64,000 bases of DNA from Flavobacterium chungbukense (GTDB lineage: Bacteria; Bacteroidota; Bacteroidia; Flavobacteriales; Flavobacteriaceae): the NCBI RefSeq assembly GCF_020805785.1, contig NZ_JAJGZV010000001.1:124001-188000 (forward strand), given 5' to 3'. A program made the position numbers and the translations under genes. Every line of letters begins with the position of its first letter. The stretch's first letter is position 1. The notes under the pieces are model-generated. The model did not search any database and was not told the origin of the DNA. It was given only the letters and a program-made list of their open reading frames with translations. Below are positions 1-64,000 of the stretch, in pieces.

Positions 1-509
1 GCAGTCATATCAGCGGCATAAAAAGAATCTTCTTTATTAGGTTCTCTCAAATGCCAGCTGAAGGTGTTGATTATACCTTTCGCGTAAGCGGCTTTAATAT
101 CTGCAATTACTTTTTGTTCTTGTTGATAAAACCAATTGCCAGATTGATTATTGTTGTTTTTATCGGTAATAAATATAAAATCTGAACCCAAAACTGCTGG
201 ATCAAAACCAGTATTTTTTTTGATGTCTGAATCTCCACCTGCATCCTGATAATAGCTATTGAAAGCATCTTGTTGTCCAATTGCAGTTTTGGTTTTTGCG
301 AGTCTTTTTAAGTTGTAAAAAAGTGCAACAGTTTCTTTTGTAGCACTGGCATCAACCATATAAGATGCAACATTTGAAGTCGTTAAAGGATCTTCTTGCG
401 TTGGCGGATCTACTATAATTTCGTCCGTAGCATCTTTGTCTGATGAACAGCTAGTAGCAATTAGCACCGCTAAACTCAGATACATTATTTTTAAAAAATG
501 TTTTTTCAT
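1..509 (-). CDS. GH26 endo-beta-mannanase lipoprotein, C-terminus beyond window
   Basis: Only the first 169 codons are visible; the gene runs off the left edge. The product starts with a lipoprotein signal (MKKHFLKIMYLSL...IATSC), so it should be lipid-anchored, probably at the cell surface. After a short Asp/Pro-rich linker come GH26-like features: an AIGQQDAFNSYY segment matching the GH26 start (G-Q/H-Q-D) and FSWHL, the strand followed by substrate-contact residues. It is a second GH26 in the locus, with the complete one at 4942-6078. It lies 5 nt after the stop of the carbohydrate-binding gene, so it is in the same leftward operon. The catalytic glutamates are outside the window, so activity is inferred. 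Confidence 0.8.
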   Translation of the reverse strand, partial: MKKHFLKIMYLSLAVLIATSCSSDKDATDEIIVDPPTQEDPLTTSNVASYMVDASATKETVALFYNLKRLAKTKTAIGQQDAFNSYYQDAGGDSDIKKNTGFDPAVLGSDFIFITDKNNNNQSGNWFYQQEQKVIADIKAAYAKGIINTFSWHLREPNKEDSFYAADMT

Positions 510-514
510 TTTAG

Positions 515-1063
515 CTATTTTGTTTCAGGACTTAGTTTTGCATATTCTTCTTCACCAATTGCTATCATATTTATATCATCAAAAAAAACAGTTCCGTTTG
601 TCTGGGCCAAGGCCAGCATAATTCTGATCTTTTTTGCATTTTCAGGTATTTTTACAGCCTTTTTATAGTTCGTCCAATCGGTTGTGTTTTTTGCTCTTGC
701 AATGGTTTCTGAACTAATTTGTTTATCGGCTGCGTTGGTAAATTCTATAATAATTGCGGCAGCTTTGTATTCTTCTTTTTGACTTTCTACTTGGTCGGTT
801 TTCATCCAAGCACTGCATTCAACAGCGTAACTATTTTTTGGAATTAAAATAACTTGATCTAAAGCTCTCCATTCTGCTCCTGTATATTGATTGATTAAGG
901 CGCTGTTTCTTCCTGTCTTTTTGTCGTAAGATGAAAGTGCAGCATTTTCTTGACCAGTCCAATTAATCAAATCTCTTTCAAAGCCAGCGTTTTTGATAAG
1001 ATTCATTTGAGCGTTTGTTATTGTAGAAAGAAATAAAAAACTAAAAAGTAAAAGCTGTTTCAT
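515..1063 (-). CDS. secreted carbohydrate-binding-like protein of the mannan locus
   Basis: This 182-residue protein has a signal peptide (MKQLLLFSFLFLSTITNAQ) and one jelly-roll-like domain. The pattern NLIKNAGFERDLINWTG near the start and TVFFDDINM near the end is typical of CBM4/9-like carbohydrate-binding modules. No catalytic domain is attached. I chose the internal ATG because it begins a clean signal peptide; a longer in-frame start would add about 31 unlikely residues and run into the epimerase gene. It sits between the epimerase and the partial GH26 gene in the operon. A surface or periplasmic mannan-binding role is inferred from context; the family call is moderate. Confidence 0.7.
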   Translation of the reverse strand: MKQLLLFSFLFLSTITNAQMNLIKNAGFERDLINWTGQENAALSSYDKKTGRNSALINQYTGAEWRALDQVILIPKNSYAVECSAWMKTDQVESQKEEYKAAAIIIEFTNAADKQISSETIARAKNTTDWTNYKKAVKIPENAKKIRIMLALAQTNGTVFFDDINMIAIGEEEYAKLSPETK

Positions 1064-1098
1064 GATAATGATATTGTTAGGATTAAAACTTGCGTAGG

Positions 1099-2289
1099 TT
1101 AATCGTGAATTCGGGCAATAAGTTCCAGACAGGCTCGGCCATTGTGATAAGGGCATTTCCAGAATCCGGCTTTATCTTTTTTCATTACAGTATAATCGCT
1201 GAAAACTCCCCAGTACCATTCTCCATTTTTCTGGTCAATCATGTGTTTTTTTGTGAATTTCCAGATTTTATAGACAATATCCAAATATTCTTCTTTTCCA
1301 ATCAATTGATAAGCATTGTAAAAGCCAATTAAAGCTTCTGCTTGTGGCCACCAATGTTTTTCTGGAATCAATTCGTCTTTTTCAGGATCAAATTCATACC
1401 ATAAACCTCCATCGTTATCTAAACCTTCTTTTGTTGCTTCCGCAATTTGAATGGCGTGTTTTTTATAATTGGCAATCAAAGTTTCATTTCCTGAAATTTC
1501 AGCACATTGCTGTAAAAGCCAAGCTGCTTCGATGTCGTGTCCGTATGAAATCACATCTGGTTTTTCGACCCAATTTTCGTCAAAAAACAAATGCAAGTGT
1601 CCCGTTTCTGGATTGATAAAATGTTTTTCAATTGTTTCTAGTAATTCAACAATGTCTTTTAGTAGTTTTTCGTCTTTCCAAACTTTATATAAATTCACAT
1701 AACCTTCAATAATATGAAGATGTGTATTCATGGTTTTCTTTTCGTTGGCATCTTTTGCACTTAATCTCAAATCTTCGATGGGTTGCCAATCTCTTGTAAA
1801 AGCTTCAAAATACCCTTTATTTACTTTGTCGTAACTATGTTCTTGAATTTTTAGATATAGGTTTTTAGCAAGTTCTAAAGCTTTTTCCTCTTTAGAAATC
1901 AGATAATATTCAGATAATCCGTAGATGGCAAAAGCAAGGGCATAAATCTGATTTTTGGTGTCTTTTGGAGTTTTATCCTCATTAATACTCCAAAAAAGAC
2001 CTCCAAATTGTGTGTCGTAAAAATTTGCAGCTAGATACTCAAATGCTCTTTTCGCCAGGTTTTTGTGGTTTTCGTTTTTTGTGGTTTGATAACTGGCAGA
2101 AAACGTCCAAAGAATTCGGGCATTTAAAACCGAACCTTTTTCTGCATTGGCGATTTGATCATCATTAAAATCGATTTGTCCGACGAAACCGCCATTTTGA
2201 TTGTCTAAAGTTCGTTCTGACCAATAGTTTAAAATGGAATTCAGCTCGGCGTATAATTCAGATTTTAAAAGCTTTCTTTGTAGTGACAC
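1099..2289 (-). CDS. mannobiose/cellobiose 2-epimerase (AGE family)
   Basis: This 396-residue protein has the full length of the N-acylglucosamine/cellobiose 2-epimerase family, an (alpha/alpha)6 barrel enzyme. Recognisable blocks are NTHLHIIEGY, SYGHDIEAAWLL, KHWWPQAEAL and KCPYHNGRACLE; the His residues in these blocks match the family's catalytic and binding positions. It has no signal peptide and should be cytoplasmic. In Bacteroides fragilis, an enzyme of this type converts beta-1,4-mannobiose to mannosyl-glucose, the substrate of the GH130 phosphorylase. The GH130 gene lies only 6 nt upstream here, so mannobiose 2-epimerase activity is the best reading. Confidence 0.92.
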   Translation of the reverse strand: MSLQRKLLKSELYAELNSILNYWSERTLDNQNGGFVGQIDFNDDQIANAEKGSVLNARILWTFSASYQTTKNENHKNLAKRAFEYLAANFYDTQFGGLFWSINEDKTPKDTKNQIYALAFAIYGLSEYYLISKEEKALELAKNLYLKIQEHSYDKVNKGYFEAFTRDWQPIEDLRLSAKDANEKKTMNTHLHIIEGYVNLYKVWKDEKLLKDIVELLETIEKHFINPETGHLHLFFDENWVEKPDVISYGHDIEAAWLLQQCAEISGNETLIANYKKHAIQIAEATKEGLDNDGGLWYEFDPEKDELIPEKHWWPQAEALIGFYNAYQLIGKEEYLDIVYKIWKFTKKHMIDQKNGEWYWGVFSDYTVMKKDKAGFWKCPYHNGRACLELIARIHD

Positions 2290-2295
2290 GATATT

Positions 2296-3486
2296 TTAAA
2301 TTGCGTTATTTTTTTCAATTTGATTAATGATTGTTTGAACGGAACCTGCAGAAATAAAAGTGTCTGCGGGTGTATTTGTTACATAATCAACCAATTTTTC
2401 TACAGATGAAACGGCAACATGCATTCTTGTATCTGAGGAAGCGTAATAAATATAAACTGTTCCATCTTCATCTTCAATCCATCCATTAGAAAACAAAACA
2501 TTCGAAACGTCACCAACTCTTTCAATTCCTTCTGGCCCCATAAAATGTCCAGCCGGAACATGCGTTACTTTTGCAATATCATTCAAATCGGTCAGAAACA
2601 TATACAAAGTGTAGCGTAAACCTGCAGCAGTATTACGAACTCCATGCGCTAAATGTAACCATCCTTTTGAAGTTTTTATTGGTGCTGGACCAAGACCATT
2701 TTTCAATTCATAAATAGTATGGTATTGTTTTCCAAAAATGATTTTTTCCTCTTTTACAACGGGATTATTCATGTCTTCCACATAACCTAAACCAATTCCG
2801 CCGCCAGATCCAACATCAATAAAACCATCTTGCGGACGCGTATACAAAGCATATTTTCCGTTTACAAATTCTGGGTGTAAAACTACATTTCGCTGCTGTC
2901 CAGTATTTGAAATTAAATCAGGAAGTCTTTCCCAATTTACTAAATCTTTAGAACGAACAATTCCTGCATTGGCTACAGCCGAACTTGTATCTCCTTTTGG
3001 CGCTTTTGGATCTTTTCTTTCGGTACAGAAAATACCATAAACAAATCCGTCTTCATGATGTACAAGACGCATATCGTAAACGTTGGTGTCTGGTTCTTCT
3101 GTTTGCGGAATTACACAAGGCTTGTCCCAAAATTTGAAATTGTCAATTCCGTTTGGACTTTCCGCAATAGCGAAAAATGATTTTCTGTCGATGCCTTCAA
3201 CTCGAACAGCAAGCAGGTATTTTCCTTTCCATTTCATTGCTCCAGCGTTAAAAGCGGCGTTTATTCCGAATCTTTCCTGTAAAAATGGATTTGTTTTTTC
3301 GTCAAAATCGAAACGCCAGTTTAACGGAACATGCGCCGCAGTTACAACAGGGTTTTTAAAACGGTCATAAATTCCGTTTCCTGCAATTTCTTGCGGGCTG
3401 TTTTTCTGTTCGATTAATGTTTTATGTTCTTTTTCCAACGCCGATTTTCTTTCCTGAAAAATGGCTGAAGATGTTATCGTTGTCAT
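2296..3486 (-). CDS. GH130 4-O-beta-D-mannosyl-D-glucose phosphorylase
   Basis: The 396-residue product is a five-bladed propeller GH130 enzyme. It should split mannosyl-beta-1,4-glucose with phosphate into mannose-1-phosphate and glucose. Visible family features are the N-terminal ERFGINAAFNAGAM block, RVEGIDRKSFFAIAESP, NVYDMRLVHHEDG (whose Asp, about residue 138, is the likely general acid) and GPAPIKTSKGWLHLAHGV, which should help bind phosphate and substrate. There is no signal peptide, so it is cytoplasmic. The start lies 1 nt after the transporter's stop and the gene is followed by the epimerase, reproducing the known Bacteroides mannobiose pathway. Subfamily 1 is favoured by context. 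Confidence 0.93.
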   Translation of the reverse strand: MTTITSSAIFQERKSALEKEHKTLIEQKNSPQEIAGNGIYDRFKNPVVTAAHVPLNWRFDFDEKTNPFLQERFGINAAFNAGAMKWKGKYLLAVRVEGIDRKSFFAIAESPNGIDNFKFWDKPCVIPQTEEPDTNVYDMRLVHHEDGFVYGIFCTERKDPKAPKGDTSSAVANAGIVRSKDLVNWERLPDLISNTGQQRNVVLHPEFVNGKYALYTRPQDGFIDVGSGGGIGLGYVEDMNNPVVKEEKIIFGKQYHTIYELKNGLGPAPIKTSKGWLHLAHGVRNTAAGLRYTLYMFLTDLNDIAKVTHVPAGHFMGPEGIERVGDVSNVLFSNGWIEDEDGTVYIYYASSDTRMHVAVSSVEKLVDYVTNTPADTFISAGSVQTIINQIEKNNAI

Positions 3487-3487
3487 A

Positions 3488-4903
3488 TTAATTGATTTCT
3501 GTGTCTGTTTTTAATGATTTTTGGTCTCTCTTTTCGTTTAAATCCTGTTCTATAATCTGTAATTTTTCTTCTGATAAAGGGTAAAATAAAATGAATGCTA
3601 CAGAAATTGCAGCAGCAATTGCAGGAAGAATACTTAGCATTAATTGAATTCCGTTTTGAGCTGTTGCAGTTTGCTCAACATTGGCTTGAAAACCGTAATA
3701 TCCTAAAAGCCATCCAGCTCCTGCGCCACCAATTGTCCATCCAAATTTTTGGGACATTGAAGAAGCAGAAAACACCAATCCTGTTGCTCTTCGACCTTGT
3801 TTCCATTCTGAGTAATCGGCACTGTCGGCATACATAGACCAGATTAAAGGAAAAATACAACCCGCACAAATACTGATTAAAACTTGAAAACTCATGATTA
3901 ACACAATGTCTTCTTTTCCGAATAAATAGAAAATTAAACTTAAAATTGCCGCCAATGCCATTGCGCCAAAGAAGGTTTTCTTTTTACCAATTTTATTAGC
4001 AATTGGTGTTGCTGCAATAACTCCGATAATATTAGCCGCTTGTCCTAAAACCAAATAAATAGAAGTTGGAGTCATATGGAAATCGGTTCCGAAAAGCGAA
4101 AAATCAAAGTTTACCGAACTGCTTACATAATATTTAAAGTAATACACCGCGGCGCCATCTCTAATTGAATTAAAAACTAAAGCCCCAATTCCTGCTCCAA
4201 GCAAAATCCACCAAGGTTTGTTTTGTAAAAGATCTTTTAAATCTTCTTTTAAGTTATTTTGTTCATTTTCAATAGGTCTTATTCTCTCTTTTGTGAATGC
4301 AAAACAAGCCCAGAAAAAGACAGTTGTAATTAAACCGAAAATGGCAATTGTCGCCAGCCAGCCTGTTTTAGAGTTTAGATTTCCACCAAAATAATTGACC
4401 AAAGGCTCTATTAACCAAAGTGCCAAAAGACTTCCGCCGAAAGCAAAAACCATACGATAAGAAGAAAGTGTATTTCTTTCTTTTCTATCTGAAGACATAA
4501 CGCCTAAAAGTGATGCGTAAGGAACATTGATTAAAGAATATATCATCATCATCAGAGAATAAGTCACATACGCGTAAATGATTTTTCCCTTTTCGTCAAA
4601 ATCTGGAGTGTAGAAAGTTAGAACTCCAATCACGGCGAAAGGTATTGCTACCCAAAGTAAATAAGGTCTGAATTTTCCCCATTTGCTTTTGGTTCTGTCA
4701 GCCATAATTCCAACAATAGGATCAAAGCAAGAATCCCAGATTCGAGTAATTAAAAACATGGTTCCCACTACGGCGGGTGCTAATCCGAAAACGTCGGTGT
4801 AGAAAAATAACAGATACATACTGAAAATTTTCCAAAACATGGATGATGCAGCATCTCCAAGCCCGTAGCCGATTTTTTCTTTTAAACTGATTTTGTCGTG
4901 CAT
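3488..4903 (-). CDS. GPH-family sugar:cation symporter
   Basis: This 471-residue inner-membrane protein has about 12 hydrophobic segments. The N-terminal sequence KEKIGYGLGDAASSMFW and the WDSCFDPIVGIMADRTKSKWGKFRPYLLW block are hallmarks of the glycoside-pentoside-hexuronide (MelB-like) family of the major facilitator superfamily. GRRATGLVFSASSMSQKFG is the second conserved block near the C-terminus. Lying between the GH26 and GH130 genes, it probably brings mannobiose or short manno-oligosaccharides from the periplasm into the cytoplasm for epimerisation. Substrate is inferred from neighbours; the coupling ion cannot be read from the sequence. Confidence 0.9.
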   Translation of the reverse strand: MHDKISLKEKIGYGLGDAASSMFWKIFSMYLLFFYTDVFGLAPAVVGTMFLITRIWDSCFDPIVGIMADRTKSKWGKFRPYLLWVAIPFAVIGVLTFYTPDFDEKGKIIYAYVTYSLMMMIYSLINVPYASLLGVMSSDRKERNTLSSYRMVFAFGGSLLALWLIEPLVNYFGGNLNSKTGWLATIAIFGLITTVFFWACFAFTKERIRPIENEQNNLKEDLKDLLQNKPWWILLGAGIGALVFNSIRDGAAVYYFKYYVSSSVNFDFSLFGTDFHMTPTSIYLVLGQAANIIGVIAATPIANKIGKKKTFFGAMALAAILSLIFYLFGKEDIVLIMSFQVLISICAGCIFPLIWSMYADSADYSEWKQGRRATGLVFSASSMSQKFGWTIGGAGAGWLLGYYGFQANVEQTATAQNGIQLMLSILPAIAAAISVAFILFYPLSEEKLQIIEQDLNEKRDQKSLKTDTEIN

Positions 4904-4941
4904 TGATTATTTTTTTGAGGTTTTGGTTTTGAGTTTAGGTT

Positions 4942-6078
4942 TTATTTTAAAACTTTTTTAATGTCTTTTTCAAATATAGTTTTATCCAGATTATAAAAAT
5001 CGATAAAATCTTTTTCACTTACTTGTCCGCTAAACGGAGCGTAATAATGCATTTTTTGCTCTTTTTCCTGCCAACCATGATTTCTCCATAACAGGACATA
5101 AGAAATTTTGTAATCTCCAATTGCTTTTAGTAAGGTTCCTGTCCACCATTTTGGATCAGGAACAGCTTCGTATCCAGCTTCGGCCAAAGCCATCAATTTA
5201 TGTTTTTTATTGCTGATTTCGTTTAGAATTTTAAATTGATTTTGAACTTCACGAACAAACTTTTCACCATTTGGATCATTACTATTCTGATAACTGTCAA
5301 AACTTAAAATATCTGCATAGTTGTCTCCAGGATAATTAGTTAGGAAATCAGTTTCACTGGCAAAACCACCTGTGTTATATACATAAATTAAATTATGAAC
5401 TCCTTTTTTCTGCAAATAATCAAAAGTAAATTTCCAAGCCGTTTTAAATTCTTCTGGCGTGCAATTGCCTTTTCCCCACCAAAACCATCCGCCGGTAAGT
5501 TCATGAAAAGGTCTGAAAAGAATCGGAATGTTTTTTCCGTTTTTGTCTTTTAAAGAAAGGAAGAAGACAGCGGCTTTATCTAGCCAAGAAGTAAATTTTT
5601 TGTTGTTTTCTCCGCCAGGCAAAATAGTCTTTAGAGAATTAGGAACGTTATTCCAAGCATCTTTTCCTGTGGCAGGATTGTCAAAATGCCAGCTTATAGT
5701 TGAAATTCCACCTCTTTCATTTGCTTCAATAATATATTGTTTCATTTTTTCGAATGGAACTCCATCTATATTATTAGCATTATCTTTTTCTAAACCAGCA
5801 ATATCCCATCCGTAAACCGCAGGATAGTCTCCAGCTGTTTCTTTTACGTCGCTTCTTCCATTTTCATATTTCCATTTAACCCCATACGCTAAATCATCCT
5901 GATGTCCGAAAAGAAAACCTTTTTTCGATAAAGTATTTAGTTTTCGATAAAGTGCTTTCGTTTCAGTTGTCGCTTTTTTGTCTGAAAGTGACAAATTAGT
6001 ATTACTTGTATTTTTTTGCGATAGGCAAGAAGTACTTATAATTGCTGTTGTGAGAAGGATTATAAAATGGTTTTTCAT
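4942..6078 (-). CDS. GH26 endo-beta-1,4-mannanase lipoprotein
   Basis: The 378-residue product starts with a lipoprotein signal ending ISTSC. The mature part is a GH26 catalytic barrel: FLFGHQDDLAYGVKW at the start, STISWHFDNP, RPFHELTGGWFWWGKG carrying the acid/base Glu, and LMALAEAGYE carrying the nucleophile Glu. It should hydrolyse beta-1,4-mannan to mannobiose and short oligomers. I moved the start 12 codons inside the longest frame, to the ATG that opens the signal peptide. It is the first gene of the leftward operon and is separated by about 300 bp from the divergent AraC gene. Whether it faces outward or into the periplasm is not clear. Confidence 0.92.
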   Translation of the reverse strand: MKNHFIILLTTAIISTSCLSQKNTSNTNLSLSDKKATTETKALYRKLNTLSKKGFLFGHQDDLAYGVKWKYENGRSDVKETAGDYPAVYGWDIAGLEKDNANNIDGVPFEKMKQYIIEANERGGISTISWHFDNPATGKDAWNNVPNSLKTILPGGENNKKFTSWLDKAAVFFLSLKDKNGKNIPILFRPFHELTGGWFWWGKGNCTPEEFKTAWKFTFDYLQKKGVHNLIYVYNTGGFASETDFLTNYPGDNYADILSFDSYQNSNDPNGEKFVREVQNQFKILNEISNKKHKLMALAEAGYEAVPDPKWWTGTLLKAIGDYKISYVLLWRNHGWQEKEQKMHYYAPFSGQVSEKDFIDFYNLDKTIFEKDIKKVLK

Positions 6079-6380
6079 TATAAAAATGGTTTTGATAATT
6101 GCGGTTAGAAGCAAAATATACAGTTGATTACAGTTTTAAAATTATTTCGTTTTCAACTCGAAAATATTTTAGTATTCTCTTGTTAAAATTATTAAAACTA
6201 TAAAAAGTTATTTAATTAAAAATGATTAATGTTTATTATTAATACTCTTTTTAAAGAAATGATAATTTGATTTTTCAAAGATAAACGGATGAATATAGTG
6301 TAATTAATATTATTTTATCAATTATATATCATATTATTGCAGTCAAAAAGGAATATTGGTTTTCTGAAAATATTTTTAAG
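6079..6380. promoter_or_regulatory. divergent intergenic region between mannan operon and AraC gene
   Basis: This very AT-rich 302-bp gap separates the leftward GH26-led operon from the rightward AraC gene, so it must hold both promoters. On the minus strand a TATATTTTG sequence near 6112-6120 resembles the flavobacterial -7 box with one extra base. No clean -33 partner was found for it. Two ATATTATT copies at 6307 and 6331 resemble the AATATTATC repeats before susC. Nothing here looks coding. Confidence 0.45.
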
Positions 6381-7259
6381 ATGGGTACTACAAAGAATTT
6401 TTATAGAGAAATTGCGCCACTCGCATCGAGTGATAGTTTTTTGGTTTTTGATCGTGTAAAGGATAGTTTCGATTTTCCTGTTCACTATCATCCCGAATTT
6501 GAGATTAATTTTATCTTAAATGGAAAAGGTGTAAAAAGAGTCGTTGGAGATAATATTGAAGAAATTGACAATGTAGAGTTGGTTTTGATTGGTCCAAATT
6601 TATATCACGGCTGGGAGCTTAACAAGTGCACCAGTAAAAAAATCCATGAAATAACAATTCAGTTTCATAATGATTTATTTCATGAATCTTTGTTGTCTAG
6701 ACGCATAATGAATCCGATACGGGATATGTTTAATAGATCTATTCATGGGATTCTTTTTTCGAAAAAAACAGCCGAGGAATTAACGCCAAGGCTCGTGAGG
6801 CTTTCAAAATTAGACGGTATGGATTATTTTTTAGAAATTACTTCTTTATTGTATGATTTGGCAAATTCTAGAAATCAGCGACTGCTTTCAACTTACACTG
6901 TTGATTATGATACTTTCGATGATTACGATAAAATGAAATTGGTTTATGAATATGTGCAGAAACATTTTGCTGAAAAAATCACTTTAGAAGATGTGGCAAA
7001 TGTGGCAAGTATGTCTATTATTTCGTTTAATAGATTTATAAAAAAACGAACCGGTAAAACGTTTGTCAATTATATAAATGATATTAGAATTGGTTATGCC
7101 GCACGCTGGTTGGTTGAGAAAGATATGAGCGTTTCTGAAGTCGCTTTTAAATCAGGGTTTAATAATATAGCCAATTTTAATCGCAGTTTTAAAGCTACTA
7201 AAAACTGTACTCCCAGTCAATATAGAGAAGATTTCTCTGGATTGAAACGTATTTTATAG
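6381..7259 (+). CDS. AraC-family transcriptional regulator of the mannan locus
   Basis: This 292-residue protein has an N-terminal cupin-like sensor region (FPVHYHPEFEINFILNGKGVKRVVGD, about residues 33-60) and a C-terminal AraC double helix-turn-helix (about 195-285). The HTH contains ITLEDVANVASMSIISFNRF and the signature end VSEVAFKSGFNNIANFNRSF...TPSQYRE. It lies between the leftward catabolic operon and susC, so it probably senses a mannan-derived sugar and controls both. Paired direct repeats before susC (7431-7460) are candidate binding sites. Whether it activates or represses is inferred, not seen; most cupin-AraC regulators of sugar use are activators. Confidence 0.9.
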   Translation: MGTTKNFYREIAPLASSDSFLVFDRVKDSFDFPVHYHPEFEINFILNGKGVKRVVGDNIEEIDNVELVLIGPNLYHGWELNKCTSKKIHEITIQFHNDLFHESLLSRRIMNPIRDMFNRSIHGILFSKKTAEELTPRLVRLSKLDGMDYFLEITSLLYDLANSRNQRLLSTYTVDYDTFDDYDKMKLVYEYVQKHFAEKITLEDVANVASMSIISFNRFIKKRTGKTFVNYINDIRIGYAARWLVEKDMSVSEVAFKSGFNNIANFNRSFKATKNCTPSQYREDFSGLKRIL

Positions 7260-7430
7260 TGGTACTTTTTTGTCACTAATAAATATTATTTTTAACGAAA
7301 ACGTTTGATTTTTGGCTTTTCGTTAGTTTTTATTCATGTTTTAGGTTGTTTTTGAGGATTGTCATTGCGAATAATTTAATATTTGTATGATTTTATTTTC
7401 ATATTTGTTTTTTAAATCGATTACAGTAAA

Positions 7431-7463
7431 AATATTATCAATAAATGATATAATATTATCGAT
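7431..7463 (+). promoter_or_regulatory. tandem direct repeats, candidate AraC operator before susC
   Basis: Two copies of AATATTATCRAT start at 7431 and 7452, exactly 21 bp apart, which is two helical turns, so both sit on the same DNA face. They end just upstream of the candidate susC -33 box. This is the layout expected of an AraC-type activator. Binding is inferred. Confidence 0.5.
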
Positions 7464-7490
7464 TTGATAATTCGCAGTGTTATAGATTTG
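7464..7490 (+). promoter_or_regulatory. candidate susC promoter
   Basis: TTG at 7464-7466 and TAGATTTG at 7483-7490 match the flavobacterial -33 and -7 boxes, with a 16-bp spacer, slightly short of the usual 17-23. Transcription would begin near 7497, giving a leader of about 80 nt before the susC ATG. Confidence 0.5.
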
Positions 7491-7577
7491 TTAAATAATT
7501 TAAAAGATAAAATATATCCAGGCTCATTTTATCTCTTAGATTGGCAATAAACACTTTAAACTAACCAAACACTTATT

Positions 7578-10500
7578 ATGAAAAAACTAATGACTAACTT
7601 TATTCATTGGAAAGCTAACCACAGAGCAGTTCCTTTGATATTATTTTTGTTACTGACAAGTAATTTTATTACAGCTCAGGTAAAGGTTTCAGGAACTGTT
7701 TCTGACGACAAAGGGTTATCAATTCCCGGAGCAAATGTTTCGATTGCAGGCTCTAAAACAACAGTTTCGACTGATTTTGATGGTAAATATTCTATAGATG
7801 TTCCGCCAAATTCCACTTTATTATTCTCATTTATCGGATTCACGACTCAGAAGGTTGCTGTAGAAGGTAAAAAAACAATTAACGTAATTTTAAAATCTAA
7901 TGCAGAAGACTTAAAAGATGTAGTCGTAATTGGATACGGAACGCAAAAGCGTAAAGATGTAAACAGTGCGATTTCTAGTGTTGCCGCAAAAGATATTGAA
8001 AATCTTAAAGTAGCATCTTTTGATCAGATGCTGCAAGGTAAAGCTGCGGGGGTAGTCGTAAATAGTAACTCTGGAGAGCCGGGAAGTAATGTTTCGGTAA
8101 AAATTAGAGGAGTTTCTTCTTTAACGGGTACAAACGAACCTTTATATGTAATTGATGGTGTGCCAATTTCGGGAGATGCTAGAAATTCTTCTACTTCTGG
8201 AAGAAATGCTTCTGGAGATTCTAACTTTTCAAACAATGGAAATATTACTGTAAGTCCGCTTGCTTTAATTAATCCAAATGATATCGAGTCAATTGATATT
8301 TTGAAAGATGCTTCGGCAACTGCAATTTATGGTTCTCGTGGAGCAAACGGAGTTATTATTGTAACTACAAAGTCTGGAAAAAAGGGAACAGGAAAATTGT
8401 CTTTCGAAAATTCGTATTCGATTAGTACTTTGCCTAAGAAGTTGCATTCAATGAACTTGCAGCAGTATGCTACGCATCAAAATGCTTTGTCAGATGTTTA
8501 TGATCCTTCGTCAAAACGTCCAGAATTTGCTCATCCAGAACTTTTAGGAAAAGGAACAGATTGGCAAGATGCTATTTATGAAACTGGAATTATGACTTCT
8601 AATCAGTTGTCTTTTTCTGGAGGTAAAGAAGGAATTAATTATTACATCTCAGGAGGTGTTTTGAATCAAGAAGGTATCGTTATTGAATCTGGCTTTAAAA
8701 GATATAATGTTAGAGCAAACGTAGATGCAAGAGTAAATAGCTTTATTAAAGTTGGAATTAATGTAAGTGGTGCCATTACAGACGAAAAACTTACTTTAAA
8801 CGGACAGTTTAATGGAGTAGTGGCAACATCTTTATTGGCTACTCCAGATGTTGCAGTAAGAGAATTAACAGGTGCTTTTTCTGGACCTCCGTCTGGTAGT
8901 GCAGTATCATTTGTAAATCCTGTTGCAACTTCTCTATTAGGATCTAATACACTTGTTAGAAAAAATTATTCTGGAAATTTTTATACTCAAGTTGATTTGC
9001 TTAAAGGTTTAGAATATCGTTTCGAAGCTGGAGGTTATATATATGACAATTTAGGGCAGCGATTTGATCCTATGTATTCTTTAGGAACAGCAGTAAAAAG
9101 TTTTGCTAATTTATATTACAATCCGTCTTCGGGTAATTCATGGAACTTAAAAAACATGCTTACTTATAGAAAGACAATTGATAAACATAGTTTTACGGTT
9201 TTGGCAGTGCAAGAATCTAATAGATCGCATTGGGAAGGCTATTCAATAGAAGGAAATGGTTACAAAGATAATAGTAATCATACTCTTGCTGGCGGCGATT
9301 TAACAAAAGCGGTACTTAAAAGTACATATTCAGGGACACAAACTTTGGCTTCTTATTTAGGAAGGGTAGTTTACGATTATGGAGATCGATATGGTATTTC
9401 TGCAGCAGTAAGAACAGACGGTTCTTCTAAATTTTTCACAGGAAATAAATGGGGTGTTTTTAGTTCTGTTGGTGGTTCTTGGAAAATTTCTAATGAATCT
9501 TTTATGGAAGGAACAAAGAAATATGTTGACGGTATTAAAGTAAGATTTGGTTGGGGACAAACAGGAAACAATCAAATCGGAAACAATTTATACGATTCAA
9601 ATCTTCACGTAGTAGTTAGTTCTATGGGAACTTCTTATCTGCCTTCAAATACTCCAAACAAAGATTTGAAATGGGAAACTCAAGATCAGACTAACTTAGG
9701 TTTAGATTTTAACTTGTTTAATTCAGCATTTAGTGCTTCTATAGATGTGTACAAAAAAGTTTCTAAAAACTTTTTATACCAAGTTCCATTGCCAAATTAT
9801 CTTTCTGGTGGTGGTGATTACGAAGGTGGTGTGAATCCTCCATATTTTAATCTTGGTAGCATGCAGAATAAAGGTATTGAGGTAACTCTTGGTTATCATA
9901 AGAAATTATCTGAAAATTTTTCATGGGATTCTAGTTTAAACTTTACCAAATATGTAAATAAAGTTACAGATATGGCAGGTTTGAACATTGTAAAAACAAC
10001 TGGAACATTAGCTTATAATACGGTAAGTGTTACAAGAACTCAAGAAGGTTTGCCAATAGGTTCATTTTTAGGGTATGAAGCTGTAGGAATCTATAGAACA
10101 GATGAAGATTTACTGACATACGGACATGTAGATGCTTCAGGAAATAGAGTTGTTTTGAAAAACGGAACAAATTCTCTTCTGCCGAATTTCGTAAAAGGAG
10201 ATGTTATTTATAAAGATTTAAATAATGATGGTAAAATTGACCAAAGTGACTTAACGAATATCGGTAATCCAAACCCGAAATTCACTTATGGTTTTACAAA
10301 CAATTTTAAATACAAAAATGTCGATTTGTCTATTTTCCTTCAAGGAACTGCAGGTAATAAGTTAATGAATTTGACTCGTGCATCTGGAACTATGAATAGT
10401 AACTTAGGAACTAACTATTTAACAGAAGCGGCAGATTTTTATTCGGCTACTAATTTAAATGGTGCTTTGCCAACACCTTCTAGTTATGATCATATTAATA

Positions 10501-10775
10501 ATGCTGTTTCTAGCCGTATGATTGAAGATGGATCCTATTTAAGAATTCAGAACGTGACTCTAGGTTATTCTTTGCCACTTGATATGATTTCAAAAATCAA
10601 ATTATCAAGATTAAGAGTGTATGCTTCAGGACAGAATCTTTTCACTTTTACAAAATATACAGGTTATGATCCTGAGGTAGGTTCTTATAATCAAGATGCA
10701 TTAATGTCAGGAATTGATAACGGTCGTTATCCAGTGCCAAGACTAATTTCTTTTGGTTTTAATGTTGAATTTTAA
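7578..10775 (+). CDS. susC: SusC-like TonB-dependent oligosaccharide transporter
   Basis: The 1065-residue outer-membrane protein has a signal peptide ending in ITAQ. A carboxypeptidase-D-like regulatory domain follows ([18 protein letters not shown]...), then the TonB box/plug region starting [20 protein letters not shown], with [20 protein letters not shown] and [27 protein letters not shown], and finally a 22-strand barrel ending in an aromatic residue (GFNVEF). It imports oligosaccharides across the outer membrane using TonB energy and pairs with the SusD lid encoded 11 nt downstream. Mannan-derived oligosaccharides are the inferred cargo because every neighbouring enzyme acts on mannan. 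Confidence 0.96.
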   Translation: [1065 protein letters not shown]

Positions 10776-10786
10776 TAAAAAATAAT

Positions 10787-12385
10787 ATGAAAAATATATA
10801 TAAAAGAGGAAGCATAGGCTTTATGGCGTTATTAATGTTGTTCTCGTCTTCTTGCTCTCAAGATTTTATAGATGTTCCTGCAGAAGGAAATCCGACAATA
10901 GGAAGTTATTACGATTCGGATGAAAAATTAGATAATGCAACTAACGGACTTTATGGTCTTGTTTGGTTTAATATGAACAAAGAAGGTTTTTACGGAATTA
11001 CCGATGTTATTTCTGGTAATATGTATGCCGATATTTATAATGATTTTGGAGATTTTACAGATTTAAGTTTTACCAATACATCTAGATATATTTCAGATTC
11101 TTGGAGATCTTGTTTCGGTGCTATTGCAAATTCAAACGCTTATATTAGTAATTTACCGCAAAGTGTTGGTCCAAATGTGAGTAAAGAAGCTTTGAATAAT
11201 ACGTTAGGAGAATGTCACTTTATTAGAGCTTTTTCGTATTTCTTTTTGGTAAGATTATGGGGAAATGTGCCTATCATCGAAAATAATGCAGATTATTCTA
11301 AAAACTATGTTATTCCAAGTAACCCAACTGAAGACGTTTATAAATTCATCGAAAATGATTTGAAGTTTGCAATTGCTAATTTAAGAACTAAGAATAGAGG
11401 TTCAGATTATGCATCAAATGCTCACGTATCAAGCGGTTCTGCAAAAGCTATGCTGGCAAAAGTATATTTGTATCAAAAGAAATATGATTTGGCTAGACAA
11501 TTGGCTCAAGAAGTAATCAACAGTGGAGAATTTAAATTGTTAGGAGGAGATCAATTGCCAACAAAATCTTTTGCTGACTTGTTTTTGCAAAAAAACAATA
11601 ATAACGAAGAATCTATTTTTGCTTGGCAATGGACAGGAACTGGAGGTTATTTTGATGGTAATTTTACCAATACATTATTTGCTCCAGAAAACAGATTGGT
11701 AGAAACAACTTATTCAGGACAAATTGCGCCATCTCAGGATTTAATTAAAAACGGTTTTGAAAATGGAGACAGAAGAAGAATTGAGACTTTTATGCTTCCT
11801 GGAGATTTTTATCCAAACTTAACTTATGCTAAAACACTTGATTTAGGTGCTCCAAAAATTTTGGGATATACTTTTGAAATTGAATACGAAGCACAAAAAT
11901 CGGGTGCTGGATTAAAAAAATATGTAATCGGAAAAGAAAATCTTCCAATAACAGGAGCGTTTAACCCAGTTAATAATGGAGAAAGCAGTATGAATAGTTA
12001 CATGATGCGTTATGCAGAATTACTATTAATTCATGCCGAAGCTATTTTAGGCGGACAAACAGGAAGTACTTCAGATGCACAGGCACTTCAGTCCTATAAT
12101 GCGGTTCGCAAAAGAGCTGGATTAGCACCAAAAACGGTTATAACATTTGATGATATTTTTAAAGAAAGACGCGCAGAACTTGCTTGCGAAGGAGATTATT
12201 ATTTTGATTTAGGACGCTTGCCTTTTCAGAAAGCTAAAGCGATTCTAGAAGCGCAAAATAGAGGAAACAGAGAAGTTGAAAAGCATATTACTATTTCAGC
12301 TACAAATCTTTTACTTCCTTATCCAGCAGATGACTTGACTAAAAATCCAAAATTGAAAGAAGTAGTACCATATACTTTTAAATAA
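10787..12385 (+). CDS. susD: SusD/RagB-like glycan-binding lipoprotein
   Basis: This 532-residue lipoprotein (signal ending FSSSC) has the RagB/SusD fold. The N-terminal tetratricopeptide-like part contains LGECHFIRAFSYFFLVRLWGNVPI; the C-terminal part contains MMRYAELLLIHAEAI, SYNAVRKRAGL, FDDIFKERRAELACEGDYYFDLGR and the final LLLPYPADDL...NP pattern. SusD proteins form the outer lid of the SusC channel and catch glycan at the cell surface. It follows susC by 11 nt and precedes the surface glycan-binding gene by 17 nt, so the three are co-transcribed. Confidence 0.95.
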   Translation: MKNIYKRGSIGFMALLMLFSSSCSQDFIDVPAEGNPTIGSYYDSDEKLDNATNGLYGLVWFNMNKEGFYGITDVISGNMYADIYNDFGDFTDLSFTNTSRYISDSWRSCFGAIANSNAYISNLPQSVGPNVSKEALNNTLGECHFIRAFSYFFLVRLWGNVPIIENNADYSKNYVIPSNPTEDVYKFIENDLKFAIANLRTKNRGSDYASNAHVSSGSAKAMLAKVYLYQKKYDLARQLAQEVINSGEFKLLGGDQLPTKSFADLFLQKNNNNEESIFAWQWTGTGGYFDGNFTNTLFAPENRLVETTYSGQIAPSQDLIKNGFENGDRRRIETFMLPGDFYPNLTYAKTLDLGAPKILGYTFEIEYEAQKSGAGLKKYVIGKENLPITGAFNPVNNGESSMNSYMMRYAELLLIHAEAILGGQTGSTSDAQALQSYNAVRKRAGLAPKTVITFDDIFKERRAELACEGDYYFDLGRLPFQKAKAILEAQNRGNREVEKHITISATNLLLPYPADDLTKNPKLKEVVPYTFK

Positions 12386-12402
12386 TTTTAAAAATATACA
12401 AC

Positions 12403-13458
12403 ATGAAAAATTTAAAAATTGTATCATTAGCAGCATGTTTGGCATTGGTAATTTCTTTACTGCTTTTTACTTCATGCTCTAACGATGATAGTGCCGAGGT
12501 TTACTCTGGAGCACCTGTGATAGAATCGGTAATGCCTTCGGGTTATAATTTAGATGGTTCGTTGAAACCACTAGTTCCAACAACATTAGTAGATCCAAAA
12601 AACTATTATGTTATTCATGGAAAAGGATTTTCTACGACAACAAAAGTGTATTTTAATGATTTTGATACTTATTTCAGACCAACATTTGTAACAGATACTG
12701 ATATAATTATTTTGGTAGATGAAGATACACCGTATGCAGATGCTGCTAATAAGCTAAAAGTAGTAACAAAAAATGGCACCGCTGAGTTTGATTTAAGAGT
12801 TGCGCCTCCTGTACCAACATTTAGTGGTTTCAATTATATAAACTGTGCAGAAGGCGATGAGGTAACTATTAAAGGTAAGTATTTTCTAAATCCTATCGTT
12901 ACACTTGCTAAAACGGATACACAGCCAGCGGTTCCAGTTCAGGTAATTTCGTCGACATTGGAGCAGATTAAAGTGAAAATTCCAGCAAATGCAAATCATA
13001 GATATCTTACTGTAGCGAATATTTCAGGATCAGCAACTTCAAAAGAAGCTATTGGTACAGCATTGTATGATGATAAATTATATGGAATGCAATGGGGCGG
13101 ACCTTGGGCAGGTAAAGGCGTTAATTTTGATTTCGGCGGAGATTCTTATCAAGGTGAAAAATCTTGGCAATGGGAATTTGGAGGCTGGGACGGTGGAAAC
13201 TGGGGCTTTAATTTTGACATGACACCATATAAAGCATTAAGAGTTGCTGTAAAAGGCGCTAAAAATGGTCAGGTGAACTTTAGTGTAAATGGAGGGCCAA
13301 ACTATGTAATTCCAGTTACAACAACTTGGGTTTATATGGAAATTCCGCTTGATAAATTAGGAAATCCTTCTGCTTTGACAATGATTACTTTTCAAGAATC
13401 TAATAATGACGGCGGTAATACTGTCTTGTTTGATGATTTAGGATTTGTATTAAAATAA
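12403..13458 (+). CDS. surface glycan-binding lipoprotein with IPT/TIG-like domains
   Basis: This 351-residue lipoprotein has the signal ALVISLLLFTSC. Two immunoglobulin-like IPT/TIG repeats follow (PVIESVMPSGYNL...YYVIHGKGF, and a second around FSGFNYINCAEGDEVTIKGKYF). The C-terminal third is rich in Trp and Gly (MQWGGPWAGKGVNFDFGG, WQWEFGGWDGGNWGF) and ends in a beta-sandwich-like VLFDDLGFV; it is the likely glycan-binding face. Proteins in this position after susCD are surface glycan-binding proteins that help capture polysaccharide. Mannan specificity is inferred from the locus. A strong terminator follows. Confidence 0.85.
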   Translation: MKNLKIVSLAACLALVISLLLFTSCSNDDSAEVYSGAPVIESVMPSGYNLDGSLKPLVPTTLVDPKNYYVIHGKGFSTTTKVYFNDFDTYFRPTFVTDTDIIILVDEDTPYADAANKLKVVTKNGTAEFDLRVAPPVPTFSGFNYINCAEGDEVTIKGKYFLNPIVTLAKTDTQPAVPVQVISSTLEQIKVKIPANANHRYLTVANISGSATSKEAIGTALYDDKLYGMQWGGPWAGKGVNFDFGGDSYQGEKSWQWEFGGWDGGNWGFNFDMTPYKALRVAVKGAKNGQVNFSVNGGPNYVIPVTTTWVYMEIPLDKLGNPSALTMITFQESNNDGGNTVLFDDLGFVLK

Positions 13459-13483
13459 GATTCTGTTTTGAGTTAGTTTGTGA

Positions 13484-13520
13484 GATGTTCCCTAGTTGAA
13501 AAATTAGGGAACATCTTTTT
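13484..13520 (+). terminator. intrinsic terminator after susCD and the glycan-binding gene
   Basis: A perfect 11-bp stem (GATGTTCCCTA and its complement) with a 10-nt loop is followed by TTTTT. It lies 25 nt after the glycan-binding gene and 23 nt before the GH27 gene, so it may partly separate transport genes from enzyme genes, lowering enzyme expression. Confidence 0.85.
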
Positions 13521-13542
13521 ATAATAATTTAAGTTTTATAAA

Positions 13543-14775
13543 ATGAAAAAAATCGTTTTGTTGTTTGCTTTAAGTTTGTCTAGTTTCAGTTTTGGTCAAG
13601 GAAATACGCATAAACAGCAAGCTGGAAAATTTGATGGTCTTGCCATGATACCGCCAATGGGTTGGAATTCGTGGAATACCTTCGCAACTAATATTGATGA
13701 AAAACTGGTAAAAGAAACGGCAGATATTATGGTTTCTTCAGGTTTGGCTGCGGCAGGCTACAATTATATAGTATTAGATGATGGATGGATGACACACGAA
13801 CGCGATGTAAATGGAGATTTGGTGCCAGACCCCGAAAAATTCCCGAACGGAATGAAAGCTCTTATTGATTATGTTCATAGTAAAGGCTTAAAATTCGGTT
13901 TGTACAATTGCGCAGGAACAAAAACTTGTGCCGGTTACCCAGGAACAAGAGGATATGAATATCAAGATGCAAGATTTTATGCAAAACTAGGAATAGATTT
14001 TCTAAAGTACGATTGGTGTAATACAGAAGGAATTACAGCAAAAGAAGCGTATGCAACCATGAGTAATGCGCTTAAAACTGCAGGAAGGCCAATTGTTTTC
14101 AGTCTTTGTGAATGGGGCGATAATCAGCCTTGGGAATGGGGAAAACCAATTGGAAATCTTTGGAGAATTTCGGGTGATATTTATCCTTGTTTTGACTGCG
14201 AATTCAAACATCCTGAAAATTGGTCGTCTTGGGGATTTATGAAAATTGCCGATATGAGAAAAGATATTCGTAAATATTCTGGTCCAGATCATTGGAACGA
14301 TTTTGATATGATGGAAGTTGGAAACGAAATGAACAATACAGAAGATAAAACGCATTTTGCTATGTGGTGTATGCTTTCGTCTCCATTATTTACCGGAAAT
14401 GATTATAGAAAAATGACTAAAGAAACGCTGGCAATTTTAACTAACAAAGAATTACTGTCTGTAAATCAAGATAAACTTGGAATTCAAGGATTTAAATATG
14501 TTATCTTAGATGGAGTAGAAGTATGGGTGAAACCGCTTTCAGATGGAGCTTGGGCAGTGAGTTTTGTAAATAGAACTGAAACTTCTAAAAAAGTCAATTT
14601 TGATTGGAAGAAAAATAATATCAAAGACGCAGATTTTGGGTACGAAGCAGATTTTACAAAAACTATTTTCAAAGTAAAAGATCTTTGGAAAAATAAAGAA
14701 GTTGGAAATACTAAAAAGGTTTTTACTGCCGAAATTGCTTCGCATGACGTTGTAACATTAAAACTAATTCCTTAA
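13543..14775 (+). CDS. GH27 alpha-galactosidase, secreted
   Basis: The 410-residue protein has a signal peptide (MKKIVLLFALSLSSFSFGQ). The GH27 barrel opens with MIPPMGWNSWNTFATNIDE and shows YIVLDDGWM. FLKYDWCN holds the nucleophile Asp and GPDHWNDFDMMEVGN the acid/base Asp; CSLxEWG-type and a small C-terminal beta domain follow. It should remove alpha-1,6-galactose side chains from galactomannan or its oligosaccharides, clearing the backbone for GH26 enzymes. It lies after the terminator at 13484-13520 and 10 nt before the GH5 gene. The Cys pairs (YNCAGTKTCAGY, YPCFDCEF) fit an exported protein. Confidence 0.93.
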   Translation: MKKIVLLFALSLSSFSFGQGNTHKQQAGKFDGLAMIPPMGWNSWNTFATNIDEKLVKETADIMVSSGLAAAGYNYIVLDDGWMTHERDVNGDLVPDPEKFPNGMKALIDYVHSKGLKFGLYNCAGTKTCAGYPGTRGYEYQDARFYAKLGIDFLKYDWCNTEGITAKEAYATMSNALKTAGRPIVFSLCEWGDNQPWEWGKPIGNLWRISGDIYPCFDCEFKHPENWSSWGFMKIADMRKDIRKYSGPDHWNDFDMMEVGNEMNNTEDKTHFAMWCMLSSPLFTGNDYRKMTKETLAILTNKELLSVNQDKLGIQGFKYVILDGVEVWVKPLSDGAWAVSFVNRTETSKKVNFDWKKNNIKDADFGYEADFTKTIFKVKDLWKNKEVGNTKKVFTAEIASHDVVTLKLIP

Positions 14776-14785
14776 AAAGGTCATT

Positions 14786-15748
14786 ATGAAATCAAAAGTT
14801 TGGTATGTTGCTTTTTCTCTATTATTGATTGCTAATATTTCTAGAGCGCAATTTGTAAAAAAGCATGGACAGCTAAGCGTTCAAGGTACACAGCTGGTGG
14901 ATAAAAACAACAATCTCATTGTACTTCGCGGATTAAGTTTTGGTTGGCATAGTCTATGGCCAAGATTTTATAATGAAAAAGCGGTAAGCTGGCTAAAAAA
15001 AGATTTTAATTGTAATGTAGTTCGCGCTGCCATGGGAGTTGAGCTTGGAGATCATTCCTATATAAACGATCCAGTATTTTCTAAAGAGAAAGTTGAGGTT
15101 GTTGTAAATGGAGCTATAAAGTCAGATATTTATGTGATCATTGATTGGCACAGTCATAATGTTAACCTGAAAGAGGCTAAGAAATTTTTTGATGAAATGT
15201 CAAAGAAATATGCCAGATATCCTAATATTATATATGAAGTATTCAATGAACCAGATTATGAAACTTGGTGGGAGGTGAAGACTTATGCAGAAGAAATAAT
15301 CAGAGTGATACGTGAGAATGACCCTAACAATATTATTTTGGTTGGCTGTCCGCATTGGGATCAAGATATAGATCTTCCCGCCGAAGATCCGATAGTAGGT
15401 TATACTAATATAATGTATACCATGCATTTTTATGCAGCAACGCATGGAAAGTACTTGAGAGATCGAACAGATGCTGCAATAAAAAGCGGTTTACCAGTTT
15501 TTATTTCAGAATCTGCTGGAATGGAAGCATCTGGTGACGGACCGTTAAATGATCAAGCATGGCAAGAATATATAGATTGGATGGAATCTAGAAAGCTAAG
15601 TTGGATTACATGGTCAGTTTCAGATAAAGATGAAACTTGTTCCATTTTGAAAAAATCGGCAAACTCGGAAGGAAAATGGAAAGATGAAGATTTAAAAGAT
15701 TCTGGATTGAAGGTTCGTGAGTTTTTACGAAAGTATAATAAGGAATAA
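14786..15748 (+). CDS. GH5 endo-glycanase, probably subfamily 2
   Basis: This 320-residue secreted protein (signal ending NISRAQ) is a single GH5 barrel without a binding module. VKKHGQLSVQGTQLVDKNN and VLRGLSFGWHSLWP at the start are typical of GH5_2 endoglucanases. IIYEVFNEPDYETW holds the acid/base Glu and LPVFISESAGME the nucleophile Glu; VIIDWHSH and WITWSVSDK are further conserved parts. Sequence type points to beta-1,4-glucanase; in this locus that would suit mixed glucomannan. Mannanase activity cannot be ruled out. It is the last gene of the rightward unit. Confidence 0.88.
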   Translation: MKSKVWYVAFSLLLIANISRAQFVKKHGQLSVQGTQLVDKNNNLIVLRGLSFGWHSLWPRFYNEKAVSWLKKDFNCNVVRAAMGVELGDHSYINDPVFSKEKVEVVVNGAIKSDIYVIIDWHSHNVNLKEAKKFFDEMSKKYARYPNIIYEVFNEPDYETWWEVKTYAEEIIRVIRENDPNNIILVGCPHWDQDIDLPAEDPIVGYTNIMYTMHFYAATHGKYLRDRTDAAIKSGLPVFISESAGMEASGDGPLNDQAWQEYIDWMESRKLSWITWSVSDKDETCSILKKSANSEGKWKDEDLKDSGLKVREFLRKYNKE

Positions 15749-15770
15749 ACGCGTTTTTTTTACTTCTAGT

Positions 15771-15803
15771 AAAAAGCCTGTTCATTTTATGGACAGGCTT
15801 TTT
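15771..15803 (+). terminator. intrinsic terminator ending the mannan locus
   Basis: An 11-bp perfect stem AAAAAGCCTGT with its complement, an 11-nt loop and a T-rich tail follow the GH5 stop by 22 nt. It is A/T symmetrical and could work on either strand. Confidence 0.85.
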
Positions 15804-16017
15804 GTTTTGTAAGCGTTTTTCTTTTAATGAAAGGACTTTGATTTATATGATAATACGAAGATAATGGGGTTATTTTTTTGTAAGAATTATACGTTGTAAT
15901 TTTTTCGCTTGTTTTTTAGTGTTTTGATTTTGGGTTTACTTGTTATTTTTTGTTTGTTTTTAAAGTACCCCTATTTTTTTAGGGGGTTTTGTTTTTTAAA
16001 AGTGTATAAATGGTTAT

Positions 16018-16051
16018 TTGTGGTTTATTTTTGTAGTAAAAATTATATTTG
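16018..16051 (+). promoter_or_regulatory. candidate promoter with a long leader before the porin gene
   Basis: TTG (16018-16020), a 23-bp spacer and TATATTTG (16044-16051) match the flavobacterial consensus. The start of transcription would be near 16058, leaving an unusually long leader of about 290 nt. Confidence 0.4.
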
Positions 16052-16126
16052 CCCCATTTATTTTGTAAAAACTCTTAAAATTTTGTTATTGAATTTTCAA
16101 AAACAATTAAAGATAAATATGAAATA

Positions 16127-16302
16127 ATGATTATTGGAAGATTAATTTTTGTAATCCGTAATTCTTCGTTCAAAACGTCAAAAAAGTAGTTTTGAATTAT
16201 TCTGATCATACAAAAGTTAATAAATTCGCTAATGAAAATGAAGATGATTTGAGGAGAATAAAAGGTTTTAGAAATGACTTATACTATTACATAGATATAT
16301 AA
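16127..16302 (+). pseudogene. possible small frameshifted gene of about 58 codons
   Basis: An ATG at 16127 opens a 20-codon frame (MIIGRLIFVIRNSSFKTSKK) ending at TAG 16187-16189. The last two sense codons are AAA AAG, preceded by A, so the site is A-AAA-AAG, a classical -1 slip heptamer. In the -1 frame the reading continues without a stop to TAA at 16300-16302, adding a charged tail (NENEDDLRRIKGF, then LYYYIDI). It may be a decayed gene, a slip-regulated small protein, or chance in AT-rich DNA. I recognise no family. Confidence 0.25.
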
Positions 16303-16351
16303 AAGATTAACTAACCAGAATCAATTTAATAACTAAAAACCAATTTAAAAC

Positions 16352-17443
16352 ATGAAAAAAGCATTTTACATTTTAACCGCCATGTTAACGAGTTCTTTTG
16401 CCTTTGCCCAAGAAGATGAAGCTGCTGCTCCACCTGCAACCACCTGGGGAGGTTCTGCTGATGCGTATTATAAATATGATTTTTCAAAACAAATGAATGG
16501 ATTAACGAGCTTCACCAACTCTCAGAATTCATTTGAATTAGGAATGGCATCTGTTGAAGCAAGTCATACTTTCGGAAAAGCATCTGTGTTTGTAGATTTA
16601 GGTTTCGGAAAAAGAGCAGGAGAATTTTCATATAATGAAACAGCAGATAAAGATGGAAGTGCAAGATTTTTAATTAAACAATTATTTTTTACTTACAACG
16701 TGACAGAGAAGTTTAAATTTGTGGCAGGTAGTTTCGGAACTCATATTGGATATGAGGTATTAGATGCCGTAGATAACAAAAACTACAGTATGTCTTATGC
16801 CTTTTCTTACGGACCATTCTTTAATACTGGTTTGAAAGCGCAATATACTTCTGGTAAATTTACTGCTATGTTAGGAATTACAAATCCAACAGATTTTAAA
16901 TCAGCTATGGATGCAGGTTCTTATCAAAAAACATTCATCGGACAAGTTGGATATATTGGAGAAACAGGAAGTGCTTACTTGAATTTTACGACAGGTAGTA
17001 CTAATCCAATTCCAGGAAGTATAATTCCAGTTTCAGATGAAAACAAAACGCAATTTGATTTAACAGCTTCTAAAACAATCAGTGATAGTTTTGCACTTGG
17101 TTTAAACGCAACTTATGCTAAAACTACGAATGATTTTGATAGTACTTTAGATGGAGAATGGTTTTCTATCGTAGGATACGCAAACTACTCTTTTAGTCCA
17201 TCACTTCTTTTAGCATACAGAATGGAATATTTCGATGCAAAAGATGCTGCGCCAAGCCTTGGAACTTTAGCAGGATCAAGCGTTTTTGCAAACACTGTTT
17301 CTTTGAATTTTAAAGTTGGAAAACTTACAATCATTCCGGAGTTAAGATACGACGCTGCATCTGAGGATATCTTTTTGGATAAAGATGTGATGCCAACAGG
17401 TGGAAACTTCTACGGATTAATTGCTACAACATACTCTTTCTAG
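16352..17443 (+). CDS. outer-membrane beta-barrel porin (OmpL/BBP2-like)
   Basis: The 363-residue protein has a signal peptide ending AFAQ and an acidic, Ala/Pro-rich start. It then consists of alternating amphipathic strands (WGGSADAYYKYDF, ASVEASHTFGKASVFVDLGFG, AYRMEYFDA) and ends in an aromatic Phe (IATTYSF), as expected for barrel insertion by BamA. The pattern fits the putative beta-barrel porin-2 family. It should form a channel for small solutes; substrate unknown. It stands alone, with a terminator at 17477-17513. It lies beside the mannan locus but transcription is separate, so a link to mannan use is not supported. Confidence 0.75.
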   Translation: MKKAFYILTAMLTSSFAFAQEDEAAAPPATTWGGSADAYYKYDFSKQMNGLTSFTNSQNSFELGMASVEASHTFGKASVFVDLGFGKRAGEFSYNETADKDGSARFLIKQLFFTYNVTEKFKFVAGSFGTHIGYEVLDAVDNKNYSMSYAFSYGPFFNTGLKAQYTSGKFTAMLGITNPTDFKSAMDAGSYQKTFIGQVGYIGETGSAYLNFTTGSTNPIPGSIIPVSDENKTQFDLTASKTISDSFALGLNATYAKTTNDFDSTLDGEWFSIVGYANYSFSPSLLLAYRMEYFDAKDAAPSLGTLAGSSVFANTVSLNFKVGKLTIIPELRYDAASEDIFLDKDVMPTGGNFYGLIATTYSF

Positions 17444-17458
17444 AGATAAAGATTGATA

Positions 17459-17474
17459 TTTTTTTTTTTTTTTT
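17459..17474 (+). repeat. run of 16 T
   Basis: Sixteen consecutive T follow the porin stop by 15 nt and precede the terminator stem. Such a run is prone to length change by slippage. Confidence 0.9.
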
Positions 17475-17476
17475 GG

Positions 17477-17513
17477 AGCTGTCGAAACATACTAATGTTT
17501 TGGCAGCTTTTTT
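17477..17513 (+). terminator. intrinsic terminator of the porin gene
   Basis: A 14-bp stem starting AGCTGTCG with two wobble pairs and a 4-nt loop is followed by a T run. Confidence 0.8.
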
Positions 17514-17520
17514 ATTTGTA

Positions 17521-17576
17521 GTTCTTGGTTCTTGGTTGTTGGTTGTTGGTTGTTGGTTGTTGGTTGTTGGTTGTTG
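17521..17576 (+). repeat. heptanucleotide tandem array, eight copies
   Basis: Eight perfect 7-bp units run in tandem: two GTTCTTG followed by six GTTGTTG. The array is intergenic, has no spacers and cannot be a CRISPR. Seven-base units would shift any reading frame and are good slippage substrates. Confidence 0.95.
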
Positions 17577-17658
17577 GGACTTTATGGTCTAGGAAAACTA
17601 GTTATATTGTGGGTATAATTTCGGATATTGTTTTTTTATTTAAGGTTTAAATATGTGT

Positions 17659-17690
17659 TTGTAGAGGCGCACAGCAGCGCGTCTCCTTTA
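17659..17690. repeat. small GC-rich palindromic element
   Basis: GTAGAGGCGC and GCGCGTCTCC flank a six-base loop and pair imperfectly. The high GC content stands out from the surrounding AT-rich DNA and resembles dispersed REP-like elements. No second copy is in this window. Confidence 0.5.
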
Positions 17691-17740
17691 AATAAGAGGT
17701 TTATATAGTATGGAAAATGGAAAACAATACAATAATAAAA

Positions 17741-17775
17741 AAAACGCATTTCTAGTTTTGTAGAAATGCGTTTTT
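17741..17775. terminator. bidirectional terminator
   Basis: A perfect 14-bp stem AAAACGCATTTCTA with a 6-nt loop is flanked by A and T runs. It lies 21 nt past the stop of the leftward amidase gene and is the natural end of that operon. Confidence 0.85.
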
Positions 17776-17796
17776 ATATTTTGAATTAACTCTTAT

Positions 17797-18699
17797 TTAT
17801 TGAACTTGTTTTTTGTAGATCGAATAAATGGTGTCGATCGTTTTTCGGTCTAAAGTTGAGGTTGCATCGGTTTGAATGTAATGCAGTTTAAACGCTTGAA
17901 TTGCCGAAGTTAGATTCTTGGTATTGTATCCAATAATTCTCAATGCAGGCTCAATTTTAAAATCAAAAGGAGCTGGCTCTAAAACTTCATCAGGCCAAAT
18001 TCCGAAACCTTTTTCTGCAAGTGTTTTCCAAGGAAATAAAGCACTTGGATCTTGTTTTCTTCCTGGAGCAATATCGGCATGACCTAAAAAATTTTGCGTC
18101 GGAATGTTATAATCCTTTTTTAACTTAGTCAATAAGGCAACTAAACTGCTGATTTGTGCTTCTGTGAAAGGTTTAAAACCATTATTGTCCAATTCGATTC
18201 CGATAGAACAGGAATTTAAATCGGTAGTTTTTCCCCAAGTAGAGTTTCCGGCGTGCCATGCTCTTAGATAATCATTAAGCATTTGTACCACTTTTCCATT
18301 TTCAGAAATCACATAATGTGCGCTTACTTGTGTTTTAGTTTTTGTAAAAGTATTAATCGTTTGCTGAAGAGAATCTTGAGCTGTATGATGAATGATAACG
18401 AAGCTTGGTTTTCTTAAATTAAAATTTACAGTACCAATCCACTCGGTATTAATTCCGTTTTGCAAATAAGTTGAATTTGTTTTAGATAAAGTATCTTTTA
18501 CAATTTTCAATTGCTGTGCATAAGAAGTATCAATAACAACTGTAGTCGCCGGAATTGGTTTTGCTTCTTTACTTGTAATTTGATTTTCTAAAGTCTTTAA
18601 TTGCTGGTCATATGCTTTTTCCGTGTTTTTATACGGATTTGTAGAGCAAGAACTAATAATAGCAGCTAAAAGCAGATAACAAAAAAGCTTTTTTGTCAT
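17797..18699 (-). CDS. N-acetylmuramoyl-L-alanine amidase lipoprotein (Amidase_2)
   Basis: This 300-residue lipoprotein (signal ending ISSC) has a linker of about 80 residues, partly coiled-coil-like. A type-2 amidase domain follows: FVIIHHTAQDS (first zinc His), SAHYVISENGKVVQML, RAWHAGNSTWG, CSIGIELDNNG and NFLGHADIAPGRKQDPSALFPW (remaining zinc ligands and catalytic Lys/Asp region). It resembles E. coli AmiD, an outer-membrane lipoprotein that cleaves muropeptides between MurNAc and L-Ala. It should act on peptidoglycan from the periplasmic side. It follows the 18727-19266 gene by 27 nt and is probably co-transcribed. Confidence 0.9.
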   Translation of the reverse strand: MTKKLFCYLLLAAIISSCSTNPYKNTEKAYDQQLKTLENQITSKEAKPIPATTVVIDTSYAQQLKIVKDTLSKTNSTYLQNGINTEWIGTVNFNLRKPSFVIIHHTAQDSLQQTINTFTKTKTQVSAHYVISENGKVVQMLNDYLRAWHAGNSTWGKTTDLNSCSIGIELDNNGFKPFTEAQISSLVALLTKLKKDYNIPTQNFLGHADIAPGRKQDPSALFPWKTLAEKGFGIWPDEVLEPAPFDFKIEPALRIIGYNTKNLTSAIQAFKLHYIQTDATSTLDRKTIDTIYSIYKKQVQ

Positions 18700-18726
18700 A
18701 ATTCGTTGTTTTATAAGTTTAAACGA

Positions 18727-19266
18727 TTATTCGGAGATTTTCGTATCTGTATTTTCTTTTACTTCTTTAGTTTCTTTTGAATCTTTATCTTTTTTCTTTT
18801 TTGATTTAGGTTTCTTAACCTCTTTCAAAGTATCCATGAAAGTCTTGTATTTCTCAACTTGATCAGGATTTAAGAAAGCTGTGATTCTTTTATCTGTATT
18901 TTCTCGTAAAGCTTTTATCTGCTCAATTTTTTGATCCTGACTGCTGCTCTCATTTTTTAATAAAATACCTTGTTCTCTAATGCTTTCTGCTAATACATTT
19001 GTAATTGCAATTGCTTGTAGTTCATCAAGATTTACTTGAGGTTTCATTTGTTCAACAACTATAGCTGCTGTTTCTTCTGGAGGAGTTTCTTTTGGCTTGC
19101 TTGGAGTGCCTTGTTGTTGTCCTCCCATCATACTTCTGTCCATTCCCATTCCGCCACCTCTTCCGTAGCCGTTTCCATAACCATTATTGTAGCCTCCATA
19201 CTGCGCAGAAGCAGAGAAACAGAATAAGCTAAAAACTAAAATAAATAAAGTTTGAATTGGTTTCAT
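18727..19266 (-). CDS. secreted Gly/Met-rich protein with Lys-rich tail, unknown function
   Basis: The 179-residue protein has a signal peptide (ending SASAQ). Next comes a low-complexity stretch rich in Gly, Tyr and Met (YGGYNNGYGNGYGRGG, MGMDRSMMGGQQQG). A helical region follows (LDELQAIAITNVLAESIREQG... ITAFLNPDQVEKYKTFMDTLKEV), resembling the Spy/LTXXQ-like helical pattern that ends in L-x-P-x-Q. The tail is highly Lys/Asp/Glu-rich. I do not recognise an exact family. It is upstream of the amidase in the same transcription unit, so an envelope role is plausible. Confidence 0.7.
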   Translation of the reverse strand: MKPIQTLFILVFSLFCFSASAQYGGYNNGYGNGYGRGGGMGMDRSMMGGQQQGTPSKPKETPPEETAAIVVEQMKPQVNLDELQAIAITNVLAESIREQGILLKNESSSQDQKIEQIKALRENTDKRITAFLNPDQVEKYKTFMDTLKEVKKPKSKKKKDKDSKETKEVKENTDTKISE

Positions 19267-19307
19267 AAAAGTATTTTATCTAAGATTAACAATTGTCTCG
19301 TGTAAAT

Positions 19308-20621
19308 TTAAGCAGGTTCTCCGTATAAATCAAATTCTGTTGCTTCAATTATCTTGATATTAACAAATTCTCCTGTTTTTACATAATGTTTAGAAGCATC
19401 AATTAAAACCTCATTATCAACATCTGGACTGTCAAATTCTGTTCTTCCGACAAAATGTGCTCCTTCTTTTCTGTCAATAATACATCTGAATACTTTTCCA
19501 ACTTTTTCTTGGTTTAAATCCCAAGAAATTTGAGATTGTAATTCCATAATTTCGTTTGCTCTCGCTTGTTTTACATCATCCGGAACATTGTCTTCCAATA
19601 AATAAGCATGAGTATTCTCTTCATGCGAATAAGCAAAACATCCCATTCTGTCAAATTTCATTTCCTGAACAAAATCTTTTAAAATTTCAAAATCTTCCTG
19701 TGTTTCACCTGGATAACCAACAATTAAAGTAGTTCTAATTGCCATTCCAGGAACCGCTGCACGGAAATCTTTCAATAATTGAGTTGTTTTAGCCTGAGTA
19801 GTTCCACGACGCATTGACTTTAAAATAGAATCTGAAATATGTTGTAATGGAATATCAATATAATTACAGATTTTTGGCTCGCGCTTCATTAATTCTAAAA
19901 CATCCATTGGAAAACCAGTCGGGTAGGCGTAATGCAAACGAATCCATTCGATTCCTTCAACTTTTGCTAATTCTTCTAAAAGTTCCGCAAGATTTCTTTT
20001 TTTATAAAGATCAAGTCCATAATATGTTAAGTCTTGAGCTATTAAGATTAATTCTTTTACGCCATTTTTTGCTAAACCTTGTGCTTCTTTAACCAGTTTT
20101 TCAATTGGTTGAGAAACATGAGAACCTCTCATTAATGGAATTGCACAGAAACTGCAAGGTCTGTCGCAGCCTTCAGCAATTTTTAAGTAAGCATAATTTT
20201 TTGGAGTTGTGGTTAAACGTTCTCCAAGTAATTCATGTTTATAATCTGCTCCAAGAGCTTTTAATAATTGAGGTAATTCTGTAGTTCCAAAATATTGATC
20301 TACATTTGGAATTTCTTTTTCCAAATCTGGTCTGTAACGCTCAGATAAACATCCAGTCACGAAAACCTTATCAACAAGTCCTCTGTCTTTTTTGTCAGCG
20401 TATTCCAAAATCATGTTTACTGATTCTGCTTTTGCGTTATCAATAAAACCACAAGTGTTAATTACAATAATGTTTCCTTCTTTTTCTGCAGGAGCTTCAT
20501 GTTCAACTTCTTTTCCATTAGCACGCAGCTGTCCCATAAGGACTTCACTGTCATAAACATTTTTTGAACACCCAAGAGTGATTACGTTAATTTTGTTCTT
20601 TTTTAAAGACTTGGTTCTCAT
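19308..20621 (-). CDS. rimO: ribosomal protein uS12 methylthiotransferase RimO
   Basis: This 437-residue radical-SAM enzyme methylthiolates an Asp of ribosomal protein S12. The N-terminal MTTase domain begins NVITLGCSKNVYDSEVLMGQL and includes IVINTCGFIDNAKAESV and VTGCLSERY, whose three Cys bind one iron-sulfur cluster. The radical-SAM cluster motif is CDRPCSFC at about residue 154. A C-terminal TRAM domain (GKVFRCIIDRKEGAHFVGRTEFDSPDVDNEV) follows. SKN in the first motif distinguishes RimO from MiaB. Transcription probably starts from a TAATTTTG box at 20641-20648. Confidence 0.96.
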   Translation of the reverse strand: MRTKSLKKNKINVITLGCSKNVYDSEVLMGQLRANGKEVEHEAPAEKEGNIIVINTCGFIDNAKAESVNMILEYADKKDRGLVDKVFVTGCLSERYRPDLEKEIPNVDQYFGTTELPQLLKALGADYKHELLGERLTTTPKNYAYLKIAEGCDRPCSFCAIPLMRGSHVSQPIEKLVKEAQGLAKNGVKELILIAQDLTYYGLDLYKKRNLAELLEELAKVEGIEWIRLHYAYPTGFPMDVLELMKREPKICNYIDIPLQHISDSILKSMRRGTTQAKTTQLLKDFRAAVPGMAIRTTLIVGYPGETQEDFEILKDFVQEMKFDRMGCFAYSHEENTHAYLLEDNVPDDVKQARANEIMELQSQISWDLNQEKVGKVFRCIIDRKEGAHFVGRTEFDSPDVDNEVLIDASKHYVKTGEFVNIKIIEATEFDLYGEPA

Positions 20622-20640
20622 ACTTTTATAAATTGGAGTG

Positions 20641-20648
20641 CAAAATTA
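20641..20648 (-). promoter_or_regulatory. candidate -7 box of rimO
   Basis: TAATTTTG on the minus strand matches TAnnTTTG, 19 nt before the rimO ATG. TTTG on the same strand 13 bp farther is too close for a standard -33 box. Confidence 0.45.
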
Positions 20649-20824
20649 CACTTTTTTTATTCAAACAGCACTAGTTTTAAAGTTGTTTTAGCTGTTTTTT
20701 ATGAAGTTAAATGCGGTTTTCGAGTTGTCATCGCATTAAAAGATAGTTTAAACGAATTTGAAGTAAAAAAAATCCGTCAGATTAGAAACCTGACGGAAAT
20801 TTTAATTAATCTATTTAATTTTAA

Positions 20825-22327
20825 TTACAATGCAAATAATAAGGTAAGCGTTACATTATTCATTTTAGAATTAATGTTTGCGCCGTCTGTAAAGCCTGTT
20901 GCGAAAAATCCTTGATTTGATTTTCTGTGAGCATAAGAGTAAGCTAAATCTAATTTTGTGCCTCCAAAATCATATCCTAAACCACCAGAAAAACTATTAA
21001 GATCTCCTATAGTTCTTCTGTTTTCGTAAGGACTTCCTTCAAAACGGTATCCACCTCTTAGGCTTAGTTGTTTTATTTTGTATTCAGCTCCAATTCTAAG
21101 CTCATCATTTCTTTTTAAATCGTTACTTATGTCAGCGTTAACTTCTCTAAAACCGGCGTCGTTAGTTGGTTTAAATTTACTGTTTCCGTAATTTTTTGTA
21201 GAATAATCAATACTTATTAATCCTGATTTTCCAAAAACATACGCAGCACTAAGAGTCCATTTGTCAGGAGTTTGTAGTGTATAAGAATCGTATACATTTA
21301 CGACATTTGGGTTAACAGGATTGTCAAATGAGTCGCCGGCACTAGTTTCAGTTGTGGTAAATAAACTTTGTGAAACTTCGTCATATAATGTGTACCAAGT
21401 ATTTGATTCGTAAGATAAACCAACTCTAAGAGCTTCGGTTACTTTTCCTATTGCTCCCAATTGGAAAGAGAATCCGTTTCCATAGGTGTATAACTCATTG
21501 TTAAAACGTAAATTAGAAATCGTTTCGTACGTTTCCAAAGGGTTTCTATTTTCTTCATAAAAACTCATAGATCTCCTGAAGTCAGTTACATGAACGTTTA
21601 GATTCGCTCCAAAATAAAGTCTGTCTTTGTATGAGGTAGAAATGTTAAAACTAGCTTTGCTGTTGTAGCCTCTAGTGTAAATTTCATTTTCTTGATAGTA
21701 ATTTCCGCCAGCAGGAACGTTAGAGGTGTAAGCTGTATTATTATCGTTGTTAGTAACGGGGTTAATTACATAACCTTCATAACCAAAAAATGCTTGTTGT
21801 TCTCTATAGCTTAAATCTTCATAAGGATTATTGGTAATTCTTCCTAAAGAGGTTCCATTTGCAAAAGCTAAAAAGTAGCCGTCAACTGAATTAGTTGGAT
21901 TCGTTCCAGCAGAAAAAACAGTATTATTGAAATTATTGGTGTTTTCGTAAGTTGCACCAATCGCGATTTTGTTCCAACCATTATTAGGATTACGATCTTT
22001 AAAAACAAAAACACCTCCCGCTTGGTTTAAAATAAATGAATTTTCCTTTTCAGAAGTTTGAGTGCCAAAATAATTAGAATTGTTTTTAATATTCTGATTA
22101 CTAAAAGATACTCCAACTTGGTTGGTGTTGAAAATTGCAGAACCCGCTGGATTCACGCTTAAAGATGATAAATCTCCTCCAACTGCACCGAAAGCACCGC
22201 TCATTGCTCTATATCGAGCAGTTCCTGTTAAATTGTCTTGAGAGTAACGTAAGGCATCCGAAACATCTTGAGAATATGACGCGCTGACAGTCAGTCCTGC
22301 TATTAATAGGAATAATATTTTTTTCAT
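20825..22327 (-). CDS. OmpP1/FadL-family outer-membrane transport protein
   Basis: This 500-residue protein has a signal peptide (MKKILFLLIAGLTVSASYSQ). The mature N-terminus, DALRYSQDNLTGTARYRAMSGAFGAVGGDLSSLSVNPAGSAIF, is the hatch segment typical of the FadL/OmpP1 family, with the NPAG motif. The rest is alternating barrel strands, ending MNNVTLTLLFAL. FadL-type barrels let hydrophobic compounds such as fatty acids enter through a lateral opening. Many Bacteroidetes copies are annotated as hemin receptors without proof. The next gene upstream, 22367-23386, is 39 nt away and may be in the same unit. Confidence 0.88.
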   Translation of the reverse strand: MKKILFLLIAGLTVSASYSQDVSDALRYSQDNLTGTARYRAMSGAFGAVGGDLSSLSVNPAGSAIFNTNQVGVSFSNQNIKNNSNYFGTQTSEKENSFILNQAGGVFVFKDRNPNNGWNKIAIGATYENTNNFNNTVFSAGTNPTNSVDGYFLAFANGTSLGRITNNPYEDLSYREQQAFFGYEGYVINPVTNNDNNTAYTSNVPAGGNYYQENEIYTRGYNSKASFNISTSYKDRLYFGANLNVHVTDFRRSMSFYEENRNPLETYETISNLRFNNELYTYGNGFSFQLGAIGKVTEALRVGLSYESNTWYTLYDEVSQSLFTTTETSAGDSFDNPVNPNVVNVYDSYTLQTPDKWTLSAAYVFGKSGLISIDYSTKNYGNSKFKPTNDAGFREVNADISNDLKRNDELRIGAEYKIKQLSLRGGYRFEGSPYENRRTIGDLNSFSGGLGYDFGGTKLDLAYSYAHRKSNQGFFATGFTDGANINSKMNNVTLTLLFAL

Positions 22328-22366
22328 TTTGATGAGTTTTAGTTCGAAATTATTTTGAGAAAAAAA

Positions 22367-23386
22367 TTATCTTCTTCCTCCTCCGCCACCAGATCTCATG
22401 CCGCCACCTCCGCCGCCAGATGATCTCATGCTTCCTCCACCGCTATTGTTCATTGAACGATTTGAAGTGCTAGGAGTATAGCTTCTTGATGAGTTGCTGT
22501 TGCTGCTCGGTGTGTAGCTTCTGTTGGTAGTTCCGCTGCTATTGTTGTTGTAAGATCTTCTATTGCTGTAATTGCTATAGTCTGAACCGTTTGAGGTAGA
22601 TCTTCTGTTTGTAAATGTAGGACTTGAAGTTCTTCCGTTTACTGTAGAAGTTCTTCTAAAATCGGTGTAGCCGTTACTAGATCTATTGGTTGTATAATTT
22701 CTGTTAGTTGTATAACTGCTTCTGTTAGTGGTGTAATTTCTGTTAGAGTTATAGTTTCTGTTAGAAGCATAACCTCTGTTTGACATATATGCGCGGTTTG
22801 AGCTGTAGTTTCTGCTGCCGTAATATGCTGCTGAACCTCTTCTTCCGTAGCTGTAATTGTAATTGTTGTAGCCGTAATAACCGCCTCCCCAATATCCCGG
22901 ATAGCCCCAGCCACCTCCCCAGTAGCCTGGATAGCCCCAGCCGCCCCAGTAACCTGGGTATCCCCATCCGTAGTAACCGCCGTATCCCCATCCATAATAA
23001 GGATATCCCATTCCAAACCCGAATGACCAAGTTGGATCTGAGTATACGTTTACAGAAACTTCAGAATTGCTGCTTCCCCAAGCAGGATAGCCTACAGATG
23101 CAGTTTGAGTGCTGTCATTTTCTGCGTAATTAGTGTAATTGTCTACGTCTGTGAATATTTCAGTTGGCTGACCATCGTCTTGCAAAGATCTGAAATATTC
23201 TTTGTATTGATTGTTCGTGCCGTTGGTATTAGACCGCACGTAGCTGTTTGATGAGTTACCATATACACCATCATTATCATGATAAGATGAATTTTGGTAA
23301 GAACCACACGACGCTAGCAATAAACTCAATAATCCAATTAAGTAAAAATGATTAGAGTTTTGGCGAATAGAAATGTTAGTTTTCAT
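22367..23386 (-). CDS. low-complexity Gly/Tyr/Trp- and Ser/Asn/Arg-rich lipoprotein
   Basis: This 339-residue protein has a lipoprotein signal (LLSLLLASC). After about 100 ordinary residues there is a central block of tandem WGYPGYWGG-type repeats (about residues 126-175), followed by a Tyr/Asn/Arg/Ser-rich region with repeated NRxYxxNR and YTTNR units and a tail of Gly, Met and Arg (GGGGGMRSGGGGGRR). No enzyme domain is visible. The repeats are encoded by near-identical DNA, so copy number may vary. The function is unknown; a surface-exposed, self-associating or cell-wall role is only a guess. It precedes the FadL-like gene by 39 nt. Confidence 0.75.
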   Translation of the reverse strand: MKTNISIRQNSNHFYLIGLLSLLLASCGSYQNSSYHDNDGVYGNSSNSYVRSNTNGTNNQYKEYFRSLQDDGQPTEIFTDVDNYTNYAENDSTQTASVGYPAWGSSNSEVSVNVYSDPTWSFGFGMGYPYYGWGYGGYYGWGYPGYWGGWGYPGYWGGGWGYPGYWGGGYYGYNNYNYSYGRRGSAAYYGSRNYSSNRAYMSNRGYASNRNYNSNRNYTTNRSSYTTNRNYTTNRSSNGYTDFRRTSTVNGRTSSPTFTNRRSTSNGSDYSNYSNRRSYNNNSSGTTNRSYTPSSNSNSSRSYTPSTSNRSMNNSGGGSMRSSGGGGGGMRSGGGGGRR

Positions 23387-23487
23387 ATCTGTGGTGTTTT
23401 TTATTGTTGCACATTACAAAAATAGTTAGTTTTGTCAAACTATTTAGTTAAAATTATTAAAACAAAATTTGTGCCAAACTATATAAT

Positions 23488-24966
23488 ATGAGTAAGAACC
23501 TCACTACAAGATCAGAAGATTATTCGAAATGGTATAACGAGCTGGTTGTGAAAGCAGATCTAGCTGAAAATTCAGGAGTTAGAGGATGTATGGTGATTAA
23601 ACCATACGGGTATGCTATTTGGGAAAAAATGCAGGCTGAGTTAGATCGTATGTTTAAAGAAACAGGTCATCAAAATGCTTATTTTCCATTATTCGTGCCT
23701 AAAAGCATGTTTGAAGCTGAAGAGACAAATGCAGAAGGATTTGCGAAAGAATGTGCTGTTGTGACACATTATAGATTGAAAAATGATGAAGAGAGACCTG
23801 GAAAATTAATGGTTGATCCAAATGCGAAACTCGAAGAAGAACTTATTGTTCGTCCGACTAGTGAAGCAATCATTTGGTCTACTTATAAAGGATGGGTACA
23901 GTCTTATAGAGATTTACCTTTATTAATTAATCAATGGGCGAATGTGGTACGTTGGGAAATGCGTACGCGTTTGTTTTTGAGAACTGCAGAATTTCTGTGG
24001 CAAGAAGGGCATACGGCTCACGCAACAAAAGCAGAAGCTATTGAAGAGTCAGAGAAAATGATGAATGTTTATGCTGACTTTGCTGAAAACTTCATGGCTA
24101 TTCCTGTTGTAAAAGGTATTAAGACAGAAACAGAACGTTTTGCAGGTGCAGATGAAACCTATTGTATTGAGGCTTTAATGCAGGATGGAAAGGCTTTGCA
24201 GGCGGGAACTTCTCACTTTTTGGGACAGAACTTTGCAAAAGCTTTTGATGTTAAGTTTGCTAATGCAGAAGGAAAGCAAGAACACGTTTGGGGAACTTCA
24301 TGGGGAGTTTCTACTCGTTTGATGGGGGCATTAATTATGACGCATTCTGATGATCAGGGATTAGTACTTCCTCCAAATTTAGCCCCAATTCAAGTTGTAA
24401 TTGTACCTATTCATAAAACAGACGAGCAATTGGCTCAAATTACTGCTGCTGTTAATGAATTGACTGCTAAATTGAGAAAACTGAATATTTCGGTGAAGTA
24501 TGATGACAGAACAACTCAAAAACCAGGATTTAAATTTGCAGAGTGGGAACTAAAAGGTGTCCCTGTTAGAATTGCTGTTGGTCCAAAAGATTTGGAAAAT
24601 GGAACTTTTGAAGTTGCAAGACGTGATAATTTGTCTAAAGAAGTTGTTGCAAGCGAAGGCATTGTTGATTATGTGAATAATCTTCTAGAGCAAATTCAAA
24701 AAGACTTATTTACTAAGGCATTAAATTATCGAAATACTCATATTACAGAAGTAAATAGTTTTGAGGAATTTAAAGAAGTTTTAGAAGGTAAAGCAGGTTT
24801 TATATCTGCGCACTGGGACGGAACTGCAGAGACAGAAGAAAAGATAAAAGATTTGACAAAAGCAACGATTCGATGCATACCTTTGGATGCTGTTGAAGAG
24901 GCGGGAACCTGTGTGTTTACTGGGAATCCTTCTTCTAAAAGAGTGCTTTTTGCAAAGGCATATTAA
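23488..24966 (+). CDS. proS: proline--tRNA ligase, class II, archaeal/eukaryotic-like type
   Basis: This 492-residue enzyme charges tRNA-Pro. Class II motif 2 is seen around [31 protein letters not shown] and motif 3 around [31 protein letters not shown]. The anticodon-binding domain starts [14 protein letters not shown], and the C-terminal zinc-binding-like extension ends [11 protein letters not shown]. There is no editing insertion, and the length fits the type-3 ProRS found in Bacteroidetes. It precedes the tRNA-Glu pair but has its own transcription. Confidence 0.96.
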
Positions 24967-24994
24967 AAAAAAAATATTTTTTTTGCTTCAACTA

Positions 24995-25024
24995 TTGTGC
25001 AACTAAAAAATAGATGTATCTTTG
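24995..25024 (+). promoter_or_regulatory. promoter of the tRNA-Glu genes
   Basis: TTG at 24995-24997, a 19-bp spacer and TATCTTTG at 25017-25024 form a textbook flavobacterial promoter. Transcription would start near 25031, 14 nt before the first tRNA. Confidence 0.75.
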
Positions 25025-25044
25025 CATCCGCAATACAGAAGCAC

Positions 25045-25116
25045 GGTCCGTTCGTCTATCGGTTAGGACGCCAGGTTTTCATCCTGGTAAGGGGGGTTCG
25101 ATTCCCCCACGGACTA
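25045..25116 (+). tRNA. tRNA-Glu (anticodon TTC), copy 1
   Basis: The 72-nt sequence folds as a cloverleaf: acceptor GGTCCGT with ACGGACT, anticodon stem CCAGG/CCTGG around TTTTCAT, and T arm GGGGG-TTCGATT-CCCCC. The anticodon is TTC (Glu). CCA is not encoded. It differs from copy 2 in the D loop, variable region and T stem. Confidence 0.95.
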
Positions 25117-25161
25117 CAAGTTATATTACATATTGAAAAGTTTCCAAACTAGGAGAATTTA

Positions 25162-25233
25162 GGTCCGTTCGTCTAGGGGTTAGGACGCCAGGTTTTCATC
25201 CTGGTAACAGGGGTTCGATTCCCCTACGGACTA
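25162..25233 (+). tRNA. tRNA-Glu (anticodon TTC), copy 2
   Basis: A second 72-nt cloverleaf with the same acceptor and anticodon arms as copy 1, 45 nt downstream. The T stem is weaker and pairs AGGGG with CCCCT. The two copies are probably processed from one transcript. Confidence 0.95.
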
Positions 25234-25388
25234 CAAAATTAGTTGTAAATAAGTTTTGTAAAATAAAAATTGGTGTCTCGGTTTTTGTTTTATTAGTTAA
25301 AACCAAAGTGATTGTTTTTATAATTGTGGGAGGTTTTTCTTTTTTAACTAGTATTTATAATAATTATTACATCTAAAATTGAACAAAA

Positions 25389-25640
25389 ATGGCAAATCAT
25401 AAGTCAGCATTAAAAAGAATCAGAAGTAACGAAAAAAGAAGAGTTCTTAACAGATATCAACATAAAACTACTCGTAATGCTATTAAAGCATTAAGAATAG
25501 CAACTGATAAAGCTGATGCTACTGCAAAATTATCAACTGTAATTTCTATGATTGATAAATTAGCTAAAAAGAACATCATTCACGATAATAAAGCTTCTAA
25601 CTTGAAGTCTAAATTAACGAAACACGTTGCTAAATTGTAA
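25389..25640 (+). CDS. rpsT: 30S ribosomal protein bS20
   Basis: This 83-residue, very basic protein matches bS20, which binds the 5' and 3' minor domains of 16S rRNA. It begins [35 protein letters not shown]-like and ends [13 protein letters not shown]; three long helices are expected. It follows the tRNA-Glu pair by 155 nt and is a single-gene unit ended by the terminator at 25665-25694. Confidence 0.97.
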
Positions 25641-25664
25641 TTAAAAACAATTTATTACATATAT

Positions 25665-25694
25665 AAAAGTCCTCTTTTAGAGGACTTTTTTTGT
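25665..25694 (+). terminator. intrinsic terminator of rpsT
   Basis: A perfect 11-bp stem AAAAGTCCTCT with a 3-nt loop is followed by a T run. Confidence 0.9.
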
Positions 25695-25791
25695 TTTTAC
25701 CCAATTGATTAAGGTGATATTCTTAATCTTTATTCAAAAAAACAACTTGAAACTAAGTTTGAAGTTTTGATTTAAAGTATTCGAATACAGT

Positions 25792-26199
25792 CTAAAAATC
25801 TATTTTCTTTTTAAGGTATTCTAACATTTGTTGAGTTATCGGTTTTGAAAGAAAATCGATTATTATTGGATATTTTTTTGCTTTTTCCAAATCTTCTGGA
25901 TCAATCGTTGAGGATAAGACGATTACTGGCGCTGAGTTGAATTCGTTGTAAGCGCTAGAAGTAAAATGGTCTAAAAATTCCCAGCCTCCCATTATAGGCA
26001 TGTTTAAATCTAAGAAAATAAGTTCAGGTTTTCTTTTGTTTTTATCGTTGGTGTATTTTAAGGTGTTAAAATGATGGAGTGCTTCTTCGCCGTTTTGAGC
26101 TGTAATAATTTCATGAGAAAATGAAGATTTTGAAATTACCTTTTTGCATAACATTAATGTGATTGGATCATCGTCAATGCATAAAATCTGCTCAAGCAT
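25792..26199 (-). CDS. single-domain response regulator
   Basis: This 135-residue protein is a lone CheY-like receiver domain. It has the acidic pocket IDDDP near residue 8, the phospho-acceptor Asp in PELIFLDLNMPIMGG (about residue 63), Ser/Thr in VIVLSSTI and Lys in FLSKPI. There is no output domain, so it acts by protein-protein contact or phosphorelay, like Rcp1. The upstream kinase gene ends 5 nt before its start, so they form an operon and a functional pair. Confidence 0.92.
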   Translation of the reverse strand: MLEQILCIDDDPITLMLCKKVISKSSFSHEIITAQNGEEALHHFNTLKYTNDKNKRKPELIFLDLNMPIMGGWEFLDHFTSSAYNEFNSAPVIVLSSTIDPEDLEKAKKYPIIIDFLSKPITQQMLEYLKKKIDF

Positions 26200-26204
26200 A
26201 ATAA

Positions 26205-27914
26205 TTAGTTTTTAAATGTTATTGTAAATATGGTGCCTTTATTAACTTCACTTTCTATAGCAATTGTTCCTCCCATTGTTTCTACCTGCGATTTAACAAG
26301 ATAAAGTCCTAATCCTTTGCTATCTGGATAATTATGGAATCTTTGGTATAATCCAAAGACTTTATCTCGATTTCTTTCTAGGTCGATTCCTATTCCGTTG
26401 TCTTTAAAAGTTACTATTGCTTTATTGTCGACTTGTTCGGCTGTTATAGCTATTTTTAGTTTTCTGTTTTCGGATTTGTATTTTATTGAATTCGTAAGCA
26501 GATTAAGTAAAATGCTTTCTATGTAAGCTTTGTTTGTTACTAGTTGCGGTAGTTTGTCAAACTTAAGTTTAATTATGGGTTTGTGCAATTCAATTTGAAA
26601 GGATAATTGGCTGAAAACATTTTCAAAAACCTCTTTTAAAGAAACTTCTTCTTTTTGCATGGAAGGATTGTCTTTAATAATAATGACTTTTACTAAATCA
26701 TTGATGGTTTCATTGAGTAAATGAGTTGATTTTGTAAATCCGGTTAAGATCTCCTGTAGTTCTTCATTTTCAATCGGAATATCTTCTGTTAGGTTTAGAA
26801 GACCAATAAGGTTGGAAAGCGGCGCTCTAAGATTGTGCGAAGTTATATAAGAAAACTGCTTTAAATCTTTGTTGTTTTGGGTAAGTTCTCGAATGAGATG
26901 CTCTTTTTCTGTCTCTAATTTTTTTTCGTCTGTAATATCTCGCTGTATAGAAATCCAATGGGTAATTACTTCTTCATTGTTAAAAATTGGAATCATAGAG
27001 AAACGTACCCAGTATTCTTCCTTATTTTTGGTATAAGTAATAGTTTCTATTAGACATTCTTCTTCATTTTTTATGGCTTTTAATAATTTTTTTAATTCTT
27101 CTGAATCAGATTTTGGGCCTTTAAAAATATTAGCTGATTTTCCAATTATTTCATTAGATTGATAACCTGACATTTGCGAAAATGCTGGATTAACATAAAC
27201 GATTTTAGGTATTTTACCGTCTGGCGAATTAGCTTCTGTTATTAAAATGGAATCTTTAGATTGTGTAATTACTGTTTCGAGAAGTTTTAAACGCTGTTCT
27301 TCTTCTTTTTGTTTGGTAATATCTTGAATAGCTCCAATCATTCTGATGGCTCTTCCTTTTTCATCTTTTAATAAAAAACCTCTGTCTAGAACATATTTGT
27401 AAGTTCCATCTGCACATCTAAAACGATACTGATCCTGCCAATTTTGTGTTTTTTGTTCGATAAAAGAGTATAATTTGATAGACATTCTGATGCTGTCTTC
27501 AGGGTGTATTTTGTCGAACCACCATTTCGAAGTTTTGCCAACTTCTTGCGGATTGTAACCAAAAACACTTTCTATTCCTTTGTTCCAATTAATGCTATCT
27601 TCTTGAATTTTCCAGTCCCAAATGGTGTCGCTTGTTGCTTTTGCTACAATGTCGTATTTCTCATTGGATTCTTTTATCTCCTCATTTGTTTTGTTTAACT
27701 TCTCAAAAATCGTGATGTTCTTTTTTTCATTTTTTGCAAGTATGAAACTAAAGATCAAACCAGTTATTAAAATAAATGAAATATCTTTTAAAAGGGATAA
27801 AGTAGGATATTGAGAAAGAGAAAAGTAGGTTGTCAGTAATTGATGACAAATGACTGCCATAATTATTGTGATGATTGTATAAATAAGAGTAATTTGGAGA
27901 GTTTTACTTTTCAT
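26205..27914 (-). CDS. membrane PAS-domain sensor histidine kinase
   Basis: The 569-residue kinase has two N-terminal membrane helices (about residues 5-65), then two PAS domains with PAC extensions (VAKATSDTIWDWKIQEDSINW... and ITEANSPDGKIPKIVYVNPAFSQMSGY...). The kinase core has an H-box FSYITSHNLRAPLSNLIG, N-box LLNLLTNSIKYKS, FKDNGIGIDL and GLGLYLVKSQVE. NLRAPL places it with the Bacteroidetes PAS-kinase group. The receiver at 25792-26199 is its likely partner; the signal is unknown. A TATATTTG box only 5 nt before the ATG would give a leaderless mRNA. Confidence 0.93.
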   Translation of the reverse strand: MKSKTLQITLIYTIITIIMAVICHQLLTTYFSLSQYPTLSLLKDISFILITGLIFSFILAKNEKKNITIFEKLNKTNEEIKESNEKYDIVAKATSDTIWDWKIQEDSINWNKGIESVFGYNPQEVGKTSKWWFDKIHPEDSIRMSIKLYSFIEQKTQNWQDQYRFRCADGTYKYVLDRGFLLKDEKGRAIRMIGAIQDITKQKEEEQRLKLLETVITQSKDSILITEANSPDGKIPKIVYVNPAFSQMSGYQSNEIIGKSANIFKGPKSDSEELKKLLKAIKNEEECLIETITYTKNKEEYWVRFSMIPIFNNEEVITHWISIQRDITDEKKLETEKEHLIRELTQNNKDLKQFSYITSHNLRAPLSNLIGLLNLTEDIPIENEELQEILTGFTKSTHLLNETINDLVKVIIIKDNPSMQKEEVSLKEVFENVFSQLSFQIELHKPIIKLKFDKLPQLVTNKAYIESILLNLLTNSIKYKSENRKLKIAITAEQVDNKAIVTFKDNGIGIDLERNRDKVFGLYQRFHNYPDSKGLGLYLVKSQVETMGGTIAIESEVNKGTIFTITFKN

Positions 27915-27919
27915 TACTC

Positions 27920-27927
27920 CAAATATA
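27920..27927 (-). promoter_or_regulatory. -7 box directly before the kinase ATG
   Basis: TATATTTG on the minus strand ends 5 nt before the ATG. With the usual distance to the transcription start, the mRNA would begin at or near the start codon. No TTG is seen at the usual -33 distance. Confidence 0.35.
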
Positions 27928-28055
27928 GTTAAATTAACTATAACTAAACATATGTTAATGTCAATTTAAGGCCTATATTTCGATCATTTACATTAACTAA
28001 TTGATTGTATATACGTAAACTATATTATAAACGTTTTTTTTTAGAAAATAAAGTG

Positions 28056-28063
28056 TACCTTTG
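28056..28063 (+). promoter_or_regulatory. candidate -7 box of typA
   Basis: TACCTTTG matches TAnnTTTG, 19 nt before the typA ATG. A T-rich stretch rather than TTG sits at the -33 position. Confidence 0.55.
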
Positions 28064-28082
28064 CGCCCATTAAAAATCACAG

Positions 28083-29879
28083 ATGGAATCTATTAGAAAC
28101 ATTGCAATTATTGCCCACGTCGATCACGGTAAAACCACTTTGGTTGATAAAATTATGTATCACTGTCAATTATTTCGTGAAAACGAGAACACAGGTGATT
28201 TAATCCTAGATAATAACGATTTAGAGCGTGAGAGAGGTATTACAATTACTTCTAAAAACGTATCAGTTCAATATAAAGGAACAAAAATCAATATTATTGA
28301 CACTCCTGGCCACGCGGATTTTGGAGGTGAAGTTGAACGTGTTTTGAACATGGCCGATGGTGTATGCTTACTAGTAGATGCTTTTGAAGGACCAATGCCT
28401 CAAACCCGTTTTGTACTACAAAAAGCTATTGACTTAGGTTTAAAGCCATGCGTAGTTATTAATAAAGTTGATAAAGAAAACTGTACTCCAGAAGAAGTTC
28501 ACGAGAAAGTTTTTGACTTAATGTTTGAATTAGGTGCTGAAGAATGGCAGTTGGATTTTCCAACAGTTTATGGTTCTGCTAAAAACAACTGGATGTCTGA
28601 CCATTGGGAAAACGTAACTGATAATGTTGAAGCATTATTAGATATGGTTGTTGACAATGTCCCAGCTCCTAAAGTTTCTGAAGGAAATCCACAAATGTTG
28701 ATTACTTCTTTAGATTTCTCTGCATTTACAGGTCGTATCGCTATCGGACGTCTTGAAAGAGGTATTTTAAAAGAAGGTATGCCAATATCTTTGGTAAAGA
28801 GAGACGGTACTGTAACAAAATCAAGAATTAAAGAATTACATACTTTTGAAGGTTTAGGTCGTAAAAAAGTTACAGAAGTAATTGCTGGTGATATTTGTGC
28901 TGTTGTAGGTGTTGAAGGGTTTGAAATTGGAGATACTATCTCTGATCACGAAAATCCTGAAGGATTAGCGTCTATTGCTATCGATGAGCCTACAATGAGT
29001 ATGTTATTTACTATTAATGACTCTCCTTTCTTTGGTAAAGAAGGTAAATTTGTAACTTCTCGTCATATTAGAGAACGTTTGACAAAAGAATTAGAGAAAA
29101 ACTTAGCTATGAAGTTAGGTGAAACTGATTCAGCAGATAAATTCATGGTTTTTGGTCGTGGTGTACTTCACTTATCTGTTCTTATTGAAACAATGAGAAG
29201 AGAAGGGTATGAGCTTCAAATTGGTCAGCCACAAGTTATCATCAAAGAAATTGATGGTAAAAAATGTGAGCCAATTGAAGAATTAACAATTGACTTACCG
29301 GAAAATCTTTCAGGTAGAGCGGTTGAATTCGTTACACTTCGTAAAGGTGAAATGTTAAGCATGGAAACTAAGGGTGAACGTATGATTATTAAATTTAATA
29401 TTCCATCTCGTGGAATTATTGGATTACGTAATCAATTGCTTACAGCTACTGCTGGTGAAGCTATTATGTCACACCGTTTTATAGGATATGAGCCTTACAA
29501 AGGAGAAATTGCAGGCCGTAACAAAGGTTCTTTAATTTCTATGGAAAAAGGAAAAGCTATTCCTTACTCTATCGATAAATTACAAGATCGTGGTAAGTTT
29601 TTCGTTGAACCAAATGCTGAAATCTATGAAGGTCAGGTAATTGGAGAGAACTCTCGTGGTGATGATATGTGTGTAAACGTAACTAAAGAGAAAAAACAAT
29701 CTAACGTACGTTCTTCTGGAGCTGATGAGAAAGCTAGAATTATTCCTCCAATCATTTTCTCACTTGAGGAAGCTTTAGAATATATTCAAAAAGATGAATA
29801 CGTTGAAGTTACTCCAAAATCTATCCGTTTGAGAAAAATTTATTTAACTGAGACTGACAGAAAAAGATTTAAAATCTAA
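28083..29879 (+). CDS. typA: ribosome-associated GTPase TypA/BipA
   Basis: The 598-residue protein is a translational GTPase of the EF-G-like group that supports 50S assembly and growth under stress. GTP-binding motifs are [46 protein letters not shown] and GSAKNNW. Domain II, an EF-G-like domain ([20 protein letters not shown]) and the BipA-specific C-terminal domain (ending [21 protein letters not shown]) are all present, so the gene is full length. It is transcribed alone from 28056 and ends in a clear terminator. Confidence 0.96.
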
Positions 29880-29903
29880 TTCGATTTAAATTTTAATATA
29901 AAA

Positions 29904-29940
29904 AATCCCAAATTCTAATTTAGAGTTTGGGATTCTTTTT
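29904..29940. terminator. intrinsic terminator after typA
   Basis: A long stem beginning AATCCCAAATTCTAA and ending TTAGAGTTTGGGATT, with one wobble pair, is followed by a T run. Confidence 0.85.
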
Positions 29941-29987
29941 TAGCTGCATTTTGGAATTTGTTAATTTATATTTTAAACCATTAAATT

Positions 29988-32336
29988 TTATCTTTTTAAT
30001 GAGAAGTGACCTTTAACTATTTTTCCGTTAGTAAATAATAAAGTAAACCAATAATCATCTGAAGGTAATTCTTGCCCGTTGAAAATTCCATTCCATCCAG
30101 AACTATTTTGAGTCATTTGTTTTAATAATTTTCCATATCGATTAAAGATAGAAATGCTATAATCTGGCATTTGATCTATATTTTGAATGGCCCAGAGGTC
30201 ATTGTAGCCATCTCCATTCGGAGTAAAAAATCGAGGGTAATCTAAAACATATAATGAAAATGAATTGGAAATGCCGCAACCATTTTTATCTCGAGCCACC
30301 GCATTATAAATTCCTGAACTTACTTGTGTAAATGTTGGATCGTCTTGAAAAACGGACCCATCAAGCGAAAATTTATAATTTCCTACTCCTGTGTATATAA
30401 TTTTGACTGTATTATCTATTCCAGAGAAATCTTTTATATCTGCTCCAGTGATAACTGCTGGTTCAGATAAAATTACTTTGAATGTTTTCGTTTTTTGACA
30501 ATCATTTGTATCGGTTACCGAAATCTTATAGTCTCCTGCCGAATTAATTAGCGTTGAATTTACGGTATCGCCATTTGACCATTGATATGTTTTAAAGCCA
30601 GTAGCAACCGATAAGGTCATTTGTTCTCCTTTACATAAATATAAAGTTTCATCTTCAAAATTTGGCGGATCAAAAGTATGTATAATTAATTCTACTGGAG
30701 CAATATCATAGCAATCAGGTCCGTTTACGGCTCGAACATAAATTGTCTGACTATTTGGAATAGTGTTTTTGAAAATATTCGGTAAAGGATTTGTTTCTGT
30801 CAATGCATCATTTGCTGTCAGATAATAATTAACGACTAATCCAGAAGGAAGCCCTGCCATAATTTTAGATGTAACCTCTTGATTTAAATCAAATTGATAT
30901 AAACCGTCTTGTTTCTCATCGCCATCACAAGTTTCAAATGGTGCTTGATCAGGAATAACATAATTGGAAATATTCAATGTAATTTGCGGAATGGCAAAAC
31001 AGCCATACGCATTTTCGATACGAGCATAAACAATCTGATTTGGGGATTTATTGATGTAATTTTTTGGATTAAGAATTAGATTTGTCTTATTTATTGCATT
31101 TGATAAAGTTTCATAATAACCTTGATTGGTAATTTGCGAAACGTTATTCTTTACAATATTTTCAACTTTCGTTAAATTAAAAATCGTAATTCCGTCAGTA
31201 TTGTCATCACATTGTACTATAGAAGTATTCGATGATTTAATTTCTTGGGTAAATTCTACCGAAATTTCTCCCGTGGCAGTGCACGAAGCGCTGTTTAAAG
31301 TTGCTTCAACTTTGTAGGTTCCAGGTGTAATTACCGCATAAGTAGAGGTTGTTGCCCCCGAAATTAAAACATAATTATTAGAAGCATCTTTTACGTACCA
31401 TTTGAAAGTGTAGTCAGCAGCGTTTAATTTTGTGTCCAAAACAAAATTTTCTCCAAAACAAACTGGATTGTCGCTCGCAAAGGTTCTATCTTTTCCAAAA
31501 TTAATTTTACTTAAAAAACTACCTCCTTCAATAAAAACTGCCGAAGGGAAATTTCTAGTTAAATCGTCAGCTACAACCAATTTTAAGTGATATTTTTTAT
31601 TTGGGACTACGTCTGTAGAAGCATTCATAACTACAGTTTGTCCTGCGTAGTTAATTGGACTTGATGGTGAATTATAACCTTTAAAGTAATTTTCGTTATT
31701 AGCTTCACATCCTGGTTTTGGAGTTCCTTCAACAATAATACTATTTATTTTTGGATGGACCGTTGTTGCAGAAACCGCAATTGTTGAGTTGGGTAAAACA
31801 GCTAGATTTTTATAAGGTTCTGATGTGCCGACTTCTTTAATCAGGAAAGCAAATCCATCTGAGTAAGAACATGGATAAAAAGATTGATATTCATTCGAAG
31901 CAAAAAAATAATTAAAGCTTATTGAATTGGTTGAAGGCGTAAAATCAAATTCCAAAACTGTCGCTTGTGTGCTTGTAGTAGTTCCTAAAGCTATGTTTAA
32001 ATCTTGATCACCATTCCAAGACAAAATCCTTTCGCCTATAGAAGTTGCTTGATTGTATGGTCCTTCGGCATTTTTGCTTGCAGAAGTACTTAAAACAAGT
32101 CCGTTAGAAAAAGGAAAATTACTTCCTGCCGTAAAAGAAGCATAACTTTGCTTTCCAGGTGTTGGATTTCCGGAGGCATTTATATTTTCTATACTTAGGC
32201 AAGAACTGTTGATTAAAATATTTTTTACTAAAACTTCCGGCGTTACAGTTGGGTCAACAGTAATATTTTGGGCACTGGCTGTAGACCCGACATGAAACAA
32301 AAGGCAGATAAGGAATATTGCTTTTACATAATTCAT
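29988..32336 (-). CDS. large secreted T9SS substrate with choice-of-anchor L and type B sorting domain
   Basis: This 782-residue protein has a signal peptide (ending TASAQ). The N-terminal 270 residues form a choice-of-anchor L domain (FPFSNGLVLSTSASKNAEG, FNYFFASNEYQSFYPCSYSDGFAFLI, ...VFIEGGSF). Ig-like PKD-type and repeat modules follow (residues about 280-690). The C-terminal 80 residues are the gliding-motility-associated type B sorting domain (YPRFFTPNGDGYNDLWAIQNI... IFNRYGKLLK... GWNGIFNGQELPSDDYWF). It should be exported by the type IX system and may be surface-attached or released. A TATATTTG box lies 5 nt before its ATG. Confidence 0.92.
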   Translation of the reverse strand: MNYVKAIFLICLLFHVGSTASAQNITVDPTVTPEVLVKNILINSSCLSIENINASGNPTPGKQSYASFTAGSNFPFSNGLVLSTSASKNAEGPYNQATSIGERILSWNGDQDLNIALGTTTSTQATVLEFDFTPSTNSISFNYFFASNEYQSFYPCSYSDGFAFLIKEVGTSEPYKNLAVLPNSTIAVSATTVHPKINSIIVEGTPKPGCEANNENYFKGYNSPSSPINYAGQTVVMNASTDVVPNKKYHLKLVVADDLTRNFPSAVFIEGGSFLSKINFGKDRTFASDNPVCFGENFVLDTKLNAADYTFKWYVKDASNNYVLISGATTSTYAVITPGTYKVEATLNSASCTATGEISVEFTQEIKSSNTSIVQCDDNTDGITIFNLTKVENIVKNNVSQITNQGYYETLSNAINKTNLILNPKNYINKSPNQIVYARIENAYGCFAIPQITLNISNYVIPDQAPFETCDGDEKQDGLYQFDLNQEVTSKIMAGLPSGLVVNYYLTANDALTETNPLPNIFKNTIPNSQTIYVRAVNGPDCYDIAPVELIIHTFDPPNFEDETLYLCKGEQMTLSVATGFKTYQWSNGDTVNSTLINSAGDYKISVTDTNDCQKTKTFKVILSEPAVITGADIKDFSGIDNTVKIIYTGVGNYKFSLDGSVFQDDPTFTQVSSGIYNAVARDKNGCGISNSFSLYVLDYPRFFTPNGDGYNDLWAIQNIDQMPDYSISIFNRYGKLLKQMTQNSSGWNGIFNGQELPSDDYWFTLLFTNGKIVKGHFSLKR

Positions 32337-32341
32337 AGTAG

Positions 32342-32349
32342 CAAATATA
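32342..32349 (-). promoter_or_regulatory. -7 box directly before the T9SS substrate ATG
   Basis: TATATTTG on the minus strand ends 5 nt before the ATG and lies between the two genes. It repeats the arrangement found before the kinase gene at 27914. Confidence 0.35.
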
Positions 32350-33186
32350 CTACAAATCTCTATTTTTTAATAATTTGTATGAAGATGATATAAATATCGC
32401 CGTCCACGCTAATACAATGAAAATAGCAGTATAGTTTATGCTGTAATCAATATCGGTTTCAATGCCTATTTGCGTCCCAATATTTTTTACAACCGATAAT
32501 CTAGGCCCTGGATTAACAATTAAATTGGACATTGCTTCTAAAGGCAAAAACTGCATGATAGTTTCATCAGTATTGCTTTCTGGAAAAACTTTAAAAGCCA
32601 GAAGACCTTTTATAATTCCTTCAATTATACTCCAAACTAAAAGAAATCCTAATGCAAAAGCAGAACGTTTTACTAAAATTCCTAAAAACAAACAGAAAGA
32701 AAAGAAACCTGTTAGTTTTACAAAAAAAGCTAAAAGGTAATCCAAATCACTAAAAATAATACTGAATTCTGTGTAAGAAGAATAAGATAGCCCTAAAATT
32801 AAGCTCAGCACAAAAATAAATACAGTAGATCCAAAAGCGAATAAGACTACCGTTAAAAATTTCGAAAGTATAAATTCTTTTTTGCTTAAACCGTCGATCA
32901 GGTTTTGTTTTAATGTGCCGTAGCTGTATTCATTGGCCATCATGGACACAATTACAATTGCCAAAAAGAATTTTAACCAAGCAGCAACATAGGTGTTAAA
33001 ATGCCAGATAAACGGAAAATTAAAGATTCCCATTTCAGCTAAATGAAATTTGAAGGGACCAATATCAAATTTTATTGCCGCAATTAAGGCGATAAAAGAA
33101 AGTAATATAAAATAAGTTAAAGTTAAAATACGACTGGCTTTGTTCATCCAGATTTTTTGTAATTCTATAGAAAGAAGTCTTTTCAT
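32350..33186 (-). CDS. ABC-2-type transporter permease
   Basis: This 278-residue integral membrane protein has about six hydrophobic segments, with an N-terminal cytoplasmic stretch (MKRLLSIELQKIWMNKASRI) typical of ABC-2 permeases. It contains MMANEYSYGTLKQNLIDGLSKKEFILSKF, the coupling-type motif of this family. The ATP-binding gene lies 3 nt upstream, so the pair should make an ABC exporter. Substrate is unknown. The gene ends 13 nt before the T9SS substrate start. Confidence 0.88.
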   Translation of the reverse strand: MKRLLSIELQKIWMNKASRILTLTYFILLSFIALIAAIKFDIGPFKFHLAEMGIFNFPFIWHFNTYVAAWLKFFLAIVIVSMMANEYSYGTLKQNLIDGLSKKEFILSKFLTVVLFAFGSTVFIFVLSLILGLSYSSYTEFSIIFSDLDYLLAFFVKLTGFFSFCLFLGILVKRSAFALGFLLVWSIIEGIIKGLLAFKVFPESNTDETIMQFLPLEAMSNLIVNPGPRLSVVKNIGTQIGIETDIDYSINYTAIFIVLAWTAIFISSSYKLLKNRDL

Positions 33187-33189
33187 GGT

Positions 33190-34101
33190 TTAGTTCTTTT
33201 GAGCAGTTGCATTTTTGGTTAATTCTAAAAACTGAGCTTCTAAGCTATTTTTGCGTTTTACTAAATGACTTAAAACAATATTTTTTGAAAATAAAAACTG
33301 ATTTAAATCTGAAGCGGTTAAATCTGCTTTTAGATAAACTAAAACTTTTCCTTCTTCTTCAGAAATTCGCTCAACAGCAGGATGTTCTTGTAAAGCTGTT
33401 TTTAAAAGTAAATTATCATTAGACTGCACTTCAAAGAAACCTTCATTTGAAGCCATTCCATCAACAGAACCAGAATACAGAATTTCTCCTTTTCTTAAAA
33501 CAATTACTTGAGAACAAACTTTTTCCACTTCATCTAATAAATGTGAAGCCAATAAAATAGTAGTTCCTTGTGAAGCAATTTTTCTAATAATATCTCGAAT
33601 CTGATGAATTCCCTGCGGATCTAATCCGTTGGTTGGTTCGTCTAAAATTAAAATTTCGGGATCATTTAAAAGCGCAGAGGCAATAGCTAAACGCTGTTTC
33701 ATACCTAAAGAAAAAGTACTGAATTTGCTGTCTTTTCTATCATTCAAACCAACTAATTCTAATTTTTCGGTAACTTTAGAATAATTGATGTTTTTGATTT
33801 TGCAAACCAACTTCAAGTTTTGTTCGGCCGTCATATACGGATAAAAGTTAGGCCTTTCGATTATTGCGCCAACCTTTTTTAAAGCTTCATGTGTTTCAAC
33901 TTTTCCATCAAACCATTTATAATTTCCAGACGATTTGTTTACTACATTAAGTACAATCCCTAGTGTGGTTGATTTTCCGCTGCCGTTTGGGCCAAGAATG
34001 CCATAAACGCGACCTTTCTGTATGGTAAAAGATACATCTTTTAAAGCCTGAATTCGGCCGTATCTTTTATTTAGATTTTCAATGGTTAATATGGTTTCCA
34101 A
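33190..34101 (-). CDS. ABC transporter ATP-binding protein
   Basis: The 303-residue ATPase carries Walker A GPNGSGKST, signature FSLGMKQRLAIA, Walker B ILILDEPTNGLDP and the switch His in ILLASHLLDEVE. The C-terminal 80 residues are an accessory domain (FEVQSNDNLLL...). It resembles the subunits of the CcmA/NatA-type exporters. With the permease at 32350-33186 it forms a two-gene operon. Cargo is not predictable. An unclear promoter region precedes it and diverges from 34209. Confidence 0.93.
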   Translation of the reverse strand: METILTIENLNKRYGRIQALKDVSFTIQKGRVYGILGPNGSGKSTTLGIVLNVVNKSSGNYKWFDGKVETHEALKKVGAIIERPNFYPYMTAEQNLKLVCKIKNINYSKVTEKLELVGLNDRKDSKFSTFSLGMKQRLAIASALLNDPEILILDEPTNGLDPQGIHQIRDIIRKIASQGTTILLASHLLDEVEKVCSQVIVLRKGEILYSGSVDGMASNEGFFEVQSNDNLLLKTALQEHPAVERISEEEGKVLVYLKADLTASDLNQFLFSKNIVLSHLVKRKNSLEAQFLELTKNATAQKN

Positions 34102-34183
34102 ATTTTTCTGGTTTTAGTTTTTTAGTATGACGAGTTAACTTGAATTTTGTTACTTTAAATTCTAACTTTAAATCGTATTGATG

Positions 34184-34191
34184 TAAATTTG
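34184..34191 (+). promoter_or_regulatory. candidate -7 box
   Basis: TAAATTTG matches TAnnTTTG, 17 nt before the ATG at 34209. No TTG lies at the ideal -33 spacing. Confidence 0.45.
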
Positions 34192-34208
34192 TATTAAAGA
34201 TATTCAAA

Positions 34209-35261
34209 ATGAGCGAGCCTTTAATGGTTTTAAAAAAACCTTCTTATCCTTTAACACAGCCACTTTTAAGTTACTTAGAACGATACGAGCGTATTTCTAA
34301 AGTTTCTGTGTTTTATGATGATCTGCTTCGTTTTTCTGGTTCTATAAATGTTTATGATAAAAATGATACCGATACGCTTTGGATTCGAGTGTTTTATGGC
34401 GAGTTTGAACGCAATGAAATTGATTTAAATTTGAAGAAAATCTATTCGCTTTTGCATTCTGATGGAAACAATGAAATCATTCAGTATCTCAATGTAGATG
34501 CAATTGATTATTGTACTTTCGGAAATTCGAAGCCTTTTAGAATTAAAGTTAGAAATATTCTGAACGATAATTATGTTCATTTTTACATCAAAAAAGCCGA
34601 TGCTTCAAGAATCTACGGATTAGAATTGGAAGATATTCTTTCGCCTGATAAAATCAATTTTTTAGTTTATAAAGATACTTTAATCGAAGAGCATATTATC
34701 GGTATTCCTGGTGATGTTTTTATGGATACTTTATTAGACAGCTGTTCGGAGACAGAAAAAGCGCAGATTGCAAAAGAGTTTGTAAAGTTTAATGAACGCT
34801 GTATGATTCGACTTTTAGGAGACATGCGCGCCTACAATTACGTAATTGTTCCTATTCACGATTTTGATCAAGTGGTTTATAAAATTCGACCAATCGATTT
34901 TGATCAGCAATGTTATGAAGGAAATTTTAAAGTGTATCGCCCTCAGTTTTTCAAGGAAAATTCTCCAATGATTCAATTGATTAAAGAGAAATTAGAAGAA
35001 CGTTCCATTATTCAATATAAAGACGAAGAAAGAGCTATTTTGGCAAAACGTATTCATTCTGCGGAAACCAGAATTAATAAATTACTGAACATTATGTGCC
35101 ATGATACTATTTCTACCCAAGAACATTTATTGCAGTTAAAAATGGAATTGTACCGATATACTAACGATATGAAATTTAAAAATGCAAAATCAATGGGACA
35201 TATTATGCATGCGGCATTCGAGTTTATTACACGTAATTTTAAAAATACACATTTAGTATAA
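34209..35261 (+). CDS. predicted protein with APH/HipA-like kinase motifs, function unknown
   Basis: No family name came readily for this 350-residue cytoplasmic protein, but it carries the layout of an atypical kinase. YVHFYIKKADASR (Lys128/Lys129) could be the ATP-binding strand, followed by GLELED (Glu139 or Glu141) for the salt bridge. LLGDMRAYNYVIVP places Asp205 and Asn210 five apart, as in the catalytic loop of aminoglycoside phosphotransferases. IRPIDFDQ (Asp230) looks like the metal-binding DFD of APH and choline kinases. The C-terminal 100 residues are helical and highly charged. The kinase reading is an inference; the substrate is unknown. It stands alone between the ABC exporter and a lipoprotein. 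Confidence 0.6.
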   Translation: MSEPLMVLKKPSYPLTQPLLSYLERYERISKVSVFYDDLLRFSGSINVYDKNDTDTLWIRVFYGEFERNEIDLNLKKIYSLLHSDGNNEIIQYLNVDAIDYCTFGNSKPFRIKVRNILNDNYVHFYIKKADASRIYGLELEDILSPDKINFLVYKDTLIEEHIIGIPGDVFMDTLLDSCSETEKAQIAKEFVKFNERCMIRLLGDMRAYNYVIVPIHDFDQVVYKIRPIDFDQQCYEGNFKVYRPQFFKENSPMIQLIKEKLEERSIIQYKDEERAILAKRIHSAETRINKLLNIMCHDTISTQEHLLQLKMELYRYTNDMKFKNAKSMGHIMHAAFEFITRNFKNTHLV

Positions 35262-35269
35262 AAAAGTTG

Positions 35270-35332
35270 AACCATATAAGGCATATAAGTAAATTTAAGA
35301 AGTAGGTTTATTTATATGAATTTATATGGTTT
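35270..35332. repeat. inverted repeat between genes
   Basis: AACCATATAAGGCATATAAG on the left pairs with the complement near the right end (TATATGAATTTATATGGTT). The left arm contains CATATAAG twice, 9 bp apart. It may work as a weak terminator or is a dispersed repeat. Confidence 0.6.
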
Positions 35333-35348
35333 AGAAAAATAAAATATT

Positions 35349-36209
35349 ATGAGAAAATCTGTTTTAGTAGTTGTTTCAATAGTCTTATTGGCTTGTCAAA
35401 AACAATCGAGTTCTAATTTAAAAGAGCTTTATTCGCTTCCGAAAAAATTAAAAGAAGTTTCGGGAATTAGCTATTTTCCTGAAACAAATATCCTTTATAC
35501 TTTGGAAGATAGCGGAAATAAAAATGCTATTTATGCTATTGATTCTAAAGGGAAATTAGCTAAAACCATTACGGTTTCAAACGCGACAAATGTAGATTGG
35601 GAAGATATCACAAAAGATAAATCGGGAAATATTTACATTGGAGATTTCGGAAATAATGACAACGAGCGCAGGGATTTATGTATTTATAAAGTTGCAAAAA
35701 ATCAATTGAGTAATGATTTGGCTCAAGCAGAATATAAAATTTCGTTCTCTTATCCAGAACAAAAAGAATTTCCGCCTAAGAAAAAAGAAATGTTTTTTGA
35801 TGTGGAGAGTTTCTTTGAACACAGCGGTTATTTTTACCTTTTTACTAAAAATAGAAGTAAAGGTTTTGATGGAACAGCCTTTATTTATAAAATAAAAAAT
35901 GCAAAAGGTCCTCAAAAGGCAGTTAAAATAGGAGAATTTAAAACCTGTAACAATTACAATCATTGCGTATTAACAAGCGCTACAATAAGCCCAGACGGAA
36001 AAAAAGTAGCATTATTAAGTCATGATAAAGTGCTTATATTCAAAGATTTTAAAGGAGATTTATTCCATAAAGGAACTCAGACGCAAATAGAACTAAATCA
36101 CTTCTCACAAAAGGAAGCCATCGTTTTTAAAGACAACAATACCCTTTTAATCGCCGATGAAAAAGCCGATAAAATAGGAGGAAACGTCTACGAATTCAAA
36201 TTGAAATAA
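35349..36209 (+). CDS. SdiA-regulated-like beta-propeller lipoprotein
   Basis: This 286-residue lipoprotein has the signal VLLACQ. It resembles SdiA-regulated-type propeller proteins: LKEVSGISYFPETNILYTLEDSGNKNAIYAI, VDWEDITKDKSGNIYIGDFGNNDNERRDLCIYKV and SQKEAIVFKDNNTLLIADEKADKIGGNVYEFKL. The blades include repeated I-x-I-G-D type strands. No catalytic residues are clear. It should be periplasmic or surface-bound. The downstream inverted repeat at 36211-36296 could terminate it. Confidence 0.7.
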   Translation: MRKSVLVVVSIVLLACQKQSSSNLKELYSLPKKLKEVSGISYFPETNILYTLEDSGNKNAIYAIDSKGKLAKTITVSNATNVDWEDITKDKSGNIYIGDFGNNDNERRDLCIYKVAKNQLSNDLAQAEYKISFSYPEQKEFPPKKKEMFFDVESFFEHSGYFYLFTKNRSKGFDGTAFIYKIKNAKGPQKAVKIGEFKTCNNYNHCVLTSATISPDGKKVALLSHDKVLIFKDFKGDLFHKGTQTQIELNHFSQKEAIVFKDNNTLLIADEKADKIGGNVYEFKLK

Positions 36210-36210
36210 A

Positions 36211-36296
36211 AAGTTTGCCACGAATTACACCAATTTCCACGAATTATATTTAAAAAAATTAGTGAAAATTGGTGTAATTCGTGGCAAAAAAACTTT
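36211..36296. repeat. GCCACGAATT-type inverted repeat
   Basis: The arms begin AAGTTTGCCACGAATTACAC and end in its complement near 36290. The arms contain tandem CACGAATT/CACCAATT units of about 10 bp. The element lies between the convergent genes 35349 and 36332, so it can act as a terminator. A relative lies at 62410-62564. Confidence 0.8.
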
Positions 36297-36327
36297 GAAC
36301 CTTTGTTGCTTTGTTTCTCTGAACCTA
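36293..36327. repeat. octamer-period CTTTG array a
   Basis: CTTTG at 36293, 36301 and 36309 and CTCTG at 36317, with three-base spacers between, give an exact 8-bp period. Confidence 0.85.
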
Positions 36328-36331
36328 ACAA

Positions 36332-39300
36332 CTAGAAGCTGTAAGCCGCTCCAAAAATCACCCTTCCAATTTCGTCAGGAGATTTAAAGTAAGATATTCT
36401 TGCAGTAAGAACGTTAATAGCATTTAACCAAAGTCCGCCGCCGTAATCATGGTGCCATTTTTTAGAATCTTCGCCATCAAGCCAAACTCTTCCGTAGTCA
36501 AATCCGCCTAGAATTCCGTATGTAAAAGGAGCAATCGTTTTTCTTATTCTGCCAATGCTAAAGCGTAAATCAGAACTTTGAGAAAAATAAGAACTTCCTA
36601 AGAAACGTTCGTTTCTAAAACCTCTTAAATCAGTGTCACCGCCTAAAGCTGCGCCTTGATAAAATTCATAATTGTTATTAAAAATGGCTTTTCCTTTAAG
36701 GTAACTTGCCAAGACCAGTTTTCCGTTTTTGTCTAATTTATGCGTAAATCCTAAAGCACTTTCTAAAGTAGGGAAGTTTTTATTGGTTTCATCCAAATTG
36801 GCAGTCCAAGTTCCAGCAATCATAAAAAACATTCCTAAAGTTGGTTTGGCTGCAAAATCAGAATTTTTGAAAAGATATTTTACTTTCAAACTTCCATAAT
36901 TCTGAGTATTAAACACATCAGGATTTACAATATTTGGAAGATTAATAAAACGATTTTCAGTCTCTTCAACTGTCATTCTTTGGAATATAGGCTGAATACT
37001 AAATTCGCTTCCATATCTACCAACGTGTCTAACAGCTCCTGAAGCATTAAATTTTCTAATGCGGACACGATTGTAATCTAGACTTAAATCATCGTCGTAT
37101 TGCGATTCATTTCCATATCCAAAATAATTCATCGCAAAATTTGGAGTGGTGTAAAGCGATTCAACATCAATAACCCATTTACCTAATAACCCTGGAAAAT
37201 GCGCAACGTAGTTAAACTCTAAACCACCAGTTGCGAAATAGTAAAAAGCATTTAAAACATGTCTTTGAGTATACGGATTCTGTTTAAAATTGTTAACTGT
37301 ATAATTTAAATTAATCCCCACTTTTACACCATCATCAGGATTAAAACCGATATTTGGTAAACCAGAAACTACATTATATTTTGGTTTTTCATAATTGTAC
37401 AAGTTAACATCGTAATCATCAGTTAACTGTGTTTGCGTTTTAGTCCCGAGGCCTCGGGATAAATTATAAGTGTTTTCTTTTGACTTAAAGTCGTAAACAA
37501 TAACCTTTCTTCCGTTTTCAATGTTATAAGTATCATTGTTTTGACCGCCAATTAAACGAACTTTAATTCTTGATTTGTAATCTCCTTTCACTTCAAAAAT
37601 ATCATTATCATCTAAACCATAAATCCATAAATTTTTGGTTTTGGCATCTGTAACGGTTTTAGAGTACTGCAATTCATCACCTTCTTTTTTGGTTCTGAAA
37701 ACCTGAATTTCAATACTTTTCTTCGCATTATGATTTAAAACAAATTTGTCTTTTTTATCTGTTCCAGCAATCATAACCGTTTTGCTTAAAACATCAGCAT
37801 AAATAGCAGCATATTTTTGAAGCTCTTTTTTTCTGTTTTTTAATTTTCGAATAATTTCGTCAATCGTTTCATCTTGAACTTCTTTTGGCATATTTTTAAA
37901 AGAGTTCTCAATGTCAGCATCCGATAAGTTATCCTGAATATATTTTGCCTGTTCAATCCAATCTTTTTGGTCAGATGTTCTTAAGAAAGCCAAATCCATT
38001 GGATAAGGTTCTCTACTCAGCCATTTTACATTGCCAATTTTATCCTTGAATGTTCTCATGTGGCGCAATGCTGGAATATTCATTAAAATAGAAAGTAAAG
38101 CGCCATCGTATTTAACAAAAGCCTGATCTCTGTCGCGGGGAATTGGTTTGTAAATTACTTTTCCATCTTTTTTAAATTCTGCCCAACGCCATTGGTCACT
38201 GTGTCTGTCCCAATCGCCAATTAAAATATCAAATAATCGAGCTTTTATGTATTCTTTTTCATCAACCGAATATTTTTCATCTTTATGAAGATTAAGCATC
38301 ATATCATCGGTGCCAATAATATTACTCGGATTTCCGAAATTTTTTCCGTCTAAATGATTATCAGCAGGTCTTTCTTCAACCATATACAATTGATCTCCAA
38401 AACCAGCATTAAATTCGCCTAAACCATTTTGTCGCGGAATATAATATAGAATCGGATTGGTATGCAGTAATCCTAGTTTGTTAGACATTCCTCCAATCGC
38501 GTACGGCGCATATGGATGAGAAGTGGTATAAAAGTCAAATAAGAAACTTTCTGTGTATGTATCTTCAAAATCGTTTACGATATACTGATCCTTAAATGCA
38601 ACGGACTGTAAAAAAACAGTAGCACTTTTTTTCATACCGCGCATTACAAATTCACGACCTTTTGGATCAGACATTCTCAAAGAAACAGATTGATGTCCTC
38701 CGCCTTCTCGAATAGGTTTCAAACCGCCTTTTAAAGTGTCTACAGTTGCTACTTTAGCTTCAATTGGCATACTGTAATATTTTCTATAGTGTTTTCCAAA
38801 TAAAAAACTATGAAACCAGCTTTTATCTGTCATTTTTGGCGAATAGATAGAAGTTGTAATTTTTGATGGAAACTTATTTGGAATATCTGAAGCCCAGTTA
38901 ATTTCTTTGGCTTTTATAATTTCGCGTTCAAAAAGCAGTTTTTCTTTATTGTTTTCATTTCCATAGAAAGAAACTTTAGCATCACCGCTTTTAAAAAGAG
39001 TTAAAGTCGCGTATCCATTTCCGCCGTAAGAGAAATCATTTTCGTTTATTGCCCTTGCCGCTTCAGACTTAGATCCGGCACCGCTAATAATCTGTTGAAT
39101 ATTCTCGCTGCTGATATATTGAAGGTTATGATCGTGTCCAGAAACTACAATTACATTTTTCTGTTTTTGCAAAAGTGTTTTAATTCGTTTCGCATAAATT
39201 GTATATTGTTTGTTTTGAGTGTCTTGCGGACTAACACCAGATGTTTTTCGTAATAAATTGATGAATGAACCAATAATTGGTAAAGGAATTTTTTGTTCTA

Positions 39301-40075
39301 AAGGAAATAATTGTTTTTCTAATGAAAATTGTCCTCCGTGAGTTCCATTGCTCAAAAGAGGATGATGAATGGCTAAAACAACCGTTTTTTCTTGATTTTT
39401 ATTTAGAATGTTTTCCAGTTCTTCAAAAAAAGCTTCTCTGGTTTTTATCTCACAATTGTCATTTATTGTTGGGTGATTGTCCCACTCCTCTAGAAACCAT
39501 TCACTATCAATAGTGACTAACGTTGTAGTACTATCTATTTTTACATCTTCTATAGGACAAGTTTTTCTAGGAAGGAAAGCTTTTTTGTCATTCAAATGTT
39601 TGGTTACAAAATCGGCTTGTAATTCAAGACCTTTTATACCGCTGTACCAGTCGTGGTTACCAGGAATAAAAATAGTTTTTCCTCTGTAGCCTTCTGCAAG
39701 CTTTAATTGATTGCTTAGCTTTGTTTCGGCCAAAGCCTTGTCTCCAGACTTTTTATCACTAGGAAAGCCTTTCGGATAAATGTTATCTCCCAAGAACAGC
39801 AATGTCGATTTTTTATTGGCTTTTTTCAGTCTTTTATGTAATAGTTCGAGCGTTTGCTTCGATTGAACTTCATCAGCATTTCCAGCATCTCCTACAAGAA
39901 AGAAAGTGTGTGCAATTTTTATAGTATCTGTTGCGTTTTCATTCTCGATCGAGCTTACATTTTTTCCATATTGGGGCTTGTGAGTTGCACAAGAATAAAC
40001 AAGGAAAAGTAGTAGTAAAGTAACCATTCCTGTTTTAATTTTGGCAATAAAATGATTATCCAAAAACAATTTCAT
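36332..40075 (-). CDS. calcineurin-like phosphoesterase, kinase-like region and outer-membrane barrel in one protein
   Basis: This 1247-residue lipoprotein (signal ending VYSC) has three parts. Residues about 55-380 form a metallophosphoesterase: FLVGDAGNADE, LGDNIYPKG, IPGNHDWYSG, AIHHPL and SGHDHN. Residues about 440-760 hold a region reminiscent of CotH/FAM20-type kinases: FVMRGMKKSA, TYTESFLFDF, GDWDRHSDQW (Asp623) and IPRDRDQAF (Asp648/650). Residues about 880-1247 are a beta-barrel ending in AAYSF, with BamA-like GGDTDLRGFRNERF and GGFDYGRVWLDGE. The phosphoesterase and barrel parts are clear; the kinase reading is inference. The gene diverges from the HD-Pycsar-like gene by 26 bp. It could remove or add phosphate groups on envelope molecules. 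Confidence 0.8.
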   Translation of the reverse strand: MKLFLDNHFIAKIKTGMVTLLLLFLVYSCATHKPQYGKNVSSIENENATDTIKIAHTFFLVGDAGNADEVQSKQTLELLHKRLKKANKKSTLLFLGDNIYPKGFPSDKKSGDKALAETKLSNQLKLAEGYRGKTIFIPGNHDWYSGIKGLELQADFVTKHLNDKKAFLPRKTCPIEDVKIDSTTTLVTIDSEWFLEEWDNHPTINDNCEIKTREAFFEELENILNKNQEKTVVLAIHHPLLSNGTHGGQFSLEKQLFPLEQKIPLPIIGSFINLLRKTSGVSPQDTQNKQYTIYAKRIKTLLQKQKNVIVVSGHDHNLQYISSENIQQIISGAGSKSEAARAINENDFSYGGNGYATLTLFKSGDAKVSFYGNENNKEKLLFEREIIKAKEINWASDIPNKFPSKITTSIYSPKMTDKSWFHSFLFGKHYRKYYSMPIEAKVATVDTLKGGLKPIREGGGHQSVSLRMSDPKGREFVMRGMKKSATVFLQSVAFKDQYIVNDFEDTYTESFLFDFYTTSHPYAPYAIGGMSNKLGLLHTNPILYYIPRQNGLGEFNAGFGDQLYMVEERPADNHLDGKNFGNPSNIIGTDDMMLNLHKDEKYSVDEKEYIKARLFDILIGDWDRHSDQWRWAEFKKDGKVIYKPIPRDRDQAFVKYDGALLSILMNIPALRHMRTFKDKIGNVKWLSREPYPMDLAFLRTSDQKDWIEQAKYIQDNLSDADIENSFKNMPKEVQDETIDEIIRKLKNRKKELQKYAAIYADVLSKTVMIAGTDKKDKFVLNHNAKKSIEIQVFRTKKEGDELQYSKTVTDAKTKNLWIYGLDDNDIFEVKGDYKSRIKVRLIGGQNNDTYNIENGRKVIVYDFKSKENTYNLSRGLGTKTQTQLTDDYDVNLYNYEKPKYNVVSGLPNIGFNPDDGVKVGINLNYTVNNFKQNPYTQRHVLNAFYYFATGGLEFNYVAHFPGLLGKWVIDVESLYTTPNFAMNYFGYGNESQYDDDLSLDYNRVRIRKFNASGAVRHVGRYGSEFSIQPIFQRMTVEETENRFINLPNIVNPDVFNTQNYGSLKVKYLFKNSDFAAKPTLGMFFMIAGTWTANLDETNKNFPTLESALGFTHKLDKNGKLVLASYLKGKAIFNNNYEFYQGAALGGDTDLRGFRNERFLGSSYFSQSSDLRFSIGRIRKTIAPFTYGILGGFDYGRVWLDGEDSKKWHHDYGGGLWLNAINVLTARISYFKSPDEIGRVIFGAAYSF

Positions 40076-40101
40076 AATTTAGTGGTATAAAAATATTCTT
40101 T

Positions 40102-41280
40102 ATGAATCTAATAGAACAATCCGAAGATTTCGTCAGTAATTTACTCAAAGATAAACTTTCTAATCTATATTCTTATCATAATTTTAACCATACTTTCACA
40201 GTAGTTACTGCGGTAAAAGAACTATGTAAAAAAGAAGATGTTGAAGGTGATGATAAAGAGGCACTTTTAGTGGCAGCGTGGTTTCATGATACAGGATATG
40301 TTCATGGATATGAAAATCACGAAAGCACCAGCACAGAAATTGCAACCAAATTTTTAAGAGAAAAAGGAAAATCGGAAGAATTTATAGCACTTGTTGCAAG
40401 TTTGATTCTAGCTACAGCTAAAGAATATGAGCCTAAAACACATTTAGAAAAAATCATTAAAGATGCTGATTATGCTCATTTGATGGGAACTGAATATGTT
40501 ACAACTTGCGAATTGTTACGTTTAGAATTAAAAAATACCGGGATTGTAAGTTTCTCTAATGCAGAATGGACAAGAGAAAACTTGAATTTCTTATTAAATA
40601 AACATCGATTTTATACGGATTATGCTTTAAGAAAATGGCAACCTTTGAAAGAGAAAAACTTATTGTTAATTCAAAAGAAAATAAACAAACAAGAATTAAA
40701 AGCCGCTGCAGCCATCGAAGAAGAAAACAAAAAGAAGGATAAAGCGGAAAAACCAGATCGTGGAATAGACACTTTATTTCGTGTTACACTTGGAAATCAT
40801 ACCCGCTTAAGCGGAATTGCAGATAGTAAAGCCAATATTTTATTGTCTGTAAATGCGATCATCATTTCGATCGCATTATCTTCTATTATTCCAAAATTGG
40901 ATAGTCCAAAAAACGCGCATTTGGTTGTTCCAACTTTTATTATGCTGATGTCGAGCGTAATCACTATTATTTTTGCAATTCTTTCTACACGACCAAAAGT
41001 AACATCCGGTTTTTTTACGCGCGGTGATGTTGAGGCTAAGAAAGTAAATTTAATGTTCTTCGGAAATTTCTATAAAATGCCTTTGGAAGATTACGATTGG
41101 GCCATGAATGAAATGATGAAAGACAGAGATTATCTTTATTCAACCATGATTAAAGATTTGTACTATCTAGGTTTGGTTTTGCAGCGAAAATACAATTTAC
41201 TCCGAATTGCTTACAACTTCTTTATGTTTGGATTAATTATAACGGTTATCTCGTTTGTAATTGCTTTTAAATCAATTTAA
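40102..41280 (+). CDS. HD-domain phosphohydrolase fused to Pycsar-effector-like membrane domain
   Basis: This 392-residue protein begins with an HD domain (HNFNHTFTVVTAVKEL, AAWFHDTGYVHGYENHESTS, DADYAHL), expected to hydrolyse phosphoester bonds of a nucleotide. After a charged linker (about 195-225), the C-terminal part is a DUF5706/PycTM-like module with four predicted membrane helices, starting RVTLGNHTRLSGIADSKANILLSVNAIIISI. That module is the effector of Pycsar anti-phage systems. No cyclase gene lies nearby. It diverges from the 1247-residue fusion gene. A Pycsar link is inferred; a housekeeping role is possible because the gene is common in Bacteroidetes. Confidence 0.8.
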   Translation: MNLIEQSEDFVSNLLKDKLSNLYSYHNFNHTFTVVTAVKELCKKEDVEGDDKEALLVAAWFHDTGYVHGYENHESTSTEIATKFLREKGKSEEFIALVASLILATAKEYEPKTHLEKIIKDADYAHLMGTEYVTTCELLRLELKNTGIVSFSNAEWTRENLNFLLNKHRFYTDYALRKWQPLKEKNLLLIQKKINKQELKAAAAIEEENKKKDKAEKPDRGIDTLFRVTLGNHTRLSGIADSKANILLSVNAIIISIALSSIIPKLDSPKNAHLVVPTFIMLMSSVITIIFAILSTRPKVTSGFFTRGDVEAKKVNLMFFGNFYKMPLEDYDWAMNEMMKDRDYLYSTMIKDLYYLGLVLQRKYNLLRIAYNFFMFGLIITVISFVIAFKSI

Positions 41281-41302
41281 AATTTTAAAATATTTTTTAA
41301 GA

Positions 41303-41318
41303 TTGACAACTTTGTCAA
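41303..41318. repeat. TTGACAA palindrome after the HD-PycTM gene
   Basis: TTGACAA at 41303-41309 and TTGTCAA at 41312-41318 face each other with 2 bases between, 22 nt after the stop of the gene at 40102. It is too small and lacks a T run to be a confident terminator. Confidence 0.45.
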
Positions 41319-41339
41319 ATATTTAAATATGCAGAAATG

Positions 41340-41483
41340 TTTTTAAACACATAGAAACTAGTTTTTTCTTTATTTAAAAAGAATGAAGAAAGAAACTAGT
41401 TTATCACACATAGCTATGTGTATTAATGAAAGTGAAACGCCTTTTTTTAAGTTTCAAAATCTATGTTACTATGTGTTTAAAAA
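41340..41483. repeat. nested inverted repeat with a 16-bp palindrome at its centre
   Basis: The outer arms (TTTTTAAACACATAGAAAC and its relative at 41461-41483) enclose an inner inverted AAACTAGTTT pair near 41356-41400 and a perfect palindrome ACACATAGCTATGTGT at 41406-41421. No coding signal is visible. Layered palindromes of this kind recur elsewhere in the window. Confidence 0.75.
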
Positions 41484-41513
41484 TAAAAAAAAAAGCCCAA
41501 CTTTTAGTTGAGC
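41478..41513 (-). terminator. terminator overlapping the stop of the GAF gene
   Basis: On the minus strand GCTCAACT, a 3-nt loop and AGTTGGGC (one mismatch) are followed by ten T. The stem overlaps the TAA stop at 41504-41506. Confidence 0.75.
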
Positions 41514-43873
41514 TCATCTAATAAATCTTGGTAAGTTATTTTTTTGATTTGTGAATTTGACGTATTATTAATCACTTTTACACGAATCGCTCTTAAACCA
41601 GAAACTCCTTGAAGATCTTCGACTTCAAACTGTTCTATTGCAGGTTCTAGAATTTTCTTGTGCTGCAGATATTTAATGTATTTTAAATATTCTGCTTCTT
41701 CGCTGTTTTGCGAATAAACGATTGTAATTTTCTCTTTTTCTGTAATGCGTTCGTTTGTTCCTTTTATATGCGACTTATCAATTCGTTTTTTGACTACTTC
41801 ATATCTGGCATTATAAGTCCCGTCAACATCAAAACGTTTTTCATCCATTCTAAAACGGATAGAAAGAGGTGAACTGAAAACTAAAATCAATGAAGTCACA
41901 TCCAATTCATAAGGAAGCGATTCTTTAAGGTCATGATGTTCCAATTCCATTTCGCACAAAGTCTGTAATTGCCATAAACGAAGATTATGCAAATACATAA
42001 TATCGAATAGTTTTGTAGGCGAAATTGAAGCCCCAATATACAAATTATGCTCCACACCATCTGTTTTAAAACGCTCATAATAGTGCGGATAAATCTGCTG
42101 TGCTTCAACTTGCTTTCTGTCTAAAACAGTTGCCAGCCTTTTATTAATGATTGACATGGCATTGTCAAATTTCTTTCTTTCCTGATAAAACATTCCTGTT
42201 TTTTCATCCAGACTTTCAAAGTAAAGTTTTTCTAATTTTTCGTTTTTAGGGTTACTTTTTGTGTTTTTAAGAATCGGGTGAATTTCTTCTTCAATATAAC
42301 GTTGAATGTGCTGTTCTGTATCTGCTTTTAATGGAAAATCCAATTCAGCTCGAAGTGATTCCAATTCAAATTTTCTTTGTTCCAAAAGAACTAAATTCGA
42401 GTTTTCCTCTTGATTTTCGAAAATTTCTAAAAGAGCGCTAAGCTGACTTTTTAAGTCAGTTTTGACTGTCTCATTTCGATGTTCAGAAGAACCTTTGATA
42501 TCAATCTGACCGTATAACGGAAATACATTTTTAAAAACAATTTCTTTAAAAATATAATCTTTAGTATGATTTAAATTTTGAAAGTAATTCTGAGATTCTT
42601 TTTTGAATTTCCAATAAACACTCGGATGAATTGTTGTATACTCACGTTGAATAATTGCTTCAACCTGATGCTGCATATCTGTATTGTAACGATCAATTGT
42701 ATCCGTTAAATAAGGAAGAACCAACTCTAATTTTGTAGCATTCACACTATTTAAATCTCTCGGATTTTCAGAAACCAATTCAACAACTCCCAATAAATGC
42801 CCATCTTTAATAACAGGAGCAAAAATACAGCTGTGAATGTTTTGAGTCAATAAATGTTCCCCAAGTCTTTTATTTGTTGATTCATCTGTAAATTTCTGAA
42901 CATTAGAAATCACGAAAGGCTCTCTCTTATCCAGCAAATTTTCGAAAGAACATCCAAAAAAAGCATTTTTGCAATCGACTTCCTGATCGGATGAAAGCAA
43001 GAAACTTTTAAGTTGCGTGTCGTATTTTACAGGTCTGATAAATTTTTCTTCTTCAGGATTATAAATGATAAATCCGACTTTTAAATTCGGAAGATTAAAA
43101 ATCGACTGAAAAATATTTGAGATTTCTTTATCTGTTGTAACTGTTTTTACACCAGGTTTCAGTAAGTTACTTTTTAAGGTAGAAATAGCACTTTCTGTGG
43201 TGGCATCAAAAAGAGAAACAATTCCAAAACCTCTTAAAATCCAGCTTCCTTTTGGGAATTTTGACTTCCATAAATTGATGTCATTATAGTTATCAATCAA
43301 TTGGTCAATATCTTCCGGAGTTAAAGTAACTGCATTTTCGGTTGGAATAATCTCCATGAAATCTGCGTTGTACAAAATACGATAATGTTTTTCTACACCA
43401 TTTTCATCTGGAATATCATAGAAAAAAGGCTGATTAAAATCGATATGCTGTTTGTAATAATAGCTAAGAATCAGACAACAGTTATTGATGTAGAATTGAT
43501 GTTCGCTAAAATCGCGAATTTCCATGTAAAATTCATCTCCCGCATTTTTTAGAATTTTTTTAAAACGTTCTGTATAATTAAAGGAGATATTTTGAAATGG
43601 AATAGTAACTGCTTTTATTTCATTTTGTGTTAAAGCAGTCGGAAACAAATCGGCTAAAATATTTTTGATTAATGCTTCATTCTCTTTTATAACAGCGTAA
43701 TCATGAATTCCTGTTCTTAATTCTGGAATTGATTCTATTTGTTTTAAAATGGCTTTTGCATAATCGGATCTATAATCAACATCTGACAAAGCAATTTCTT
43801 CAAAGGATTCGATTAGCTTATGAAATGATATTATCGTAGTGAAAGGACTTTCTTTAAAAAACTGAATATCCAT
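41504..43873 (-). CDS. large GAF-domain protein of unknown function
   Basis: This 789-residue soluble protein has a GAF domain (about residues 240-390), seen as LLSSDQEVDCKNAFFGCSFENLL, IHSCIFAPVIKDGHLLGVVELVSENPRDL. The N-terminal region is helical and the C-terminal half (about 470-789) has coiled-coil-like stretches, with a conserved-looking segment DGVEHNLYIGASISPTKLFDI. There is no kinase, cyclase or receiver domain, so the output is unknown. No operon partner lies downstream. It is probably a conserved flavobacterial protein. The promoter is at 43892-43918. Confidence 0.7.
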   Translation of the reverse strand: MDIQFFKESPFTTIISFHKLIESFEEIALSDVDYRSDYAKAILKQIESIPELRTGIHDYAVIKENEALIKNILADLFPTALTQNEIKAVTIPFQNISFNYTERFKKILKNAGDEFYMEIRDFSEHQFYINNCCLILSYYYKQHIDFNQPFFYDIPDENGVEKHYRILYNADFMEIIPTENAVTLTPEDIDQLIDNYNDINLWKSKFPKGSWILRGFGIVSLFDATTESAISTLKSNLLKPGVKTVTTDKEISNIFQSIFNLPNLKVGFIIYNPEEEKFIRPVKYDTQLKSFLLSSDQEVDCKNAFFGCSFENLLDKREPFVISNVQKFTDESTNKRLGEHLLTQNIHSCIFAPVIKDGHLLGVVELVSENPRDLNSVNATKLELVLPYLTDTIDRYNTDMQHQVEAIIQREYTTIHPSVYWKFKKESQNYFQNLNHTKDYIFKEIVFKNVFPLYGQIDIKGSSEHRNETVKTDLKSQLSALLEIFENQEENSNLVLLEQRKFELESLRAELDFPLKADTEQHIQRYIEEEIHPILKNTKSNPKNEKLEKLYFESLDEKTGMFYQERKKFDNAMSIINKRLATVLDRKQVEAQQIYPHYYERFKTDGVEHNLYIGASISPTKLFDIMYLHNLRLWQLQTLCEMELEHHDLKESLPYELDVTSLILVFSSPLSIRFRMDEKRFDVDGTYNARYEVVKKRIDKSHIKGTNERITEKEKITIVYSQNSEEAEYLKYIKYLQHKKILEPAIEQFEVEDLQGVSGLRAIRVKVINNTSNSQIKKITYQDLLDELN

Positions 43874-43891
43874 CTGAGTTATTTTTTAATG

Positions 43892-43918
43892 CAAAATTAA
43901 GGATAAATTAAGAATCAA
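43892..43918 (-). promoter_or_regulatory. promoter of the GAF-domain gene
   Basis: On the minus strand TTG (43916-43918), a 16-bp spacer and TAATTTTG (43892-43899) sit 18 nt before the ATG. Confidence 0.6.
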
Positions 43919-44016
43919 CGACATTTTACGATTTCTTTCCTTTATTATTCGATAGATAAAGTCCTTATTTGACGGGCATTTCAAAAATCAGCTAATTATT
44001 TTAACAAAAAATTAAC

Positions 44017-44057
44017 TTCCGTAATTACGGAACGATCGTTCCGTAATTATATCTTTG
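44017..44057 (+). promoter_or_regulatory. promoter and palindromic TetR operator of the SDR gene
   Basis: TATCTTTG at 44050-44057 is a -7 box. Immediately upstream, 44023-44048 is a perfect 26-bp palindrome with core GGAACGATCGTTCC (44029-44042). It overlaps a second palindrome, TTCCGTAATTACGGAA, at 44017-44032. TTCCGTAATTA appears twice as a direct repeat (44017 and 44039). The sites cover the -33 region, so a bound repressor would block transcription. Confidence 0.8.
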
Positions 44058-44099
44058 TACCATAATAATTGAATAATCAATAACTTAAAAACAAATAAA

Positions 44100-44852
44100 A
44101 TGAAAAATTTAGAAAACAAAGTTGCAATAGTAACAGGCGGAAACAGTGGAATAGGATACGCAGCAGCAGCTGATTTCGTGTCAAAAGGAGCAAAAGTAAT
44201 CGTAACAGGAAGAAATAAAGAAGCTTTAGCAAAAGCTGAAACAGAATTGAATGTTACTGGAATTGTTGCTGATCAATCTGATTTAAAATCAATTGACAGT
44301 TTGGTAGAACAAGTAAAAACTCAATTCGGAAAAGTTGATATTTTATTCTTAAATGCCGGAATTGCCGCTTTTGCTCCAGTAGATTCTGCTTCAGAAGAGC
44401 ATTATGATAGTATTATGAATGTAAACGTAAAAGGAGTTTATTTTACAGTTCAAAAAGTATTACCCATTTTGAATGATGGAGGTTCTATTATTTTTAATAC
44501 TTCAGTGAATGCGCAATTAGGAATGCCAGGTTCAAGTGTATACGGCGCGAGTAAAGCAGCAGTTTTATCATTAAACAGAATATTTGCAGCTGAATTGGCT
44601 GGAAGAAAAATTAGAGTAAATGCAGTATCTCCTGGTCCAATTGAAACTCCTTTGTATGATAAAGTTGGTTTAGAAAAAGAAGAAGTAGAAGGTTTAGGTG
44701 CTGCTCTTGGAGAGAAAATTTTATTAAAACGTTTTGGACAAGCTGCTGAAGTTGCTAAAACAGTTAGTTTCCTTGCTTCGGATGATGCATCATTTATTAC
44801 AGGAACAGAAATTGTTGTTGATGGTGGACTTACTGTAAATACAGTATTATAA
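44100..44852 (+). CDS. short-chain dehydrogenase/reductase
   Basis: This 250-residue enzyme has the Rossmann motif TGGNSGIGYAAA, the NAG motif (LNAGIAAF), the active-site Ser/Tyr/Lys in TSVNAQLG...SSVYGASKAAV (YGASK) and the family end VSFLASDDASFITGTEIVVDGG. It uses NAD(P)H to reduce a carbonyl or oxidise an alcohol; substrate is unknown. The motif TGRNKE after the second strand suggests NADP. It is preceded by the operator at 44017-44057 and followed by its likely TetR regulator, so expression is probably induced by a compound the enzyme detoxifies. Confidence 0.92.
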   Translation: MKNLENKVAIVTGGNSGIGYAAAADFVSKGAKVIVTGRNKEALAKAETELNVTGIVADQSDLKSIDSLVEQVKTQFGKVDILFLNAGIAAFAPVDSASEEHYDSIMNVNVKGVYFTVQKVLPILNDGGSIIFNTSVNAQLGMPGSSVYGASKAAVLSLNRIFAAELAGRKIRVNAVSPGPIETPLYDKVGLEKEEVEGLGAALGEKILLKRFGQAAEVAKTVSFLASDDASFITGTEIVVDGGLTVNTVL

Positions 44853-44868
44853 TTTTTTGATTAATTCA

Positions 44869-44900
44869 GGAACGATTGTTCCGTATTTTTAGTATCTTTG
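44869..44900 (+). promoter_or_regulatory. promoter and TetR operator of the regulator gene
   Basis: GGAACGATTGTTCC (44869-44882) differs by one base from the core operator before the SDR gene. It is followed by a TATCTTTG -7 box (44893-44900). The TetR gene starts at 44924, so the regulator probably controls itself. Confidence 0.75.
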
Positions 44901-44923
44901 GAAATGAATTTAATTTTAATGCG

Positions 44924-45505
44924 ATGGCTAGAACGAAAGAATTTAACGAAGATCAGGCTTTAGATAAAGCAATTGAGATTTTTTGGCACAAAGGTTACAA
45001 CGGAACATCTGCACAAGACTTGGTAACGCATTTGGGTTTAAGCCGTTCGAGTTTGTATGATACTTTTGGCGATAAGCAAAAGCTTTTTGTAAAGTCATTA
45101 AAACGCTATCAGCAGCAAAATCAAGAAAGTCTGATACAGCTTTTTGAAAACTCTGAAAACATCAAAACAACGATTACTGAAATTTTCAAGCAAGCTGTTT
45201 TAGAAAGTCTTCAGGACAGAATTACAAAAGGTTGTTTTATGGTAAATTCTGCGGTAGAATTGGCGATGCACGATCCTGAAATAGCTAAAATAGTTCACGA
45301 TAACCAAAAAGCTGTTGAAGATATTTTTTATAATGCAGTGAAAAAAGGGCAGGAGTCGGGTCAGATTTCTGATAAACAAGAGGCTAGATCACTGGCACGT
45401 TTTATCTTTAACAATTATTCCGGAATTCGGGTTTTGGCTAGAGCTGGTGAAAATGACAAACAAGTTTACGATGATATTCTTAAAGCTATATTCTCTTTAT
45501 TTTAA
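44924..45505 (+). CDS. TetR/AcrR-family transcriptional repressor
   Basis: The 193-residue protein has an N-terminal TetR HTH (RTKEFNEDQALDKAIEIFWHKGYNGTSAQDLVTHLGLSRSSLYDTFGDKQ, about residues 3-50) and a helical ligand-binding domain with TKGCFMVNSAVELA, typical of the TetR_C_16-like group. I chose the ATG at 44924 because it lies after the -7 box and removes a poor hydrophobic extension. The operators before the SDR gene and before this gene share the GGAACGATYGTTCC core, so it is the likely repressor of both. The inducer is unknown. Confidence 0.92.
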   Translation: MARTKEFNEDQALDKAIEIFWHKGYNGTSAQDLVTHLGLSRSSLYDTFGDKQKLFVKSLKRYQQQNQESLIQLFENSENIKTTITEIFKQAVLESLQDRITKGCFMVNSAVELAMHDPEIAKIVHDNQKAVEDIFYNAVKKGQESGQISDKQEARSLARFIFNNYSGIRVLARAGENDKQVYDDILKAIFSLF

Positions 45506-45522
45506 GGGAAATTAAAGCACAT

Positions 45523-45558
45523 AAAAAAAGGCAATTACAAATGTAACTGCCTTTTTTT
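45523..45558. terminator. terminator between tetR and the convergent NdpA gene
   Basis: GGCAATTAC and GTAACTGCC (one mismatch) with flanking A and T runs form a hairpin usable on both strands. Confidence 0.75.
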
Positions 45559-45590
45559 GTTTTAAGTAAGTAATAGAAAATGAAAACTTC

Positions 45591-46649
45591 TTAGCTTTTT
45601 TCTTCTTTATTGAAATACACTAAGTAGTAATACATTTGTTTTTCTTCATCCCAGCCTTTTTCAACAAATTTTTCTGCGCTTTCAGGATTGATGAAATCCA
45701 TTTTAATCTGAATGTGAGTATCTAAATTGATCACATTTTTAATCGATTTTCTAGCGTCAGAAACAGCTGCGTTGGCAATAGGGAATGAGGTAACATCTTC
45801 GATGCTGTATTTTTCTCCTTTATCAACTTTATAGTTTTTAAATTCAGGAATCAAATCAGGATTGTCTAATACTTCATTCAAGAAATTTTGTTCTTCAAAC
45901 TGATCATTTTTAGCGAAATAATTCACAGATCGGTTCATAAACATTACTTCCTCTTTCTTATCTTCTGCTGGCAAAACCACGTCTTTCGCGAAGTTCTGAC
46001 AGAATTTTAAATATTTCTTTGTGATGAAATTTTCATCTTCAAATGCATCTACAGATAAAAAGTGCTCTAACCAATAACGTGCATCGTAACGGTTACTGTC
46101 TACAGTTAAAATTTTGTATCCTTCTTCTTTTTTATAATTGAAGATCAAACATCCTTTATCTAATTTATTCAAGTTGATTCCTTGCTGTAAAATCATTTCA
46201 AGGTTGCTGTTTTTTTCTTCAAACTGTAAAAAGTCAGCTTGCAATTCGCTTTTAAAAATTCCGATTGCGTCAACTACATTATTATCAATGCTTAGATTGG
46301 TTAAATACGTTACATAAACCTCTCCATTTTTAATGTGCGGATGATTTGACTGTTCGTATAAATGTTTTGTGATGTTTTTAGAAACCTCATGTACACTCGA
46401 CGGATTTGCAAAAATCTCAGTCGCGTATTTAAACATGTCGTTGTAATCCAAGTCCACTTCGTGTGCAAACTGATAATAGTTTTCTTCTTTTTCTCTAAAA
46501 GGCTTAAAAAAGAATTCTTTTATCAAAGGAACAATTTCGTCATTTAAGTTAAATGGCTGCTCTGATAAAAAAATAGCTTCGTTACGGCTTTTGTTTCCTA
46601 CGCGATGTATCGCAAGCGTCTCGATGTGGGTGTTGAATAAGTTGATCAT
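45591..46649 (-). CDS. nucleoid-associated protein (NdpA/YejK family)
   Basis: This 352-residue protein belongs to the 37-kDa nucleoid-associated family (PF04245-type). The N-terminal MINLFNTHIETLAIHRVGNKSRNE is characteristic, and GCLIFNYKKEEGYKILTVDSNRYDARYWLEHFLSVDAFED and a C-terminal IQIKMDFINPESAEKF region follow. Family members bind DNA and are found on the nucleoid; exact role is unclear. It is transcribed alone and converges on the TetR gene. Confidence 0.85.
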   Translation of the reverse strand: MINLFNTHIETLAIHRVGNKSRNEAIFLSEQPFNLNDEIVPLIKEFFFKPFREKEENYYQFAHEVDLDYNDMFKYATEIFANPSSVHEVSKNITKHLYEQSNHPHIKNGEVYVTYLTNLSIDNNVVDAIGIFKSELQADFLQFEEKNSNLEMILQQGINLNKLDKGCLIFNYKKEEGYKILTVDSNRYDARYWLEHFLSVDAFEDENFITKKYLKFCQNFAKDVVLPAEDKKEEVMFMNRSVNYFAKNDQFEEQNFLNEVLDNPDLIPEFKNYKVDKGEKYSIEDVTSFPIANAAVSDARKSIKNVINLDTHIQIKMDFINPESAEKFVEKGWDEEKQMYYYLVYFNKEEKS

Positions 46650-46670
46650 TTATTTTTAGGTTTGAAGTAA

Positions 46671-46691
46671 CATAGTGACAAAGAGACAAAG
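46671..46691. repeat. octamer-period CAAAG array b
   Basis: CATAG at 46671 and CAAAG at 46679 and 46687, each separated by three bases, have an 8-bp period. Paired with the inverted array c at 47128-47156, it brackets the four-helix-bundle gene. Confidence 0.8.
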
Positions 46692-46693
46692 TT

Positions 46694-47053
46694 TTATTTG
46701 CTATCTTTTAATTTTTTTATAAAAGCGCTTAACATTCGCTCCAATTCTCTGCTTTCTCCGTTTGTTTTACTGAATTGGTAATCGGTTATATATTTTAGAT
46801 TGAATGAAATTTCAAGCTGAGTTTGCATTTCAAATAAAGATGAAATAGAAATATTTAAGAATCTTAGCAATTCAGTCTTTCCATTTCTGCCATATCCTTC
46901 GGCAATATTACTCGGTATTGATACTGAACATCTTCTAATTTGTGAAGATAGTCCATAAATTTCTTCTTTCGGGAATGAATTTGTTAATTGGTAAATTTCA
47001 GTTACCAGATTCATAGATTTCTGCCAGATTAAAAGGTCGCGAAAAGTTTTCAT
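46694..47053 (-). CDS. four-helix-bundle protein (23S rRNA intervening-sequence type)
   Basis: This 119-residue protein has the S23/four-helix-bundle pattern: FRDLLIWQKSMNLVTEIYQLTNSFPKEEIYGLSSQIRRCSVSIPSNIAEGYGR and FLNISISSLFEMQTQLEIS. Similar proteins are encoded in intervening sequences of 23S rRNA genes of some spirochaetes and are common alone in Bacteroidetes; function is unknown. It has no operon neighbours and is enclosed by inverted octamer arrays (46671-46691 and 47128-47156), which is suggestive of a repeat-associated cassette. Confidence 0.85.
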   Translation of the reverse strand: MKTFRDLLIWQKSMNLVTEIYQLTNSFPKEEIYGLSSQIRRCSVSIPSNIAEGYGRNGKTELLRFLNISISSLFEMQTQLEISFNLKYITDYQFSKTNGESRELERMLSAFIKKLKDSK

Positions 47054-47127
47054 TATATATTTTAAGAATTAAAATATAAAAATAAGGAAAAATATTACAT
47101 TTTAAAATCGTCAAATTTTAAAGAAAC

Positions 47128-47156
47128 CTTTGAACCTTTGTTACTCTGAACCTTTG
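47128..47156. repeat. octamer-period CTTTG array c
   Basis: CTTTG at 47128, 47136 and 47152 and CTCTG at 47144, with spacers AAC, TTA and AAC, keep an exact 8-bp period. Confidence 0.85.
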
Positions 47157-47168
47157 AACCTAAAAAAA

Positions 47169-47711
47169 CTAGTTCCAATTCTCCTCAAATCCATAATCTT
47201 CAAAGCTGTCGTCGCCTTCAAACATATCAAGATCGTCTTCGTCTAGATCATCTTCAAATTCGCCATAGATATCATCGTGCATATCATCGGCTTCGAAGTT
47301 TTTTTCTATAGCATCAGCAGGCATTTCTCCATGAGAGAATAATGTTTCAGGGTATGTTGCGCCTACAGCTTCATCTTCGACTGCTGCCAATTCTACTAAG
47401 AAAGTCCACATGCTGATGAAATCGTAAACATAGATGATTTTTGTATTTTCTTTGTCTAAGATACTAGATAATGGATAATCGTTCATGGTTCTCATTTCGC
47501 CAGGAACGTCACCTGTATCAAAAAGCGGAATTTCATCTTCTTGATTCCATGTATCATCGCAAGTGTAAAACGAAGCAACTTCAGATCCGTCAAAACCAAA
47601 AGAATTGAAGATAGCATTATGTAAATCTTCCAGTGTATCATCTTCAAGTATTGCAATGTCTCTGAAAATATCTTCTTCGGCGTCTAGAATTACTCTAAAT
47701 TTATAAACCAT
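47169..47711 (-). CDS. pRiA4b ORF-3-like acidic protein
   Basis: The 180-residue protein matches the plasmid pRiA4b ORF-3-like pattern: MVYKFRVILDAEEDIFRDIAILEDDTLEDLHNAIFNSFGFDG...SFYTCDDTW and KIIYVYDFISMWTFLVEL. The last third is an extremely acidic tail (FEDDLDEDDLDMFEGDDSFED). The biochemical function of the family is not known. TACCTTTG at 47735-47742 is a -7 box 23 nt before its ATG. It sits between array c and a REP element. Confidence 0.75.
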   Translation of the reverse strand: MVYKFRVILDAEEDIFRDIAILEDDTLEDLHNAIFNSFGFDGSEVASFYTCDDTWNQEDEIPLFDTGDVPGEMRTMNDYPLSSILDKENTKIIYVYDFISMWTFLVELAAVEDEAVGATYPETLFSHGEMPADAIEKNFEADDMHDDIYGEFEDDLDEDDLDMFEGDDSFEDYGFEENWN

Positions 47712-47734
47712 AATCTTTGTTTTTATTGAGAGGT

Positions 47735-47742
47735 CAAAGGTA
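47735..47742 (-). promoter_or_regulatory. candidate -7 box of the pRiA4b-like gene
   Basis: TACCTTTG on the minus strand matches TAnnTTTG; no TTG at the -33 position is visible. Confidence 0.45.
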
Positions 47743-47817
47743 AAATATAAAAAACGAAATACGAATTAGGAATTGCGATTTGTTGAAAAGATTTTAGAAA
47801 ATTGATTGTCAATAGTT

Positions 47818-47884
47818 TGTCAGGCTGAGCGAAGTCGAAGCCCTTTCCCAATTGGAACGCCCTTCGACTTCGCTCAGGGTGACA
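47818..47884. repeat. REP-type inverted repeat (GCTGAGCGAAGTCGAAG)
   Basis: Left arm TGTCAGGCTGAGCGAAGTCG and right arm complementary to it (ending CTCAGGGTGACA) pair over about 23 bp around a 21-nt centre. It is far more GC-rich than its surroundings. The arms resemble widely dispersed Bacteroidetes REP elements. Confidence 0.85.
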
Positions 47885-47899
47885 TACAATAGCATAAAA

Positions 47900-48499
47900 C
47901 TATTTTCTCGCCAGTCTCTTTCTAATTTTATGATAATGTTTATGATAGGTGCTGTGGCTTGGATAACTTCTACTTGAAGTCATATTATTAAAAATCAAAG
48001 CCGTGAAAAGCAATATCATAACTCCTGTAAAAACGGGAGAAAGCACATACATATAACCTAAGGCTTTTACTTTTTCTGTTCCAATTACAGCAATCAATGC
48101 TGTTGCGCCTCCCGGTGGATGGAGTGTTTTAGTAATCTGCATTAAAATAATGGCAAAAGAAACTGCTAAAGGCGCGGCAATCCACATAATATCAGGAACC
48201 AATTTATTGACTGTTACACCAACAAGAGCCGAAATTACATGCCCGCCAACTAAATTGCGTGGTTGAGAAAAAGGGCTCTGAATGATTCCGTAAACCAAAA
48301 CGCTCGATGCTCCAAAAGAACCGATTAAATAAACTGCGTCAGAACCAGAAAAATGTATCGATTGTACGTAAGCTAAAATTCCAATTCCAACAAATGAGCC
48401 TAAAAAAGACCAAAAATGTTCTTTAAAATCAATTAATGTTTCTTTATAAAGGATATAACGTGTTTTGCGATAGCTTCTTTTTATTTTTTCAGTTGGCAT
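47900..48499 (-). CDS. HPP-family integral membrane protein
   Basis: This 199-residue protein has about five hydrophobic helices. FLGSFVGIGILAYVQSI, GSFGASSVLVYGIIQSPFSQPRNLVGGHVISALVGV and TKTLHPPGGATALIAVIG, with the HPP signature (LHPPGGATA), define the HPP family. Some family members take part in nitrite or other anion handling in plastids and bacteria; function here is uncertain. The neighbouring ClC gene is 78 bp upstream in the same direction, so both may handle anions. Confidence 0.88.
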   Translation of the reverse strand: MPTEKIKRSYRKTRYILYKETLIDFKEHFWSFLGSFVGIGILAYVQSIHFSGSDAVYLIGSFGASSVLVYGIIQSPFSQPRNLVGGHVISALVGVTVNKLVPDIMWIAAPLAVSFAIILMQITKTLHPPGGATALIAVIGTEKVKALGYMYVLSPVFTGVMILLFTALIFNNMTSSRSYPSHSTYHKHYHKIRKRLARK

Positions 48500-48577
48500 A
48501 ATGTGGTATTATTTTGCTCGTTATGCTTTTAAATATATTTTGCTAGATACTTGCAATCTCTAGATTTAGTCTCGAAA

Positions 48578-49855
48578 TTATTTAACTAAACTTGGCGAAT
48601 AACTGTATACAGTATAAGGATAAATCATTTTTGCCGTATATTTTGAAATCAAACAAACGGCTAGAATTGGAAAAAATAATGTATAATCGTTTGTTAATCC
48701 GCAAACTAGGAAAATAGCTGTAAAAGGCGCATGAATGCTTGCACTCAAAACGGCTGCCATTCCGATAATCATAAAATTAACCGGAATTACATTTACATGA
48801 AAAAAGCTATTTAAAATAGAAGCCAATAATAATCCTAAAAAAGCTCCGATAAATAAACTCGGTGCAAAAACTCCACCGTCGCCGCCAGAAGCCAATGTAA
48901 TTGAAGTTACAATTGGTTTTAGAATCAAAATTCCAATAAAAGTTAAAGCTAAAGTTATGGTTAGAAGTTGCGCTGCATTTCCGAAAATTCCTTTGATAGC
49001 ATGATATCCTTCTCCATATAATTGTGGAAAAAAGAATAGAGAAAGGCTTAAAACTGCCGACCCTAAAATGATTTTATAATAATGTGTATCGATTTTTCCG
49101 AATTGAGATTTAAAAAATAATACACAACGCGTTAAGTAAACCGAATTCATTCCAGCTAAAATTCCTAAAAGAATGAAATACGGGATTGCTTTAAGATGCC
49201 ATGTTGTGATTGAAACAGCGAATAAAGGCTCTTCTTTTAAAATAGTCAATAATCCAAAAGCTATCGAAACCGCAATTAAATTAGAAATGATAAAAGCTCT
49301 GGTTACTTTTCTTGAAATTACTTCAAATGCAAATAAAACTCCCGCAATCGGACTGCTGAAAAGTGCTGTAACACCTGCTGCAACTCCTGCGCAGATTAAT
49401 TCTGTTTTGTATTGGCGGAAAACATTTTCTTTTTCGTGCGCTACAGAACCAATAGTAGCGGTAGCAACAACGGTAGAAACTTCGATTCCGGTTGAACCTC
49501 CAAAAATAACTGTCAATAATCCGTTGATAAAGTGCGATGGAATTTTATAAGAAGGAAGGTTTTTAGACTTTGATGCGGTACTTTCAAAAACTTCTTTGAT
49601 TCCTTTGTTTTCTTTTTTCTTAAAAAGATATTGTCTTAAGAAGTAAATAACAGATAAACCGAAAACAGGAAAAATAATGTAATATATAGGATGGACTGAA
49701 ACTTCGTGAAAGAAGATTTCTTCGTAATATTCTGTTATTTTTTTTAGTGAAATTCCGAGAAAGGCTGAAAGAAAGCCAATTAAAATAGAAACAATAACTA
49801 ATTTTCGGAATTTAATGAATTGATGATTTTTTTTGATTTGCGCCGTTTTGTTCAT
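48578..49855 (-). CDS. ClC-family chloride channel or transporter
   Basis: The 425-residue membrane protein has the ClC motifs: GGSTGIEVSTVVATATIGS (with the gating Glu), FSSPIAGVLFAFEVISRK, GGDGGVFAPSLFIGAFLG and ASIHAPFTAIFLVCGLT. It lacks CBS domains. About 11 hydrophobic segments are visible. It could be a Cl-/H+ exchanger or a fluoride-type ClC; the GSTGIE and GGxGGxF patterns favour the chloride group. It lies upstream of the HPP gene. Confidence 0.9.
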   Translation of the reverse strand: MNKTAQIKKNHQFIKFRKLVIVSILIGFLSAFLGISLKKITEYYEEIFFHEVSVHPIYYIIFPVFGLSVIYFLRQYLFKKKENKGIKEVFESTASKSKNLPSYKIPSHFINGLLTVIFGGSTGIEVSTVVATATIGSVAHEKENVFRQYKTELICAGVAAGVTALFSSPIAGVLFAFEVISRKVTRAFIISNLIAVSIAFGLLTILKEEPLFAVSITTWHLKAIPYFILLGILAGMNSVYLTRCVLFFKSQFGKIDTHYYKIILGSAVLSLSLFFFPQLYGEGYHAIKGIFGNAAQLLTITLALTFIGILILKPIVTSITLASGGDGGVFAPSLFIGAFLGLLLASILNSFFHVNVIPVNFMIIGMAAVLSASIHAPFTAIFLVCGLTNDYTLFFPILAVCLISKYTAKMIYPYTVYSYSPSLVK

Positions 49856-49984
49856 CAGAGTAAGATTAAGAAATCCGCATTTTTTTTCTGCGGATTACAA
49901 AATTAAGCATCAAAATTGGTTTTTTCTAGGAAATCTTCATTTTAGTGTGTTAAAATGGATATAAACAGGAAAAATCTTTCGTAA

Positions 49985-50251
49985 AAAAGAGACAAAGTTA
50001 CAGAGGAGCAAAGGGACAAAGTTTTATGCGGAGGCATTAAATATTTGATTTCGCACGATGAAATTTGAATTGCCTCCAACTTTAGTAGGAGGTTGAAAAT
50101 AAAAGAGAGAAGGGCTTTAGCCAAATACGTTTTGTTTGGCTAAAGCCCTTTTGGGACTATAATTTATTCATGCAACTAAAGCTGGACTCAATTCAAAAGA
50201 ATATTACTATAAACCTTTGTCCCTTTGTAACTCTGTTACTTTGTCCCTTTC
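49985..50251. repeat. MITE-like 267-bp element with octamer arrays at both ends
   Basis: Array d (CAAAG/CAGAG at 49993, 50001, 50009, 50017) and inverted array e (CTTTG/CTCTG at 50215, 50223, 50231, 50239 and CTTTC at 50247) form the ends. Inside is a perfect 16-bp hairpin AAGGGCTTTAGCCAAA with complement at 50110-50150, and an intermediate pair around 50076 and 50174. No open frame is inside. It fills the gap between ClC and VOC genes. Confidence 0.7.
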
Positions 50252-50253
50252 AT

Positions 50254-50643
50254 TTATCTCTCATAAAACTCAATCGGCAATAAATCTGGATCAGCGATAA
50301 AAGTAAAACGTTTTTCAGTAGTTTCGTCAATTCTTATTGGCTCAGATTCTATATTTTTAGCAGTTAAAAAGGCTATGGTTTCGTCTAGATTAATAACTTC
50401 AAAAGCCAAATGACGCAATCCCACAGCTTCTGGTCTTGAAGGACGTTGCGGCGGATTTGGAAATGAAAATAATTCGATAACATAAGAACCATTTAATGCC
50501 AAATCTAATTTGTAAGACTGGCGTTCTTCGCGATAGATTTCACGAATAATGGTTAGGCCCAAAATCTGAGTATAGAAGTATTTCGATTTTTCGTAATCTG
50601 AACATAAAATGGCAATATGATGAACTTTGTTAAGGGTAAGCAT
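50254..50643 (-). CDS. VOC/glyoxalase-family protein (YaeR/GloA2-like)
   Basis: This 129-residue protein is a single VOC domain: KVHHIAILCSDYEKSKYFYTQILGLTI, YVIELFSFPNPPQRPSRPEAVGLRHLAFEV and FTFIADPDLLPIEFYE. The metal ligands His (HHIAIL), Glu (YVIELF), His (LRHLAFEV) and Glu (PIEFYE) are all visible. The PPQRPSRPEA block is typical of the YaeR/SMU1112c group. Substrate is unknown. Its ATG overlaps the stop of the acetyltransferase, TAATG, so it is translationally coupled. Confidence 0.88.
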   Translation of the reverse strand: MLTLNKVHHIAILCSDYEKSKYFYTQILGLTIIREIYREERQSYKLDLALNGSYVIELFSFPNPPQRPSRPEAVGLRHLAFEVINLDETIAFLTAKNIESEPIRIDETTEKRFTFIADPDLLPIEFYER

Positions 50644-51218
50644 TATTTTTTAGATTCAGGTTCTTGATTTAATTTTCGGATTACTTTTGCAGGATTTCCA
50701 ACGGCCAATGAATTGTCTGGAATATCTTTCGTTACTACAGATCCAGCGCCGATTACACAACCTTTTCCAATAGTAACTCCAGGACAGATAACAGAATTGC
50801 CTCCAATCCAACAATCGTCTCCAATGGTAACAGGATAAGCATTTTCTAATGTTTTTCTTAATTCGGCGTCAAGCGGATGAGAGGCCGTGTAAATCTGAAC
50901 ATTTGGCGCAATAAATACATTTGAGCCAATATTTACAGGCGCGCAATCCAAAACCACACAATTCACATTGAAATAAACGTTTTCGCCTGCAAAAATATTA
51001 TAACCATAATCACAATGAAATGGAGGTTCAATGTATAAACCTGCTCCAGCATTTGGAATCAGCTCCTTTAAAATTTCTTTGGCCTTTTTAGTAACTCGAT
51101 ATTCTTTTACATTTAAACTATGCAAAAGGTTTTTTGCGGCACGACGACCTTTTAGTAATTCTGGATCAAAGGCATTGTAATATTCGCCGGTAATCATTTT
51201 TTCTTTTTCTGTTTTCAT
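50643..51218 (-). CDS. maltose/galactoside O-acetyltransferase family protein
   Basis: This 191-residue enzyme has the Mac N-terminal region (MITGEYYNAFDPELLKGRRAAKNLLHSLN) and hexapeptide repeats forming a left-handed beta-helix (APNVQIYTASHPLDAELRK with the catalytic His, WIGGNSVICPGVTIGKGCVIGAGSVVTKDIPDNSLAVGNPAKVIR). It should transfer acetyl from acetyl-CoA to a sugar. The start lies 3 nt after the ancestral end of the upstream YCII gene, so these genes form an operon with the VOC gene. Confidence 0.92.
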   Translation of the reverse strand: MKTEKEKMITGEYYNAFDPELLKGRRAAKNLLHSLNVKEYRVTKKAKEILKELIPNAGAGLYIEPPFHCDYGYNIFAGENVYFNVNCVVLDCAPVNIGSNVFIAPNVQIYTASHPLDAELRKTLENAYPVTIGDDCWIGGNSVICPGVTIGKGCVIGAGSVVTKDIPDNSLAVGNPAKVIRKLNQEPESKK

Positions 51219-51221
51219 TAT

Positions 51222-51680
51222 TTACATTTTCGTCTTAGCGATTTTCTCATGTATTTTTACCGTTTCCTGCAAAGCCGCAGTACAATACCAAGGCGTTAAT
51301 TAGGCTTCTAGTAAATTGGCTTTTATGGCAGGATCTGTTTCTACAAGTTTTTTTGCTTCTTCGACAGTTTCTACATTAAATACATAAATGCCTCGATATT
51401 TTCTGTCATTTTTCATAAAAGGTCCAGCAACAACTAGTTTTCCTTCTTTAGCCAATTTATTAATATTAGCCATATGTCCTTCAAATAATTTTTTGCTTTC
51501 TTCTTTTGAAATAGTTGTATTGCTTCCTGATTTTAAAAGACAAAAAACATATTTCTTCATTCCGTATTCATCAGCGTGAAGCGATTTTGCTAAAGCTTCA
51601 TCATATTTTACTTCGGCTTCTTGTGAAAATCCGATGGTATTAAAAAGTAAAAAGACTAGAATAAAAATGGAAGTTTTCAT
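51222..51680 (-). pseudogene. secreted YCII-domain protein gene interrupted by one in-frame TAA
   Basis: The visible reading frame gives 126 residues with a signal peptide and a YCII-like domain (KYVFCLLKSGSN..., HMANINKLAKEGKLVVAGPF, GIYVFNVETVEEAKKLVETDPAIKANLLEA). It stops at TAA 51300-51302. In the same frame the next 25 codons read LTPWYCTAALQETVKIHEKIAKTKM and end at TAA 51222-51224. That is how secreted YCII proteins normally end, so a single change such as GAA to TAA truncated the gene. Decay, recoding or a sequencing error are possible. The acetyltransferase start lies 3 nt beyond the old end. Confidence 0.75.
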
Positions 51681-51715
51681 CTGATAATTTAAGTTTAAAG
51701 ATTAACCCCGATTTT

Positions 51716-51814
51716 TGTCATTTCGAGGAAGGAGAAATCGCACTAGAAATTCCGCAAAGCAAATCGAGTTTGTATGGAATCCCGCGTGTGGTTTCTCGTT
51801 TCTCGAAATGACAA
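51716..51814. repeat. REP-type inverted repeat (TGTCATTTCGA)
   Basis: TTGTCATTTCGAG at the left and CTCGAAATGACAA at the right pair perfectly; the interior (GGAGAAATCGCACTAG... GGTTTCTCGTTTCTC) pairs partly. It resembles a dispersed Bacteroidetes repeat often found between genes. Confidence 0.8.
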
Positions 51815-51839
51815 TACTGTGGGAAAAATATTCTTGTAA

Positions 51840-52298
51840 TTAAAGCAGTTTCTTCAAAATAACAATCTGTCCTAAATGATATACGTCGTGCTGAATAATT
51901 CCGTGAAGATGTTCGTAATAACTATGCCCATTATTTACGTAGATTTTTGCTAAATCAGCATCATCAAAATTTTCAAAAAAAGCAGTCCAAGAATCTTGCG
52001 ATTTTGCCAATGTTTGAAGCGATTGTTCCCAAGCAGCTTCAGACGGATCTAAGACAGGAACAAAATAATTATGATCTGGAGTTTTGATGACTTCTCCCTG
52101 CATGCGCTCGAGAATGTTTCTTCTCCATTGAATTAAATGATTTACTATTTCCCAAATGGTATTCAAATTTGGATTTATTTTTTTGTAAGCCTGTTCTGCT
52201 GTTACATTTTGTAAAGTGTTAGCTAGATTAACTTCCAGCCAAGGATTTCCATTATAAATGGATTGATATAAATTTGAAATTCTAACGCTTTCTGACAT
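51840..52298 (-). CDS. DinB-family putative metal-binding protein
   Basis: This 152-residue protein has the DinB four-helix pattern: NTIWEIVNHLIQWRRNILERMQ with first metal His, and HLHGIIQHDVYHLGQIVILKKLL with two more metal His residues. I chose the ATG at 52298 because MSESVRISNLY fits the family better than the 16-residue longer start. DinB-like proteins often use metal and thiols; the reaction is unknown. It diverges from the TonB receptor gene at 52442. Confidence 0.85.
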   Translation of the reverse strand: MSESVRISNLYQSIYNGNPWLEVNLANTLQNVTAEQAYKKINPNLNTIWEIVNHLIQWRRNILERMQGEVIKTPDHNYFVPVLDPSEAAWEQSLQTLAKSQDSWTAFFENFDDADLAKIYVNNGHSYYEHLHGIIQHDVYHLGQIVILKKLL

Positions 52299-52411
52299 AA
52301 ATGGTAATTTTTTGGAATTCCTAGCTAAGATACAAATTATAGTCATTTACAACTCATCCTCGAAATTCTACAATTGGGTTATTATATATTTTTTAACGTT
52401 TAATGTTAAAA

Positions 52412-52419
52412 TATATTTG
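52412..52419 (+). promoter_or_regulatory. -7 box of the TonB receptor gene
   Basis: TATATTTG matches TAnnTTTG, 22 nt before the ATG at 52442. It lies after the upstream in-frame ATG at 52403, so that ATG would not be in the message. Confidence 0.6.
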
Positions 52420-52441
52420 CCTCATCAAAACCAAAGATGAT

Positions 52442-54607
52442 ATGAAAACCAAATTATTTTTTACCATTAGCTTTTTATTTTTTACAGCTTTAATTTTTGC
52501 TCAAAATACAATTTCAGGAAAAGTTGTAGATCAAAAAGGAAGACCAGTTGTGGGCGCCAATATTTATATAGACGGAACTTACGATGGGGCAACAAGTTCT
52601 GAAACGGGAGAGTTTTCTTTTGAAACTACCGAAACGGGAAATAAATTTTTAGTAGTTAGCTTTCTGCTTTTCGAAACTTTTAAACAAGAAATTGATGTTG
52701 CCAATTATAAAAATCAAACTGTAAAATTAAGAGAAAATGTAAATGCGCTTGATGCTGTTGTTATTACTGCGGGAACGTTAGAATCGGGAGATAAAGCAAG
52801 AGTTTCGGTTTTAAAACCTTTAGATATTGTCACAACCGCAGGTTCAGCCGGAAATATTGTTGCTGCTTTGCAAACTTTACCAGGAACTCAAAGTGTGGGT
52901 GAAGACGGACGTTTGTTTGTTCGCGGTGGAGAAGCAAATGAAACACAGACATTCGTAGACGGAATTCGTGTAGCACAACCTTACGGAGCAACCACAAATA
53001 ACTTACCAACTCGAAGCCGATTTTCTCCTTTTTTGTTTAGCGGAATCGCATTTTCTACAGGTGGTTATTCTGCGGAATATGGCGAAGCATTATCTAGTGT
53101 ATTACTTTTAAATACGCAAGATGAAGAAGATCATGAAAAAACAGATATTGGTTTCATGACCGTTGGTCTAAGTTTAGGAAATACGCAGAAATGGGAAAAA
53201 AGTTCTTTAAGCGTTAATATGATGTATGTAAATCTAGCGCCTTATCAAGCTGTAATTCCGCAAAATGTAGATTGGAATAATCCATATCAATCGCTTGGTG
53301 GAGAAACGGTTTACAGATATAAGTTTACAAATGGAGTATTTAAATTGTATGCTTCTTTTGATTCTGAAAGATTCGATTTAAATCAGAAAAATATCAATTT
53401 TGAAAATCCGATCAGAACAGATATGAATAACAATAATTTCTATTTGAATTCTTCTTATAAAGGAAGTATCGGAACAGGATGGCAATTAACTTCTGGCGTT
53501 AGCTACGGTTACAGTAAAAACAAATTGAAATATGATATTACCGGAATTAACAATCAGGAAAATGCTGCGCAGTTAAAATTGAAATTATCAAAAAAAGTGT
53601 CAAACTATTTTAGATTGTCTTTTGGTGCAGATTATTTCATTACAAAATTCAATGAAGATATTACCGATAATGCTTCTCTTAATGTTGCTAACGGTTACGA
53701 TTCTAATATTTTTGCCTCTTATGTAGAAGGAGATGTTGCATTTTCTAAAAATTTAGCCTTAAAAGTTGGTTTAAGATATTCTAACAACAGCTTGTTGAAT
53801 GAAAATAATATTGCTCCAAGAGCTTCTTTAGGTTACAAAGTTTCAAAAAGCAGTCAATTTTCTTTCGCTTATGGAGATTTTACACAAACACCAGTTGTAG
53901 ATTATATTAAATATTCTCAGTACCATCAGTTTGAAAGTGAAAAAGCAAAACATTATATTTTGAATTATACGTTTACAAAACCTGGACAATTGCTTCGAAC
54001 AGAACTGTATTATAAAGATTATAGCAATTTAGTGCAATACGATACAAGAGATATTCAATACAATTCGGTTTTCAATAACAACGGATCGGGTTATGCAAAA
54101 GGTTTTGATTTGCTTTGGAGAGATAGTAATTTATATAAAAACTTAGAATATTGGATTTCATACTCTTATATCGATTCAGAAAGACAATATAAAAACTTTC
54201 CAAATATGGCTACTCCTAGTTTTGTTGCTAATCATAATTTATCTGTTGTAACCAAATATTTTATAACAGATTGGAAATCACAAATCGGATTTACAAATAG
54301 TTTCAGCTCAGGCCGCCCGTACAATGATCCGAATCAAACGCAATTCATGAGCGGAAAAACAAAGTCTTACAATAGTTTGAGTTTTAACTGGGCCTATTTA
54401 TTGACGACACAAAAAATCCTTTATTTCTCAGTATCCAATATTTTAGGAACACAAAATGTTTTCGGCTACGATTACGCCAGAACGCCAGACGCAAGCGGAG
54501 TGTACCAAAGACAAGCTGTAATCCCGACTGCAGATCGATTTTTCTTCGTAGGCTTCTTTTGGACAATTAGTCAGAATAAAAATGAGAATCAGTTGAAGAA
54601 TCTTTAA
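52442..54607 (+). CDS. TonB-dependent outer-membrane receptor with regulatory-type N-terminal domain
   Basis: This 721-residue protein has a signal peptide (MKTKLFFTISFLFFTALIFAQ). A carboxypeptidase-D-like domain (ISGKVVDQKGRPVVGANIYIDGTYDGATSSETGEF) follows, then the plug (AGTLESGDKARVSVLKPLDIVTTAGSAGNIVAALQTLPGTQSVGEDGRLFVRGGEANETQTFVDGI) and a barrel ending RFFFVGFFWTISQ. I used the second ATG because the -7 box is downstream of the first. No SusD partner is present, so it is not a sus-type pair. Cargo is unknown; siderophore or peptide is possible. Confidence 0.9.
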   Translation: MKTKLFFTISFLFFTALIFAQNTISGKVVDQKGRPVVGANIYIDGTYDGATSSETGEFSFETTETGNKFLVVSFLLFETFKQEIDVANYKNQTVKLRENVNALDAVVITAGTLESGDKARVSVLKPLDIVTTAGSAGNIVAALQTLPGTQSVGEDGRLFVRGGEANETQTFVDGIRVAQPYGATTNNLPTRSRFSPFLFSGIAFSTGGYSAEYGEALSSVLLLNTQDEEDHEKTDIGFMTVGLSLGNTQKWEKSSLSVNMMYVNLAPYQAVIPQNVDWNNPYQSLGGETVYRYKFTNGVFKLYASFDSERFDLNQKNINFENPIRTDMNNNNFYLNSSYKGSIGTGWQLTSGVSYGYSKNKLKYDITGINNQENAAQLKLKLSKKVSNYFRLSFGADYFITKFNEDITDNASLNVANGYDSNIFASYVEGDVAFSKNLALKVGLRYSNNSLLNENNIAPRASLGYKVSKSSQFSFAYGDFTQTPVVDYIKYSQYHQFESEKAKHYILNYTFTKPGQLLRTELYYKDYSNLVQYDTRDIQYNSVFNNNGSGYAKGFDLLWRDSNLYKNLEYWISYSYIDSERQYKNFPNMATPSFVANHNLSVVTKYFITDWKSQIGFTNSFSSGRPYNDPNQTQFMSGKTKSYNSLSFNWAYLLTTQKILYFSVSNILGTQNVFGYDYARTPDASGVYQRQAVIPTADRFFFVGFFWTISQNKNENQLKNL

Positions 54608-54612
54608 AAGAT

Positions 54613-54686
54613 TCTGAGGTTCTAAGATACTAAGGTGCTAAGAAAAAAAACTTAGAACCTTAGCCCCTCAGCACCTTAGTAACTCA
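54613..54686. repeat. octamer-period array f with inverted CTAAG and CTTAG arms
   Basis: The left arm has CTGAG/CTAAG at 54613, 54621, 54629 and 54637; the right arm has CTTAG/CTCAG at 54650, 54658, 54666, 54674 and CTCAA at 54682. Both keep an 8-bp period with three-base spacers. The arms are complementary in the cores and form a hairpin after the TonB receptor stop. Confidence 0.9.
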
Positions 54687-54782
54687 AAAAAAACAATTCA
54701 GTAACCAAAATCAACAACTCGGTATCATTTAGTTTTAAAACAATAAAAACCGACATACTTTTGAAGTATAAATTAAAAGAGA

Positions 54783-54811
54783 CAAAGAAGCAAAGCAGCA
54801 AAGGCTCAAAG
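54783..54811. repeat. octamer-period CAAAG array g
   Basis: CAAAG at 54783, 54791, 54799 and 54807 with three-base spacers AAG, CAG and GCT. Confidence 0.9.
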
Positions 54812-54842
54812 TTTTTTGAATAGCAATAATAAGAAAATAAGA

Positions 54843-54879
54843 CCTTGTCACTTTGTAACTCTGAACCTTTAAACCTTAA
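54843..54879. repeat. octamer-period CTTTG array h
   Basis: CCTTG, CTTTG, CTCTG, CTTTA and CTTAA at 54843, 54851, 54859, 54867 and 54875, period 8. It is the inverted partner of array g. Confidence 0.8.
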
Positions 54880-54916
54880 AAAAAGAGTTTTAATTATCAA
54901 TCAAAAAAAATAGAAT

Positions 54917-54945
54917 CTCAGAACCTTAGTAACTTAGAAACTTAA
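54917..54945. repeat. octamer-period CTTAG array i
   Basis: CTCAG, CTTAG, CTTAG and CTTAA at 54917, 54925, 54933 and 54941, period 8. It ends 13 nt before the next ATG. Confidence 0.8.
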
Positions 54946-54957
54946 AAAAAAGAAATC

Positions 54958-55578
54958 ATGACCAAAATTATTACAGTTATCGCATTATTTGTTTGTAGTT
55001 TATTATCTGCTCAAACACAATTTGAACAAGGAATGACAAAAGCGTTTGGACTTTGGAAAGAAGGAAAAAACACAGAAGCTTCTCAATTATTTGAAAGAAT
55101 TGCAGCTGCTGAAAAAAACAGTTATTTGCCAAATTATTATATCGCTTTAATTAATACAACAGCTGTGTTTACAGAAAAAGACAAAACAAAAATTGATTTG
55201 TTATTGACAAAAGCACAAGACGCATTAGATGTAGAATTAATAAAAGATCAAAGCAATTCAGAATTATATGTAATGCAAGCTTTAATCTACACAGGATATG
55301 TTGTTGCAGACCCAATGACAAACGGAATGAAATATTCTGGCAAAGTAATGGAAGCTTACGCAAAAGCCAAAGCGTTAGACCCAAACAACCCAAGAGCTGT
55401 TTTTGGTGAAGCAGATTATCAATTAGGAGGTGCAAAATGGACAGGGGTTGACACAAAACCTTTATGTGCTCAAGTTGCAAAATCTATTGAACTTTTTAAT
55501 ACTTTTAAACCAGCGACTCCTTTTTCTCCAAAATGGGGATTAGAAAGAGCTTTGGAAGTCCAAAAAACGTGTAAATAA
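54958..55578 (+). CDS. secreted TPR-like protein of unknown function
   Basis: This 206-residue protein has a signal peptide (MTKIITVIALFVCSLLSAQ). Helical pairs follow that look like degenerate tetratricopeptide repeats (FGLWKEGKNTEASQLFERIAAAEKNSYLPNYYIALI, SELYVMQALIYTGYVV, AYAKAKALDPNNPRAVFGEADYQLGG). It has no catalytic motif. It lies 23 nt before the LytS kinase gene and in the same direction, so it may be a periplasmic part of that operon. Confidence 0.75.
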   Translation: MTKIITVIALFVCSLLSAQTQFEQGMTKAFGLWKEGKNTEASQLFERIAAAEKNSYLPNYYIALINTTAVFTEKDKTKIDLLLTKAQDALDVELIKDQSNSELYVMQALIYTGYVVADPMTNGMKYSGKVMEAYAKAKALDPNNPRAVFGEADYQLGGAKWTGVDTKPLCAQVAKSIELFNTFKPATPFSPKWGLERALEVQKTCK

Positions 55579-55601
55579 TAAATTAATATAAGAAGCATAT
55601 A

Positions 55602-56954
55602 ATGAAAGAAAGAACATTTACCGATCTGAAAAGTGGAACAATAGTCTGTTTCAAGATTTCGATGATCTTTGCCGTAATATTTTCAGCTTCTTTAGGAGAT
55701 GATTTAAATGTTAGAAATGTTCTTTTAACTTTCTTTATAAGCTGTCTTTATTCTTTCGGATTAGGTTTTGGAAATGGCTTCCTGAATGTGCTCTTAGACA
55801 AAAAATGGGATTGGCTGGAACAAACAAACCTTAGAGTTTATTACGGAATTCTAGTAACCGTTTTGTATACAGTTCCTGTAGTTTTAGCCATAAACTATTT
55901 CATTTTTGTGGTATTGCAGGATGTGAGCTTAGAGGTGTTTTTGGGAGCAAGAATGATATGGGTACATCTTTTTTATATTATTTTATCTTTAGGAGTTTCC
56001 ACTTTTTTACAAGCCAGAAGTTTTATGGTGAAGTGGAAAAAAGCTTCAAAAGTTGAAATAACGCAGCAAAAAATCATCGCCGGAACTGCCAGCGCCAAAT
56101 TTGAAAGTTTAAAAAATCAGATTGACCCACATTTTCTTTTTAATAGTTTGAATGTTTTAAGTTCATTGATTGAAGAAAATCCTGATAATGCGCAGCGTTT
56201 TACCACTTCTTTATCTAAAATTTACAGATATGTTTTAGAGCAGAAAGATAAAGAATTGGTTTCTGTTGAAGATGAATTGTCATTTGCTAAAACTTACATG
56301 AATCTGCTTAAAATGCGTTTCGAAAATAGTTTGTTTTACGAATTGCCAACAGAAAACATCAATCCAGATGCTAAAGTGGTTCCGCTTTCTTTACAGCTTT
56401 TACTGGAGAATACTGTAAAGCATAATATTGTAAGCGAACAAAAACCTTTGCATATTAGAATATTTATTGACGGAGATTATTTGGCTATACAAAATGATCT
56501 TCAAAAGAAAGAAGTTTTGCAAGATAGACAAGGTGTTGGATTGCAGAATATTGTAAATCGATACGGAATTATAACGGACCGAAGAGTGAAAATTGATCAA
56601 GACGAAAAGAATTTCACCGTTAGAATTCCAATTTTAACCAAACAAATTACAGTTATGGAAATGAGTGCAGAATATACAGATGAGGCAAAAGCCTATTATA
56701 GAGCCAAAAAAAGAGTTGAAGAACTAAAAGGTTTTTACGGAAATATTATTTCATACTGTTGTGTAATTCCATTTTTAGTTTTTATCAATCTAAAATTTTC
56801 ACCAGGATTTCAATGGTTTTGGTTTTCTGCTTTAGGCTGGGGATTTGGAGTTGCCATGCATGCTTTTAAAGTTTTTGGATACAGTTCAGATTGGGAAGAA
56901 CGTAAAATACGAGAAATTTTAGAGAGAGATAACAAACAAAACACTTGGAAATAA
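55602..56954 (+). CDS. LytS-family sensor histidine kinase with a C-terminal 2TM domain
   Basis: This 450-residue membrane kinase has four N-terminal hydrophobic helices (about residues 15-145). The His_kinase domain follows: QIDPHFLFNSLNVLSSLIEENPDNAQRFTTSLSKIYRYVLEQKDKELV, with the phospho-acceptor His near residue 185. The ATP site has LLLENTVKHN and GVGLQNIVNRYG. The unusual last 100 residues are a 2TM module (YRAKKRVEELKGFYGNIISY... GWGFGVAMHAFKVFGYSSDWEERKIREILE). Four 2TM genes follow, then the LytTR regulator at 58340-59104. Confidence 0.93.
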   Translation: MKERTFTDLKSGTIVCFKISMIFAVIFSASLGDDLNVRNVLLTFFISCLYSFGLGFGNGFLNVLLDKKWDWLEQTNLRVYYGILVTVLYTVPVVLAINYFIFVVLQDVSLEVFLGARMIWVHLFYIILSLGVSTFLQARSFMVKWKKASKVEITQQKIIAGTASAKFESLKNQIDPHFLFNSLNVLSSLIEENPDNAQRFTTSLSKIYRYVLEQKDKELVSVEDELSFAKTYMNLLKMRFENSLFYELPTENINPDAKVVPLSLQLLLENTVKHNIVSEQKPLHIRIFIDGDYLAIQNDLQKKEVLQDRQGVGLQNIVNRYGIITDRRVKIDQDEKNFTVRIPILTKQITVMEMSAEYTDEAKAYYRAKKRVEELKGFYGNIISYCCVIPFLVFINLKFSPGFQWFWFSALGWGFGVAMHAFKVFGYSSDWEERKIREILERDNKQNTWK

Positions 56955-57280
56955 TGACTGAAAAAGATTTTACTGAAGCGGATCGTTATTATGATGCTCA
57001 GAAAAGAGTGAAAGAATTAAGAGAGTTTTACGAGCATTTGAGTGTATACGTTTTGTCTACTCCAATTGTAATTATAGTAAATTTAATGACCTCTCCAGAG
57101 TATTTGTGGTTTATTTGGTGTGTAGTAGGCTGGGGAATGGCAATTGTTTTACATGGATTAAAAGTTTTTAGTTTTCCGCCTTTCTTTAATAAAAAATGGG
57201 AGGATAAAAAAATACAAGAATTTTTAGAAAAAGAAAATAAACGTAGACTTGAAAGTAATCATGGAAACAAATTTGAGTAA
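56954..57280 (+). CDS. small 2TM-domain membrane protein, paralogue 1
   Basis: The 108-residue protein is one 2TM unit: a charged N-terminal helix (YYDAQKRVKELREFYEHLS), two membrane helices (VLSTPIVIIVNLM and WFIWCVVGWGMAIVLHGLKVF) and a cytoplasmic tail (WEDKKIQEFLEKENKR). The ATG overlaps the kinase stop (TAATG), so translation is coupled. I rejected a TTG nine bases upstream. It may pair with the kinase's own 2TM part. Confidence 0.85.
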   Translation: MTEKDFTEADRYYDAQKRVKELREFYEHLSVYVLSTPIVIIVNLMTSPEYLWFIWCVVGWGMAIVLHGLKVFSFPPFFNKKWEDKKIQEFLEKENKRRLESNHGNKFE

Positions 57281-57590
57281 CGATCAGGAACAAACTATTT
57301 TGAAGGAACTAGCCAGCAAAAAAGTAAAACAGCTAAAGTCATTTTACAATCATTTATTTGTTTATGTAATCTCGATGATTGTATTTCTTCTGAAAGAATA
57401 TACCAATCTTCCACTTCATTTTTTTCCAATACAATACATCAATTGGGTGGTTATGATTATTTGGTCGGCTGTAATACTTGGTTCTGCTATTGATATGTTT
57501 GCATCTTATAAAATTTTTGGCACACAATGGGAACAACGTAAATTGAAAAGCATCTTAGAAAAAAAATATAAAAAACAAAAATGGGAATAA
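57261..57590 (+). CDS. small 2TM-domain membrane protein, paralogue 2 (divergent)
   Basis: The 109-residue protein starts inside the previous gene, overlapping by 20 bp, and has the same pattern: KKVKQLKSFYNHLFVYVISMIVF, a second membrane helix (WVVMIIWSAVILGSAIDMF) and FGTQWEQRKLKSILEKK. The H-G-L-K-V-F block of the other paralogues is replaced by SYKIFG, so it is the most divergent of the set. Confidence 0.8.
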   Translation: METNLSNDQEQTILKELASKKVKQLKSFYNHLFVYVISMIVFLLKEYTNLPLHFFPIQYINWVVMIIWSAVILGSAIDMFASYKIFGTQWEQRKLKSILEKKYKKQKWE

Positions 57591-57592
57591 TC

Positions 57593-57898
57593 ATGGAAAG
57601 GATTTTAAGCGAAGAGGAAAGATATATCGCGGCTAAAAAGAAAGTCGAAAATATTAAAGGATTTTATGGAAATCTAGTTTCTTACATATTAGTAAATGCC
57701 ATTTTAATCTTTATCAATTTGTATACATCACCACAATATTTATGGTTTTTCTGGCCGCTATTATGGTGGGGAGTTGGAGTTATCTTTCACGGATTGAAAG
57801 TTTTTGAAGTTTTTCCTGGAATGGGTAAAGAATGGGAGGAAAGAAAAATTCAGGAATTTATGGAGAAAGAGAAAGAAAATAAAAACAAGTGGAAATAA
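57593..57898 (+). CDS. small 2TM-domain membrane protein, paralogue 3
   Basis: The 101-residue protein is closest to the kinase's own 2TM part: AAKKKVENIKGFYGNLVSYILVN, LWFFWPLLWWGVGVIFHGLKVFEVF and WEERKIQEFMEKEK. I chose the ATG at 57593, 2 nt after the upstream stop; the ATG at 57581 adds only four residues and lies inside the upstream gene. Confidence 0.82.
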   Translation: MERILSEEERYIAAKKKVENIKGFYGNLVSYILVNAILIFINLYTSPQYLWFFWPLLWWGVGVIFHGLKVFEVFPGMGKEWEERKIQEFMEKEKENKNKWK

Positions 57899-57919
57899 TT
57901 TTTAAAAAAAAATATAGTT

Positions 57920-58300
57920 ATGGGACGTTATAGAAGAGAGATGTACGAAGACTACGCAAAACAAAATTCAGGAGAATATACCAATGACGAAAGTTACAAT
58001 GCGGCTTACAAAAAAGTAAAAAAAATTAAAGGATTTTATTCTCATTTGAAAGTGTACTTTATTGTAAATATCATTATTATTGTTTCAAGTATAACAAGAA
58101 GCAATTTTTCAAATGGGTTTGATTTTAGTGGTTTGTCTAACTGGCATAGTTATTCAACAGCATTCTTCTGGGGAATTGGTTTAGTAGCGCACGGACTTTC
58201 TGTTTTTGGTTCTAATTTGTTTTTTAGTGAAGACTGGGAACAAAAGAAAATCCAAAAATTTATGGATAAAGACGCCGCAAATAAAAATAAATGGGAGTAA
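57920..58300 (+). CDS. small 2TM-domain membrane protein, paralogue 4
   Basis: The 126-residue protein has a longer basic N-terminus (MGRYRREMYEDYAKQ), the unit AAYKKVKKIKGFYSHLKVYFIVN, a Ser/Asn-rich insert between the membrane helices (NGFDFSGLSNWHSYS), WGIGLVAHGLSVFG and WEQKKIQKFMDKDAAN. It is the last 2TM gene, 39 nt before the LytTR regulator. Confidence 0.82.
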   Translation: MGRYRREMYEDYAKQNSGEYTNDESYNAAYKKVKKIKGFYSHLKVYFIVNIIIIVSSITRSNFSNGFDFSGLSNWHSYSTAFFWGIGLVAHGLSVFGSNLFFSEDWEQKKIQKFMDKDAANKNKWE

Positions 58301-58339
58301 CTTTGACCTAATATTTTTTCAAATTTCATAGTATAGTAA

Positions 58340-59104
58340 ATGATCACATTAATTATAGAAGACGAAAAACCGGCAGCAAGATTGTTGCAGAGAAAACTTG
58401 AAAAGTTAGATGTAACCGTAGAAACGATGCTTCATTCGGTTGAAGAATCAGTTCAATGGTTTGAAAATAATCCGCATCCGGATTTGATTTTTCTGGATAT
58501 TCAGCTATCTGACGGTTTGTCTTTTGAAATTTTTGAAAAGATCGATATCAAAAGCGCTATCATCTTTACAACAGCGTATGATGAATATGCATTAAAGGCT
58601 TTTAAGCTAAACAGTATAGATTATTTACTAAAGCCAATTGATGAAGATGATTTGGAAACTGCGGTTTCTAAATATAAAACACGAATTCCGAAAACAACAG
58701 AAACTTCAAACCTGCAATTAGATTTTGAACAGATTCGTCAAATGCTTTCAAATCCTTTTGAAAAGACGTATAAAAAGAGGTTTACAGTAAAGATTGGCCA
58801 ACATCTAAAAGTCATTACAACAGAAGAAATTGAATGTTTTTTTAGTGAAAATAAAGGAACATACATTCATACATGCGATAATCGTGATTATTTGATCGAT
58901 TCGACTTTAGAAATTTTGGAGCAAGAATTAGACAAAAAGGATTTCTTTCGCGTAAGCAGAAAGTTTATTGTGCCGTTAAAAGCGATTAAAGAAATCCAGG
59001 TTTATACTAATTCTCGACTTAAAGTGATTCTTCCAACTTATAAAGAAGATGAGGTTATTGTAAGCCGAGAAAAAGTACAGGATTTTAAAGCTTGGTTGGG
59101 ATAA
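58340..59104 (+). CDS. LytTR-family DNA-binding response regulator
   Basis: The 254-residue protein has an N-terminal receiver (IEDEKPAARLLQRKL, phospho-acceptor Asp in PDLIFLDIQLSDG at about residue 54, IIFTTAYDEYALKAF, YLLKPID) and a C-terminal LytTR DNA-binding domain (about 145-250; FTVKIGQHLKVITTEEIECFFSENKGTYIHT, FFRVSRKFIVPLKAIKEI). It pairs with the LytS kinase at 55602. Targets are unknown; the 2TM genes in its own operon are obvious candidates. Confidence 0.94.
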   Translation: MITLIIEDEKPAARLLQRKLEKLDVTVETMLHSVEESVQWFENNPHPDLIFLDIQLSDGLSFEIFEKIDIKSAIIFTTAYDEYALKAFKLNSIDYLLKPIDEDDLETAVSKYKTRIPKTTETSNLQLDFEQIRQMLSNPFEKTYKKRFTVKIGQHLKVITTEEIECFFSENKGTYIHTCDNRDYLIDSTLEILEQELDKKDFFRVSRKFIVPLKAIKEIQVYTNSRLKVILPTYKEDEVIVSREKVQDFKAWLG

Positions 59105-59166
59105 AATCAAAAAAAAGAAATTTAATAGATTTTAATTTTTCGAATTAAAATCGATATCATAAAAAT

Positions 59167-59429
59167 TGGCTATCTCAAAAGGATAGCTTTTTTCATTGCA
59201 AAATATTTATAAGATTTCATTTATCAGTAAAGCCCCAGCGGGGTGAAATATGTATAGAAATTAGAATAAGACAAATAAATAAAGCTCCGGAGGAGTGACA
59301 TTTTTTTTCTAAAACCTTAATATATGTCGCTCTTCCAGAGCTTTATGTTGTAAATGTTTATCATTTGCTATAAATATTTCGCTTCTCCGAAGCTTACAAA
59401 AAAAGCCATCTTTTTGAGACAGCTTTTTT
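59167..59429. repeat. inverted-terminal element with terminator-like ends
   Basis: The left end (59168-59193, GGCTATCTCAAAAGGATAGC then six T) is a terminator stem. The right end (59398-59429) is an inverted, slightly diverged copy (GCTGTCTCAAAAAGATGGC on the other strand). Between them, 59229-59395 is a second inverted repeat: AAGCCCCAGCGGGGTGAAAT at the left, and its diverged complement at the right, with CTCCGGAGGAGTGACAT near the middle. No coding signal exists. Confidence 0.7.
59169..59193 (+). terminator. terminator of the LytS-2TM-LytTR operon
   Basis: GCTATC and GATAGC with an 8-nt loop are followed by six T, about 65 nt after the LytTR stop. Confidence 0.75.
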
Positions 59430-59449
59430 ATGTTTTAATATATTAGATT

Positions 59450-60475
59450 TTATTTACTCAATCTATGCAATGTAAATGTCATAGCGCTTAAAAGGAAAAA
59501 CGCCATAATTTGGTGAATTAATCCTAAAGCCAAAGGAACGCTAAACAATAAGGTAAAAACTCCAAGCAAAAATTGGATAAAAACAAAAACTACTAAAGTA
59601 TTGATTCCGTTTGCTTGAGTTCTGGTAAGCGAATATTTTTTGCTTTTAAAGAAAAGAAAAAGAATAATCGCAACCACTACATAAGCAAAAGTTCTGTGTA
59701 CAAACTGAACACCGCTTTTTCCTTCAATTAAATTTTTGATTAAAGAAGATTGTTCGATAAAAACCGATTCGTGAATAAATTCTCCATCACTCATTAACGG
59801 CCAATGATTGTGAATTAATCCTGCATTTAATCCAGCTACAAAACCGCCATAAATAATCTGAATTAATAAGGCAACTAGTGCATAACGAGCAATTTTTCGA
59901 AGCGGTAATATTTTATTGATATTTCGTTCCGGATAAATTAAGTCGAGTGCAACCCAAAGCGTGTACGCGAAAGTAATAAATGCAAAAGTTAAGTGCAGTG
60001 AAAGTCTAAAATGACTTACATCTGGATTATCAATTAAACCGCTTCTTACCATAAACCATCCCAAAAATCCTTGGAAACCTCCCATAGCTAGAAGAACCAC
60101 ACATTTTTTAATAGTGTCTGTATCTAATTTCTTTTTTGCTAAAAAGTAAACAAACGGTACAAAGAAAACCAACCCAATAATGCGTCCGATGAAACGATGA
60201 AACCATTCCCAGAAATAGATAAATTTATAATCTGCTAATTGAAAATCGTTATGAATATTGATTTTTTGATACTCTGGAAATTTCTTGTATTCGTCAAAAG
60301 CGGCTTGCCATTTGGCTTCGGTTAAAGGCGGGAAAGTGTCAGTTACCAAATGCCAGTCGGTCATAGATAAACCTGAATTAGTTAAACGGGTAATTCCGCC
60401 TACTACAACCATTAAAAATAATAAAACACAACCTGATAGTAACCAAATGATTACTGATTTATTCTCTTTTTTCAT
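59450..60475 (-). CDS. ctaA: heme A synthase, COX15/CtaA family
   Basis: This 341-residue membrane protein converts heme O to heme A for cytochrome oxidase. It has eight hydrophobic helices and the conserved blocks VGGITRLTNSGLSMTDW, EYKKFPEYQKIN, FKFIYFWEWFHRFIGR, GGFQGFLGWFMVRSGL, HFRLSLHLTFAF and VQFVHRTFAYVV. Heme-ligand His residues are present in WEWFHR, RLSLHL, QFVHR and LIHQIM. The sequence resembles the type without the Cys pair. It starts inside the end of the 60472 gene (4-nt ATGA overlap). Confidence 0.93.
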   Translation of the reverse strand: MKKENKSVIIWLLSGCVLLFLMVVVGGITRLTNSGLSMTDWHLVTDTFPPLTEAKWQAAFDEYKKFPEYQKINIHNDFQLADYKFIYFWEWFHRFIGRIIGLVFFVPFVYFLAKKKLDTDTIKKCVVLLAMGGFQGFLGWFMVRSGLIDNPDVSHFRLSLHLTFAFITFAYTLWVALDLIYPERNINKILPLRKIARYALVALLIQIIYGGFVAGLNAGLIHNHWPLMSDGEFIHESVFIEQSSLIKNLIEGKSGVQFVHRTFAYVVVAIILFLFFKSKKYSLTRTQANGINTLVVFVFIQFLLGVFTLLFSVPLALGLIHQIMAFFLLSAMTFTLHRLSK

Positions 60476-60792
60476 TCTTTTCCGATTAATTCGATTTCGC
60501 TCGATTTGCTAATTTTTTTTATGTAGATTTTTATAATAAATATATTTAAAAGGCTATTCAGTAAGATAATTGCCATCAGTGTAATTATTATTCCTCCATT
60601 AGTACTTTCATCAATTTCGAAGTATTTTTTTAGAATAGTAAACTGAAATTTTATATAAAAAAAAGTTATTACTGCTATTGTAATAATATTGATTAAAAAA
60701 AATATTAATTTATGCTTTGCTTTATTTTTATTAATAATCTTCAGTTTCTTGATAAAAAGAAGATTAAGAACCATCATCATTGTGAAAAGCAT
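60472..60792 (-). CDS. small hydrophobic membrane protein, unknown
   Basis: This 106-residue protein has three hydrophobic segments (MLFTMMMVLNLLFI, LIFFLINIITIAVITFFYI, GGIIITLMAIILLNSLLNIFIIKIYI) and is Lys/Ile-rich. No family is recognised. Its stop overlaps the heme A synthase ATG, so it is transcribed with it. It could be an assembly factor of the oxidase pathway, but only context supports that. Confidence 0.5.
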   Translation of the reverse strand: MLFTMMMVLNLLFIKKLKIINKNKAKHKLIFFLINIITIAVITFFYIKFQFTILKKYFEIDESTNGGIIITLMAIILLNSLLNIFIIKIYIKKISKSSEIELIGKE

Positions 60793-60820
60793 GAATAAAA
60801 TAATAAACCAAGCATATAGA

Positions 60821-62251
60821 TTATTTTTTAGGTTTTAAGTTTAATTTCTCAGCTCTTTTAATCACAAAATCGTAAGCAGCCTGATATTCATTTGGAATCA
60901 CACCTTCTAAGATAGCTTCTTTTACGGCCTCTTTCAAAACACCAATTTCGCGTGAAGGTTTGAGATCGAACATTTCCATAATTTCTTCACCCGAAATAGG
61001 CGGCTGAAAATTACGTACCTGATCACGTTCTTCTACTTCGACGATTTTTTTTCGAACAACTTCAAAGTTCTTATGATATTTCTTGAACTTCGCGGGATTT
61101 TTGGTTGTGATATCGGCTTCACATAAAGTCATTAAATCTTCAACATCTTCGCCAGCATCAAAAACCAAACGTCGCACCGCACTGTCGGTTACAATATCTT
61201 GCGCCAAAACAATAGGTCGCGAACTCATAATAACCATTTTTTGCACAAATTTCATTTTGTGATTCAATGGCATATGTAAACGTTCGAATATTTTCTTCGC
61301 CATTTTTCCGCCTAAGAACTCATGTCCATGAAAAGTCCATCCTTGTTTCTTATTGAAACGTTTTGTTGGCGCTTTTCCTATATCGTGCAATAAAGCCGAC
61401 CAGCGCAACCAGACATCGTCTGTATTTGGGCAGATATTATCGACAACTTCAAGCGTATGATAAAAATTGTTTTTATGCGTATGCCCTTCAATTTCTTCCA
61501 CCTGATTTAATGCAGTCAATTCAGGTAAAATTAAATCTAAAAGTCCGGTTTTATATAAAAGTAAAAATCCAGTTGAAGGTTTATCTGTAGAAAGAATTTT
61601 GTTTAATTCATCGACAATTCTTTCGCCAGAAATAATCTTTATTCTTTCGGCATTTTTTGTAATTGCATTCAATGAATTTTCTTCGATTTCGAAATTCAAT
61701 TGTGTTGCAAAACGAATCGCGCGAAGCATTCGCAACGGATCATCAGAATAGGTAATATCTGGATCCAGAGGCGTTTTTATAGTTTTATTTTTTAAATCGG
61801 TTAAACCATCAAAAGGATCTAGAAGATCTCCGAAATTACTTTGGTTTAAGGATAAGGCCAAAGCGTTAATCGTAAAGTCACGACGGTTTTGATCATCTTG
61901 CAAAGTTCCGTTTTCTACAACTGGATTTCGGCTGTCGCGGGTATAAGATTCTTTTCTTGCCCCAACAAACTCAATGTCGGTGTCTTCAAAACGAAGCATG
62001 GCTGTTCCGTAAGTTTTAAAAACCTGAACTTTTGGTTTGTTCGGAAGTAACTCTGAAACTTTAAGCGCCAATTCGATGCCGCTTCCAACCGCCACAACGT
62101 CAATATCCTTTTTAGAACCTCGATTTAAAAGCAAGTCACGAACAAATCCTCCTATCACATAAGAGTCAACATTTAATTCCTGAGAAGCTTTCGAAATAAT
62201 ATCGAAGATTTTGTTTTGTAAAGCAGTTTTGTAGTTTGTTTGTATCGCCAC
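60821..62251 (-). CDS. cca: CCA tRNA nucleotidyltransferase/poly(A) polymerase family with HD domain
   Basis: The 476-residue enzyme has the class II nucleotidyltransferase head: VIGGFVRDLLLNRGSKKDIDVVAVG with the catalytic Asp pair in DIDVV. RRDFTINALAL, DPDITYSDDPLRMLRAIRFATQLNF and RIVDELNKIL follow. The second half carries an HD domain (LLHDIGKAPTKR, WTFHGHEFLGG). Because the two tRNA genes here lack encoded CCA, an enzyme that adds it is needed, but the same family includes poly(A) polymerases. Confidence 0.9.
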   Translation of the reverse strand: MAIQTNYKTALQNKIFDIISKASQELNVDSYVIGGFVRDLLLNRGSKKDIDVVAVGSGIELALKVSELLPNKPKVQVFKTYGTAMLRFEDTDIEFVGARKESYTRDSRNPVVENGTLQDDQNRRDFTINALALSLNQSNFGDLLDPFDGLTDLKNKTIKTPLDPDITYSDDPLRMLRAIRFATQLNFEIEENSLNAITKNAERIKIISGERIVDELNKILSTDKPSTGFLLLYKTGLLDLILPELTALNQVEEIEGHTHKNNFYHTLEVVDNICPNTDDVWLRWSALLHDIGKAPTKRFNKKQGWTFHGHEFLGGKMAKKIFERLHMPLNHKMKFVQKMVIMSSRPIVLAQDIVTDSAVRRLVFDAGEDVEDLMTLCEADITTKNPAKFKKYHKNFEVVRKKIVEVEERDQVRNFQPPISGEEIMEMFDLKPSREIGVLKEAVKEAILEGVIPNEYQAAYDFVIKRAEKLNLKPKK

Positions 62252-62409
62252 GAATTCACTAATTTTTTAATAAAAAGCATTTCAGATTTTAATAGAAATA
62301 AAATGCATGCAAATTTACAACATAGAAAATGCCTTTTATAATCTAGAGCTGACTTTTTTGAACAATTTCACATTTTGTAGCATTGATTTTTATGAATTGA
62401 GAAAGGGTT

Positions 62410-62564
62410 GCCACGAATTTCACGAATTTTCACGAATTTATTTTTTTGTAAAGATTTTTTTTGCCACAGATTAAAAAGATTTGCACAGATTTTTTTAATC
62501 ATTTTAATTCTGTAATCTGTGGCTATAAAAAAGACAATTCGTGGAAATTCGTGAAATTCGTGGC
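62410..62564. repeat. nested double inverted repeat of GCCACGAATTT and GCCACAGATT units
   Basis: The outer arms contain GCCACGAATTTCACGAATTT (left) and complementary GAAATTCGTGGC (right). The inner arms (62463-62523) are GCCACAGATT and AATCTGTGGC. Tandem CACGAATTT units of 9-10 bp fill the left arm. The element lies between the CCA enzyme gene and yaaA and is related to 36211-36296. Confidence 0.85.
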
Positions 62565-62625
62565 AAGAAAAATACAACAATAGAACAATTCAATTACAAT
62601 AATCTGTTTTTAGAAATTCAATTTG

Positions 62626-62633
62626 TATTTTTG
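62626..62633 (+). promoter_or_regulatory. candidate -7 box of yaaA
   Basis: TATTTTTG matches TAnnTTTG, 20 nt before the ATG. Confidence 0.5.
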
Positions 62634-62653
62634 AATCATAGAAAAAAGCACAA

Positions 62654-63412
62654 ATGAAAATAGTTATATCGCCAGCGAAGTCTTTAAATTTTGAAAAAGA
62701 ATTACCAACATCTCAGTATACAGAACCTTCATTTCTAAAAGAAGCGAGAGTAGTTCACAAAGTAGTCAAACAAAAAAATCCATCTGAATTATCAGAACTA
62801 ATGTCAATTTCAGATAAACTAGCCGATTTAAACTGGAAACGTAATCAAGATTGGAAAACACCTTTTACTCCAGAAAATGCACGTCCAGCGGTTTATACTT
62901 TTGATGGTGATGTTTACACAGGTTTAGATGCTTATACAATTCCGCTAGAAAAATTAGATGATTTACAGGACAAACTGAGGATTTTATCGGGTCTTTACGG
63001 ACTTTTGAAACCTTTAGATTTAATGCAGGCTTACCGTTTAGAAATGGGAACAAAAATGCCGGTTGGAGAATCTAAAAACCTTCATGAGTTCTGGAAACCA
63101 ACAGTGACTAAAGCTCTAAATAAAGAATTGAAAAAAGACGAATTATTTGTGAATTTAGCAAGTAATGAATATTTTTCTGCAGTTGATGTAAAAGCTTTAA
63201 AAGTTCCTGTCATTACTCCTGACTTTAAAGATTATAAAGACGGAAAATTGAAAATGATTAGTTTCTTTGCAAAAAAGGCGAGAGGTATGATGGTTCGTTA
63301 TATTATTGATACCAATGCCGAAACAATTGATGATTTAAAAGGTTTTAATTACGAAGGATATCAGTTTGATGCCAATCTTTCAAAAGGAAATCACTTGGTT
63401 TTTACAAGATAG
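62654..63412 (+). CDS. yaaA: peroxide stress protein YaaA
   Basis: The 252-residue protein has the full YaaA/DUF328 length. It begins MKIVISPAKSLNFEKELPTSQYTEPSF and shows ARPAVYTFDGDVYTGLDAYTI, LRILSGLYGLLKPLDLMQAYRLEMGTKM, NLHEFW, LVNLASNEYFSAVDV, IISFFAKKARGMMVRYII and the final NLSKGNHLVF. It limits free iron during peroxide stress in E. coli by an uncertain mechanism. It is transcribed alone, and array j lies just after its stop. Confidence 0.93.
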   Translation: MKIVISPAKSLNFEKELPTSQYTEPSFLKEARVVHKVVKQKNPSELSELMSISDKLADLNWKRNQDWKTPFTPENARPAVYTFDGDVYTGLDAYTIPLEKLDDLQDKLRILSGLYGLLKPLDLMQAYRLEMGTKMPVGESKNLHEFWKPTVTKALNKELKKDELFVNLASNEYFSAVDVKALKVPVITPDFKDYKDGKLKMISFFAKKARGMMVRYIIDTNAETIDDLKGFNYEGYQFDANLSKGNHLVFTR

Positions 63413-63423
63413 ATTTTTAGTGA

Positions 63424-63452
63424 CAAAGGTTCAAAGTGGCAAAGTGACAGAG
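63424..63452. repeat. octamer-period CAAAG array j
   Basis: CAAAG at 63424, 63432 and 63440 and CAGAG at 63448, period 8, with spacers GTT, TGG and TGA. A looser CTTTG pair lies at 63606-63619. Confidence 0.85.
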
Positions 63453-63491
63453 GTTTTTTGCTAGAGAGCCGAAGGCTCGGAACATATTGTA

Positions 63492-63577
63492 GGCAGGGAT
63501 TTTAATCCCTGAAAGAGATGAAATAAAAAAAAGATTCTAAGTTCGCAAAGTTTTTATGACAAAGCTTTGCGAACTTT
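63492..63577. repeat. two small hairpins after yaaA
   Basis: CAGGGATTTTAATCCCTG is a palindrome at about 63493-63511, and AAGTTCGCAAAG pairs with CTTTGCGAACTT at 63539-63577. No T tail follows either. Confidence 0.6.
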
Positions 63578-63641
63578 GCATTTCAGCACATCTTAAGAAT
63601 AAAATCTTTGGGGACTTTGCGGATAAATAAAAATAAAAAAT

Positions 63642-63675
63642 AAACGCCGAATTCTAAATGATGAATTCGGCGTTT
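63642..63675. terminator. terminator of the efflux gene
   Basis: AAACGCCGAATTC and GAATTCGGCGTTT form a perfect 13-bp stem with an 8-nt loop. It lies 24 nt beyond the stop of the leftward gene; the tail is short. Confidence 0.75.
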
Positions 63676-63699
63676 CTGCGTATTATAAACTTATTATTA

Positions 63700-64000
63700 T
63701 TAATGCATTGCGTCGGCTGCATTAATTTTGTTCTTCCCTTTTTTGATAAAGAGAATAATCGGTATACATAATAAAAACATAATTCCTAAATACATGAAAA
63801 TATCCATGTAGGCCATTACAGTACTTTGTTTTAGTACAGAATATTCTATGGCTTGGTAAGCTTTTTTCAAAGCAACATCTGCACTATATCCTTTTGCCAT
63901 AAAGGCATGTTGCATTCCTGTAATGCGTTGTTGTACATCAAACTTTGCTGGATCTAAATTGTTAATTAAATCTACTCTGTGTGATTGGCTAAAACGCGTA
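63700..64000 (-). CDS. C-terminus of a DHA2/EmrB-like MFS efflux transporter, partial
   Basis: Only the last 99 codons are in the window; the gene continues past the right edge. The visible end has a loop with QQRITGMQHAFMAKGYSADVALKKAYQAIEYSVLKQSTVMAYMD and a final membrane helix (IFMYLGIMFLLCIPIILFI), then a short Lys-rich tail. The QRITG...A...AYxAI..V..QA-type stretch is typical of DHA2 family (EmrB/QacA, 14 helices) drug exporters. It should pump hydrophobic compounds with a membrane-fusion partner outside the window. Confidence 0.75.
   Translation of the reverse strand, partial: TRFSQSHRVDLINNLDPAKFDVQQRITGMQHAFMAKGYSADVALKKAYQAIEYSVLKQSTVMAYMDIFMYLGIMFLLCIPIILFIKKGKNKINAADAMH

Follow-up and report, generated by a model that had tools for sequence, protein, structure and literature searches.

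LytS-type histidine kinases and LytTR response regulators form two-component systems such as BtsS/BtsR and YpdA/YpdB of E. coli, with a PF06580 kinase core, a receiver-LytTR regulator and targets consisting of paired repeats of 9-11 nt with a spacer of 11-13 nt (PMC4847170). In the LytTR Regulatory Systems (LRS; HdrRM, BrsRM) a LytTR regulator without phospho-Asp is encoded with a membrane inhibitor, but without a kinase, behind autoregulatory direct repeats of 9 bp, mostly 12 bp apart (PMC6193735). For F. johnsoniae the LytTR/kinase pair FJOH_RS09515/RS09520 was reported as mutated in a coevolution experiment (PMC10197871). It was considered as the same system and rejected; the adjacent locus tags leave no room for 2TM genes and it is probably a different pair. 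In the accessible part of a paper on F. columnare (PMC5395568) LytTR regulators are only mentioned and counted, and in that of a PSP paper (PMC11237479) '2TM' is used in other contexts. Literature searches for PF13239 by accession and for '2TM domain-containing protein' with Flavobacterium gave no match. Among the matches listed for '2TM domain-containing' proteins none concerned this system, as judged by titles and abstract openings, nor did any paper on it appear among those listed in further searches.

The window, i.e. the whole stretch of DNA analysed (64,000 nucleotides of Flavobacterium chungbukense), had been described in an earlier note as containing, at 55602-59104, a LytS-type kinase with C-terminal 2TM domain, a LytTR regulator and, between the two, four 2TM proteins encoded on their own. 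Gene calls and Pfam confirmed these genes. The bounds proved too short: a TPR-like gene ends 23 nt 5' of the kinase and the gene of a TonB-dependent receptor (TBDR) lies further upstream. The following features were assigned:

52349-52378, + strand: predicted LytTR site 1, 9-12-9 direct repeat ACAACTCAT-N12-ACAATTGGG, 5' of the TBDR gene (footprint of 80 upstream regions; pattern match)
52439-54607, + strand: TBDR with CarboxypepD_reg, Plug and beta-barrel (Pfam, synteny; alternative in-frame ATG at 52403)
54693-54722, + strand: predicted LytTR site 2, ACAATTCAG-N12-ACAACTCGG, 5' of the TPR-kinase-2TM-regulator genes (matrix score 11.6; pattern match)
54958-55578, + strand: secreted TPR-like protein, 206 aa (gene call, synteny)
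55602-56954, + strand: LytS-type histidine kinase, 450 aa, tail -TWK (Pfam, AF2 model)
56700-56921, + strand: 2TM domain PF13239 on the kinase C-terminus, residues 367-440 (Pfam)
56954-57280, + strand: 2TM protein a, 108 aa, tail -KFE (PF13239, 1.3e-27)
57261-57590, + strand: 2TM protein b, divergent class, 109 aa, tail -KWE (PF13239, 4.7e-14; own clade)
57593-57898, + strand: 2TM protein c, 101 aa (105 aa from ATG 57581), tail -KWK (PF13239, 3.6e-31; AF2 model)
57920-58300, + strand: 2TM protein d, regulator-adjacent class, 126 aa, tail -KWE (PF13239, 1.6e-25; 'last copy' clade)
58340-59104, + strand: LytTR response regulator, 254 aa (Response_reg 1.7e-14, LytTR 3.4e-22)

In most of the Flavobacterium loci compared, synteny extends to the TBDR and TPR-like genes, which usually lie 5' of the kinase-2TM array. 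TPR matches of the TPR-like protein were weak and under the curated cut-offs, and its signal peptide was called by eye. A PDB search with the TBDR for a clue to the ligand gave one weak match. Of the overlapping starts claimed before, those at 56954 (kinase and 2TM-a, 1 nt) and 57261 (2TM-a and 2TM-b, 20 nt, 57261-57280) hold. The start at 57593 does not overlap, as it lies 2 nt after the stop of 2TM-b; from the ATG at 57581 the overlap would be 10 nt.

The kinase is composed of an N-terminal TM region, probably of four helices, the His_kinase core (PF06580, 7.6e-26) and the C-terminal 2TM domain (PF13239, 4.9e-26). No named sensor domain was found in it by Pfam. H-box and N-box were intact in all 129 relatives, and the phospho-Asp motif of the regulator was present in 125 of 125; receiver and LytTR DNA-binding domain were both found. 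The kinase structure alignment (A1) comprised 70 of the 71 kinases listed, with L136 excluded. The L136 kinase carries two C-terminal 2TM domains.

The whole genome of 5.35 Mb holds six PF13239 matches at E <= 0.001, five of them in this locus; thus, the clustering is not due to chance. All five units score above the curated cut-off of 24.8 bits (52.6 to 107.5 bits). The divergence previously ascribed to paralogue 2 was borne out: 2TM-b shares 22% identity with 2TM-c (2TM-a 44%, 2TM-d 42%), has the lowest Pfam score and falls into its own small clade (FastTree 0.957). In trees built on about 80 columns, 40 of 55 regulator-adjacent 'last' copies were found in one clade. The family is not confined to the phylum Bacteroidota, as a control match in Synechococcus elongatus indicates. 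No solved structure for the 2TM fold was found by sequence search or by Foldseek at E <= 0.001. Across 63 hand-picked aligned 2TM proteins (A2) only F24 and W81 are invariant. Ligand binding via a conserved His of the 2TM bundle was dropped as a candidate function, as the His positions vary in this alignment.

Arrays of this kind, differing in how many free 2TM genes they contain, were detected in two families within the order. The number of free 2TM genes ranges from 0 to 7, counted from mechanical ORFs, so that single loci may be off by one. Two of 125 regulator-bearing loci have no free copy; hence, the satellites are dispensable there. One 2TM copy of relative G081 contains two in-frame stops. 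In the family f46, 8 of 61 searched genomes were PF13239-positive with one 2TM gene each. All seven readable loci (L149, L168, L202-L206; L207 stops at a contig edge) show this gene followed directly by a 2TM-less LytS kinase and a LytTR gene. It overlaps or abuts the kinase in 7/7, gaps and overlaps in relatives being measured from mechanical starts. Two of the 30 control 2TM proteins are from f46 (L149, L168) and were counted as part of the system. Repeated conversion between fused and free 2TM, to which 10 changes on the tree pointed, is not claimed, because the AU test does not reject a single clade for all kinase-fused domains (p 0.18). Of 25 loci in other genera, 8 have the TBDR and 15 the TPR gene next to them; the TBDR is therefore not a fixed output.

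The predicted sites were examined with a matrix trained on the TBDR sites of close relatives. Site 2 scored far lower (11.6 against 56.0); plain alignment 5' of the TPR gene showed little conservation, and the site was found only by the matrix scan. Exactly two perfect matches to the 9-12-9 pattern exist in the genome, both at this locus. As the pattern was written after both sites had been seen, it fits them necessarily; the informative result is that the genome has no others. Matrix matches above 5 were obtained in 8/8 stretches of f46, 10/13 of f2 and 25/26 of other Flavobacteriaceae genera (L221, a locus of the genus Flavobacterium, is not counted among these 26), leaving three f2 loci and one other-genus locus without such a match. 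Of the 31 2TM loci that do not belong to the system, 30 with a 2TM gene and one included as filler, none had a match above 5. Matrices with permuted columns gave a mean of 0.0-0.6 and at most 2 matches per set, the mirrored matrix 0-2. Other-genus loci with a gap of at least 60 nt between the kinase and the first free 2TM gene had a site before the array in 11 of 13 cases (the exceptions are L129 and L132), those with a shorter gap in 0 of 12. In the genus set, where the gaps are all short, such a site was found in 0/39. The genus loci L007-L046, which represent 40 of at least 49 other genomes for which a kinase-length row was listed, share species with the loci used to train the matrix; hence, only the other genera and families constitute an independent test of the sites.

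The kinase and the free 2TM copies have a common C-terminal tail whose second-last residue is aromatic; in Flavobacterium it is mostly Trp. Trp at position -2 was found in 110/129 kinases and 315/406 free copies, compared with 11/1180 other ORFs. For the counts of aromatic residues that follow, 63 proteins without the anchor motif were left out. Among the Flavobacterium proteins with this motif, an aromatic residue at -2 is present in 95/96 last and 196/218 other copies. Outside Flavobacterium the tail motif is weak (aromatic within the last two residues in 35/52), and it is absent from the f46 proteins seen. A role of the tail as a nucleotide signal for translation coupling was rejected, as the codons alongside vary synonymously. 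It is also contradicted by Phe or Tyr replacing Trp in 25 of the 50 genus copies that are not last and lack Trp, and by the last copies, in which the tail persists even though the start of the regulator lies a median of 40 nt downstream (n = 123; 8 below 15 nt).

The earlier note had proposed that the 2TM proteins could tune the kinase in mixed membrane complexes or be its output. The comparison of loci backs parts of both, since the module either forms part of the kinase or is encoded beside a 2TM-less one, and arrays lie behind predicted LytTR sites. The 2TM domain of the kinase, the satellite array and the predicted sites at its own operon and at the TBDR gene suggest a feedback-tuned sensing system. 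Our best explanation, to which we give an even chance, is a two-component system that acts locally and regulates itself; its 2TM satellites would act on the kinase and would in turn be under the control of the regulator. It builds on the computed gene content, conservation, fused and free module, conserved sites and shared tail. The C-terminal 2TM domain would re-anchor the ATPase end of the kinase in the membrane. The kinase would phosphorylate the regulator, which would bind the 9-12-9 direct repeats before the TBDR gene and before its own TPR-kinase-2TM-regulator operon. Belonging to the same family and having mostly the same kind of tail, the free 2TM proteins most likely act beside the 2TM domain of the kinase, in the membrane, either as subunits that can replace one another or in competition for one interface. 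As the regulator would set the 2TM dose, a feedback loop on the kinase output would result, for which damping appears more likely than amplification. Here we infer the topology, the operon structure, the occupancy of the sites, the contact with the kinase and the sign of the feedback. More tentatively, and with some doubt, the satellites may be kinase subunits that lack the kinase part; as copies of the kinase's membrane end they would mix with it via the 2TM bundle and the aromatic tail, at a dose set by the regulator. If true, subunit stoichiometry would determine the set-point of the kinase, and a change in copy number would let species retune it.

The free 2TM proteins could also be effectors, e.g. 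membrane-protective, without action on the kinase, whose own 2TM domain would then be an anchor only. The separate predicted site before the array in long-gap loci of other genera and the range of copy numbers are in line with this. An output need not resemble the terminus of the kinase, however, as the satellites do in Flavobacterium, and the single 2TM gene of f46 is tied to a 2TM-less kinase in every readable locus; we regard a pure output as unlikely. Quite unlikely is a restraint of the response regulator instead of the kinase, as by the membrane inhibitors of the LRS. The operon plan of the LRS and the separate class formed by the copies adjoining the regulator would agree with it, but the fusion partner of the module is the kinase and not the regulator, the module stands directly 5' of the kinase in f46, and kinase and receiver motifs are intact here, while the described LRS have neither.

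Near-neutral tandem duplications, i.e. birth and death of extra copies without distinct function, would account for the varying copy number and for the interrupted copy of G081. Against this, the aromatic residue at -2 is kept in nearly all Flavobacterium copies with the anchor motif and separate 2TM classes persist in the tree; we regard this explanation, too, as quite unlikely.

With five units well above the cut-off, the locus adds a consistent genetic context to PF13239, a bacterial membrane family with no role assigned in the sources consulted, and suggests for it a role in the control of a kinase that can be tested. The predicted regulon is compact, with two perfect sites in the 5.35-Mb genome. 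As in the LRS, membrane proteins are encoded with a LytTR regulator, and direct repeats 12 bp apart are predicted before the operon (54693-54722). Unlike the LRS, the locus has a kinase and a phosphorylatable receiver, and its membrane proteins belong to PF13239 and not to DUF3021 or DUF2154. It agrees with the LytS/LytTR systems in the H-box and N-box of the kinase, the receiver with phospho-Asp motif joined to LytTR, and the predicted sites, which fit the paired-repeat geometry. In contrast to BtsS/BtsR and YpdA/YpdB, no named sensor domain was found here by Pfam, the kinase carries a C-terminal 2TM domain, and several 2TM satellites as well as TPR and TBDR genes are its neighbours. The locus would exemplify how a two-component system can be tuned through the copy number of its own membrane module in free form.

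The most plausible reading of the locus is that of an autoregulated LytS/LytTR two-component system. An earlier note had described a kinase with a C-terminal 2TM domain (small two-helix membrane module, Pfam PF13239), four separate 2TM proteins and a LytTR regulator, and exactly this gene content was found, preceded by two further genes:

52439-54607, same strand as the rest of the locus: TonB-dependent receptor (TBDR) gene
54958-55578, same strand: secreted TPR-like protein (TPR)
55602-56954, same strand: LytS-type histidine kinase with C-terminal 2TM domain
56954-58300, same strand: four separate 2TM proteins
58340-59104, same strand: LytTR response regulator

The 5.35-Mb genome has six PF13239 matches, five of them at this locus. 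The sixth gene (L005 1432-1776, C12:17923-18168) is situated directly 5' of a dihydrofolate reductase-like gene, with a thymidylate synthase-like gene nearby. In other Flavobacteriaceae dihydrofolate reductase carries the 2TM domain as an N-terminal fusion (L162 by Pfam, L163 and L164 by sequence); such a fusion would make the reductase membrane-bound.

PF13239 was detected in any context in 59 of the 61 genomes searched in Flavobacterium, at least 50 of which contain a match of kinase length, and in 48/50 genomes of the family. In the order 74 of 196 genomes were positive, all from families f1 and f2. A class-wide sample gave matches at 1e-9 in 65/346 genomes; outside f1 and f2, 46 of its 49 positive genomes had one match only. 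From 141 kinases with a 2TM tail 129 non-redundant ones, mostly of Flavobacterium, were compared; the nearest named relatives by kinase are Flavobacterium potami, F. notoginsengisoli and F. panacis (identity 95-97%). The regulator lay within the fetched stretch for 125 kinases. The comparison of copy number among relatives, proposed earlier, revealed 0 to 7 free 2TM genes at these 125 loci. With TPR upstream (112 loci), 1, 2, 3, 4, 5, 6 and 7 free genes were counted in 7, 23, 32, 32, 13, 3 and 2 loci; the 13 loci without TPR have 0 to 5. TBDR is also upstream in 108 of the 125 loci of this mostly Flavobacterium set; for loci from other genera of the family the labelled neighbours were TPR in 15/25 and TBDR in 8/25. 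Some Flavobacterium carry a second type of kinase-2TM/LytTR locus (L014, L020, L024, L031, L037, L041) with 0-1 free 2TM genes, without TBDR and TPR, and in 5/6 cases with a predicted LytTR site (score above 5) ahead of the kinase. In two f2 loci a gene for a 189-aa ICMT/PEMT-like membrane methyltransferase (Pfam on L145 only) stands between 2TM genes (L145 6115-6681, L146 3545-4111). In another family short 2TM genes form a tandem pair (L175 2902-3468), and a kinase of this type is absent from the fetched 6.5 kb.

The strongest comparative evidence for a 2TM module that acts on the kinase is its placement inside or beside the same kind of kinase. PF13239 occurs in 8 of 61 genomes of family f46 of the same class, each with one small 2TM gene. 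In all seven stretches running on, this gene is directly followed by a LytS kinase without 2TM, mostly with overlapping gene ends, and then by a LytTR regulator. A TPR relative lies in front in five of the seven, in two of these together with a TBDR relative, and the H-box was intact in 5/5 f46 kinases tested. One Flavobacteriaceae kinase (L136) even bears two C-terminal 2TM domains. Tree building with 187 2TM domains, taken from 57 representative loci, placed 40 of the 55 last copies, i.e. the free copies nearest the regulator, in a regulator-adjacent clade of 49 (support 0.948). Paralogue 2 (2TM protein b), noted before as divergent, indeed belongs to a class of its own (7 members, support 0.957). 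All 58 kinase-fused domains fall into a mixed group with 55/74 other non-last copies (support 0.937). This placement among free copies suggests exchange between fused and free modules; it is not decisive, since one clade for all fused domains was not rejected (p 0.18).

The kinase motifs are intact in 129/129 kinases and the phospho-Asp motif in 125/125 regulators. In the AlphaFold2 model of the kinase (mean pLDDT 76.8, pTM 0.40), whose core matches GanS and other histidine kinases, the 2TM part consists of a long helix (357-399) and helices 406-425 and 428-447, with good local confidence except at the end. The model of 2TM-c (pLDDT 84.1, pTM 0.59) has three helices in the same order; no convincing solved relative of the 2TM unit was found. 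Because the kinase domain stands in front of the unit, both of its ends are probably cytoplasmic. Most kinases and free copies end in a short charged tail of variable length with Trp as last residue but one (110/129 kinases, 207/279 non-last and 108/127 last copies), compared with 11/1180 other ORFs. In 30 2TM proteins not belonging to kinase-fused arrays, f46 contributing two of these, Trp never occupies this position and Phe does so twice. Counting by position left out 63 proteins without anchor motif over Flavobacterium and other genera. In Flavobacterium proteins with the motif, position -2 is aromatic in 104/106 kinases, 196/218 non-last and 95/96 last copies. Elsewhere in the last twelve positions the aromatic share is 0-2%, apart from three places: last copies have an aromatic residue at -11 in 13/96 and at -12 in 4/96, non-last copies at -7 in 17/218. 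In other genera an aromatic residue lies within the last two in 35/52. Variation of the codons surrounding this residue suggests that the constraint acts on the protein level.

An alignment of 80 TBDR upstream regions shows a conserved block that contains two direct repeats at a distance of 21 bp. Its 9-12-9 layout (two 9-bp direct repeats, 12 bp between) fits the LytTR site architecture as described in two papers (PMC4847170; PMC6193735). A matrix was built from 36 distinct sites, with 75 of the 80 regions fitted. In the window it scored 56.0 upstream of the TBDR gene and 11.6 upstream of the TPR gene; the next best was -1.6. The same two predicted sites are the only perfect matches to ACARYTSRK-N12-ACARYTSRK in the genome. 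Allowing up to one mismatch, 15 matches were obtained versus 2 for the pattern read backwards; 10 of the 13 one-mismatch places lie within mechanical ORFs of 120 aa or more. Loci kept out of the training matched the matrix in 8/8 (f46), 10/13 (f2) and 25/26 cases (other Flavobacteriaceae genera, Flavobacterium locus L221 left out); the count was 0/31 for stretches that do not belong to the system, of which 30 carry a 2TM gene and one is filler. Column-permuted matrices gave on average 0.0-0.6 matches per set (maximum 2), the mirrored matrix 0, 0, 2, 1 and 2 over the sets. The median distance from a predicted site down to the gene start was 60-65 bp for TBDR and 2TM, 68-99 bp for TPR and 160-234 bp for first-in-line kinases. 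In L127 and L130 (other genera) the matches are not ahead of any labelled gene.

In other genera, 11 of the 13 loci with a gap of at least 60 nt between kinase and first free 2TM gene have a predicted site ahead of the array, L129 and L132 being the exceptions. With shorter gaps none was detected in 12 loci of other genera, nor in Flavobacterium, where all 39 gaps are short (0/39). The two f2 loci included in this comparison (L145, L146) have a short gap, yet a predicted site lies ahead of a later 2TM gene pair. Judged by these counts of gap against site, the array is either close behind the kinase under the upstream predicted site or often has a predicted site of its own. Predicted sites also precede DUF2141 genes (13/41 Flavobacterium, 9/25 other-genus loci). 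In relatives such a gene is often near TBDR and TPR (e.g. L027 8349-8753), and no DUF2141 ORF is present at 54608-54957 of the window. The DUF2141 protein of L027 and the TPR protein of the window have almost the same signal peptide, a hint that the gene was lost by recombination.

In its own genome the predicted regulon is best read as self-contained, comprising TBDR and the own operon. The small membrane proteins, as relatives of the tail of the kinase, would act beside it at a dose set by the regulator. Comparison supports both kinase association and autoregulation as predicted features. The locus resembles the LytTR Regulatory Systems (LRS) in the membrane proteins and the repeats in front of the operon, paired with a LytTR regulator. 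It differs in that kinase and receiver are present with intact motifs; hence the system, as predicted from its genes, is not an LRS.
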